Shown: positions 1 through 44,094, counted from the first letter of the stretch. The stretch is 44,094 nt of DNA from Paracoccaceae bacterium (GCA_030625695.1 DAOUQK010000002.1:1-44094), one strand, 5' to 3'. Notes: a model not told the origin generated them from the sequence alone. Made by a program: numbers and translations.

Positions 1-915
1 GAGATTTCTTCGCGGATTTCGGTGATCTATATTTCTCTGACCATGGCCTGTGCCGTTGGCTATGCGATCATGGGCATGGGGGCATTTGATGCGAGCGTTC
101 ACGCGATGACCACCGTGGCCACTGGCGGGTTCGCCAATTACGACGCCTCGTTCGGGGTGTTCGGGCCGGGGGTGGAATATGTCGCGGTGGTGTTCATGAT
201 GCTGGCCGCCTTGCCGTTTGTGCGCTTTGTGCAGATGACGGCGGGCCACGCCAAACCGCTGTTTAAAGACCCGCAGATACGTGGCTTTATGCTGACGGCA
301 TTTGTATTGGTCGGCTTGCTAAGCCTGTGGCAATTCACCCAAGGTGAGCTGACCGGAGAGACCGGGTTTCGCAAAACCATGTTCAACACCGTGTCGCTGT
401 TGACAGGAACAGGCTATGCCAGCACGGACTATATGGCCTGGGGTGCATTGCCGGTATCGGTGCTGTTTTTCACCGGGCTGATAGGTGGGTGCGCCGGGTC
501 CACTGCCTGTTCGATCAAAATATTTCGCTATCAGTTGTTGTTCGCGTCGATCCGGGTGCAATTGCAGCGCATTCGCTCGCCCCACGGCGTGTTCACGCCG
601 CGGTATGATGGCCGCAAGGTCAGCCCGGATGTGCTTTCGTCGGTAATCTCGTTCTTTGTGTTCTTCATTGTCACCATGGGGGTGGTGGCCTGGGGGCTGG
701 GAATGACCGGGTTGAACCTGACCACGTCTGTGTCGGGCGCGGCGGCGGCATTGGCCAATATCGGGCCGGGGTTGGGGGATGAGATTGGCCCGGCGGGGAA
801 CTTTGCCGGGCTGACCGATACGGCGAAATGGTTGTTGATCGCCGCAATGCTGATCGGGCGGCTGGAACTTTTGGCGGTCTACGCCATTCTGACGATTAAT
901 TTCTGGAGAGCTTGA
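1..915 (+). CDS. trkH: TrkH-family potassium uptake protein, C-terminal part (5' truncated by window)
   Basis: ORF open from the window start; multiple TM segments and motifs such as TGTGYASTDY / GGCAGSTACSIKIFRYQLL typical of TrkH/KtrB pore loops. Confidence 0.85.
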   Translation, partial: EISSRISVIYISLTMACAVGYAIMGMGAFDASVHAMTTVATGGFANYDASFGVFGPGVEYVAVVFMMLAALPFVRFVQMTAGHAKPLFKDPQIRGFMLTAFVLVGLLSLWQFTQGELTGETGFRKTMFNTVSLLTGTGYASTDYMAWGALPVSVLFFTGLIGGCAGSTACSIKIFRYQLLFASIRVQLQRIRSPHGVFTPRYDGRKVSPDVLSSVISFFVFFIVTMGVVAWGLGMTGLNLTTSVSGAAAALANIGPGLGDEIGPAGNFAGLTDTAKWLLIAAMLIGRLELLAVYAILTINFWRA

Positions 916-2523
916 ATGAAACGACCACAGGAACGTCCACTGGGCGCGCAAATATCCCATATGCTGAAAGACCGAGGGGTGGACGTGATATTCGGCATCC
1001 CCGGCGTGCATAACCAGGAAATGTATCGCGGCATCGAAGAGGCCGGGATCACCCATGTTCTGGCGCGTCACGAACAGGGGGCGGGGTTCATGGCCGATGG
1101 CTATGCGCGCGCCACGGGCAATCCGGGCGTGGCCTATGTGATTACCGGGCCGGGGGTGTGCAACATCATGACGGCAATGGGGCAGGCCTATTCGGATTCG
1201 GTTCCCGTTCTGGTGATATCGTCCTGTCTGGACGAGGTGGCGGCAAAGCGGGGACAGCTGCATCAGATGCTGGATCAGGAGGGGGCAGGGGGGTGTGTGT
1301 GTGACTGGTCCGAGACGGCACGGACGGCGGATGCGGCGTATCAGTTGATTGACCGGGCGTTGGTCGAATTTGTAGCCCAAAAAGCGTTACCTAAACACAT
1401 ACAAGTGCCAATTGCCGCTTTGCAATCAAACGCCGATACCGGGTGGGACCATCCGTACCTGCCGTCTTTCAATATTGTTTCGCCGAACAAGGAAGATATC
1501 AATCGCGCGGTCTATCTGATCAAACAGGCCAAACGCCCGATATTTGTGTTTGGCGGTGGGGCCAAAGCGGCGACCAAAGCGGCACGTGAGGTTATGAGAA
1601 TGACCGGATCTGCCTCGTTTTGCACCTACGCCGGGCGGGGGGTTATCGGTCCTGATGATCCATTACATTTTGGCAGCATGCTGGCGCGCGGCGATACAGC
1701 CCGGGTTCTGGCGGGTTCTGATCTGGTTGTGACCATTGGAACCGAGTTGTCCGAAGTTGATCTGTGGCGCGATCATCTTGGACATGACTGTCAGGTGATA
1801 AATGTGAACCGTGACACTGAATCTATTGCCCGGGGCGCAGGCGGGGATCATCGGGTTGTCGCGGACAGCGGCTGTTTCCTGCGAGAGACTGGGGCGGGGT
1901 TGAAGGGGCATACCCCGGCAACCGACTGGACCCCTGAAGAGGTCACCAACGCCCGTGCCCGCTGGCGCGCTGAAACCGATGCTGAGCGCCCTGGCATTGT
2001 TCCAATCTGCGACGCCCTGCGCGAGGTCGTGCCGTCCGACACCATGATCTATTCCGACATGACCCAGATCGCATACGTCGCCAAAGAGGTCTGGGACATG
2101 GACCGTCCTGGCCACTGGCACCACCCTTATGGCTTTGGCACGTTGGGCTATGCCCTTCCGGCAGGCATTGGCGGAGCAGTTGCCCGTAGGGTGGGCAATT
2201 TGCCCACCATGGTCATCGCAGGCGACTATGGCTTTCAATACACGATGCAGGAACTGGGTGTTGCGGTGGAACTTGGACTGCCCATTCCGATTATCCTGTG
2301 GGACAACGGTAAGCTGAAAGAGATCGAAGACAGCATGGTGCGCGCACAGATTGCCCCCAACGCAGTGATCGCCCGCAACCCGGATTTCTGCAAACTGGCC
2401 GAGGCATTTGGGGCGAGGTCAGCAGCTCCGAAAAACCTGTCAGAAATGCAATCGGCGGTTCAGGCCGCGTTCAAGGCAGACGGTCCGACGTTGATCCACA
2501 TCACGCCTGAAATTGTGGCGTAG
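916..2523 (+). CDS. Thiamine diphosphate-dependent enzyme, acetolactate synthase-like (5-guanidino-2-oxopentanoate decarboxylase/AruI-like)
   Basis: 535 aa ORF; ThDP enzyme architecture (GIPGVHNQEMYRGIEEAGITHVLARHEQGAGFMADGYARATG; AGDYGFQYTMQELGVAVELGLP..WDNGKLKEI). Confidence 0.8.
   Translation: MKRPQERPLGAQISHMLKDRGVDVIFGIPGVHNQEMYRGIEEAGITHVLARHEQGAGFMADGYARATGNPGVAYVITGPGVCNIMTAMGQAYSDSVPVLVISSCLDEVAAKRGQLHQMLDQEGAGGCVCDWSETARTADAAYQLIDRALVEFVAQKALPKHIQVPIAALQSNADTGWDHPYLPSFNIVSPNKEDINRAVYLIKQAKRPIFVFGGGAKAATKAAREVMRMTGSASFCTYAGRGVIGPDDPLHFGSMLARGDTARVLAGSDLVVTIGTELSEVDLWRDHLGHDCQVINVNRDTESIARGAGGDHRVVADSGCFLRETGAGLKGHTPATDWTPEEVTNARARWRAETDAERPGIVPICDALREVVPSDTMIYSDMTQIAYVAKEVWDMDRPGHWHHPYGFGTLGYALPAGIGGAVARRVGNLPTMVIAGDYGFQYTMQELGVAVELGLPIPIILWDNGKLKEIEDSMVRAQIAPNAVIARNPDFCKLAEAFGARSAAPKNLSEMQSAVQAAFKADGPTLIHITPEIVA
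2186..2208 (+). repeat. Intragenic GTAG REP-like hairpin GTAG-GGTGGGCAA-T-TTGCCCACC
   Basis: Perfect 9+1+9 palindrome with GTAG head, inside the ThDP enzyme CDS. Confidence 0.7.
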
Positions 2524-2589
2524 GGCGGGATTTATCCCGCCGCGCCGATGGATTCTATATAGGGAAGGTGGGGTGAAACCCCACCCTAC
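2520..2589. repeat. GTAG-headed REP/BIME-like pair: GTAG-GGCGGGAT-TT-ATCCCGCC ... GGTGGGGT-GAA-ACCCCACC-CTAC
   Basis: Two hairpins in inverted orientation with GTAG/CTAC at the outer ends; sits between convergent genes, so it may also act as a terminator. Confidence 0.8.
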
Positions 2590-2593
2590 GCCA

Positions 2594-4351
2594 TTATTCC
2601 CAGCAGCTGACCAATACCGTCATGCCGCTGGCCATGCGCACCAGATCGTTTGGCGACAACGTGCCGGTGGCCTGACTGGTTGCGGCACTGACGCCAGCGC
2701 CGTCCAGAACTGCGCGAATGGCGCTGGCGTCGGCGGCAAAGGCGACGTTGGCGGGCAATTGCTGGGCGCCGCCTGAGGCGGGCAGCAACATGCCGACCAC
2801 ACCGCCGGCCGCGTCAAACACCGGACCACCGGCGTCGCCGGGCAGGGCGGCCATGGCCAGGCGGGTCAATTCGGGTTCGCCATGCAGGCCTTTGGTGTCC
2901 TCGAGTTTGCCAAAGGTCAGGGTTGGGGCCCCAAGCACGCCTTCGTAGGAATAGCCGGATACGGCCACATCTGTTTGCAAGCGCGGCTCGCCCGAGCGCA
3001 ACTGTGCCACCGATATCGGCACCAAAGCGTTGCTTGGGCGCAGTACAGCCACACCAAGGTTAGCGTCCGTGGCCACAACTTCGGCGCGGGTTGTATGGTC
3101 AAGCGTGATACGTGTGCAGCCCTGAACCGCTTCGGCAGTCGTCACGACAATGCCCGACCCGTCAATGTAAAAGCCCGAGCGCGACAGGCGCGGTTTGCGC
3201 ACCGTCAGTCCCGAGACCAGATCGACGCTTTGTACTGTGTCGCCACCCGCCGCCGGATCCAGAACCCCGTCAAGCCGGGCAAAGCTGTTGCGCATCTCGC
3301 TTAGCACCCGGGTGCGGCGATCTTCGTCACCGGCAGGCCAGATCAGGGTGAAGCCTTTGATCTCACCATTGGCCAGCCGCGCCTGAGTATAAGACACGAT
3401 GCCGTTGCCGCGCCCTTCCAGGGTAAAGCTGTCTTTGGCCCGTTCGCGCGGGCCGTTTAGCGGTACGATCTCAAGCGTCTGCATGATGTCATAAAGGCCA
3501 AACAACGTCGCCTGATCGCCGGGCTGGCTGATCAGCAAAACCCGTGCGCCAAGATCGGAACTGGCGTCATAATGGGCAAACGGTGGTTCATAGCGGGAAA
3601 ACCGCACCGCATCGGTGGGCAATTGCATTTCAATCCCGGCCTTGGTGTCGGCCTTAAGCGCCATACCAACCGAGATCAGCGGTGCATTATATTGGTCCAT
3701 CAGCGTCTGGCGCTGGCGGGTGGTCAGGATGCCGGTGGCCTCACTGCCATTGTTGGTCTGCCAATCGCGCATCGACCCGCGTGTGCCCGGGCCAAACGCG
3801 CCGTCAATGGCGGCAGAATAAAACCCGGCAGCGCGCAGGGCGATTTGCAGGTCTTTGCGTTGATCCGCACTTAGCGCGCGTTCGCTGCGCCGTGCTTCGG
3901 CCTTGGTTTCGTCCGGAATGGCCGGTTCCGAGACCACTGTCGGCGCAACGGTGGTCTGTGCCACATCGGTAGAGTCAATGGGTGCCACAACCGCGCCGCG
4001 CCCCAGAACATCGGCGCCAACCGGCCAGAACTGTTGCCCCAGCGAGGCGGTGAATGAAATAAACGCGTCGGTTGGAATTTTGCTGTCAGCGCGGTACGCC
4101 AGCAGCACCTGTTCGGCGTCGGGCCGTGTGTATGGCCCTAAAACCACCCCGTACCAATTGCCACCCAAGGCAAATCCGCTGACATCCGGCAGGTTGCCGG
4201 CATAAAGTTGGGCGCGCGTCTGGGCCGTGCGAAGCGAGGGATGCGCCTCGACCTGTATCCAGACCACATCCTGCGCGGTGGCGCTGGAGGCTGTGAATAC
4301 CGACCCCATGAGGGCAATAATTAACAAAAACGATGCAAAATAACTTTTCAT
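2594..4351 (-). CDS. Secreted trypsin-like serine protease with SPOR-like and peptidoglycan-binding domains
   Basis: Signal peptide (MKSYFASFLLIIALMGSVFTASSATA), PG_binding_1-like segment (LQIALRAAGFYSAAIDGAFGPGTRGSMRDWQ), C-terminal protease-like LPGDAGGPVFDAAGGVVGML. Confidence 0.75.
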   Translation of the reverse strand: MKSYFASFLLIIALMGSVFTASSATAQDVVWIQVEAHPSLRTAQTRAQLYAGNLPDVSGFALGGNWYGVVLGPYTRPDAEQVLLAYRADSKIPTDAFISFTASLGQQFWPVGADVLGRGAVVAPIDSTDVAQTTVAPTVVSEPAIPDETKAEARRSERALSADQRKDLQIALRAAGFYSAAIDGAFGPGTRGSMRDWQTNNGSEATGILTTRQRQTLMDQYNAPLISVGMALKADTKAGIEMQLPTDAVRFSRYEPPFAHYDASSDLGARVLLISQPGDQATLFGLYDIMQTLEIVPLNGPRERAKDSFTLEGRGNGIVSYTQARLANGEIKGFTLIWPAGDEDRRTRVLSEMRNSFARLDGVLDPAAGGDTVQSVDLVSGLTVRKPRLSRSGFYIDGSGIVVTTAEAVQGCTRITLDHTTRAEVVATDANLGVAVLRPSNALVPISVAQLRSGEPRLQTDVAVSGYSYEGVLGAPTLTFGKLEDTKGLHGEPELTRLAMAALPGDAGGPVFDAAGGVVGMLLPASGGAQQLPANVAFAADASAIRAVLDGAGVSAATSQATGTLSPNDLVRMASGMTVLVSCWE

Positions 4352-4570
4352 GATAGATTCAGTGCCTTTAAGCCAATGTTGGTGGCGCACATAAATCAGG
4401 AAAACCCGGCAAAAGCTATCCTAAATAGGGCGTTGTTGGTTTCAGATTGTGAATTGTGATCCTTTAACAATCAGGCGCAGGCGTTTGAAATGCCGGGCTG
4501 CAAGTGCTTTCCAAATATGCCGATGAGTTGTTTCTGGTTGATGCCGGGTTTTCTGTCGCGGTACTTGAGA

Positions 4571-4598
4571 GATGACATGTCAAATTTGACATGTCATC
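4571..4598. promoter_or_regulatory. 28-bp perfect palindrome GATGACATGTCAAATTTGACATGTCATC (putative operator O1)
   Basis: Perfect dyad symmetry read directly; shares the GACATGTC-N6-RACATGTC core with 4670-4711. Confidence 0.6.
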
Positions 4599-4669
4599 AT
4601 GATTGGCATGGTAGGTGCGCCAAAGGTCCCGGATAACATTTGATGGCTTCGAGGTTTTCTTGCGTTGAT

Positions 4670-4711
4670 CCTCTCTGTAGACATGTCATATATAACATGT
4701 CTACAGAGAGG
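4670..4711. promoter_or_regulatory. 42-bp near-perfect palindrome CCTCTCTGTAGACATGTCATATATAACATGTCTACAGAGAGG (putative operator O2 / 5'UTR hairpin)
   Basis: One mismatched pair in 42 bp; right arm GAGAGG overlaps the likely Shine-Dalgarno of the ORF starting at 4720. Confidence 0.6.
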
Positions 4712-4719
4712 GATGAAAC

Positions 4720-5055
4720 ATGTATAGAGCCGACAAATTCAAATCAACCTATGAAACTGAAAACGGAAAATCCATCTGGAAGTTCCTGTTGGAAGACGTC
4801 AACATCACCCGTATGGAAACCGCAACCTACCTGTTTCGCCCGGCGATTGAGCCGTTGTCGCCGTTCCTTCAAGCCAAGTTCGGGCCTTCAATCCGCCGTA
4901 ACAGGCTAAAACAGATGATGGGCCATATGGTGCGCCAGATCATGGAGCAGCGTGGCTTTCATTTGCAACAAGGCAACGTAAAGATTACCAGACCCGGAAA
5001 TATCTTTGCCAGCGCATCGCGTTACGCCCGGCTGGATGATCGCTTTGACGGGTGA
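4720..5055 (+). CDS. Conserved-looking hypothetical protein (111 aa)
   Basis: ORF with SD-like GAGAGG upstream; no family recognised. Confidence 0.65.
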   Translation: MYRADKFKSTYETENGKSIWKFLLEDVNITRMETATYLFRPAIEPLSPFLQAKFGPSIRRNRLKQMMGHMVRQIMEQRGFHLQQGNVKITRPGNIFASASRYARLDDRFDG

Positions 5056-5080
5056 ATGCGGACGCCGGTGACGTTTACCT

Positions 5081-5192
5081 AAGCGATACCAATCCAATTG
5101 AATTCACCCTGCGGCCCGAACGCGTTTGAAAGTGCAAACGCTGCCTCGGGCCGCAGAGTGAATACTCGAAACCGATCAGATTGGTATCGCTT
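5081..5192. repeat. ~112-bp imperfect palindrome (MITE/REP-like element)
   Basis: Outer arms AAGCGATACCAATC (5081-5094) / GATTGGTATCGCTT (5179-5192), inner arms ATTCACCCTGCGGCCCGA (5102-5119) / TCGGGCCGCAGAGTGAAT (5146-5163, 1 mismatch), apical GCGTTTG..CAAACGC. Confidence 0.7.
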
Positions 5193-5277
5193 CAAGCGAT
5201 GCAGCTGGCCAAGAGGCAATTGACCTTACCGGTCAAACCCCTATTCAAGGCGCAAGAAACTTGCCACAGGCGAATCC

Positions 5278-6195
5278 ATGACCCAACCCCGATCCTTTCA
5301 GGAGATCATCCTGGCGCTGCAATCTTACTGGGCCTCCCAGGGCTGCGCGCTTTTGCAACCGTATGACATGGAGGTCGGGGCAGGCACGTTCCATCCGGCC
5401 ACCACCCTGCGGGCTTTGGGGCCGGTCCCGTGGGCCGCGGCCTATGTCCAGCCGTGCCGTCGCCCCACCGATGGGCGGTATGGCGACAGCCCGAACCGCT
5501 GGCAGCATTATTATCAGTTTCAGGTGATCATCAAACCCAGCCCGCCGGATTTGCAGGATCTGTATCTGGGTAGTCTGAAAGCCATCGGCATCGACATGGG
5601 TGCCCATGATATCCGTTTTGTCGAGGACGATTGGGAAAGCCCTACCTTGGGGGCTGCCGGTCTGGGATGGGAGGTTTGGTGCGATGGCATGGAAGTGTCG
5701 CAATTCACCTACTTTCAGCAGGTTGGCGGCTATGATTGCGCGCCGGTTTCGGGCGAGCTGACTTATGGGCTTGAACGGCTGGCGATGTATGTGCTGGGTT
5801 ATAGCGACGGCAACAAGATGCCGTTCAACGATCCCGACGCGCCGATCCCGCTGACGTACGGCGACATCTTTCGCGACGCCGAAGCGCAATATGCCCGCTG
5901 GAACTTTGACGTGGCCGAGACCGACACCTTGTTGCAACATTTCATCGACGCCGAAGAGGAATGCGCGCGCATTCTGGAGCAACCCGCCGATGACCCCAAA
6001 ACCGGGCGGCGTATTGTCATGGCGCAACCGGCCTATGACCAATGCATCAAGGCCAGCCACATCTTCAACCTGCTCGACGCACGCGGGGTGATCTCGGTGA
6101 CGGAACGCCAGGCCTATATTGGCCGGGTGCGCGCCTTGGCCAAACAATGCGCCGATGCCTGGCTGCAAACCGAAGCCGGAGGGTTCGCGCCATGA
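5278..6195 (+). CDS. glyQ: Glycyl-tRNA synthetase alpha subunit
   Basis: [49 protein letters not shown]..., canonical GlyQ. Confidence 0.98.
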
Positions 6196-6731
6196 AAGGC
6201 AATGTGACCGGTAAACTGGTGGCTGGCGTGATCCTGTTGCTTGGCCTCGTGGCCGGCGTTTCGATCTATTACCTTCAGGTCTATCACTATTACCGCGACA
6301 TTCCCGCCACCGGGGCGCAGGATGTGACGCTGATCACCCTGGCGGACGGCACATCCCAACCGATTGAACATGTCGGTTTTACGGCAATCGACGCCGACAG
6401 TTCGCCAATCCGCTATCGCGCCTGTTTCACCACGTCCCTGACCCCCGATCAGGCAAGCACGCTGTATGTCCCGGCTCCGGGCATTGAACCGCGCAATGCG
6501 CCGGGTTGGTTCGATTGCTTTGACGCCAATGATATTGCGGCGGCGATAGATGACGGCACTATGACCACCTTCCTCAGCACCAAGAACTATGCTTTTGGCG
6601 TTGACCGTATCGTTGCCATCGGCGCGGATGGTCGTGGGTTCATCTGGCCGACGCTGAACGAATGCGGCACCAAAGCTTATGACGGCACGCTGGTGGGCGA
6701 AGAATGTCCGCCGCGACCGGTCAGCGAATGA
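6192..6731 (+). CDS. Membrane-anchored hypothetical protein (DUF6446-like), overlaps the glyQ stop by 4 bp
   Basis: ATG at 6192; N-terminal [38 protein letters not shown]...; position between glyQ and glyS. Confidence 0.7.
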
Positions 6732-6774
6732 CTGTAAAATCCATATTTCAGCTGACTCCGTTCCCGGGGGTGAA

Positions 6775-7989
6775 ATGACAGATATTGTCGTCATACCGGC
6801 TTTCCTTTCGGTAACCTTGGGGTTTGCGGTGTATCTGATCGGCGCGATGATAAATGCCAGAGTTGCGATCCTGCGCCAGTTCAATATCCCCGAACCGGTG
6901 ACCGGTGGGTTGCTGGCCTCGGTGGCGTTCCTGCTGGCGTATCTGCTGGCTGACTATGAGGTTTCGTTCGACCTGGCGGCGCGGGACGTGTTTCTGGTGC
7001 TGTTCTTTGCCGGGATCGGCCTGAACGCGCGGTTGGCCGACCTGATAACCGGCGGCAAGCCACTGGTATTGCTGTTAGGTCTGACCTTGCTGGCGATTGT
7101 GGCGCAGAATGTCATTGGCGTGGCGGGGGCGGTTTTGTTTGGTTATCCGGCACAGGCGGGGGTTTTGTTCGGCTCGGCTGCGCTGATTGGCGGGCATGGC
7201 ACAGCGATTGCCTGGGCCCCGGATGTGGCTGCCGCAACCGGCCTTGTGGGTGCCGCCGAACTGGGGATGGCGGTGGCGACACTGGGCCTGGTGCTGGCGG
7301 CGCTGGTCGGTGGACCAGTCGCCAAGTATTTGGTGGAAAAGAACAATCTTACCTCTTCGCGCCCGGGTGAGGTCAACACTATTGGCGTCGGCCACGATGT
7401 TCAGGGTGGGCCAGAGGCGAAAATTGACCATACCAGTGTGATGCGGGTGATGCTGTATCTGAACCTGGCGGTCATATTCGGCTATATTGCCAACACTGCG
7501 CTTGAAGCTGCTGGCGTGAAATTGCCGCTGTTTGTGCCTTGCCTGATCTGCGCCATTATTCTGGCCAACCTGCGCAGCCTGCTGTTTCCCGATGCGCCGC
7601 CGGTCACCCGGACCCCGGCACTGGCGATGGTATCCGAATTTTCGCTGGGTGCCTTTCTGGCCATGTCCCTGATGAGCCTGCAATTATGGACCATTGCCGA
7701 ACTGGGCATGTCCATTGCCGTCATCCTGACCGCGCAGGCGCTGTTCACTGTGGTTTTTGTGATTTTTGTGCTGTTTCCGGTTATGGGGCGCAGCTATCGC
7801 GGGGCAGTTCTGGCCGCCGGGTTTGGTGGTTTTTCGCTGGGCGCGACCCCCACGGCGATTGCCAATATGACGGCGGTGACCAAACGCTATGGCCCGTCAC
7901 CTGTTGCCTTTATTATATTGCCCCTTGTATCCGCCTTCTTTGTCGATATCGCCAATGCATTCATCATCCAGATGATTGTGAACTTCTAA
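6775..7989 (+). CDS. gltS: Sodium/glutamate symporter
   Basis: MTDIVVIPAFLSVTLGFAVYLIGAMINARVAILRQFNIPEPVTGGLLAS...GHGTAIAWAP; GltS-like topology. Confidence 0.92.
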   Translation: MTDIVVIPAFLSVTLGFAVYLIGAMINARVAILRQFNIPEPVTGGLLASVAFLLAYLLADYEVSFDLAARDVFLVLFFAGIGLNARLADLITGGKPLVLLLGLTLLAIVAQNVIGVAGAVLFGYPAQAGVLFGSAALIGGHGTAIAWAPDVAAATGLVGAAELGMAVATLGLVLAALVGGPVAKYLVEKNNLTSSRPGEVNTIGVGHDVQGGPEAKIDHTSVMRVMLYLNLAVIFGYIANTALEAAGVKLPLFVPCLICAIILANLRSLLFPDAPPVTRTPALAMVSEFSLGAFLAMSLMSLQLWTIAELGMSIAVILTAQALFTVVFVIFVLFPVMGRSYRGAVLAAGFGGFSLGATPTAIANMTAVTKRYGPSPVAFIILPLVSAFFVDIANAFIIQMIVNF

Positions 7990-7998
7990 GGACACGCC

Positions 7999-10242
7999 AT
8001 GCCCGATTTGCTGATTGAACTGATGAGCGAAGAAATTCCGGCACGGATGCAGAACCGCGCCGCCGAAGACCTGAAAAAGCGCGTGACCGATGGATTGGTC
8101 GAGGCCGGCCTGACCTACGGGGCTGCGCATGGCGCGTCCACCCCACGCCGCCTGACATTGGCGGTCGAGGGTTTGCTGGCCGCGTCACCGGATGTGCGCG
8201 AGGAACGCAAAGGCCCCAAGGTGGGCGCGCCCGACAAAGCCATCGAGGGGTTCCTGCGCGGCGCAGGGGTAGCGCGCGATATGCTTGAGGAACGCGACAC
8301 GCCCAAGGGTGCGGTGTACTTTGCGACCATCGAAAAGCCGGGGCGGGCGGCGGCGGATATTGTTGCTGAGGTGTTGGAGCAGGTGGTGCGCAATTTTCCC
8401 TGGCCCAAGTCGATGCGCTGGGGCACCGGCAGTTTGCGCTGGGTGCGGCCTTTGCAGTCGATCCTGTGTATTCTCAGCGATGAGGCCGGGGCCAGTGTGG
8501 TGCCCTTGGAGATTGATGGGATTGTTGCGGGTGACCAAACACAGGGTCATCGGTTCATGGCCCCTGCGGCGTTTTCGGTTGTTTCGTTCAACGATTATGA
8601 GGCAAAGCTAAAGCAGGCCAAGGTGATCCTGTCCCCTGCCGAACGGGGTGATCACATCCACGCCGAGGCGGTTAATCTGGCCTTTGCCGCCGGGTTGGAG
8701 CTGGTTGAGGACAAGGGGCTTTTGGCTGAGGTGGCCGCGCTGGTGGAATGGCCTGTGGTGCTGATGGGGCAGATCGGCGCGGATTTTCTGAGCCTGCCGC
8801 CCGAAGTCTTGCAAACCTCAATGCGCGAACATCAAAAATTCTTTTCACTGCGTGACAAGGCGGGCAAGATCACCCGGTTCATTACGGTGGCAAACGTCGA
8901 AACGCCCGATCAGGGCGCGTTGGTTCTTGCGGGCTATGAAAGCGTTCTGTCGGCCCGCCTGGCCGATGCGCGGTTTTTCTGGGACAATGACCTGCGGGTG
9001 GCCACGTCTGACATGAATGTCTGGACCCAGGCGCTTGAAAACGTGACGTTTCACGGAAAACTTGGCTCGCAAGGCGAGCGTATCCGGCGGATCGCGGCGC
9101 TTGCTCGCGAACTGGCCCCGGTGTGCGGCGCGGATGCGGATAAGGCCGAGACAGCGGCATTACTGGCCAAGGCTGATCTTAGTTCCGAGATGGTTTATGA
9201 ATTCCCGGAACTTCAAGGGGTTATGGGACGGTATTACATCGAAGCCTCTGGGCAGGATGCGGAAATTGCCGCCGTTGCAGAGGAGCATTATTCGCCGCTT
9301 GGGCCATCGGATGATGTGCCCTCTGCGCCATTGTCGGTTTGTGTGGCACTGGCGGACAAGCTGGACACCTTGACCGGATTTTGGGCAATTGATGAAAAAC
9401 CGACCGGATCAAAAGACCCATTTGCTTTGCGGCGGGCGGTTTTGGGGGTGATCCGATTGGTCCTGAGCAACGATCTGCGTCTACCGCTGGATCAATATGT
9501 GGACCGGCAACTGCTGCGCCACAAAATCCAGCTGAATGGGGACGCGGACGAACAGGATCTGGCCGCTCTGCGCGACATTCTGGCGGAAATCGCCGAGCAT
9601 GGCGTGTTTGGCGCGGCTGTGCAAACGGTGATGGACAAGCTGCGCAACGAAGAACAACCGGAGATGAAAGAGGGGTCGCTGCTGCGTACGATTGGCGATT
9701 TGGTGCCAGACCTTTCAACGGATTTGTTGGTGTTTGTTCATGACCGTCTAAAGGGTTTTCTGCGTGATCAGGACGTCCGTCACGATATCATCGATGCCTG
9801 TATTGCCATGCCTGGCAACGACGACCTGAACCAGTTGGTAAAACGGGCGCGGGCATTGGCGGGGGCTTTGGAAACCGACGACGGGGCCAATCTGGTGCAG
9901 GGCTTCAAGCGGGCCAATAACATTCTGGCCCAGGCCGAGGAAAAAGACGGGGTTGAATATTCTTACGGCGCGGATGTGAAATTTGCCGAGACTGATAGTG
10001 AAAAGGCGTTGTTTGCGGCGTTGGAGGCGGGCGAGCCGAAGATTGAAGCGGCGTTGAAGGCCGAAGACTTCACCACAGCGGTCAGCGAAATGGCGGCGTT
10101 GCGCCCCAGTATTGATGCGTTCTTTGAGGATGTTAAGGTTAATGCCGACAGCGAAGTTCTGCGTCGTAACCGGTTGAACCTGCTTAATCATGTGCGCAAG
10201 GCTTGCGGGCAGGTGGCCGATCTGACGCGGATCGAAGGGTAG
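7999..10242 (+). CDS. glyS: Glycyl-tRNA synthetase beta subunit
   Basis: MPDLLIELMSEEIPARMQNRAAEDL..., 747 aa, canonical GlyS. Confidence 0.98.
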   Translation: MPDLLIELMSEEIPARMQNRAAEDLKKRVTDGLVEAGLTYGAAHGASTPRRLTLAVEGLLAASPDVREERKGPKVGAPDKAIEGFLRGAGVARDMLEERDTPKGAVYFATIEKPGRAAADIVAEVLEQVVRNFPWPKSMRWGTGSLRWVRPLQSILCILSDEAGASVVPLEIDGIVAGDQTQGHRFMAPAAFSVVSFNDYEAKLKQAKVILSPAERGDHIHAEAVNLAFAAGLELVEDKGLLAEVAALVEWPVVLMGQIGADFLSLPPEVLQTSMREHQKFFSLRDKAGKITRFITVANVETPDQGALVLAGYESVLSARLADARFFWDNDLRVATSDMNVWTQALENVTFHGKLGSQGERIRRIAALARELAPVCGADADKAETAALLAKADLSSEMVYEFPELQGVMGRYYIEASGQDAEIAAVAEEHYSPLGPSDDVPSAPLSVCVALADKLDTLTGFWAIDEKPTGSKDPFALRRAVLGVIRLVLSNDLRLPLDQYVDRQLLRHKIQLNGDADEQDLAALRDILAEIAEHGVFGAAVQTVMDKLRNEEQPEMKEGSLLRTIGDLVPDLSTDLLVFVHDRLKGFLRDQDVRHDIIDACIAMPGNDDLNQLVKRARALAGALETDDGANLVQGFKRANNILAQAEEKDGVEYSYGADVKFAETDSEKALFAALEAGEPKIEAALKAEDFTTAVSEMAALRPSIDAFFEDVKVNADSEVLRRNRLNLLNHVRKACGQVADLTRIEG

Positions 10243-10287
10243 GGCGCGCTTTCTTTCGAAGGACGGTGGGCAAATTGCCCACCCTAC
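10239..10287. repeat. GTAG REP-like pair (left unit degenerate; right unit GGTGGGCAAATTGCCCACC-CTAC at 10265-10287)
   Basis: 10265-10287 is the exact reverse complement of the 23-mer at 2186-2208. Confidence 0.75.
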
Positions 10288-10316
10288 GGGGGCTTGCGCG
10301 TTTGTGTAACCGGCCT

Positions 10317-12911
10317 ATGCTGCACTTGCAGAAAGACAAGGAACAGCAGCTCGTGGACGCCTCAGTTCAGAATGACCCGAATGTGACATTGATTACCGCC
10401 GACGCGCCGGTCGATGCCTCGACCCACGGCGGGCGGGCCAAGTGTTTGCAACGTCTGGTGCGGCTTGACCTGCCGGTGCCGCGTACCGTCGCCCTGTCGT
10501 TTGAAGCAGTGCATGCGCTGGCAAATGGCGACATGCCGGACCTTGAAGCGATTGTCAGTCAGTTCGAGCCGGGGTCGTTGTTATGTGTGCGCCCCTCGTC
10601 CGAGGACCCGGATTGGGGCGGCCCCGGTGCGGTTCTGAACATTGGTATGAATGATGCGCGTCATAAGGAACTATGCGCCAGGATGGGGGACGAGGCCGCC
10701 AGTGCGTTGTACTTGCGGTTTGTTCAGTCTTACGCGACCCATGTGGCGCGGCTTGACCCGGATGAATTTGATCTGGAGGGCGAGGATAACGACCTGTCCC
10801 GCACCCTGCACGCCTATAAGGAAGAAGCGGATGAGCCGTTTCCGCAGGACCCGGCACAGCAATTGGCCGGGGTTTTACTGTCAATGGCGCGGGCCTGGGA
10901 AGGGACAACTGCGCGACTGTTACGGCAAGCCAAAGGCGCGCCTGCCGATGCGGGGTTGGGCCTTGTGGTGCAGGAAATGATCCTCGGGATGGGGCAGAAT
11001 TCGGAACTGGGGGAATGTGGTTCTGGCGTGTTGCAACTGGTCAACCGATCGACTGGCATGCCACAGGTCACCGGGCGTTATCTGAGCCAGTCTCAGGGGC
11101 GGGATGCTTTGGGGGCCGGGGCCAAGGCGTTATTCCTGGAAAGCGACGCACGCGGTAAGGCGCTGGAAGATGTGGCACCCGAAGCGTTTTCAGCCCTTAA
11201 GGTTCACGCCGCCTTGATGCGCGAGAAACTGCGCGAAGAGATGCAGGTCGAATTTGTGATCGAGGCCGGTCAGGTGCATTTGCTGGACGGCGTGCGGGTG
11301 GCGCGGTCGTCGCGCGCGGCTGTGCGCATTGCCGTGCGTCTGGCCCAAGACGGCATCATCACCCAGCAAGAGGCAGTGATGCGGATTGATCCGCATTCGC
11401 TGAACGAACTGCTGCACCGTCAGATTGACCCCGAGGCACCCCGCGACGTGCTGGCCACCGGTATTGGTGCCAGCCCCGGGGCCGCGACCGGTAAGATCGT
11501 CTTTACCGCCGCCGAGGCGCAGGCGGGTGCGGCGCGGCGCGAGCCATGCATATTGGTGCGTCGTGAAACCTCGCCCGAGGATATTCGTGGTATGCACGCC
11601 GCAGTAGCTGTGCTGACCGAACGGGGCGGGATGACCAGCCACGCGGCGGTGATTGGCCGGGGCATGGGGCTGCCTTGCATTGTCGGCGCGTCTTCGATGC
11701 GGTTTCAGACCCGCGACCGCAAGCTGACGGCCCCGGATGGGCGGGTCCTGAAAACCGGCGATATCATTACCGTTGATGGTACATCCGGTCAGGTCCTGGC
11801 CGGCGAGCCAGAGATGATCGAGGCCGCACTGGACGATGCGTTCCAGACCCTGATGGGCTGGGCTGATGATGCGCGCGACATTGATATTCGCGCCAATGCT
11901 GATACCCCCGCTGACGCGCAATCTGCGCGCAATTTCAACGCTCAGGGCATTGGGTTGTGCCGTACCGAACATATGTTCTTTGATCCCGCCCGTCTGGTGG
12001 TAATGCGCGAAATGATCTTTGCCGAAACGTCTCAGGGGCGCGCCGCCGTGCTGGAACGCCTGTTGCCGATGCAACGCGAGGATTTCATCCAGCTTTTCAG
12101 TATTATGCAAGGCCAGCCGGTCTGCATCCGCCTGTTTGACCCGCCGTTGCACGAATTCCTGCCTGCCACCCGCACTGGTCAACGCGAGTTGGCCGAGGCG
12201 CTAAACCTGTCCTTAAGCGACGTGACCCGCCGGGTCGAGGCGATGGGTGAATATAACCCGATGCTGGGTCTGCGCGGCGTCCGCCTTGGCGTCACCGTGC
12301 CCGAGATTTACGACATGCAGGCCCGGGCAATATTCGAGGCGGCGTTAGAGGCGAGCACGCCCGAACATCCGGTGGTGCCGGAAATCATGATCCCACTGGT
12401 CAGCGCACGGCGCGAAGTTGAACTGGTCAAAACCCGTATTGATGCGGTTGCGGCCTCGGTCAAATCCGAGCAAGGCAAGGACGTTGAATTTCGCCTTGGT
12501 GTCATGGTCGAAACCCCGCGCGCCGCGTTGCGTGCGCATGAAATCGCACCCTATTGCGAATTCCTCAGCTTTGGCACCAATGACCTAACGCAGATGACCT
12601 ATGGATTGTCGCGTGACGATGCCGGGCGGTTCATGTCCGACTATGTGCGTCAGGGGGTTTTCCCGGAAGATCCGTTTCATGTGCTGGACGTTGAAGGCGT
12701 CGGTGAGTTGCTGAAATTAGGCGCAGAGCGAGGCCGCGCCGGGCACGAGGGAATCACCCTGTCAATTTGCGGCGAACATGGTGGCAATCCAGAGTCCATT
12801 GCCTTTTGTCGCGATGCCGGATTCGACTATGTATCCTGCTCGCCGTTCCGGGTGCCCGTGGCGCGCCTGGCTGCGGCGCAATTGGCCATTTCACACAACA
12901 TCGGCGGCTAA
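10317..12911 (+). CDS. ppdK: Pyruvate,phosphate dikinase / PEP synthase-like protein
   Basis: PEP-mobile domain GGMTSHAAVIGRGMGLPCIVG, C-terminal EFLSFGTNDLTQMTYGLSRDDAGRF and SICGEHGG; start ATG 10317 chosen because the upstream part of the ORF overlaps glyS and the REP. Confidence 0.88.
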   Translation: MLHLQKDKEQQLVDASVQNDPNVTLITADAPVDASTHGGRAKCLQRLVRLDLPVPRTVALSFEAVHALANGDMPDLEAIVSQFEPGSLLCVRPSSEDPDWGGPGAVLNIGMNDARHKELCARMGDEAASALYLRFVQSYATHVARLDPDEFDLEGEDNDLSRTLHAYKEEADEPFPQDPAQQLAGVLLSMARAWEGTTARLLRQAKGAPADAGLGLVVQEMILGMGQNSELGECGSGVLQLVNRSTGMPQVTGRYLSQSQGRDALGAGAKALFLESDARGKALEDVAPEAFSALKVHAALMREKLREEMQVEFVIEAGQVHLLDGVRVARSSRAAVRIAVRLAQDGIITQQEAVMRIDPHSLNELLHRQIDPEAPRDVLATGIGASPGAATGKIVFTAAEAQAGAARREPCILVRRETSPEDIRGMHAAVAVLTERGGMTSHAAVIGRGMGLPCIVGASSMRFQTRDRKLTAPDGRVLKTGDIITVDGTSGQVLAGEPEMIEAALDDAFQTLMGWADDARDIDIRANADTPADAQSARNFNAQGIGLCRTEHMFFDPARLVVMREMIFAETSQGRAAVLERLLPMQREDFIQLFSIMQGQPVCIRLFDPPLHEFLPATRTGQRELAEALNLSLSDVTRRVEAMGEYNPMLGLRGVRLGVTVPEIYDMQARAIFEAALEASTPEHPVVPEIMIPLVSARREVELVKTRIDAVAASVKSEQGKDVEFRLGVMVETPRAALRAHEIAPYCEFLSFGTNDLTQMTYGLSRDDAGRFMSDYVRQGVFPEDPFHVLDVEGVGELLKLGAERGRAGHEGITLSICGEHGGNPESIAFCRDAGFDYVSCSPFRVPVARLAAAQLAISHNIGG

Positions 12912-13005
12912 TTTCGCCGTAGTATCAACATATTGTGGTGTGAACCTCGTGTTGTTAACCAAGAGCACCCGCCAAGCGGTTGATTTTGTTTCACTAAATA
13001 ACCCT

Positions 13006-13013
13006 CATTTTGC
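13006..13013. repeat. Left 8-bp target site duplication CATTTTGC
   Basis: Identical to 15960-15967, exactly abutting the terminal inverted repeats. Confidence 0.9.
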
Positions 13014-13032
13014 GGTAGTGGGTCACTTTGAA
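13014..13032 (+). repeat. Left terminal inverted repeat
   Basis: GGTAGTGGGTCACTTTGAA. Confidence 0.9.
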
Positions 13033-13090
13033 ATATGACCCCATGCAGCTTTGATTTGCACCGGATCGCATCTATCCCTATCTTATACAT

Positions 13091-13312
13091 ATGACAGACA
13101 AACCCAAGAGACCCAGAGACGCCAACCAGCTTGCCCATATGATCGCAGGCATTGCTACTGGTGACGATGTGAAGCACGAGCCTGATACGTCAGGGCAGCG
13201 CAAGGGCGGACTTAAGGGCGGCAAGGCAAAAGCGCAGTCACTAACGCCTGAACAGCGATCCGAAGCTGCTCAGGTCGCCGCCGCCGCGCGTTGGAAGAAG
13301 TCGGACGATTAA
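13091..13312 (+). CDS. Small basic passenger protein (73 aa; GGLKGGKAKAQSLTPEQRSEAAQVAAAARW motif)
   Basis: ORF inside the element; Ala/Lys-rich motif seen in proteins often annotated histone H1-like or RNA-binding. Confidence 0.65.
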   Translation: MTDKPKRPRDANQLAHMIAGIATGDDVKHEPDTSGQRKGGLKGGKAKAQSLTPEQRSEAAQVAAAARWKKSDD

Positions 13313-13794
13313 TCGTCCGTAAGTTCATCTTCCGCATCTGCTGCGTGCTTACGCAATTCGATATCAAAGCCAAAGTCAAAATCGAGTTGGATTTCTTCTT
13401 CGTCTCTGTGACGAGAGTTCCAGTGGTCGGAGTCGTAACTCAACTGCAACCCGTCGCCCACCATCTGCTCTCGTCGCAGGTTGAGAGATTTGATCATCAT
13501 ATTGCGTGGCGCTTCGTCAATATCAACCCAGACGAACAACGATTGCTGGCCCTGCTTGATCGGTATTGCGTGATTTACGCGATATGGCCGTCCGGTATCT
13601 TCATCGTGTTTGATTTCGTCCCGTGCGGCGCGAGATAACTCTTGCGCAAGAACGTCCAATGGGTCTTTGGGGACGGGCATTTCCCAACCCATTAGTTCAG
13701 CAAATTTTGCGACCTTCTTCATATCGACTTGGATTTCGCCAGTCTCATCTTTGTAGTGGCGAATAAGACGTTGTAGGTCTTTTTTCTTACTCAT
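13309..13794 (-). CDS. Passenger hypothetical protein (161 aa), likely co-operonic with the upstream HTH-ImmA/IrrE gene
   Basis: ORF 14 bp downstream of 13809-14954 on the same strand; acidic segment DEEEIQLDFDFGFDIE. Confidence 0.75.
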   Translation of the reverse strand: MSKKKDLQRLIRHYKDETGEIQVDMKKVAKFAELMGWEMPVPKDPLDVLAQELSRAARDEIKHDEDTGRPYRVNHAIPIKQGQQSLFVWVDIDEAPRNMMIKSLNLRREQMVGDGLQLSYDSDHWNSRHRDEEEIQLDFDFGFDIELRKHAADAEDELTDD

Positions 13795-13808
13795 GGTGGT
13801 AGCCCCTT

Positions 13809-14954
13809 TTAATTGGCATCTGTAGGGGCAACATCACCCCATCCGTCCGTGACGGCATTTGGCGTTACGATTGAGCGCACTGGAACAAGGTGATCGCGCG
13901 CGAGGTGATATTTTTGGGTTCTGAATTGAAGTTGGCCCGCTACTAAGCCTGTGTGGACTTTTAGCATCCGAGCTAGACCAATGATGTCGCGCAAGGCGAA
14001 GATAGGAGATTTGCGGGAAATAAATGCGTCCATCATTTTCTTTGGAACGCAAAACTCTGAGGCAGCGGTATTCGCTCGCGCTTCTTGGTCAATAAGATCT
14101 TGCGTGACCTGTGCTGCCTCACCAGAATTGATATCAACATCGAGCATCATTTCTTTAAGTCCGTCACGATTGTTGACATGTTCAAGTTCGTGTCGAAGGA
14201 CAAAAACAAAATTGTCTATCCGGTCAAAACGCATTGTCATACCTATGACTGGCGAGTTCTCATCAAGCCAAAAACAAACGCCGTCGATCTTTGTGGATGG
14301 CAGTGCTTCAACGATCACGAAGCGAATGCCAGCTTCTGCAAGAATGCGGGGGACTTTGCGGAGTTCTTCGGCAGAGTGAATGAGTGTCTTGATCTTCGAT
14401 ATTGCCGACTTCACTGATGCGGGCGAATACCGCGCGACCAGCATCTCGGATGCGAGGGTTTTAACTCTGTAGAGCCAAGCTAGTTGGGCTGGCGTTGCCG
14501 CGATGCTGACCTCTGTTTTCTTGGATGCATGAGGGAGGGTTTCAATGTCTTCGAGGCGATTTGCTTGGAAAAATTGAAGCAGAGATTCCTCTACGTTCTC
14601 AATATCTTTGACGGACGTGGCGTCCAACCATCCCCGCTTAATCATCGCACTAATAGGTAACTTCCCTATCAATTCAGCCCGCATTTGCCGCTTTGGGTTT
14701 GGTGTGCTTTCTATGCGTGCGACTGCTAGATCATAAGTCTTTTGTAAAAACAAAAATCTCTCTGCGGGGACGCCGAATACTTCCTCAAAAATAATTGCTG
14801 TATCAGCATCGACCTTTCTTACATTGGATGTTGTCTTACTGATGATGGACTCGTCCATACCAGAAATGATTGCCAGCGTTCTTTTGGTCCAGCCCCGCTC
14901 TGCGAGTAATGCTGTAACCAGTTGTCCCGGTGATTTATATTCTTCACTGCTCAT
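13809..14954 (-). CDS. HigA-like XRE-HTH domain fused to ImmA/IrrE-family metallopeptidase
   Basis: N-terminal HTH (YKSPGQLVTALLAERGWTKRTLAIISGMDESIISKTTSN), C-terminal HEXXH (FVLRHELEHVNNRDG). Confidence 0.82.
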   Translation of the reverse strand: MSSEEYKSPGQLVTALLAERGWTKRTLAIISGMDESIISKTTSNVRKVDADTAIIFEEVFGVPAERFLFLQKTYDLAVARIESTPNPKRQMRAELIGKLPISAMIKRGWLDATSVKDIENVEESLLQFFQANRLEDIETLPHASKKTEVSIAATPAQLAWLYRVKTLASEMLVARYSPASVKSAISKIKTLIHSAEELRKVPRILAEAGIRFVIVEALPSTKIDGVCFWLDENSPVIGMTMRFDRIDNFVFVLRHELEHVNNRDGLKEMMLDVDINSGEAAQVTQDLIDQEARANTAASEFCVPKKMMDAFISRKSPIFALRDIIGLARMLKVHTGLVAGQLQFRTQKYHLARDHLVPVRSIVTPNAVTDGWGDVAPTDAN

Positions 14955-15033
14955 AATCCCGTATAGATCGGCTTAACTTTATGGGCAATAGGGAATGTGC
15001 GATAAATCGCAAACTTACTAAAAATGCTTGACT

Positions 15034-15050
15034 GGCGGTCACTTTGAAAC
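15034..15050 (+). repeat. Internal copy of the element's left-end sequence (GGCGGTCACTTTGAAAC)
   Basis: Shares GGTCACTTTGAAA with the left TIR at 13014-13033; lies just upstream of the transposase start. Confidence 0.7.
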
Positions 15051-15062
15051 TAAGTTGAGTTT

Positions 15063-15950
15063 ATGAGAAAACTCGACACCAAAACTCGCGCCCTGATCAT
15101 CCGCCTTCTGGTGGAAGGTAATAGCATCCGCGCCACATCACGCATTGCGGACGTATCCAAGAACACCGTCAACAAGTTGCTGATCGACGCAGGCAAGGCT
15201 TGCGCCATGTATCACGACGAGAATGTGCGCAACGTCAAAGCGTCTGTGATCCAGTGCGATGAAATCTGGTCGTTCACCTACGCCAAACAGAAGAACGTCA
15301 AGACCGCCAAGGCTGCGCCAGAAGACGCTGGCGACACTTGGACGTGGACTGCAATCGACAGCGACAGCAAGTTGATCGTGTCCTACATGGTTGGTGGCCG
15401 TGATAGCGAATACGCAATCGAATTCATGGATGATCTGCGCGCCCGCCTGTCCAACCGGGTCCAACTGACCACAGACGGGCACAAAGCCTATCTGGAAGCC
15501 GTAGAAGGCGCGTTTGGTGGCGACGTGGACTATGCCCAACTGATCAAGATGTACGGCAACACACCGGGCGGAAAAACACACGAAAAGAAGTATTCGCCAG
15601 CCGAATGCACTGGCACCAAAAAGCGGACCGTGGAAGGTCGCCCAGACAAGGCCCTGATCAGCACGTCATATGTGGAGCGTCAGAACCTGACCATGCGGAT
15701 GCACATGCGTCGGTTTACCCGCCTGACCAACGGTTTCAGCAAGAAGGTTGAGAACCACATGCACGCGGTTGCGCTGCATTTCATGTATTACAATTTTGTC
15801 CGCATTCACCAGACGTTGAAGGTTACACCGGCAATGGCGGCTGGCCTGACTGACCATCTTTGGGATATTTCTGATCTGGTTGCGTTGATCGACGCGAACG
15901 AATCGGCCCCCAAGAAACGCGGACCCTACAAGAAGCGAAATTCAAAGTGA
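15063..15950 (+). CDS. IS1-family-like DDE transposase
   Basis: ASVIQCDEIWSFTYAKQKNV, LTTDGHKAY, FMYYNFVRIHQTLKVTPAMAAG; N-terminal HTH (NSIRATSRIADVSKNTVNKLL). Confidence 0.88.
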   Translation: MRKLDTKTRALIIRLLVEGNSIRATSRIADVSKNTVNKLLIDAGKACAMYHDENVRNVKASVIQCDEIWSFTYAKQKNVKTAKAAPEDAGDTWTWTAIDSDSKLIVSYMVGGRDSEYAIEFMDDLRARLSNRVQLTTDGHKAYLEAVEGAFGGDVDYAQLIKMYGNTPGGKTHEKKYSPAECTGTKKRTVEGRPDKALISTSYVERQNLTMRMHMRRFTRLTNGFSKKVENHMHAVALHFMYYNFVRIHQTLKVTPAMAAGLTDHLWDISDLVALIDANESAPKKRGPYKKRNSK

Positions 15951-15959
15951 CCCACCACC
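15941..15959 (-). repeat. Right terminal inverted repeat
   Basis: TTCAAAGTGACCCACCACC, reverse complement matches the left TIR at 18/19. Confidence 0.9.
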
Positions 15960-15967
15960 CATTTTGC
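15960..15967. repeat. Right 8-bp target site duplication CATTTTGC
   Basis: Identical to 13006-13013. Confidence 0.9.
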
Positions 15968-16072
15968 CTAAAACTGGACCTTTTCTAATTAATACGTTAT
16001 TTGCGGTTTTCAGGCTTGTCTTTACAGGTTTGTCTTTGGGTGCCTGCGTGCTGCGCGCGGGATGGGGGAAAT

Positions 16073-16732
16073 ATGATTCGTTATCTGATCGTTCTCGCGA
16101 TCTTGCTGGGCGGCGCTGTGCCGATTGCAGGGTACGCACAATCGACTCAGGCCTCTGTGTCTGTGTCTGTGTCGGCTCAATCCGAAAAAGCCAAAACCCG
16201 GGGTGGGTTTTTCAAGGCGGTGCTGGTCAAGACCGGTATCATTCCCAAACCGCCGGTGAAGGTCAGTTTCAGCCGCGCCTGGGTTGATGCCCAACCCGAG
16301 CCGGAAGGCGACGAACAGTGGAGCTGCCTGTCCGAAGCGTTATATTTCGAGGCGCGTGGCGAGACTGTCAAAGGCCAGTTTGCCGTAGCCGAAGTGATCA
16401 TGAACCGGGTGAAAAGCAGCCGCTTTCCCGAAACCCTGTGCGGGGTGATCAATCAGGGGACGGCATCAGGGCGCAAGTATCAGTGTCAGTTCACCTATAA
16501 TTGCGATGGCTATAAAAACGTAATCGCCGAGCATCAGGCGTATGAGCGGGTGTCAAAAGTGGCGCGCGCCATCATTGACCAGGCCGAAGGGTCGGGTGCA
16601 TTGACCGGCGGGGCAACACATTACCATACCTCAGCCGTTAGCCCGGCGTGGTCGCGTATCTATAAAAACACGGCGCGCATTGGGGTGCATCTGTTTTATC
16701 GTCACAACTATCGAACAGCCAATAACGATTGA
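16073..16732 (+). CDS. SleB-like cell wall hydrolase
   Basis: CLSEALYFEARGETVKGQFAVAEVIMNRVKSSRFPETLCGVINQG...CQFTYNCDG...THYHTSAVSPAWSR. Confidence 0.88.
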   Translation: MIRYLIVLAILLGGAVPIAGYAQSTQASVSVSVSAQSEKAKTRGGFFKAVLVKTGIIPKPPVKVSFSRAWVDAQPEPEGDEQWSCLSEALYFEARGETVKGQFAVAEVIMNRVKSSRFPETLCGVINQGTASGRKYQCQFTYNCDGYKNVIAEHQAYERVSKVARAIIDQAEGSGALTGGATHYHTSAVSPAWSRIYKNTARIGVHLFYRHNYRTANND

Positions 16733-16847
16733 TCGACACGGATACTGAAATGCCGTTTTGATGCGCTGATATGGCGCTGTTACCCCTGTTCTATCGTGTG
16801 CTGTTCCTGCTATTTCCTCTGCCATACCCAAAGACGAGGATCGCCCG

Positions 16848-17765
16848 ATGACATCTGATATTCACCTTGCCTTCGCACACCCGTCTGAACGGGCCGAGGC
16901 CACGTCTGACCGCGGTCCACTGGACCGGATATCGGTACGCGATCATGTGGTCGAAGTGGATATTGGCGCGTTTCAGATCGAACGCGGAACCACCCAGCGG
17001 GTGCGTTTTAACGTGGTGGTCGAAGTGCAGCCGCTGACCGGTGCGGTTGACGATGATGTGGACCGTATCCTTAGCTATGATCTGGTCACCGAGGCGATTG
17101 CGGAGGCTTTGGGCGAAGACCGTCTGAACCTGCTGGAAACCGTGGCCGAGCGGGTGGCAGCACGTATCCTGACCCAACCACAGGCGGCGCGGGTGTTTGT
17201 GCGGATCGAAAAACTGGACCGGGGGCCGGGCGATCTGGGGGTTGAAATTGTGCGTGGGCGGGATGATCAGGCAGAGGCCGCGGACGAGGCGCGCCCACAC
17301 CCGCGCCTGATGTATCTTTCCAATGCGGCGATTGCCTCTGGTAACCTGACCGGGTGGATCGACCAGATGCAAGCGCGCGACCGGCCTTTGGTTTGTTGCG
17401 TCGGGGCACCCGACGATGTTGCGCCGCAATCCGGGCAGGCGATGACGCAACGCCGGATCGACCTTTTGGCGATTGAACAAAATGCCTGGATTCTGGCTGC
17501 ACGCGATGCGCGTTGTGTGGTGGTATCAACGCGCACGGAATTGGACTGGGCGATGAAGAACGGCCAGATATCTGTCTGGGCGCCGTCCAAGATCGTGCTG
17601 GATGCACTGGACGGCCCGCTTGCCCCGCCCAACAATGCGGTGGCGTTGGCGGCCTGGTTTGCTGCCGGGTTCGCCGCCGATGAAATGCTGGTGATTGGGG
17701 CGGACTTGCCCCAGGACGGGCCGGTGCCGATGCGCGCCGTATCGGTGACGCAGGCGAAATTGTGA
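16848..17765 (+). CDS. folB: Dihydroneopterin aldolase with C-terminal extension
   Basis: DRISVRDHVVEVDIGAFQIERGTTQRVRFNVVVEV...LSYDLVTEAI (FolB-like); additional ~170 aa C-terminal region. Confidence 0.78.
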   Translation: MTSDIHLAFAHPSERAEATSDRGPLDRISVRDHVVEVDIGAFQIERGTTQRVRFNVVVEVQPLTGAVDDDVDRILSYDLVTEAIAEALGEDRLNLLETVAERVAARILTQPQAARVFVRIEKLDRGPGDLGVEIVRGRDDQAEAADEARPHPRLMYLSNAAIASGNLTGWIDQMQARDRPLVCCVGAPDDVAPQSGQAMTQRRIDLLAIEQNAWILAARDARCVVVSTRTELDWAMKNGQISVWAPSKIVLDALDGPLAPPNNAVALAAWFAAGFAADEMLVIGADLPQDGPVPMRAVSVTQAKL

Positions 17766-18760
17766 ACTATTACCGGGCGTTGGTGCAGCAGGGGGGCAAC
17801 CGTCCGCCGGGCGCGCAGGTGCTGGCTGGCGGTGACCTTTGGTTCACCCACGCCGAATGCTTGTCACGCGGCACACCGGCACAGATTGTTGTCGCCGCCG
17901 ACATTACGGACCCCGTGCTGACCCATCTGACCGCGCCCCGCGCAGCGGTGGCGGGGCTGAGCCTGAGCAAGCCTCGGATCATGGGCATCCTTAACGTCAC
18001 CCCCGACAGTTTTTCTGACGGCGGTCAGCACAACGCGCCAGAGGCGGCCCAAAAGGCCGCCTTGGAAATGGTGCAAAACGGCGCGGACATCATTGATATC
18101 GGCGGGGAGTCCACCCGACCCCGGGCTGATTTGATTCCAGAACCGCAGGAAATTTCCCGCACCGAACCGGTGATCGCGGCCTTGCGGGCGCAATCGGATG
18201 TGGTGATTTCGATCGACACCCGCAAGGCCGGCGTGGCCCGGGCGGCGCTGGGTGCGGGGGCCAATCTGGTCAATGATGTCTCGGGGCTTACGTTTGACGG
18301 GGCGATGGTCGGGTTGTGTGCCCGCGAAACCGCGCCAGTCTGTGTGATGCATGCGCAGGGCGACCCAATGACGATGCAGGATGCTCCGGCCTATGACAAT
18401 GTGCTGCTGGATGTGTATGATTTTCTGGCGGCCCGAATTGATGCGCTGGAGCATGCCGGAATTGAGCGCGCCAAAATTCTGGTCGATCCGGGCATCGGCT
18501 TTGGCAAAACAACAGAACACAATCTGACACTGTTACGTAATATATCGCTTTTTCACGGGCTTGGCTGTGGCATTCTGCTGGGGGCCTCGCGCAAGCGGTT
18601 TATCGGCACCTTAGGCCATGCCCCGCGCAGCGATGCCCGCGCGCCCGGATCAATTGCCATAGGGCTTGCAGCCCTGGCCCAAGGTGTGCAAATTCTTCGG
18701 GTACATGATGTGGCGGAAACTGCGCAGGCAATCAGGCTGTGGCAGGCGGTAAAGGGGTAA
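17762..18760 (+). CDS. folP: Dihydropteroate synthase
   Basis: [41 protein letters not shown]; 4-bp overlap with folB. Confidence 0.96.
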
Positions 18761-18762
18761 CT

Positions 18763-20109
18763 ATGCGGAAACTGTTTGGAACTGACGGAGTGCGGGGCCG
18801 CGCCAACATCGCCCCGATGACGGCTGAAACGGCATTGCGTATTGGTGCGGCCGTCGGTCAGTATTTCCGCCGCGAAGCGGGGGGCGTGCACCGGGTGGTT
18901 ATTGGCAAGGACACGCGCCTTTCGGGGTATATGTTTGAACATGCGCTGACCGCGGGGCTGACTTCGACCGGCATGAACGTGCTGTTGATGGGTCCGGTGC
19001 CGACCCCGGCGGTGGGGTTGATGACCAATTCAATGCGGGCGGACCTTGGGGTGATGATATCGGCCAGTCACAATCCGGCCGAGGACAATGGCATCAAGTT
19101 CTTTGGTCCTGATGGCTTCAAGCTCTCGGACCGCGTCGAGGTCGAGATTGAAGCGCTGATTGCAGCGGGTGCTGATCTGGCTCCGGCTGACAAAATTGGC
19201 CGCGCCACACGGATCGATGACGCAAGGTTCCGGTATGGCGAACGCGTCAAGGCATCCTTGCCACGCGACATCACGCTGGATGGTCTGAAGGTGGTTATTG
19301 ACTGCGCCAATGGGGCCGCCTGGAGCACAGCACCACAGGTGCTGTGGGAATTGGGGGCCGAGGTGGTGCCGGTGGGGACCACCCCGGACGGTCACAACAT
19401 CAACCGCGATTGCGGCTCAACCCATCCGGCAACGGCGGCCGAGGCGGTGGTGGCGCATGGGGCCGATGTGGGCATCTGTCTGGACGGTGACGCGGACCGG
19501 GTGATAATCATCGACGAGAATGGTCATATAGGCGACGGCGATCAGCTGATGGCACTTTTGGCGGATCGCTGGGCGGCTGACGGCATCCTCAAGGGCGGAG
19601 CACTGGTGGCCACAGTGATGTCCAACCTGGGGTTGGAACGGTTTCTGGAGGGCAAGGGTCTGCGGCTGGAACGCACCCAGGTGGGTGACCGATATGTGGT
19701 GGAACGGATGCGCGCGGGTGGCTTTAATCTGGGCGGTGAACAGTCGGGCCATGTCGTGATGACCGACCATGCAACCACCGGTGACGGATTGATGGCGGGC
19801 CTGCATTTCCTGGCGGAAATGCTGCGCTCGGGCCAGTCGGCCAGCGCGTTGGTACGGCAATTTGAGCCGGTGCCGCAACTGTTGAAAAATGTCCGTTACG
19901 CAGCCGGTCAAACACCGCTTGAGATTGGATCGGTAAAGGCCGCCATCGCCGAGGCCGAGGCAGCGCTTGCCGCCAATGGCCGCCTTTTGATCCGCAAATC
20001 CGGCACCGAACCATTGATCCGGGTGATGGGCGAAAGCGAAGATGCAGATGTGCTGAACAAGGCCGTGAACTCGGTCGTGGCGGCGGTGGAAACTGCGGTT
20101 TCTGCCTGA
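18763..20109 (+). CDS. glmM: Phosphoglucosamine mutase
   Basis: [44 protein letters not shown]. Confidence 0.98.
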
Positions 20110-20112
20110 CGA

Positions 20113-21213
20113 CTAACCCAGCACCCGCTCCGGGAACATTGCCGCCAACCCTTCGGGCGAGGCATCACAAATGCCGCGTTCGGTGATCAGCCCGGTCACC
20201 AACCGGCGCGGGGTGACGTCAAACGCCGGGTTGCCGCCCGGCGTGCCATCGGGCGAGATTTGCACTTCGCCCACGGTGCCATCCGCCAGCTTGCCCTGAA
20301 CATGGGTGACTTCACTGTCGTCGCGTTCTTCAATTGGGATCTCGGCGACACCATCCTTGACGGTCCAGTCGATAGTCGGCGAGGGTAGGGCGACATAAAA
20401 CGGCACGTTATTATCCTGTGCCGCCAGTGCCTTGAGGTAGGTGCCGATCTTGTTGCACACGTCGCCATGCGCGGTGGTGCGGTCGGTGCCGACGATCACC
20501 ATATCAACCTGACCATGCTGCATCAGATGTCCGCCGGCATTGTCAACGATCAGATGATGCGGGATGTCGTGGCTGTTCATTTCCCACGCCGTCAGCAATG
20601 CGCCCTGATTGCGCGGTCGCGTCTCATCCACCCAGATATGTACGGGGATGCCCGCCATATGCGCGTGATACATAGGCGAGGTGGCGGTGCCCCAGTCGAC
20701 CGTTGCCAGCCAGCCGGCATTGCAATGGGTGAGTATATTTACGACCTCTCCCGGCTGCTTTTTTGCGGCAATATCCTTGATGATCTCAAGACCGTGCACG
20801 CCGATCATCCGGTTGCATTCAACGTCCTCGTCGGCAATTTCATGGGCGCGCTGCATTGCCGCCGCTGCGCGTTCTTCCTCCGGCATCGGCATCAACAGCG
20901 CCGTCATATCATTCAGGGCCCACCGCAGGTTGATCGCTGTGGGGCGGGTTTCGTGCAGCACGTCCCAAGTTTCCACAATCGAGGCATCAGACGCATCACG
21001 CGCCATTTCAACCGCAACGCCATATGCCGCGGTCGCCCCGATCAGAGGCGCGCCGCGGACCCACATATCTGCAATCGCTGTGACAAAAGCGGCGCGCGTG
21101 GTCAGGTCAACAACGCGAAATTCATGCGGCAGCCAGCGTTGGTCGATGATCTGTACCTTGCCGGTATCGCTATTGTACCAGATCGAACGAAAGTCCTTGC
21201 CGTCAACCTTCAT
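20113..21213 (-). CDS. mtnA: S-methyl-5-thioribose-1-phosphate isomerase
   Basis: [64 protein letters not shown]. Confidence 0.96.
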
Positions 21214-22484
21214 GTCCAGTCCCCCCGGTTGATTACCCGCGTCAGATCAAGAACCTGCGCCATCCCGGAAAACTGTGGGGCGTTTACAACCAGTTGCCGT
21301 CCCAGTTCCAACGCGCGTGCCTCGCAAGATGCCCGCGCATCCTCATCGGCGATATCCTCAAAATCGGCGTTATGCGCCAAGCCAAGGATGCGGCGGTGCA
21401 TCTCGACCCCGGCAAAGCCAAGGGCATCAACCCAGATCATATGCAACCGCTGCCCCAGCGCCTGTTCTGCGGCCAGATCATGTCCCTGATCCTCGTAAAG
21501 CGTCTTTTGGTACAGGATGCCGGTGCGTTCGGTCCGCCAAAGTTTCGAAAACTCGGTACAGAAACTGGCCCAGACGGTGTCGATAACGCCCAGAATCCAT
21601 TCCTGAAAATCCTCGCGCTGGCCCGGTTTCGTATCGTGACCGGGTTGCGAATAATAGGCCATGAAAAAGTTCGACAGCATCATGCCCACATCAAAGCCAA
21701 TCGGGCCGTAGGTGACAAATTCCGGGTCGATCACCTTTGTTTCGTGAGTGGTGACCATGATCGACCCGGTGTGAAGATCGCCGTGCAGCATGGTTTCGGC
21801 GTTGTTACAAAACTTGGCCTTCAGATGCTGAACACCAACCTTCAGGTCAATATCACTGCGCAAACGCGCCACGATATTGTCCAGTTGCGGTGTGTTGTGC
21901 TGGTTCATCTCGGCGTCAAAGTAAGGATCGGAAAACACAAGGTTTTCGGTGATGTCGCACAGCTCGGCGTTGTCGGCGAATAGCGCCAGATCGGCCTTGC
22001 GGGTGGACGTGTCCATCGACATGTCCGAGCCGCGAAATAACGTGCGCGCCGCAAACAGTCCCATTTCATGCGCCATGGTTTCATTGCGGTTGCCGGCAAT
22101 CAGAAAGTTGCGCAGGATCACATGCGGTTGGAAGAATTCCATGACGATCAGCGCCTGATCTTCGTCGAAATGATAAATCTCAGGCACCATGCCGGGGGCG
22201 CGCGTGGCCTGCCGGGTCAGCGCGTGATATTCAAAGAACGCACGTTTCAGCGGCAAGGGCCAGCTATCGCCGACCAGCCGCACATACGGCAGCGCCTGTT
22301 TGACAATCACTGCTCCAACCGGGCTTTTGACGATGAACACCAGGTTAAGGTTGCCGTCGCCCACTTCATCCGCGCTCCAGACGTCGGTATCTTTGCCTAA
22401 ACGACCGGTGATCGCACTAATGGTGCCCAACCGCGCCGCAATTGTGTCAACTGTCAGCGGCTGATAGCCGTTACTTTGTGTCAT
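21210..22484 (-). CDS. mtnK: 5-methylthioribose kinase
   Basis: [11 protein letters not shown] motif and [13 protein letters not shown]; start MTQSNGYQ at 22484 with GGAAAGG upstream; ATGA overlap with mtnA. Confidence 0.93.
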
Positions 22485-22653
22485 CCCGAATCCTTTCCCC
22501 GTTTGCCTTGGCTTGCTGCCAGTCAAGGCCCGCACTTGTGCCCAGCATTGTGAACTCATCATCATTTGTCAATACAAGCTGACAATTGATATAATGACAT
22601 GCAGACATCGCTGTCGCAATCACCGGGTTTATGGTTAAGGTTTGTAAGGATGT

Positions 22654-23523
22654 TTGACTATGACGGATAAACTGCGGGTCGCATTGGTGGGGCAGGGCAT
22701 TTCGGCCTCGCTTACCCCGGCCATGCATGAGGCAGAGGCGCGCGCGCTTGGGTTGGACTATGCCTATGGGTTGATTGATACCGCGAATCCGGCCCACGCG
22801 GGTCGCACCCTTGGTGAAATTGTTGCAACTGCGCAGGCGGATGGGCTGGCCGGGTTGAATATCACACATCCCCACAAGATCGACGTGCTTGGGGCTTTGG
22901 ACGATCTTTCTGACGACGCGCGCCGTTTGGGGGCGGTGAATACGGTGGTATTTCGGGATGGCCGCAAGATCGGTCACAACACGGATCATTCCGGGTTCTA
23001 TGCGGCATTCAAACAGGAGCTAACCGGTGCGTCACTGGATCTGGTGTTGTTGCTGGGGGCCGGTGGCGCAGGTGCGGCGGTTGGGTTTGCGCTTTTGTCA
23101 TGTGGTGTCAAAGATCTGGTGTTGTTTGACCGGGAACGGGCGCGGTCAGACAATCTTGCCCAAAAACTGCGATCAGAATTTCCCGACCACAAAATCCGGC
23201 AAATCGAAATGCTGACCCCGCAGACAATGGAGGGGGTAAACGGCGTGGTCAATGCGACGCCGATGGGCATGGATAAATACCCAGGATCTGCCTTGCCCCT
23301 GCAATTATTGCATGCCGACCTGTGGCTCAGCGATATCGTCTATTTCCCATTGGAAACGGCCCTTTTGGCCCAGGCGCGTGCGCTTGGGTGCCGGGTCATG
23401 CCGGGGTCTGCGATGGCCATCTGGCAGGCGGTGCATGCGTTTGAATTATTTACCGGAAGACGCGCAGACCCGGCCAGAATGGGCCGGAGTTTTGCGCGGC
23501 TTGCCTTGCGAAAAATGCCGTAG
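22654..23523 (+). CDS. Shikimate/quinate dehydrogenase family protein
   Basis: GLNITHPHKIDV, NTDHSGF, LLGAGGAGAAVGFAL, NATPMGM; AroE fold motifs. Confidence 0.88.
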   Translation: MTMTDKLRVALVGQGISASLTPAMHEAEARALGLDYAYGLIDTANPAHAGRTLGEIVATAQADGLAGLNITHPHKIDVLGALDDLSDDARRLGAVNTVVFRDGRKIGHNTDHSGFYAAFKQELTGASLDLVLLLGAGGAGAAVGFALLSCGVKDLVLFDRERARSDNLAQKLRSEFPDHKIRQIEMLTPQTMEGVNGVVNATPMGMDKYPGSALPLQLLHADLWLSDIVYFPLETALLAQARALGCRVMPGSAMAIWQAVHAFELFTGRRADPARMGRSFARLALRKMP

Positions 23524-23587
23524 GGTGGGTGAAACCCACGTATGCTTCCATTTGAACCCAGGCTAACGTGGGTTTCACCCACCCTAC
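23520..23587. repeat. GTAG REP/BIME-like perfect inverted pair (22-bp arms, 24-nt spacer); likely bidirectional terminator
   Basis: GTAGGGTGGGTGAAACCCACGT (23520-23541) and ACGTGGGTTTCACCCACCCTAC (23566-23587), exact reverse complements, between convergent genes. Confidence 0.85.
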
Positions 23588-23609
23588 GCGATGTCCGGCA
23601 GGTCGTGTA

Positions 23610-25106
23610 TCAGGCAGGTGTTTCGTCTGCTTTTTCTTCCGGCTTGACCACTGGCATTTCAACTTTGGCCTCGGTCAACGCCAGTTTGCCTGATGGATCG
23701 GCATAGCTGTCGTTAAGGTTCTGGATATGCGTTGCCACCGTATCGCGCACCAGCCGCAGTTTTTTAGCGGCGCGTCTGCCCCAACCCGCAGGTTCAGTGC
23801 GGAAAATCGACTGGAAAAGCCCGGTGCTTTTCAGGAATGCCGCTTTCAGGTTCAGGTCAACCTGACCATAGGCTTCGCTCAAAGGCGCAGCGATGCGTTT
23901 GGCGATGAACCCGCGCATCCACAGGTGGAATGTCACCAGCATTATCACAACGGCAATGGCGGCGGCTGCGGCATCCAGCGTGTTGGCCGTGATCCATTCA
24001 GCCGAGAACACCTCGGCAGAGGGCGTCCAGCCCAGCCAGTACGACAACCCTATCAGCACCAGCACCAACAGGGCAAATGCCACCCCGTCACCGATCAGCA
24101 CCCCGCGCCGCCAGCGCGCCTTGGCGTCGCGTAGTTGCGGCAGCACGTCATGTTCAAGTTCATTGGCGACGGTCTCAAGCACGGAAACAATGCGATAATT
24201 GCGCTGCAATTCCACCTCGTCCATGCGGGCGTGGATCTTGCCCAGATCAATGTCACGCTTGGCGCGGAACCGTTCGCGCAACGCCGGGTCTTCGATCGGG
24301 GCGGCGGCATCTTCGTTGTAGATGGTATAGAACTGACCTGCCGCAAGGCCGGCCTGGGCGATGGAGCGCTGCCAGGCGGCGACCACTTCTTCGGGGTTAT
24401 CTTCGCGGGCGGCTGTATCTATCTGGTTGAGAATATACATGAATTTCGACGCGTCCGTGCGATTCACGGTATGGGACACCAGATGTTCCAATGTGTCCTG
24501 CATCGCGCCGGGTTCTGGGTGGCGGGCGTCAAAGAACACCAGCACAAGGTCCGACAGGTCGATAATGTGGTCGGTGATGCGCAGGGTTGACCGGCGTTGG
24601 TCATCGGCATCAAATCCGGGCGAGTCGATTATGATCTTGTTGCGGATTGCGTCCCGGTTGGTGGTGCGCAGTTGCAGATAGCTCTCAATATGTTTGCCTT
24701 CGCCGCGCGCCACCTTTTCGATCTCATGGCTGATGCGAAAGAACGGAAATCGTGGGTCAGCGTCCAATGCAGACCCGGGCAAAGTCTGATTGCCAGCCGC
24801 CCCCGAGGACCGGTGGCAGATCACCGTGAATTTGTCGTCCACCGCCTGATTGCCGGTGCTTTGCAGCTTGTCCCCGACATAAGAGTTGATGAAGGTCGAT
24901 TTTCCCGAACTAAACGTCCCGAGGATGGAAATCAGCGGCCACCAGGAAATCCGCGACGCCAGTGAGGTATCGCGGTCCAGCAGGCCGGTTTTATAAAGCA
25001 ACTGATCAAACCGGTAATAGGTTGGTAAAACGTCCAGAAGGGCCGGGTTTTCGGCCTTGAGGTGGCTTTCCAGACGTTCAAGCCGGTTGGTCAGAAAATG
25101 GCTCAT
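23610..25106 (-). CDS. Dynamin/EHD-like membrane GTPase
   Basis: P-loop GTFSSGKSTFINS, switch IIDSPGFDADDQR, NQID, two predicted C-terminal TM helices. Confidence 0.82.
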   Translation of the reverse strand: MSHFLTNRLERLESHLKAENPALLDVLPTYYRFDQLLYKTGLLDRDTSLASRISWWPLISILGTFSSGKSTFINSYVGDKLQSTGNQAVDDKFTVICHRSSGAAGNQTLPGSALDADPRFPFFRISHEIEKVARGEGKHIESYLQLRTTNRDAIRNKIIIDSPGFDADDQRRSTLRITDHIIDLSDLVLVFFDARHPEPGAMQDTLEHLVSHTVNRTDASKFMYILNQIDTAAREDNPEEVVAAWQRSIAQAGLAAGQFYTIYNEDAAAPIEDPALRERFRAKRDIDLGKIHARMDEVELQRNYRIVSVLETVANELEHDVLPQLRDAKARWRRGVLIGDGVAFALLVLVLIGLSYWLGWTPSAEVFSAEWITANTLDAAAAAIAVVIMLVTFHLWMRGFIAKRIAAPLSEAYGQVDLNLKAAFLKSTGLFQSIFRTEPAGWGRRAAKKLRLVRDTVATHIQNLNDSYADPSGKLALTEAKVEMPVVKPEEKADETPA

Positions 25107-25142
25107 ATCAGTTGATTTCCAATACCTGTTGGGAGCGTGTTT

Positions 25143-25820
25143 TTAGTTGTTGGCCAAGGCGCGCAGGGTTGCCGCCTTTTTCGGGGCGATGTTTTGCAAG
25201 ACGGCGATGATCGGCTGAACCTGTTGGTTTTGACCCTTTTGAACCAACAGCCTGCCGGTCACAAGGTACGCATCTGCCGCCGCGTCAAACTGGCGTTGCG
25301 CAAACAGGATATTGCCGAATTCTCCGTTTACGTCCGGATCATTGGGGGCGGCTTTGGCAAGGGCGGCATACAACGCGCTTGCGCCGTCTATGTCGCCTTT
25401 CCAATAGGCCTGACGCGCCGCTTTCAGGCGGGTTTTTGTGTCGTCAGACGCGGGTTTGTCGGCAGCCGGCCGGGGCACGACAACCGGGGTTGGCGCGGCC
25501 TCAGGCGTGCTGGCCTCTTCCACGGGGTCCGCGACAGGCATCTGAATGGCGGGCAAACTGGCTTTGGCCGTCTGTGGTGCCGGATCAGCCGCAGGTTCAG
25601 CTACGGCATCAACGGCAGGGGATGTTTCTGTTGTTTGCACAGGGTCCTGCTCTGAGTCCTGCGCGGTTGTCACTGCTTCCTCCTGTGGTGCCGACTGGGA
25701 TGCGGGCCAGCCAAAGGTGGCGCTGGAAAACTGCATCAATGAATCGCGCTTGAAAAACGCCACCACGGCAACGATGACAAGGGCATAGATGGTAAGAAGG
25801 CGGATGAATGGCATGATCAT
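25143..25820 (-). CDS. Membrane-anchored TPR-containing protein
   Basis: N-terminal TM, Pro/Ala-rich linker, C-terminal TPR-like helices (ARQAYWKGDIDGASALYAALAKAAPNDPDVNGEFGNILFAQ). Confidence 0.7.
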   Translation of the reverse strand: MIMPFIRLLTIYALVIVAVVAFFKRDSLMQFSSATFGWPASQSAPQEEAVTTAQDSEQDPVQTTETSPAVDAVAEPAADPAPQTAKASLPAIQMPVADPVEEASTPEAAPTPVVVPRPAADKPASDDTKTRLKAARQAYWKGDIDGASALYAALAKAAPNDPDVNGEFGNILFAQRQFDAAADAYLVTGRLLVQKGQNQQVQPIIAVLQNIAPKKAATLRALANN

Positions 25821-25876
25821 CTTTGTATTCCTTTACGACGCAAATGCAATTTCTTCGTGCAGGCGCATGAGGGGGA

Positions 25877-26491
25877 TCAGGTGTAAACGGCGTGGGCCAG
25901 AGCATCAAGTTCGGCGGCGGCCTTGCTGTTTGGTTCCAGTTCGAACACGGCAAGCCCTTCGGAAAACGACCGCCGGAACGCCAGACGCTGCACCAGTTTT
26001 TGCGGCAGGGCGGTCAGGATATCCAAGGTTTCCAAGGCCTCAAGGGTTTCGGCGTTTTCGCGCGAACGTGGATGCGGGTCGGCGCGGTTGATAAAGGCAT
26101 GCACCGGCGGGATTTTGGTTTTGGTGTGTTCTGACTGGATAATTTCCAGAAAATGCTGTGTGGCCCAGATATCGGCCTGCGACGGGGTCACGGGGATGAC
26201 AATGTGGTCGGCCATGCGGATCGCCGCGCGCAGGGATTTCATGTCGGACGTACCAACATCAATCAGCCAGTCGCCTTTGGCCTTGGCCTTGGTGGGCAGC
26301 TTGTGGACCACTTCCAGATGCGGGCCGACCTCGTCTTCGTCGCGGATGGTGGCGACGTCGGTCAGGGTGCGCTGCGGGTCAAGATCGCAGACGGTGACGT
26401 CCTGACCTTGCGCCATGCGCCATGTGGCCATGTTGAAAACGATGGTGCTTTTGCCGGTGCCGCCTTTGAAATTGGCAAAAAGTGTAAGCAT
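25877..26491 (-). CDS. ParA/MinD-family ATPase
   Basis: Deviant Walker A FKGGTGKSTIVFNMA, VCDLDPQRT, VIPVTPSQADIWATQ. Confidence 0.88.
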   Translation of the reverse strand: MLTLFANFKGGTGKSTIVFNMATWRMAQGQDVTVCDLDPQRTLTDVATIRDEDEVGPHLEVVHKLPTKAKAKGDWLIDVGTSDMKSLRAAIRMADHIVIPVTPSQADIWATQHFLEIIQSEHTKTKIPPVHAFINRADPHPRSRENAETLEALETLDILTALPQKLVQRLAFRRSFSEGLAVFELEPNSKAAAELDALAHAVYT

Positions 26492-26512
26492 GGGGGCGGG
26501 TCCTTTGATGGA

Positions 26513-27304
26513 TTATTCGGATGCGGGGGCGGGCGACGGTTGTGGCGGGGCGATGGCGGCGGAATCGCGTTTCTGCCAGCCTTGGGGGACGGTAAACGCC
26601 ACCGGATCAACCGCGCCGACAATGATGTTTTCCAACCGGCGTACTTCGCCACCGGGCAGTTCTTCGCGAACGACTACGCGCAATTCGGGGTCAAACCACC
26701 AGCCGCCGACCAAGGGGTCGCGTCCCGGAGATTTGGTCTCGATCGACCAATGTTCAGCAGCGCGCCCGTTCAGCGTTTGCATGGATTTGAACCGCATCGC
26801 CATGCTGCTGCCATCGGGGTAATCCTGACGCAACGCCTGACGGCGGGTCGGGTCCCACAGGATCGACAGCGGTTTGGTTTGCGGGTTTGACGCCATCAGC
26901 CAGCGTTCGACCGAAATGCCGCTGACCGTATCGTTGCCAACCCGTTTGCACATGGCAAGGCCGGATTGATCGTCACAGGGCGTGGCACTGCCGGCCCCAA
27001 TGGTGTCGGGAACGGCCTGACCGCGGAGTTCGAAATAGCTCTGGCTGGTTGGTTCAAGGATGTACATCAACCCTTGTTCCGGCAGGAGGATCTGAACGAT
27101 CTTTTGACCGTTCTGCTCGTACTCCAGGCGCATGTTTTCGCCGGATTTAATGACAATGCCGGTGGTTTCCGGCTGGCCGGGGGCCGCGTGGATGGCGGTG
27201 GCGGAATAACTGGTTGTGGACTGCGATTGCTGCGCGGCCAAAGGGCCGGATGCGGCGACCGTCAGGATCAGCGCTGAAAGGATGGTTTTGATATTTGGTA
27301 TCAT
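26513..27304 (-). CDS. Periplasmic DUF4412-like protein
   Basis: Signal peptide MIPNIKTILSALILTVAASGPLAAQ; beta-rich LolA-like segments (SGENMRLEYEQNGQKIVQILLPEQGLMYILEPTSQSYFEL). Confidence 0.6.
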   Translation of the reverse strand: MIPNIKTILSALILTVAASGPLAAQQSQSTTSYSATAIHAAPGQPETTGIVIKSGENMRLEYEQNGQKIVQILLPEQGLMYILEPTSQSYFELRGQAVPDTIGAGSATPCDDQSGLAMCKRVGNDTVSGISVERWLMASNPQTKPLSILWDPTRRQALRQDYPDGSSMAMRFKSMQTLNGRAAEHWSIETKSPGRDPLVGGWWFDPELRVVVREELPGGEVRRLENIIVGAVDPVAFTVPQGWQKRDSAAIAPPQPSPAPASE

Positions 27305-27390
27305 TTTACGTCTCCCCCTGTCTGGCGTCTGTCGGATTGTTGCCCGCCCCGGCAAACCGGGGCGGGCAGGTGTTTATCGCTTAAGCAAAC

Positions 27391-28053
27391 TTAGTTGCTT
27401 GCTTCTGCTTCTGCGGTAGGTGCCTGAACAGCAGCTTCGCCTTCAGCGGCAGGTGCCTGAGGCGCGCCAACCGGACCCTGTGGACCCCACTGAGGCTGAC
27501 CCCATGCTGGGTTCCAGCCGTTATAGCCCTGGTTGTAACCTTGACCCTGGTAACGACCCTGGCCTTGGCCCTGACCTTCGCCCTGACCTTCGCCCTGACC
27601 TTCGGCACTACCCGAGAAGCCAAAGTTGAAGGAACCGGTGCCATTGCCACGCTGGTTGTTGGAACCGTTGAACGGACCCCAGTTATTGTCCCAGCCGTTG
27701 TTGTTGCCCCAGCCGTTGTTGCCGCCAAATGGGTTCCAGCCGTTGTTGCCGCCCCAGCCGTTGTTGCCGTTGTTGCCGCCAAATGGACCCCAGTTGTTGC
27801 CACCCCAGCCGTTATTGCCGTTGTTGCCGCCGAAAGGACCCCAGTTGTTGCCGCCCCAGTTGTTGCCGCCGTTATTACCGCCGAAAGGACCCCAGTTGTT
27901 GCCACCCCAGCCGTTGTTATAGCCGCCGTTGTTGTAGGCAGGACCAGGACCGTATGGACCAGGTGCCGGGCCCCAGCCTTCGGCGCTTGCTGCGATTGCT
28001 GTTACACTGCTCAGGCCGGCGGCCAGGGCTACGGAAAAGATTGTCTTACGCAT
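27391..28053 (-). CDS. Secreted Asn/Gly/Trp-rich repeat protein (sulfur-globule-protein-like)
   Basis: Signal peptide then repeats such as NNGWGGNNWGPFGGNNG, then FNFGFSGSAEGQGEGQGEGQGQGQGRYQGQGYNQGYNGW and an Ala/Pro/Glu tail. Confidence 0.7.
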   Translation of the reverse strand: MRKTIFSVALAAGLSSVTAIAASAEGWGPAPGPYGPGPAYNNGGYNNGWGGNNWGPFGGNNGGNNWGGNNWGPFGGNNGNNGWGGNNWGPFGGNNGNNGWGGNNGWNPFGGNNGWGNNNGWDNNWGPFNGSNNQRGNGTGSFNFGFSGSAEGQGEGQGEGQGQGQGRYQGQGYNQGYNGWNPAWGQPQWGPQGPVGAPQAPAAEGEAAVQAPTAEAEASN

Positions 28054-28167
28054 TTTGTAGTCTCCAAAGTTATGTCCCGATTAAGCTTGGAATCTGGCAT
28101 CGGGACGATTGCCGGTATCCATCAGATACGCACCTTTTGCGGCACGTTATTATTTCGTTGGTTAGGC

Positions 28168-28800
28168 TCAGAAGAGCCCGAATGGGGTCATATTAAACCC
28201 CGGTACTCCTCCGTTGGTGATATTGCCGGGGATTGGGAAACTGTTCCCAAATCCACCGGGAATGCTTGGTATTGATGGTGAGGCGAGCGGGCCAAACGGG
28301 CCATTGCCGCCATATCCCTGGCCGTAGCCTGGGTTATATCCTTGGTTATAGCCTTGCGGGTCATACCCTTGGTTATATCCTTGTGGGCCATACGGCGCAT
28401 ATCCTTGCGGATAGCGGCCATTGCCCGGCCCGTAAGACGGGCCGTAACCCTGTGTTTGCCCTTGTGGCGCAGACAAGGCTTGCGGCGCAAATCTGGGCTG
28501 TGCCTGGGTTGCGTTACCTTGCGGCGCAGCCTCAGACGTGGGGGCATATTGCGCCAGCGGGGCTGCTGCCAATTTCTGCTCAAGCCCGGCAGGGGCAAAG
28601 CGGCTGGGGCTCGCAGGCTGCGCCATTGGAGCGATCTGTGGTGCGACCGGTTGCGCAAGGGGCGCCGCCTGTGCTGCCTGCGGCGTGACCGGATATGGAT
28701 TCCAAGGATTGCCGCCAGCATGGGCCTCGGATGTAACGGACGCAACCGAACCAAGCGCAAGCAGCGCGGCGATTGCCGGAAATTTAGCTGGTTTGGGCAT
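28168..28800 (-). CDS. Secreted Pro/Gln/Tyr/Gly-rich low-complexity protein
   Basis: Signal peptide MPKPAKFPAIAALLALGSVASVTSEAHA; YNQGYDPQGYNQGYNPGYGQGYGG repeats. Confidence 0.7.
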   Translation of the reverse strand: MPKPAKFPAIAALLALGSVASVTSEAHAGGNPWNPYPVTPQAAQAAPLAQPVAPQIAPMAQPASPSRFAPAGLEQKLAAAPLAQYAPTSEAAPQGNATQAQPRFAPQALSAPQGQTQGYGPSYGPGNGRYPQGYAPYGPQGYNQGYDPQGYNQGYNPGYGQGYGGNGPFGPLASPSIPSIPGGFGNSFPIPGNITNGGVPGFNMTPFGLF

Positions 28801-28841
28801 AGTTGTACCTTTGCGTTTCATCAATTCTGGCCGTTTCAGGC

Positions 28842-29396
28842 TTAGTTACTTGGTGTTCGGTATTGTTGTCGGTATTGTGGTTGCGCACCATATTGTGGCG
28901 ATGCGCCGTAGGGAGTGTTGGGCCTTCTATTCTGGCCTCGATATTGTTGCCTGGGCGGCATCTGCTGCCACATCGGACCTGGTCCAAAGTAAGGGTTTCG
29001 CGGGCTGTTTTGATACCCATAGGCCGCAATCGGTCTTTGCGCCGGACGATATTGCCGTTGTGCCGCGGCAGGCGGGCCCGGGGACCAGACCCAGCCAGAG
29101 ATATATTGCTGCTGGCGTTGCCCAGACTGGAGCGACTGCGGTGATCGGGCCGACCGCATCCAGTATGGCATCATCTGGCGCATGGTTTGCGCCGCAGACC
29201 GGTTGGATGTGGTGGCGCGCGGCGCGGGTGCGGCAGGTGCGACCTGTGCGGCAGGTGCGACCTGTGCAGCAGGTGCGGCGCTGTAAGGGCCCGGCACCGG
29301 TGCCACGTCTTGTGCGGTTTGCGCAACCGGGCGGGCGGACCAGCTGATAAGCGCGGTCAATCCAACCAGGACAGAGACAGTCAGTGATTTAAGCAT
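28842..29396 (-). CDS. Secreted Pro/Gln/Arg/Tyr-rich low-complexity protein
   Basis: MLKSLTVSVLVGLTALISWSARPVAQTAQ signal-like N-terminus; PAAQVAPAAQVAP and QYRQQYR repeats; CDS end overlaps the RND gene by 8 bp. Confidence 0.65.
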   Translation of the reverse strand: MLKSLTVSVLVGLTALISWSARPVAQTAQDVAPVPGPYSAAPAAQVAPAAQVAPAAPAPRATTSNRSAAQTMRQMMPYWMRSARSPQSLQSGQRQQQYISGWVWSPGPPAAAQRQYRPAQRPIAAYGYQNSPRNPYFGPGPMWQQMPPRQQYRGQNRRPNTPYGASPQYGAQPQYRQQYRTPSN

Positions 29397-32300
29397 CTGA
29401 ATTCCCTCCATCTTTGGTGCCTGCGGCCGAGCCTTTGAGGCGAATGCCCCGACGTCCGCCAGCCTTGGCTTTACGGGTTGCCTTTGGCGTGGCCGCTGTT
29501 GCCGCAGTTTTGGGTGTTGTCGGCTTTTTGGCAGATTTTTTAGCCGCCGGTTTCTTGGCCGGTGCCGTCTTTGGTTTAGCCGCTTTGGATGTCTTTGGTT
29601 TGGTCGCTTTCGGCTCAGGCGCTTTAACCGCCTTCGGCTCAGCTTTCTTGATGGCCTTTGGCTTGGCCACAACCACCGGTTTGGCGCTTGGCTCGGGTGA
29701 CGGCTCGGGTGATTTCCTGACCACAGGAGCCGGTTTTGGGTCGGCTTTCTTGATCACCGCAGGCTTGGCCGCAACCACTGGCTTAGCGCTTGTTCCCGGT
29801 GAGTTCTTGACCACCGGAGCAGGCTTGGGCGTCGCTTTCTGGATCACTGCCGGTTTTGCAACCACTGTGGGCTTTGCCGCCACTACTGATGCGGGTTTGG
29901 CGGCAGGCGTAGCCTCGGAAGTGCTTGGTTTACGTCCGGAGAACATGCCCTTGATCAGGCCTGCGATCAGCTTTACCAGCCCGGTCACAATCGCCCAAAG
30001 GGTGGTGATGACAAAGCCCATCACGCCGACAATCGCAGTGAATAGACCGGCGAACAGACCGCCAACCAGCTTGCTCACGCCGCCTTCGGCGTGTTCCGCA
30101 CTGGCTTTGGGCATGTCGTTTGCGGGCATGTCGTTTGTTACCGGCTCAGCCCCGGCCCCAGAGCCGCCATCAGGCAGGTCCATGCCATCGGTCAGCGCAT
30201 CGCCATACTTCACACAGCCCAGCGGGATCACTACCAATGTCAGCAGGGTTGACACCAATCCGCCCATCATCAACGAAATTGCCATGCCCTGAAAGATCGG
30301 GTCGGACAGGATTACCGACGACCCGGCAATCAATGCCAGCGCCGTAATGATGATCGGGCGGGTCCGGGTGCAGACCGCGTGCAGCACCGCATCGGGCACA
30401 TTCATGCCAGCGCGTACGGATTGCTGTGAAAAGTCCACCAGCAGGATTGAGTTACGTACAATGATCCCGGCCAAAGCGATGAAACCGATCATCGAGGTGG
30501 CGCTGAAGGGCGCGTTGAACAACCAGTGACCCGGCACAATCCCAATCAAAGTCAACGGGATCGGCGCCATGATGATGGCGGGCAGGCGGAAGTTTCCAAA
30601 TTCCCACACCACCAGAATATAGATCAGGATCAGCGCCACACCAAAGGCCGCACCCATGTCGCGGAAGGTGACATATGTCACGGTCCACTCACCGGTCCAC
30701 TCAATCGCCGATTGCAGATCGCTGGCGGGTGGGCCAAGCAGGTTGCTGTCGATCCGCACACCGTCGGGGGCGGTATAGCCGTCCAGCAGATCTTCGACTT
30801 CAAAGATGCCATAGATCGGCGCACCCAGGCGGCCTGACACTTCGCCGGTCACATATTCAACCGCACGCAGGTCTTTGTGATAAACCGGCTCGTCATTAAG
30901 GATTGGCGCAAAGTGACCCAGCGAGGTGAGGGGCACAAGCGCGCCACTGGCCGAAGGCACCGGTAGTTGGCTCAGGCGGCCAAACTGGCCCCGCAGCGCC
31001 AGCGGCATTTGCAGGTAGATGAACTTCGGCTCGAGCATATGCGCGTCTTTGACATCGCCCAGCTTATAACCACCCAGCGCCATTTCCAGCTGCCGGTTGA
31101 TGTCCGCAACCGAAACCCCAAGGCGCGATGCCTTTTCGCGGTCAACCACAAAGCTCCAGCCGTGGTACGGCGTTTGCAGATAGCTGTCGGCATCAACGAT
31201 GGTCTCGGCCTGATCAAACAGCGCCTGAATATCCCTGGCAACCTGCCGCCGCGTTTTTGCATCGGGGCCGTATACTTCGGCGACCATAGTCTGCAATACC
31301 GGCGGCCCGGGCGGCATTTCCACCACCTCGATGTTGGCACCAAGAGCGTCGGCCAGAGGCTTTAGCGCGTCGCGTGCCGCGGCGGCCAGATCGTGGGACG
31401 ATGTTTCACGGTCGTTCTTGTGGGTCAGCTGGACCTGAATGTCACCAACCCAGGATTGATCGCGCAAATAGGAGTGACGCACCAAGCCGTTGAAGTTGAA
31501 CGGCGAGGCCGCACCGGTATAAGATTGCAGGGCAACCACTTCGGGGATTTTGTTCAGCTCGTCCGCCAGTTGCGACACCACGTTGGCAGTGACCGGAAGG
31601 GCCGTGCCCTCGGGCATGTTCACCACCACGTTGAATTCGGGCTTGTTGTCATTCGGCAGCATCTTGACGGCGACGTTTTGAGTGTAAAACAGCGACAGGC
31701 TGAGGAAGAATATCAGCCACATGACCAGCCGGAAAATGCGGGCCTTGGACGGGCTGGCCAACAAAGGTTGTAAAGTGCGGCCAAAGAACCCTTCAAGCCA
31801 CTGCGCCTGACGGTGTTCGCTGTCCTGCATCTTGGCCAGATTTTTCATCGACGGGCGGATGCGCTGGGCCAACCAGGGCGTAAAGATAAAGGCAGCAAAC
31901 AGCGACAGCACCATGGCGACCGAGCCAAGCGCCGGAATCGGCTGCATGTAGGGGCCCATCATGCCGGTGACAAAGCCCATCGGCAACAGGGCGGCGATCA
32001 CGGTCAGGGTGGCCAGGATGGTCGGATTGCCGACTTCGCGCACCGCATCGACGTTGATTTCGGGTGAAACTTTGTCGGCGATCAGCCAGCGGCGATAGAT
32101 GTTTTCGACCACGACGATGGCGTCATCCACCAGAATGCCGATCGAAAAGATCAGGGCAAACAGGCTGACCCGGTCAATGGTATAGCCCAACAGCCAGGCG
32201 CAAAACACTGTCAGCAGGATCACAATCGGGATGACGATCAGCACCACGATGGCCGCGCGCAGACCCAATGCCAGCCAGATCAACAGGGTCACAGCGCCGG

Positions 32301-33441
32301 TCACCACGAACAGTTTGAACATCAGTTCGTTGACTTTTTCGTTCGCCGTTTCGCCGTAGTCCCGCGTCACTTCGATGTGCACATTGTCAGGGATCAGTGT
32401 GCCTTTCATGCGCTCGACCTGGGCCAGAACATCGCTGGTCACTTGTACGCCGTTAGAGCCGTTTTTCTTGGCAATGGCGATGGTGACAGCCGGGGCACCA
32501 ATGTTCGCACGGCTTGCGATTTCACTTTGATCACCATAGGCGGGGCCGGTGTAATAGTTAACGATATCAGAGGCATCGTCTGTGCCTTCGCTCACCAGCG
32601 CCACATCGCGGATGTAAATTGGCTGGCCTTCGCGGGAACCAATCATCAGGTTCTCGATGTCGCTGGCGGTGCGCAGGAACGCGCCGGTCAGCAGGGTGAA
32701 AGACGTCTGCCCCACTTCGACATTGCCGACCGAACGCTCGGAATTGGCGGCGCGAATGGTCTGCGCCAACTGGTCCAGGCCGATGCCAAAGCCGGCCAGA
32801 CGCTCGGGAAATACTTCGACCCGAATGGCGTCGGTGCGCCCGCCAACGATAAAGCTCTGCGAGGTGCCGTCGATCTGCTTCAGGCTTTGCAGCATATCAA
32901 GGCCAAGACTGCGCAGGATGGATTCGTCCACCTCGTGTGACCACAGCGTCAGCGTGACAACCGGCACATCGTCGATGCCCTTGGGCCGGATCAGCGGCTG
33001 AGAAACACCGGGAGGGATGATGTTGAGGTTCGACTGGATCTTGTCGTTCAGCTTGACCAACGACGCCCCAAGCGCCTCACCCACATCAAACTGGACCGTT
33101 ACCATCGCGCCATCGCGGTTCGAGGCGGAATAGACGTGATCGACGCCGGGAATTTCCGACATCAGTTTTTCCAGCGGATTGGTCGCGACGGCGGCCACCT
33201 GATCGGCAGAGGACCCGTGATAGGAAAAGAAGATATCGACCATCGGCACTGATATCTGCGGGTCTTCCTGACGCGGTGTCAGGATCATGCCCATGATGCC
33301 AAGCGCCAGACACCCAACCAGCAACAGAGGAGTAAGAGGCGAGGCGATAAAGCCTTTGGCCAGCTTTCCTGCCAGCCCAAGATCCTGACCGGAAGTGTCG
33401 GAACCATCTGTATTAGCAGGGGTATTTTGGTCGCTGGCCAT
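29389..33441 (-). CDS. RND-superfamily efflux pump (AcrB-like) with C-terminal membrane segment and Lys/Ala/Pro-rich tail
   Basis: RND core (NPLEKLMSEIPGVDHVYSASNRDGAMVTVQFDVG; FSIGILVDDAIVVVENIYRR; GFIALAGIIVRNSILLVDF); start MASDQNT at 33441. Confidence 0.9.
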   Translation of the reverse strand: MASDQNTPANTDGSDTSGQDLGLAGKLAKGFIASPLTPLLLVGCLALGIMGMILTPRQEDPQISVPMVDIFFSYHGSSADQVAAVATNPLEKLMSEIPGVDHVYSASNRDGAMVTVQFDVGEALGASLVKLNDKIQSNLNIIPPGVSQPLIRPKGIDDVPVVTLTLWSHEVDESILRSLGLDMLQSLKQIDGTSQSFIVGGRTDAIRVEVFPERLAGFGIGLDQLAQTIRAANSERSVGNVEVGQTSFTLLTGAFLRTASDIENLMIGSREGQPIYIRDVALVSEGTDDASDIVNYYTGPAYGDQSEIASRANIGAPAVTIAIAKKNGSNGVQVTSDVLAQVERMKGTLIPDNVHIEVTRDYGETANEKVNELMFKLFVVTGAVTLLIWLALGLRAAIVVLIVIPIVILLTVFCAWLLGYTIDRVSLFALIFSIGILVDDAIVVVENIYRRWLIADKVSPEINVDAVREVGNPTILATLTVIAALLPMGFVTGMMGPYMQPIPALGSVAMVLSLFAAFIFTPWLAQRIRPSMKNLAKMQDSEHRQAQWLEGFFGRTLQPLLASPSKARIFRLVMWLIFFLSLSLFYTQNVAVKMLPNDNKPEFNVVVNMPEGTALPVTANVVSQLADELNKIPEVVALQSYTGAASPFNFNGLVRHSYLRDQSWVGDIQVQLTHKNDRETSSHDLAAAARDALKPLADALGANIEVVEMPPGPPVLQTMVAEVYGPDAKTRRQVARDIQALFDQAETIVDADSYLQTPYHGWSFVVDREKASRLGVSVADINRQLEMALGGYKLGDVKDAHMLEPKFIYLQMPLALRGQFGRLSQLPVPSASGALVPLTSLGHFAPILNDEPVYHKDLRAVEYVTGEVSGRLGAPIYGIFEVEDLLDGYTAPDGVRIDSNLLGPPASDLQSAIEWTGEWTVTYVTFRDMGAAFGVALILIYILVVWEFGNFRLPAIIMAPIPLTLIGIVPGHWLFNAPFSATSMIGFIALAGIIVRNSILLVDFSQQSVRAGMNVPDAVLHAVCTRTRPIIITALALIAGSSVILSDPIFQGMAISLMMGGLVSTLLTLVVIPLGCVKYGDALTDGMDLPDGGSGAGAEPVTNDMPANDMPKASAEHAEGGVSKLVGGLFAGLFTAIVGVMGFVITTLWAIVTGLVKLIAGLIKGMFSGRKPSTSEATPAAKPASVVAAKPTVVAKPAVIQKATPKPAPVVKNSPGTSAKPVVAAKPAVIKKADPKPAPVVRKSPEPSPEPSAKPVVVAKPKAIKKAEPKAVKAPEPKATKPKTSKAAKPKTAPAKKPAAKKSAKKPTTPKTAATAATPKATRKAKAGGRRGIRLKGSAAGTKDGGNSDA

Positions 33442-33524
33442 GATGTCCTCCTTTCCGGTTGGTGCCCGCTTGGGCAAAGATTATCTGTCTGGTGCTTTGT
33501 GCACTCTTGGTTTTTGGTGCTGTC

Positions 33525-34682
33525 CTATTCGCCTGAAATCAACGTCGCGGGTGGGTTCAGAATAACCTCTTCTCCGCCTGAAAGACCGGACACGACCGAC
33601 ACATGGCCATCTGCCGTCGGATACCCCACCCGCACGATGCGCAAGGATGGTTTACCGTTTTCTATTACAAACACCGACGGCAGGCTGCCGCGCCAGATCA
33701 GGGCCTCGGCGGGCACCGATTGTTCGGTGCGCGCAGGCATGGAGTTGTCGGGCACGGTGACTTCGGCGTACATGCCGGGGCCGCCGGGTGTGTCGAATGG
33801 CAGGTCGAATTTGACCCGCACGGTGTGGCGCTTGGGGTCGGCCACGGGGAATATCTGCGCCACTTTGGCGTCAACGATCACGCCGCCCACGTCCAGACGC
33901 GCAGAAACGATCATGTCGATGCTAAGACCGGCGGCCAGACGCACCGGCACTTCGGCGTCGATCCGCAGATAGTCGGTATAGGCGAATGTTATAAGAGGCA
34001 TGCCGGGTTGAACCGTGTCGCCAACTTCGACCATCTTGCTGACCACGACGCCGTCAAACGGGGCAATTGATTGCGAATCCCGCAGGCGTGCGTCCAACCC
34101 GTCCAGATTGGCCTGGGCCTGCATCATCGCACTTTGCGCCTGATTGATGCCTACACCGCGGGAATAAAGATCGGCCTGACGTTCCAGTGCTGTGTTGGAC
34201 TGACCCATGCCGCTGGAAAAGCTGCGGGTGAAAAACTGATCAAAGGTGGCGGGGATGCCCATGCCGGGAAAGCCGGAAATCGAATTGACCCGTGGGGCAT
34301 ACAATTCGCGCGAATACTGCATCTGTGAATTTCTAAGCGCTGCGTCGGCCTGGGAAATCTGCGCTGTTGCTGCGCGCCGCTTGGCCTGAATGTTGTCGTC
34401 GTTGATGCGCACCAGAACTTCGCCTGCATCAGCGCGGAACCCTTCGATGCCGCCCAGAAACGTCACCCGACCCGGAACCTGGGCTGTCAGTGTCACCTCT
34501 TTAAAGGGAATGACCGTGCCGCCGACTGTCGCTTGTGATCCGGTTGTGATGCTGCTGACCCGTGCCGTTTGCCAGTTGGTGTTGGTTTGCTGGGCTTCGG
34601 CCATATGCACAGGGGCAAGGGTCGAAAATCCGGCCAGCACCAAAGCCAATACAGAAGATGACATCTGAACCTTGATAGACAT
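33525..34682 (-). CDS. Efflux RND transporter periplasmic adaptor (HlyD/MFP family)
   Basis: VPGRVTFLGGIEGFRADAGEVLVRIND, IAPFDGVVVSKMVEVGDTVQPGMPL. Confidence 0.9.
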   Translation of the reverse strand: MSIKVQMSSSVLALVLAGFSTLAPVHMAEAQQTNTNWQTARVSSITTGSQATVGGTVIPFKEVTLTAQVPGRVTFLGGIEGFRADAGEVLVRINDDNIQAKRRAATAQISQADAALRNSQMQYSRELYAPRVNSISGFPGMGIPATFDQFFTRSFSSGMGQSNTALERQADLYSRGVGINQAQSAMMQAQANLDGLDARLRDSQSIAPFDGVVVSKMVEVGDTVQPGMPLITFAYTDYLRIDAEVPVRLAAGLSIDMIVSARLDVGGVIVDAKVAQIFPVADPKRHTVRVKFDLPFDTPGGPGMYAEVTVPDNSMPARTEQSVPAEALIWRGSLPSVFVIENGKPSLRIVRVGYPTADGHVSVVSGLSGGEEVILNPPATLISGE

Positions 34683-35091
34683 ATTTCCCTCCCCTTACGT
34701 CGTAATCCACTGTGTTTTCCGGTGGCGGTTCCTGTCGGTGTTGGCCCCGCTTAAAACCTGTCGTTGCAACAGCTATACACGATAACATATTAATATTCAA
34801 ATTTTAGAATGCGTTTGCCTTGATTTTTCCCATTTTGTCGCACCTGTGGTTGATCAGTTATGTGCAGAATGCATCATTAATGATTGCATTACAATTGTTT
34901 AGGTAATCGTTTATTGCTTTTCCCAATCAGCAACCCCAACGAAAATATTGCGAAAAAGTAATAAGGTAACCCCAAATTCGCAGCAAATACCCAACGGTCC
35001 CTGCATTAACTGCCGGGTTGCAACCTCAGGTGATTCGAATTCCAGCGGCCTGTGATTTCACTCTCCTCTGAATGAAAAGGCGTGAATGGCG

Positions 35092-35143
35092 ACCAAAAAA
35101 CAAACGACCCCCCGTTCGGTTATCAAATCCGAAGCGGGGGGCG
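35092..35143 (-). terminator. Rho-independent terminator downstream of the DUF302 gene
   Basis: Minus-strand hairpin CGCCCCCCGCTTCGG...CCGAACGGGGGGTCG followed by a T-rich stretch (TTTGTTTTTTGG). Confidence 0.75.
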
Positions 35144-35190
35144 TCATATGTTCAGATCGCAACAAGGCTTGGATCACAACGTGACACGCT

Positions 35191-35778
35191 CTAGAAATCC
35201 CCTTCCGCAGCGCGTGCCAGAATATCCTGCATGATCGATTTGACCTCTAACGCTTCTTTCAAAAGCTCGGGCGGCAAGGTTTTGCCACCATGGATCATCA
35301 TGTCCATATCCAGCGTGTAAATCCAAAGGTTCCCCTCGGCGTCTTCGACCAGTGACACCCGGCACGGCAGATAGGCGGCATACGCCAGATCGTGTTCGAT
35401 CATCTTGGCCGCGGTCAGCGGGTTGCAATAAAGATAGATGTTCAGTTTGCGCCACGGCTCGCCGTTCATTGCCGCCACCTGATCGCCCAGGGGCAACTCA
35501 CCCACACCGCGAATGTTCAGATCAACCGCAACTGCCTTGATCGACTCGTCCACCTCTTCAAAGGTAATACCGTCAGCGACCTTGACCTTCCAGACCGTGG
35601 CCGCTGCCGCGTTGCCCGAATCTACCAATCGGTCGAACATGCCTTTATAGGTGTCAAACGCCTGTTCATCGAACCCGTCGAACGCCACTTTGTACTTGTA
35701 AAGCATCGGGCCTTTCCAGACCATCATGCCAACTGCCACCACGCCGATCAGCGCGAAAATACCCGTAATAAATCTCAT
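35191..35778 (-). CDS. DUF302 domain-containing membrane-anchored protein
   Basis: MRFITGIFALIGVVAVGMMVWKG; LNIYLYCNPLTAAKMIEHDLAYAAYLPCRVSLVEDAEGNLWIYTLDMDMMIHGG (DUF302 signature style). Confidence 0.85.
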   Translation of the reverse strand: MRFITGIFALIGVVAVGMMVWKGPMLYKYKVAFDGFDEQAFDTYKGMFDRLVDSGNAAAATVWKVKVADGITFEEVDESIKAVAVDLNIRGVGELPLGDQVAAMNGEPWRKLNIYLYCNPLTAAKMIEHDLAYAAYLPCRVSLVEDAEGNLWIYTLDMDMMIHGGKTLPPELLKEALEVKSIMQDILARAAEGDF

Positions 35779-35974
35779 GTTTCCTCCCGGGAAATAAGTT
35801 TCATCCAAGTATTACGATATATGAATGTGGTGGATTAGTAAAACCATTGTATGCGCGGTGCTGGTAATTCCTTTCCAAACTGGAAACAATCGCCTGCTTT
35901 TGAACGGCAGTTTTTGACGAAGGGCTGGCGGCGGGCAACCCCAATCGCCGTCAGTCCGAAAATGGTGGCGTTAT

Positions 35975-36721
35975 TCACGACCCAAAGTGAAGTGCCAGAA
36001 ACTTCATCAATCTTGTCCAGCTATCCGCGTCAGCTTGGGCGTCATAGTTGGGAAACCCGAAGGCCGAAAACAGGTGCCCTTTGCCGGGGTAGGTATGTGC
36101 CGTCACTGTGCCGCCCGCCATATCGACATCGTCCACGAAGGCCGCTAATCCGCTGACGTTCACTTGGGTGTCAGCTTCGCCGTGGGCAACAAAGAACGGC
36201 GCGACGTCGTCAGGCATGATCCGGCCATTGGTGTCCGAAACACGCCCGGAAAAGATCACGTAGCCATCAACACCCAGATCATTGCCAAGTCCCGACCACG
36301 CCAACTCCATGGCCGTGATGGCCCCCATCGAATAGCCCATCACCAGAAGAGGGTCATCGCCCGCTTGTCGGGCCTCGGAAATTGCCGCCTTAAGGATATC
36401 ATGCATATGCGCCTGATCGCCAAGGTGCGCCTTAAGCGCGGTTTGTTTGGCCTCCATCGTCGTGGGGCGATGGCCGGTAGGGTAGAGATCGGCTGCAAAT
36501 GTAGTGAATCCGATATCGGCCAGCATCCGTGCTCTGTCCATTTCATAATCGCTCAGGCCATTCCAGGTGGGCAAGATCACAATCGTCCCGCGCGGGGCAT
36601 TGGCCTGGGCCAGGTAACCCTCATATTTCGTGCTTTCGACGGTATATTCGATTTGTTCGCCGGCCCAGGCCGAGCTTGCAGCCAGTGCGACAGCGCCACT
36701 TAGTTGGATTATCCTGGTCAT
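35975..36721 (-). CDS. Secreted dienelactone hydrolase family protein
   Basis: Signal peptide; LPTWNGLSDYEMDRARMLADIGFTTFAADLY, VMGYSMGAITAMELA, GKGHLFS. Confidence 0.85.
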   Translation of the reverse strand: MTRIIQLSGAVALAASSAWAGEQIEYTVESTKYEGYLAQANAPRGTIVILPTWNGLSDYEMDRARMLADIGFTTFAADLYPTGHRPTTMEAKQTALKAHLGDQAHMHDILKAAISEARQAGDDPLLVMGYSMGAITAMELAWSGLGNDLGVDGYVIFSGRVSDTNGRIMPDDVAPFFVAHGEADTQVNVSGLAAFVDDVDMAGGTVTAHTYPGKGHLFSAFGFPNYDAQADADSWTRLMKFLALHFGS

Positions 36722-36835
36722 GTGGTATCTCCTGAATTCATGTGATTGCCCCGGCGACGAAAGGTTTGCGTGACCGGCCTGTGCTGCTAGACTGTGTCAG
36801 ACTGGTTGCGAAAATCCCGAAAAACTGCCGAAGAA

Positions 36836-38461
36836 ATGACGAATTCCATGGCACAGCGAAAGATTGGTGAAGCACAGTTCGATCCCGCGTCGGGCGAGGT
36901 TTACTTCAGTGGGAAATCCATAAAACTTCGCCCGCAGACGACCCTGTTTCTAACTGTTCTGGTGGAAAGTGCGGGGTCTTTGGTTTCCAAGGCAGACCTG
37001 CTGGAACAAGTCTGGCCCGACACCCACGTTACCGAAGATAGCCTGGTTCAGTGTGTCTCGGAAATCCGCAAGGCGCTGGGCGGCATTGGTGGCGTGACAC
37101 TCACGACAATTCCCAAGCAAGGGTATCGCCTTGAGTTGCACGAACCCACTTCACTGGTCCGGGGGGCGAAAAACCGTCGCTTGCTGTTTGTTGCCGGGGT
37201 GGCGGCGGTCGCCCTGCTGGCATTGCTTGGCGGCGTATTCTGGGCCACAAGGCCCAGTCCAGAGGCCGATCAGTTAACAATTGCCGTACTGCCTTTTCAG
37301 AACATGAGCGGCGACCCGGCGCAGAGTTACTTTTCCGATGGGATTGCAGAGGATCTTATCATTGATCTTTCCAGTCTATCGGATATCCGCGTTATCTCGC
37401 GCGGAACCAGCTTTGCGCTCGATGCGTCAACGTCGAGCGTTCAGGAAATGGCAGTCATTCTGCGTGCAAATGTCATCGTCGAAGGCAGCGTGCGTCGCGT
37501 CAATAATAGCCTGCGCATATCTGTGGCTCTGGTGGATGGCCAGACCGGTGCCAACCTCTGGGCCAAGCGGTTCGAAGGCACGTCTGACGACCTTTTCACC
37601 TTTCAGGAAGAAACCGCCAGTGAACTGGTACGCACCCTGTCCGTGCGCCTGTCAGACTTGGGCCGTGCCCGCCTGGGTGTACGTGGAACCAAAAGCATTG
37701 AAGCGCATGATGCTTACCTGCAAGGTCGCGAACTTGAAAACCTCTACAGCAGGGACACCAACCTTGCCGCTGAAGCTGTTCTGAAAAAGGCAATCCGGGT
37801 TGATCCCGATTACGCCCTTCCTCATGCGCATCTGGCCCAAGTCTATAGTTTTCGCGTCGAGAACTATTGGTCCCGTGATCGGGAGAGAGACATTGCAGCC
37901 GCATTCTATTATGCCAATCGGGCGGTTGCGCTTGATCGCGATCTGCCGTTTGCCCATTTTTCACTTGGGCGCCTCTATACACGCAGTTTCGCGCCAGATG
38001 AGGCAAACGCAATTGACGCCTATAAAACTGCGATCCGGCTCGATCCCAACTATGACGACGCTTATGTTTTCCTTGGCAATATCCACATCTTCAATGGCCG
38101 GGCAGACAAGGCCTTACCGTTGATTGCCCAAGCATTTGAGCGTAACCCGCTGCCGCCATATTGGTATGACCTTGCCGAAGGCATGGCCCATTATTTCCTG
38201 GGCAACTATACAAAGGCCGAAACCCATCTTGTCCGCGCTCGCGATCGGAACCCGACCGCTCCTTACCCCTACCGCTTTCTGATCGCGACCTATGGCCGGT
38301 TGGGTGACAGAGACGAAGCCGATTGGATGGTAATGGAATATGAGGCTCTGGGGCGCATCGCCACGGTAGAAGCTCTTTTAAGCTCGGCTTCGATTCAGGA
38401 CCCGGGTTATCAGAGGGCTTTTGCGGAAGGCTTCCGTCAGGCTGGCGTTCCGGACAAGTGA
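36836..38461 (+). CDS. CadC-like winged-helix regulator with TM segment and TPR sensor region
   Basis: N-terminal Trans_reg_C-like wHTH, TM LLFVAGVAAVALLALLGGVFWA, LTIAVLPFQNMSGDPAQSYFSDGIAEDLI then TPRs; start codon uncertain (36794 also possible). Confidence 0.82.
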   Translation: MTNSMAQRKIGEAQFDPASGEVYFSGKSIKLRPQTTLFLTVLVESAGSLVSKADLLEQVWPDTHVTEDSLVQCVSEIRKALGGIGGVTLTTIPKQGYRLELHEPTSLVRGAKNRRLLFVAGVAAVALLALLGGVFWATRPSPEADQLTIAVLPFQNMSGDPAQSYFSDGIAEDLIIDLSSLSDIRVISRGTSFALDASTSSVQEMAVILRANVIVEGSVRRVNNSLRISVALVDGQTGANLWAKRFEGTSDDLFTFQEETASELVRTLSVRLSDLGRARLGVRGTKSIEAHDAYLQGRELENLYSRDTNLAAEAVLKKAIRVDPDYALPHAHLAQVYSFRVENYWSRDRERDIAAAFYYANRAVALDRDLPFAHFSLGRLYTRSFAPDEANAIDAYKTAIRLDPNYDDAYVFLGNIHIFNGRADKALPLIAQAFERNPLPPYWYDLAEGMAHYFLGNYTKAETHLVRARDRNPTAPYPYRFLIATYGRLGDRDEADWMVMEYEALGRIATVEALLSSASIQDPGYQRAFAEGFRQAGVPDK

Positions 38462-38671
38462 TGCCAAAGGCATTTCTGGTTTGCCGATGCCCTAATCGCA
38501 AACAAAACATAAAGTGGCGGAAGCTCAGGTTTGTGTCGCGACAATTGAAAAATCATTTGGACGCCCCAGCCAAAGGCAATCCCGCTTGGTGCGGTTGAGT
38601 TTTCCGTTCCCTTTAGGGGGTGCACAGCGTAGTCTCGGTAAAGACAATCACAAATATCCGGGGAGGATAGC

Positions 38672-39865
38672 ATGAAGAAACTGACAATGACCTGCGCCAC
38701 GGCGGCGCTTATCGCCGGTTCGCTGGCTACGGGCGCGCTGGCGGGCGAGATCAAGATCGGCGTTGTACTGGGCTTTACCGGCCCGGTGGAATCGATGATT
38801 CCAGCAATGGCAAGTGGTGCCGAACTGGCGATGAAAGAGGTGAGCGATTCCGGCGCGCTTCTGGATGGCAGCACGGTTACCCCCATTCGCGCCGATTCCA
38901 CCTGCGTTGATTCCAACGCTGCCGTTGCAGCCACCGAACGGCTAATTACATCCGACAAGGTCAAGGCAATCATCGGCGGCGATTGTTCCGGTGTGACCGG
39001 GGCGATGCTGGCCAATGTGGCCCTGCCCAACGGGATCGTCATGATCTCGCCTTCGGCCACCAGCCCGGGTCTTTCGGATGCCGAAGACAACGGCTTGTTC
39101 TTCCGCACGGCCCCGTCGGGTGCGCGCGAAGGCGTGGTCATGTCAGAAATCCTGTTGGAAGAGGGGACCAAATCGGTTGCCCTGACCTATACCAACAACG
39201 ACTATGGCAAAGGTCTGGCCGAGACGTTCCAGACATCTTACGAAGCACTTGGCGGCGAAGTGACCATTTCGGCGGCGCATGAAGACGGCAAGCCGGATTA
39301 TTCCGCCGAGATGGGCGCATTGAGTGCGGCTGGCGGCGATAAGCTGGTGATCGTGGGATACATTGATCAGGGTGGCTCGGGCATCATTCGCGCCGCACTG
39401 GACCTTGGCGCATTCGACAATTTCCACTTTCCTGCCGGCATGATGGGTGTGGCGCTAGAGGACAACTTCGGCACCGAAGTCGAAGGGTCGTCAGGTCAGC
39501 ATCCGGGCACGGACAGCCCAGGTGCTGCCAAATACCAGGCCCTGGTAGGCGATGCGTTTGATGCGTCATCGTCTTTTTCGGCTGAATCCTACGACGCGGC
39601 GGCCATTATGCTGCTGGCGATGCAGGCGGCAGGATCAGCTGAATCCGGCGATTTCAAAAGCGAGGTGATGAATGTCGCCAATGCACCGGGGATCGAGATT
39701 TTCCCGGGTGAGTTGGCCAAAGGTCTGAAGATCCTCGCTGATGGCGGCGAGGTCGATTATGTCGGCGCGTCTGCGGTGGAACTGATTGGTCCCGGTGAAT
39801 CGGCGGGCAACTATCGTCAGGTCATCATTGATGGCGGCAAAATGACAACGGTGAAATACCGCTGA
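38672..39865 (+). CDS. Branched-chain amino acid-type ABC transporter substrate-binding protein
   Basis: Signal peptide; EIKIGVVLGFTGPVESMIPAMASGAELAMKEV, Peripla_BP_6-type pattern. Confidence 0.9.
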   Translation: MKKLTMTCATAALIAGSLATGALAGEIKIGVVLGFTGPVESMIPAMASGAELAMKEVSDSGALLDGSTVTPIRADSTCVDSNAAVAATERLITSDKVKAIIGGDCSGVTGAMLANVALPNGIVMISPSATSPGLSDAEDNGLFFRTAPSGAREGVVMSEILLEEGTKSVALTYTNNDYGKGLAETFQTSYEALGGEVTISAAHEDGKPDYSAEMGALSAAGGDKLVIVGYIDQGGSGIIRAALDLGAFDNFHFPAGMMGVALEDNFGTEVEGSSGQHPGTDSPGAAKYQALVGDAFDASSSFSAESYDAAAIMLLAMQAAGSAESGDFKSEVMNVANAPGIEIFPGELAKGLKILADGGEVDYVGASAVELIGPGESAGNYRQVIIDGGKMTTVKYR

Positions 39866-39886
39866 CCTGAAAGTGCAATAGACGAC

Positions 39887-39943
39887 GCCCCGGGCTTGAC
39901 CCGGGGCCTCTTTCCTCGACGAGGTCCCGGGTCAAGCCCGGGA
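39887..39943. repeat. Inverted pair of CCCGGGCTTGACCCGGG palindromes (alphaproteobacterial intergenic repeat; possible terminator)
   Basis: GCCCCGGGCTTGACCCGGGGCCTC (39887-39910) and GAGGTCCCGGGTCAAGCCCGGGAC, near-perfect reverse complements. Confidence 0.8.
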
Positions 39944-40127
39944 CAGCGTTGCTTTCAAACACATCGCATCTTGCAGAAATGCGATGACTTTATCGATGCA
40001 CCTGTAAACACTCATGGTCTGTTATGCTGGGCAAAGTTGACTTTCGCCAACCTCACCACTTAGCATCTGAGGCCAACGTTCTAGACGCACTTTGCACTTT
40101 ATCAGGAGCATACAAGGAGGAATTTCG

Positions 40128-40919
40128 ATGTCATTTCAGCTCTCAGGCAGCGCTCCAGAAATCTATGAAAACACCATGGTGCCCCTGTGGTTTAGTCGCT
40201 GGGCAGTTGCTCTGACAGGGATCGTTTCGCTGAACGCAGGCGAAAGGGTTCTGGACGTCGCTTGCGGTACTGGCATTACTACGCGGATTGCCAAAGGGAA
40301 TGTCGGTGAAAACGGGCACGTAACAGGGCTGGATATTAATGCTGGTATGCTTGAGAGGGCCCGCGAACTGGCTTCGGTTATGGACATTAACTGGATGGAA
40401 AGTGACGTGGTGGCAACGGGTCTCCCATCGGATAGTTTCGATGCCATCATATCGCAACATGGTTTCCACTATTTTCCTGATCAACACGCTGCTTTAAAAG
40501 AATTTATCCGGGTTCTGGCACCTTCTGGTCGCATAGCCATGTCGATTTGGGACGGGCACAGCCCCTACACAAAAGCCCTCTGTTCTGCCGTCGAAAAATT
40601 CATCTCGCCTGAGGTTGCGAAAAAGCAGCGTAGCCAAAGAGAAACCCCATCATCGGTGACACTGATCGAGAGTGTGTCGAATGCCGGGTTTCAAAATGTT
40701 TCCGTCACCCGCCAAGAGTTGCAAATCAAAGTCCCGCTGGCTGCAGAATTCGTCCCGCTCCACCTTGGTTCAATGCCAATAGCGAACGCATTTCAATCCC
40801 TGCCTGACGATAAGAAAGAGGCACTTATCGCCGACGTCGCCCACGCGCTGAGAGGGAGCGTCGTAGGTGACAAAATCGTCTATCTTGATGCTGTGAATGT
40901 TGTCACTGGCGTAAAGTGA
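40128..40919 (+). CDS. Class I SAM-dependent methyltransferase
   Basis: GERVLDVACGTGITTRIA, DAIISQHGFHYFPD; SD AAGGAGG upstream of ATG 40128. Confidence 0.9.
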   Translation: MSFQLSGSAPEIYENTMVPLWFSRWAVALTGIVSLNAGERVLDVACGTGITTRIAKGNVGENGHVTGLDINAGMLERARELASVMDINWMESDVVATGLPSDSFDAIISQHGFHYFPDQHAALKEFIRVLAPSGRIAMSIWDGHSPYTKALCSAVEKFISPEVAKKQRSQRETPSSVTLIESVSNAGFQNVSVTRQELQIKVPLAAEFVPLHLGSMPIANAFQSLPDDKKEALIADVAHALRGSVVGDKIVYLDAVNVVTGVK

Positions 40920-41000
40920 GCTGATTATTGAGATCCGATAGGACTGATTTTCGGGTTACTTTGGGCTCAATGCGGACATCGGACGCTTTGGTTCTGCCAC

Positions 41001-42671
41001 CTAAACACTGCCCATCTTGCAGAAACACGATGACTTTACAGGTACATCGGTGCGGGCATTGGCCAGATCAAGCCTCTGCTTGACCATCCCCGCCTCATCC
41101 ACCCGGCCCAGCCGGGTCAGACAGTCGTGGTATCCATGCAGGCTCCAGACATTATCGGGATGCTGGCAGGCACGGGACAATGTGGCGTCCAAGCCCAGAT
41201 CAGCCCGATACACCGCTGCCGATTCCTCGACATGCCCCTGTTCCAGCAAAAGTGCAGCCAACGCGTGGCGGGTTGGCTGCATCCAGGCCCAAGGTTCGTC
41301 GTATGGCAAATTATCGTCCATCTCGACCGATTTACGCAGATGGGCAAAAGCGGCATCATAGTTAGCGCGGCGATACTCGATCTCGCCCAGCATCATTTCG
41401 CGCGCCACGGCCAGAATATCCAGACAGGTGTTGTTGAACACATACCGCGTATCGGGCACCCGCTTTACCGCCGCCTCAAACAACGCGGCCTCTTTCACGG
41501 CCGGGTCCACATGCCCCGATGCCGCCCAAGCGACCGCCTTGGCGTAATGCATCATCGCCGTGGTGACACAGAACAGGTCCAGGTTGTCGGGCAGGGGTTG
41601 GTCAATGATCTCCTGCCATTTTCCAAACCGGATATAGACGTGCTGCTTCATCGAAATGAAACCTTCCAGCCAGTCGGCCATCGGCGGCGAGGTTTGCAGC
41701 AAAAGTTCCTCAGGCAGGGTTGAAATCATCTCATTGCTGGTTTCGATGGCGTCCTTGTAACGCCCCAGAAACATCGCGCCGTAAATCTTGAAATGATAGT
41801 CATGGCAGCGATACGCCGAATAAAAATTCAACGGGCCTTCGCGCTCCAGAAATTTCCGATCCGCGACAATCGCCGCCTCATTCGACGTCACAACCCGTTC
41901 ATAATGCCCGCACAATACATCAATATGTGTCGGCATATGATTAAGATGACCCGCATCCGGCACTAACCCGCGCAGCGCATCGCCCGCCTTTAACGCCTTT
42001 TCAGGATGTGGTGACATCTCCATCAAATGGATATAGATATGCAGCAATCCGGGATGTTGCATCGCGCCGGGCTGCTCCAACGCGCATTCCAGCACTTCTA
42101 TCGCTTCAGCGGTATCAGCCCCTTCAGCAATCTCACCTGATTTCAAATCCCACAACGCCCAGGGCGTGCGGTTCATTATCGCCTCGCAGAACAACGTCGC
42201 CACATCCAGATCATCGGGAAACGCCTGATAAACCCCGCGCATGGCATCGGCAAAATCATCGTTCCAGGTGTTCATATCTTCTGCAGGCTCGCGCGTTGGA
42301 TACCGGGTTTCTAGCGCGCGGATCAACGCCGCCTCACCCTCATTTGCGTAGTCTATCCGCGCAACCGCGTTCTGCGTCGCCTCATAAGCCCGCGCAACCG
42401 AGGCCATGGCGTCGGCCTTGTCAAACGCCTCCCACGGTTTGTTGTAATTGCACCCCGAGGCATAGGCGATGCCCCAATAGGCAATTGCCAGATTGGGGTC
42501 AGCGGCCACAGCTTTCTGAAAACAGGCTACGGATTCATCATGATTATAGCCAAAACACCATAGCAACCCACGGTCGAACCATAGTTGCGCTGCTTCCACA
42601 TTAGTAGATACGACGCGCCGATAGGGGCCGAGATCATAATACTCGCTCACGTTGGAACCTCCGTCAAACAA
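41001..42671 (-). CDS. TPR-repeat protein
   Basis: 556 aa; AAQLWFDRGLLWCFGYNHDESVACFQKAVAADPNLAIAYWGIAYA and further TPR-like helices. Confidence 0.82.
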   Translation of the reverse strand: MFDGGSNVSEYYDLGPYRRVVSTNVEAAQLWFDRGLLWCFGYNHDESVACFQKAVAADPNLAIAYWGIAYASGCNYNKPWEAFDKADAMASVARAYEATQNAVARIDYANEGEAALIRALETRYPTREPAEDMNTWNDDFADAMRGVYQAFPDDLDVATLFCEAIMNRTPWALWDLKSGEIAEGADTAEAIEVLECALEQPGAMQHPGLLHIYIHLMEMSPHPEKALKAGDALRGLVPDAGHLNHMPTHIDVLCGHYERVVTSNEAAIVADRKFLEREGPLNFYSAYRCHDYHFKIYGAMFLGRYKDAIETSNEMISTLPEELLLQTSPPMADWLEGFISMKQHVYIRFGKWQEIIDQPLPDNLDLFCVTTAMMHYAKAVAWAASGHVDPAVKEAALFEAAVKRVPDTRYVFNNTCLDILAVAREMMLGEIEYRRANYDAAFAHLRKSVEMDDNLPYDEPWAWMQPTRHALAALLLEQGHVEESAAVYRADLGLDATLSRACQHPDNVWSLHGYHDCLTRLGRVDEAGMVKQRLDLANARTDVPVKSSCFCKMGSV

Positions 42672-42688
42672 TAGGGCGGCAGGTGCCG

Positions 42689-43117
42689 CTATTCGGGCAG
42701 CATATCGCCCGAGCCGCCCATTTCACTGGGGAAATCCTTGAACTTGGGCAGGCCGTCCTTCATCGGATGAACCGTTTCGCCATAGTTCACATGCAGGCCC
42801 GGCTCGTAACTGAAGGTCGGAATGGTGCCGGCACAAACATCAATCATGCCCATGGTCGGGTGAACGGCCATGATATTGCCGCCGCAGGTCTTGCAGAACT
42901 GGCGTTCACTGTTCGGGGTCTTGCTGAACATGCCGATATTGTCGGCCCCCCTGGTCACTTTTACCGCGTTAATCGGCCAGGCGGTCCAGGTATGCACCAA
43001 TGTCGAGGCCGCGGACCGGCAGGAATCGCAATGACAATATCCCATGCCCATTGGATCGCCTGAAACCTCAATCTCAACCGCGCCGCAGAAACATTTACCT
43101 TTGTGTGTATCGCCCAT
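42689..43117 (-). CDS. GFA (glutathione-dependent formaldehyde-activating)/CENP-V family protein
   Basis: GKCFCGAVEIEVSG, YCHCDSCRSAAST, FCKTCGGNI zinc-binding motifs. Confidence 0.92.
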   Translation of the reverse strand: MGDTHKGKCFCGAVEIEVSGDPMGMGYCHCDSCRSAASTLVHTWTAWPINAVKVTRGADNIGMFSKTPNSERQFCKTCGGNIMAVHPTMGMIDVCAGTIPTFSYEPGLHVNYGETVHPMKDGLPKFKDFPSEMGGSGDMLPE

Positions 43118-43225
43118 GTCTGTTCCCCCTGATAAGTTTGGTTGTCCTTCAGGGAAGCTTTCCACAGAAGTGAAATCTTATCAAATTATACCAGAACGCC
43201 CGGACACTGGCTCATGCAGCCATCC

Positions 43226-43307
43226 GTAGGGTGGGGTTCCACCCCACCGCCCCGCCCGGCCCCGTCCGGCAAAGTCCAAGGGATGATGGGTTGAAAACCC
43301 ATCCTAC
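43226..43307. repeat. GTAG REP/BIME-like pair: GTAG-GGTGGGGTTCCACCCCACC ... GATGGGTTGAAAACCCATC-CTAC
   Basis: Same layout (GTAG hairpin ... hairpin CTAC) as the other REP loci. Confidence 0.8.
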
Positions 43308-43382
43308 GCAACAATGACAGGCTGGTCTTTGGACGGGTTGGTATTATGTAAACGGCCCGGAGTCTGCGGGGCCTCTCATGTC

Positions 43383-44094
43383 TCAGGAATAAAGCCCGCC
43401 GGTTTTGGTTGCCAGAAATGCCTCAAGATCAATATCTTCCTGCTTCAGAAACCCGTGATTGAGCAAAACGCCACTGCGTACCATTTCAATCACCGCCACC
43501 ACCGACCCGGCCGTGGTCCAGGAAATCGCCGTCTGCTTGGCGCCCGCCACCTCAACCGGGCGGTAGCCCCGCACAAACTCATGCCGCTGCAAGCGCCCGT
43601 CAATCTCGCCCTCGGTCGAGACGTGGATATAGACGATATCATCGTCAACCGGGGGCTTGGCATTGACCAGAATGCGCCCGGCTTCTTCGCGGTTCTCGCG
43701 CATCAGCAATTCGTGGAAAAAGAAGTTCATCAACTTCATATGGCCAGGGTACCGCATGGTCTTATAGTCGATATTGTCGACCTTGCCGTGGTATGTCTCG
43801 CACATGGTGCCAAGACCGCCAGAGGTGGTAAATGCCTCCAAAGCCATCCCGTCAATCAGCAACGTCTCGTGCCATTCCATGGGTGACACCCACTTGCGCT
43901 CGCCGTCCTCTAGCACCTCGCAATCGTTCAGATACTCATTGACCACTCCCTCAGGCGACCAGTTGAAGGCGTACCCCAACAGGCCCGTAGGGTGCTGCGG
44001 CAACGCCCCCACCCGCATCCGCACCGAACGGCACGTATCGAACATGGCGATATGTGAGGCCCCGACAATACCGATAAACCCAGGTGCCAGCCCG
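43383..44094 (-). CDS. Saccharopine dehydrogenase-family protein, C-terminal part (N-terminus beyond window)
   Basis: Open reading continues upstream past 44045 (GLAPGFIGIVGASHIAMFDTCRSVRMRVGALPQHP...); EWHETLLIDGMALEAFTTSGGLGTMCETYHGKV. Confidence 0.75.
   Translation of the reverse strand, partial: GLAPGFIGIVGASHIAMFDTCRSVRMRVGALPQHPTGLLGYAFNWSPEGVVNEYLNDCEVLEDGERKWVSPMEWHETLLIDGMALEAFTTSGGLGTMCETYHGKVDNIDYKTMRYPGHMKLMNFFFHELLMRENREEAGRILVNAKPPVDDDIVYIHVSTEGEIDGRLQRHEFVRGYRPVEVAGAKQTAISWTTAGSVVAVIEMVRSGVLLNHGFLKQEDIDLEAFLATKTGGLYS

Follow-up and report, generated by a model that had tools for sequence, protein, structure and literature searches.

The question raised by the locus at 13006-15967 is whether the genes lying beside an IS1-like transposase gene moved together with it as one unit and, if so, whether that unit is an isolated case or one member of a family. 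The window, that is, the whole stretch of DNA analysed, comprises 44,094 nucleotides from a Paracoccaceae bacterium. The initial annotation had proposed an intact IS1-like element with near-perfect 19-bp TIRs, an 8-bp TSD around the whole 2.95-kb unit, three passenger genes and a predictable empty site; the features as now delimited are listed in Table 1. The left (IRL) and right (IRR) TIRs were found to be identical at 18 of 19 positions, exact copies of CATTTTGC abut both outer ends, and the 2.9-kb element between them (13014-15959) has intact ends and a full-length transposase. When related genomes were searched, a natural empty site was recovered where it had been predicted: the joined flanks align unbroken (85%) to the same-genus genome G110, in which the locus is uninterrupted and holds a single CATTTTGC, followed by CTAAAACTGGACC (context ...ATTACCACCATTTTGCCTAAAACTGGACC...). 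Because the TSD lies outside the cargo and an empty site exists, the cargo moved together with the transposase, which is the criterion for a tIS. One copy is present in its own genome (assembly 76% complete). Away from the empty site, the related genome also retains a short stretch of a decayed transposase from this family (G110:C21:17463-17576; 66% identity, one stop). GC content is 57.4% in the window, 50.4% in the element, 48.1% in the cargo at 13309-14954, 58.1% in the small gene and 54.2% in the transposase gene, so that the AT-richness earlier ascribed to 13091-14954 is clear in the two-gene cargo but does not extend to the small gene. The element is flanked on the left by a gene (10203-12911) that, from its translation, we take to be pyruvate-phosphate-dikinase-like and on the right by a small gene (16073-16732) that, likewise from its translation, is presumably wall-hydrolase-like.

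Table 1. Features of the element, in coordinates of the window
Feature	Position	Strand	Basis
Left TSD, CATTTTGC	13006..13013	.	Sequence; one copy in G110 empty site
IRL, 19-bp TIR, GGTAGTGGGTCACTTTGAA	13014..13032	+	TIR type common to 44 unique bounded relatives
Leader, presumed small-gene promoter P1	13033..13090	+	Promoter inferred from position only
Small core gene, 73-aa protein, KGG/ARW	13091..13312	+	44/44 TIR-bounded elements; 69/76 viral-contig loci
Cargo gene 2, 161-aa partner, third-gene position of PD-lambda-2-like operons	13309..13794	-	Neighbourhood
Cargo gene 1, 381 aa, HigA-type HTH + M78 (ImmA/IrrE) metallopeptidase, PD-lambda-2_B-like	13809..14954	-	Profiles
Transposase promoter region P2	15010..15056	+	Sequence
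IS1-like transposase, 295 aa, single ORF, D66-D138-E205	15063..15950	+	Pfam, NCBIfam, alignment
IRR, 19-bp TIR, TTCAAAGTGACCCACCACC, overlaps 3' end of transposase gene	15941..15959	-	Sequence
Right TSD, CATTTTGC	15960..15967	.	Sequence

Assignment to the IS1 type, as originally suggested, agrees with the 8-bp TSD and with a transposase score of 35 bits against Pfam PF03400 (cut-off 24.1); the score against the NCBIfam IS1 model NF033558 is 65 bits, under its cut-off of 100. The residues D66, D138, and E205 are invariant across 17 relatives. IS1 anatomy comprises an insA/insB' frameshift pair; here there is one open frame, and overlapping ORFs with a programmed frameshift are absent. Since single-ORF relatives of IS1 exist, the missing pair does not bar membership, and, judged by its sequence, the transposase is a divergent, single-frame branch of the IS1 type. 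A search of a phage collection returned one distant match as the sole relative.

Relatives were collected by transposase from one genome per species, plasmids, and viral contigs (IMG/VR). Forty-four unique elements could be bounded at both ends from sequence alone, 32 of which have an exact 8-bp TSD, nearly all differing in sequence. A wider TIR search brought in another 6 whose duplication is exact (L140, L052, L103, L101, L113, and L118), and viral contigs yielded 26 more unique elements with a duplication. An 8-bp TSD was present at the outer ends of about 60 relatives, which shows that transposases of this family act, or have acted, on the outer 19-bp TIRs to make 8-bp duplications, so that the whole unit, cargo included, moves. 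Further elements with the same two borders and different TSDs, which the earlier reading had proposed to look for, were found, and L044 and L122 share the cargo type between the same TIRs. The relatives fall in Rhodobacterales, Rhodospirillales, and other Alphaproteobacteria, Chromatiales (Gammaproteobacteria), Oligoflexia, Pyrinomonadaceae (Acidobacteriota), Chloroflexi, and Elusimicrobia as well as on plasmids and IMG/VR contigs; many are MAGs, so single taxonomic placements can be wrong. They share one layout: IRL is followed by the small gene at the left end, promoter, transposase gene, and IRR make up the right end, and the cargo lies between. Most elements are 2-4 kb long, with 0.2-2.5 kb of cargo. 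An element of 1323 bp with an exact 8-bp TSD (L176:4518-5840) holds a (partial) small gene and the transposase with little room for cargo and is possibly a minimal or deleted form. On an Acidiphilium plasmid (L141), the annotation places a toxin-antitoxin pair of the RES-domain/Xre type (5383-6221) immediately past the transposase, at the right border of the element.

Of the three genes first counted as passengers, the two cargo genes retain that status, whereas the 73-aa gene is part of the core. Its protein carries the motifs KRPRDANQLA..ATG and KGG..GGKARA..R..IA..AA.ARW, and each of the 44 relatives with independently set ends has a homologue, as do 69 of the 76 loci on viral contigs that offer at least 3 kb upstream. 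Most loci without it are those whose transposases are the most divergent and whose TIR differs; L059 and L065 are the exceptions in the first (non-viral) set. These distant viral-contig elements (L216, L218-L220, and L224) form a related group with TIR GGTAGTGGGCTACTTTGAA, 8-bp TSDs, and no detectable small gene. Among distant IS1 transposases used as outgroups (Sphingomonas and Deinococcus; 26-30% identity), no annotated small gene was evident, as far as annotation goes. With a profile of the small protein, only 19 matches (E<=1e-6) were obtained from 298 family genomes; the 8 matches without a neighbouring transposase were fetched, and in 7 of them the left TIR adjoins the small gene. One of the 7 is an element cut by a contig end: in G195, L228 and L007 are the parts, on separate contigs, of a single element and have the TSD GGATATCG in common. 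Presence in all bounded elements rules out the small protein as a passenger, and the scarcity of matches together with the left TIR at transposase-less loci does so for a general chromosomal gene; the protein belongs to the left end of the element. It is presumed to be a DNA-binding regulator or an accessory to transposition; its structure model is poor (pTM 0.32).

Several observations concern the surroundings of this gene. Its KGG/ARW motif recurs at the N-terminus of P63C cargo proteins (PF10546; L049:3896-4873, L064:3800-4942, L056:634-1683, and L103:3850-4935), and a match to phrog_2384 falls in that stretch as well; element and cargo may thus have in common a domain for interaction or DNA binding. 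An extra ORF of ~50-85 aa lies between the leader and the small gene in L122, L034, L139, L141, L110, and L050, often overlapping the small-gene start codon, and forms a second variable slot; it is absent from the window element and present in L122 despite near-identical cargo. Where the small gene and the cargo gene converge, their stop-codon ends overlap by 4 nt (13309-13312 in the window), as they do in many elements, also with unrelated cargo types (M78, Fic, and cl8). The shared motif and the phrog_2384 match would also suit an antitoxin, or a part of each cargo module rather than of the transposition module, but one small-gene family occupies the left end whatever the cargo, and the left TIR stays beside it where no transposase was found, which makes such a role unlikely.

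Within the cargo, the M78 protein scored 22.6 bits against Pfam PF06114 (cut-off 22), 30.7 bits against NCBIfam TIGR02607, under its cut-off of 47.7, and 2.8e-40 against the PADLOC model PDLC03982 (PD-lambda-2_B), of which it covers positions 134-387 of 402; this last match bears out the earlier suggestion of a TA/defence-type cargo. Its HELEH motif is intact at residue 255, and no sequence relatives were found in the PDB. Homologues of the 161-aa protein always adjoin an M78 gene. It was modelled at pLDDT 86 and had no fold match at E<=0.001, no Pfam profile match, and no PADLOC model below E 0.01. In PD-lambda-2 (PMC9519451), the order of the three genes is HigB-like, HigA-type HTH + peptidase, and a third protein related to a P4 antitoxin; toxicity was seen with the M78-bearing protein and was relieved by the HigB-like one. 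A HigB-like ORF was sought between 14954 and 15063 and none was found; the gene is present in other elements (e.g. L033, PF05015), and the full HigB / HigA-M78 / third-protein order occurs in L033, L048, L052, L062, L091, and L115. Because the window cargo lacks the HigB-like gene of Escherichia coli PD-lambda-2, a defence function is unsure. A HigB / HigA-M78 / ~161-aa operon without this transposase was found on a Paraburkholderia plasmid, so the module also exists outside the element. Passenger genes without the TIR/TSD structure had been named in advance as evidence against joint movement; the plasmid operon goes part of the way towards this, but the TSD and empty-site evidence at the present locus stands.

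To survey cargo across the family, the longest cargo ORF of each of 127 elements was compared with 118 flank ORFs chosen by the same rule. The 127 main cargo ORFs fall into about 48 unrelated clusters, a single HTH-M78 cluster accounting for 41 and singletons of no known function, some of which may be spurious, for about 36. PADLOC matches at E<=1e-8 were obtained for 46 of 127 cargo ORFs and at most 4 of 118 flanking ORFs (Fisher p 2e-11), a comparison to be read with the caution that PD-lambda-2_B and RmrA are one HTH-M78 superfamily and that in GC-rich DNA the longest ORF may be spurious, among cargo and still more among flank ORFs. The matches comprise PD-Lambda-2_B (22), RmrA (19-20, with RmrT partners where scanned), SoFic (3), and PDC-S13 (2); Pfam adds P63C (11), nSTAND1/AAA ATPases (6-7), Panacea (5), SDH protease (5), Fic (3), and Bro-N (2). 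The cargo of the family thus appears to consist mostly of toxin-antitoxin or phage-defence genes. M78/ImmA proteases cleave the repressors of ICEs and phages, and the size of the HTH-M78 cluster could accordingly be taken to mean that the cargo regulates the element, the HTH-M78 protein acting as an ImmA-like anti-repressor that triggers transposition on stress. This is judged quite unlikely, as two thirds of the elements carry unrelated cargo with no M78, the M78 proteins found here match PD-Lambda-2_B or RmrA, the latter with its RmrT partner, and HigB-M78-partner operons occur without the transposase.

The promoter regions contain candidate regulatory sites. P2 consists of TTGACT (15028-15033), a 17-bp spacer, and TAAGTT (15051-15056), the spacer containing a TIR-like 13-mer, GGTCACTTTGAAA (15037-15049), that copies the TIR core exactly, and an imperfect inverted half-site, CAAACTTAC, lies at 15010-15018. 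The stretch TGCTTGAC is kept in the transposase promoter about 33 bp before the start. A TIR core (at least 10 of 12 positions) was found in P2 of 11 of 44 elements (shuffled mean 0.2) and the inverted half-site (at least 8 of 9) in 16 of 44 (shuffled mean 0.8), and this type of P2 characterizes the subgroup of the window element. A distant subgroup has instead the palindrome ATGCTT-N6-AAGCAT, which the window does not contain and which is present in P1 of 12 and P2 of 11 of 41 elements (shuffled, 0.3 and 0.1) and in 3 of 395 interior windows; as shuffling ignores shared ancestry, all these counts show conservation and not independent origin. The recurrence of such sites suggests that one element-encoded protein may control both promoters, those of the small gene and of the transposase. 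The exact core copy, with its counterparts in the 11 elements, could also mark the degenerate ancestral IRL of a compact IS1-like element (~15034 to IRR) lying beside the cargo, the outer IRL having been co-opted. That arrangement is improbable. TSDs lie at the outer and not the inner ends, both at this locus and in about 60 relatives; the GGTAGTG tip of the outer ends is missing from the internal copy; and this copy sits in register between -35 and -10, often with an inverted half-site, so that an operator is the simpler reading. No compact 0.95-kb relatives with a TSD at the internal site were seen, the shortest exact-TSD element being the 1323-bp L176, which still matches the small gene. 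The internal site may nevertheless be the evolutionary origin of the present layout.

Cargo and transposase histories were then compared. Transposases 97% identical occur with unrelated cargo in one MAG (L050/L051), for which gene conversion of the transposase gene could be an alternative cause, and at least six cargo types were found on closely related transposases. Distances between transposases correlate with those between small proteins (Mantel r 0.31, p 0.0005) but not with those between M78 proteins (r 0.05, p 0.28; 14 elements). Cargo types are spread over the transposase tree nearly as if their labels had been shuffled: for 13 types on 74 transposases, 44 changes are required, against a minimum of 12 and a shuffled mean of 52.2. 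Because 0 of 200 shuffles were as low as 44, cargo labels do cluster, weakly, as expected if a cargo stays with a lineage for a short while before another takes its place. In elements that differ in cargo, similarity of the DNA extends through IRL, leader, and small gene at the left end, the first 47-85 bp being conserved, and resumes on the right about 38-50 bp before the transposase start, whatever the cargo; these limits define the borders of exchange. Identity of the left and right blocks is often unequal (78-83% and 91% in L050/L051), which is expected if elements recombine with each other. Together, these data show that turnover of the cargo between the small gene and P2 is much more frequent than the transposase lineage predicts. 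That the locus is a plain IS1-like element which picked up a passenger once, by chance, would fit its single copy and the passengers known from tIS of several IS families (PMC7986276; PMC5704250), but it is very improbable and was rejected on the family-wide census, in which the same layout and core gene recur in 44 bounded relatives and, beyond these, in dozens of others from different phyla, with at least six cargo types on closely related transposases.

We therefore regard the locus, with considerable confidence, as a complete IS1-like cargo transposon (tIS) belonging to a family in which the ends are fixed and the cargo can be exchanged. The layout of the family is IRL, P1, an optional small ORF, the small core gene, a cassette with 1-4 cargo genes in either orientation, P2, the transposase gene, and IRR. 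Transposition would proceed by an IS1-type DDE mechanism. The cargo would be a PD-lambda-2-like TA/abortive-infection module (HTH-M78 and partner, without the HigB-like first gene) that may stabilize the element by addiction, defend the host or a prophage against phage, or both. The TIR-like half-sites or ATGCTT-N6-AAGCAT in P1 and P2 may be operators that limit expression, with the transposase and/or the small protein as candidates for binding them, and cassettes would be exchanged by recombination between co-resident elements through their conserved ends. A bolder proposal, possible yet doubtful, is that of a cross-phylum class of minimal "defence-cassette" transposons in which IRL with the small protein and P2 with transposase and IRR form a fixed chassis, cassettes are swapped at defined borders, and the small protein is active in cassette exchange or co-regulates both promoters.

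In a literature search outside of which most subscription papers lie, no description of an IS1-like family built in this way was found, and the family is widespread and apparently undescribed. Few known carriers of interchangeable TA/phage-defence modules would be as small as this element, whose ends can be mapped. Owing to those ends, defence genes can be found between IRL-small gene and P2-transposase rather than by guilt by association; candidate defence/TA systems include P63C, the cl8 family, and a three-gene DUF6941 operon.

The family shares with IS1 the DDE transposase domain, GGT-tipped TIRs, and the 8-bp TSD and differs from it in the single 295-aa ORF, the second core gene, and 0.2-2.5 kb of cargo. 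Simple insertion sequences with passenger genes inside the TIRs are known as tIS in the IS1595 family (tISSag10/MTnSag1 and tISCpe8; PMC5704250; PMID 19286454) and the IS6 family (ISDsp3; PMC7986276), whose transposases belong to other families; in the tIS literature found, neither family-wide turnover of defence/TA cargo nor a universal small second gene was described. PD-lambda-2 and RmrAT, as modelled in PADLOC, share with the present cargo an HTH-M78 protein and a partner, but the window copy lacks the HigB-like gene of PD-lambda-2 and its partner falls outside the PADLOC models. Tn3-family transposons also contain TA pairs, probably for maintenance (PMC7157771), but have a large TnpA, a resolvase, and 38-40-bp IRs, and their TA genes are part of the transposition module, whereas here TA/defence genes are the variable part. 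Tn7-like transposons likewise carry varied defence systems (PMC8649781), but by multi-protein, targeted transposition and with large cargo, in contrast to one transposase and mostly 2-4 kb here. Cargo change, usually studied in integrons and Tn7, becomes testable in a simple, one-transposase element.
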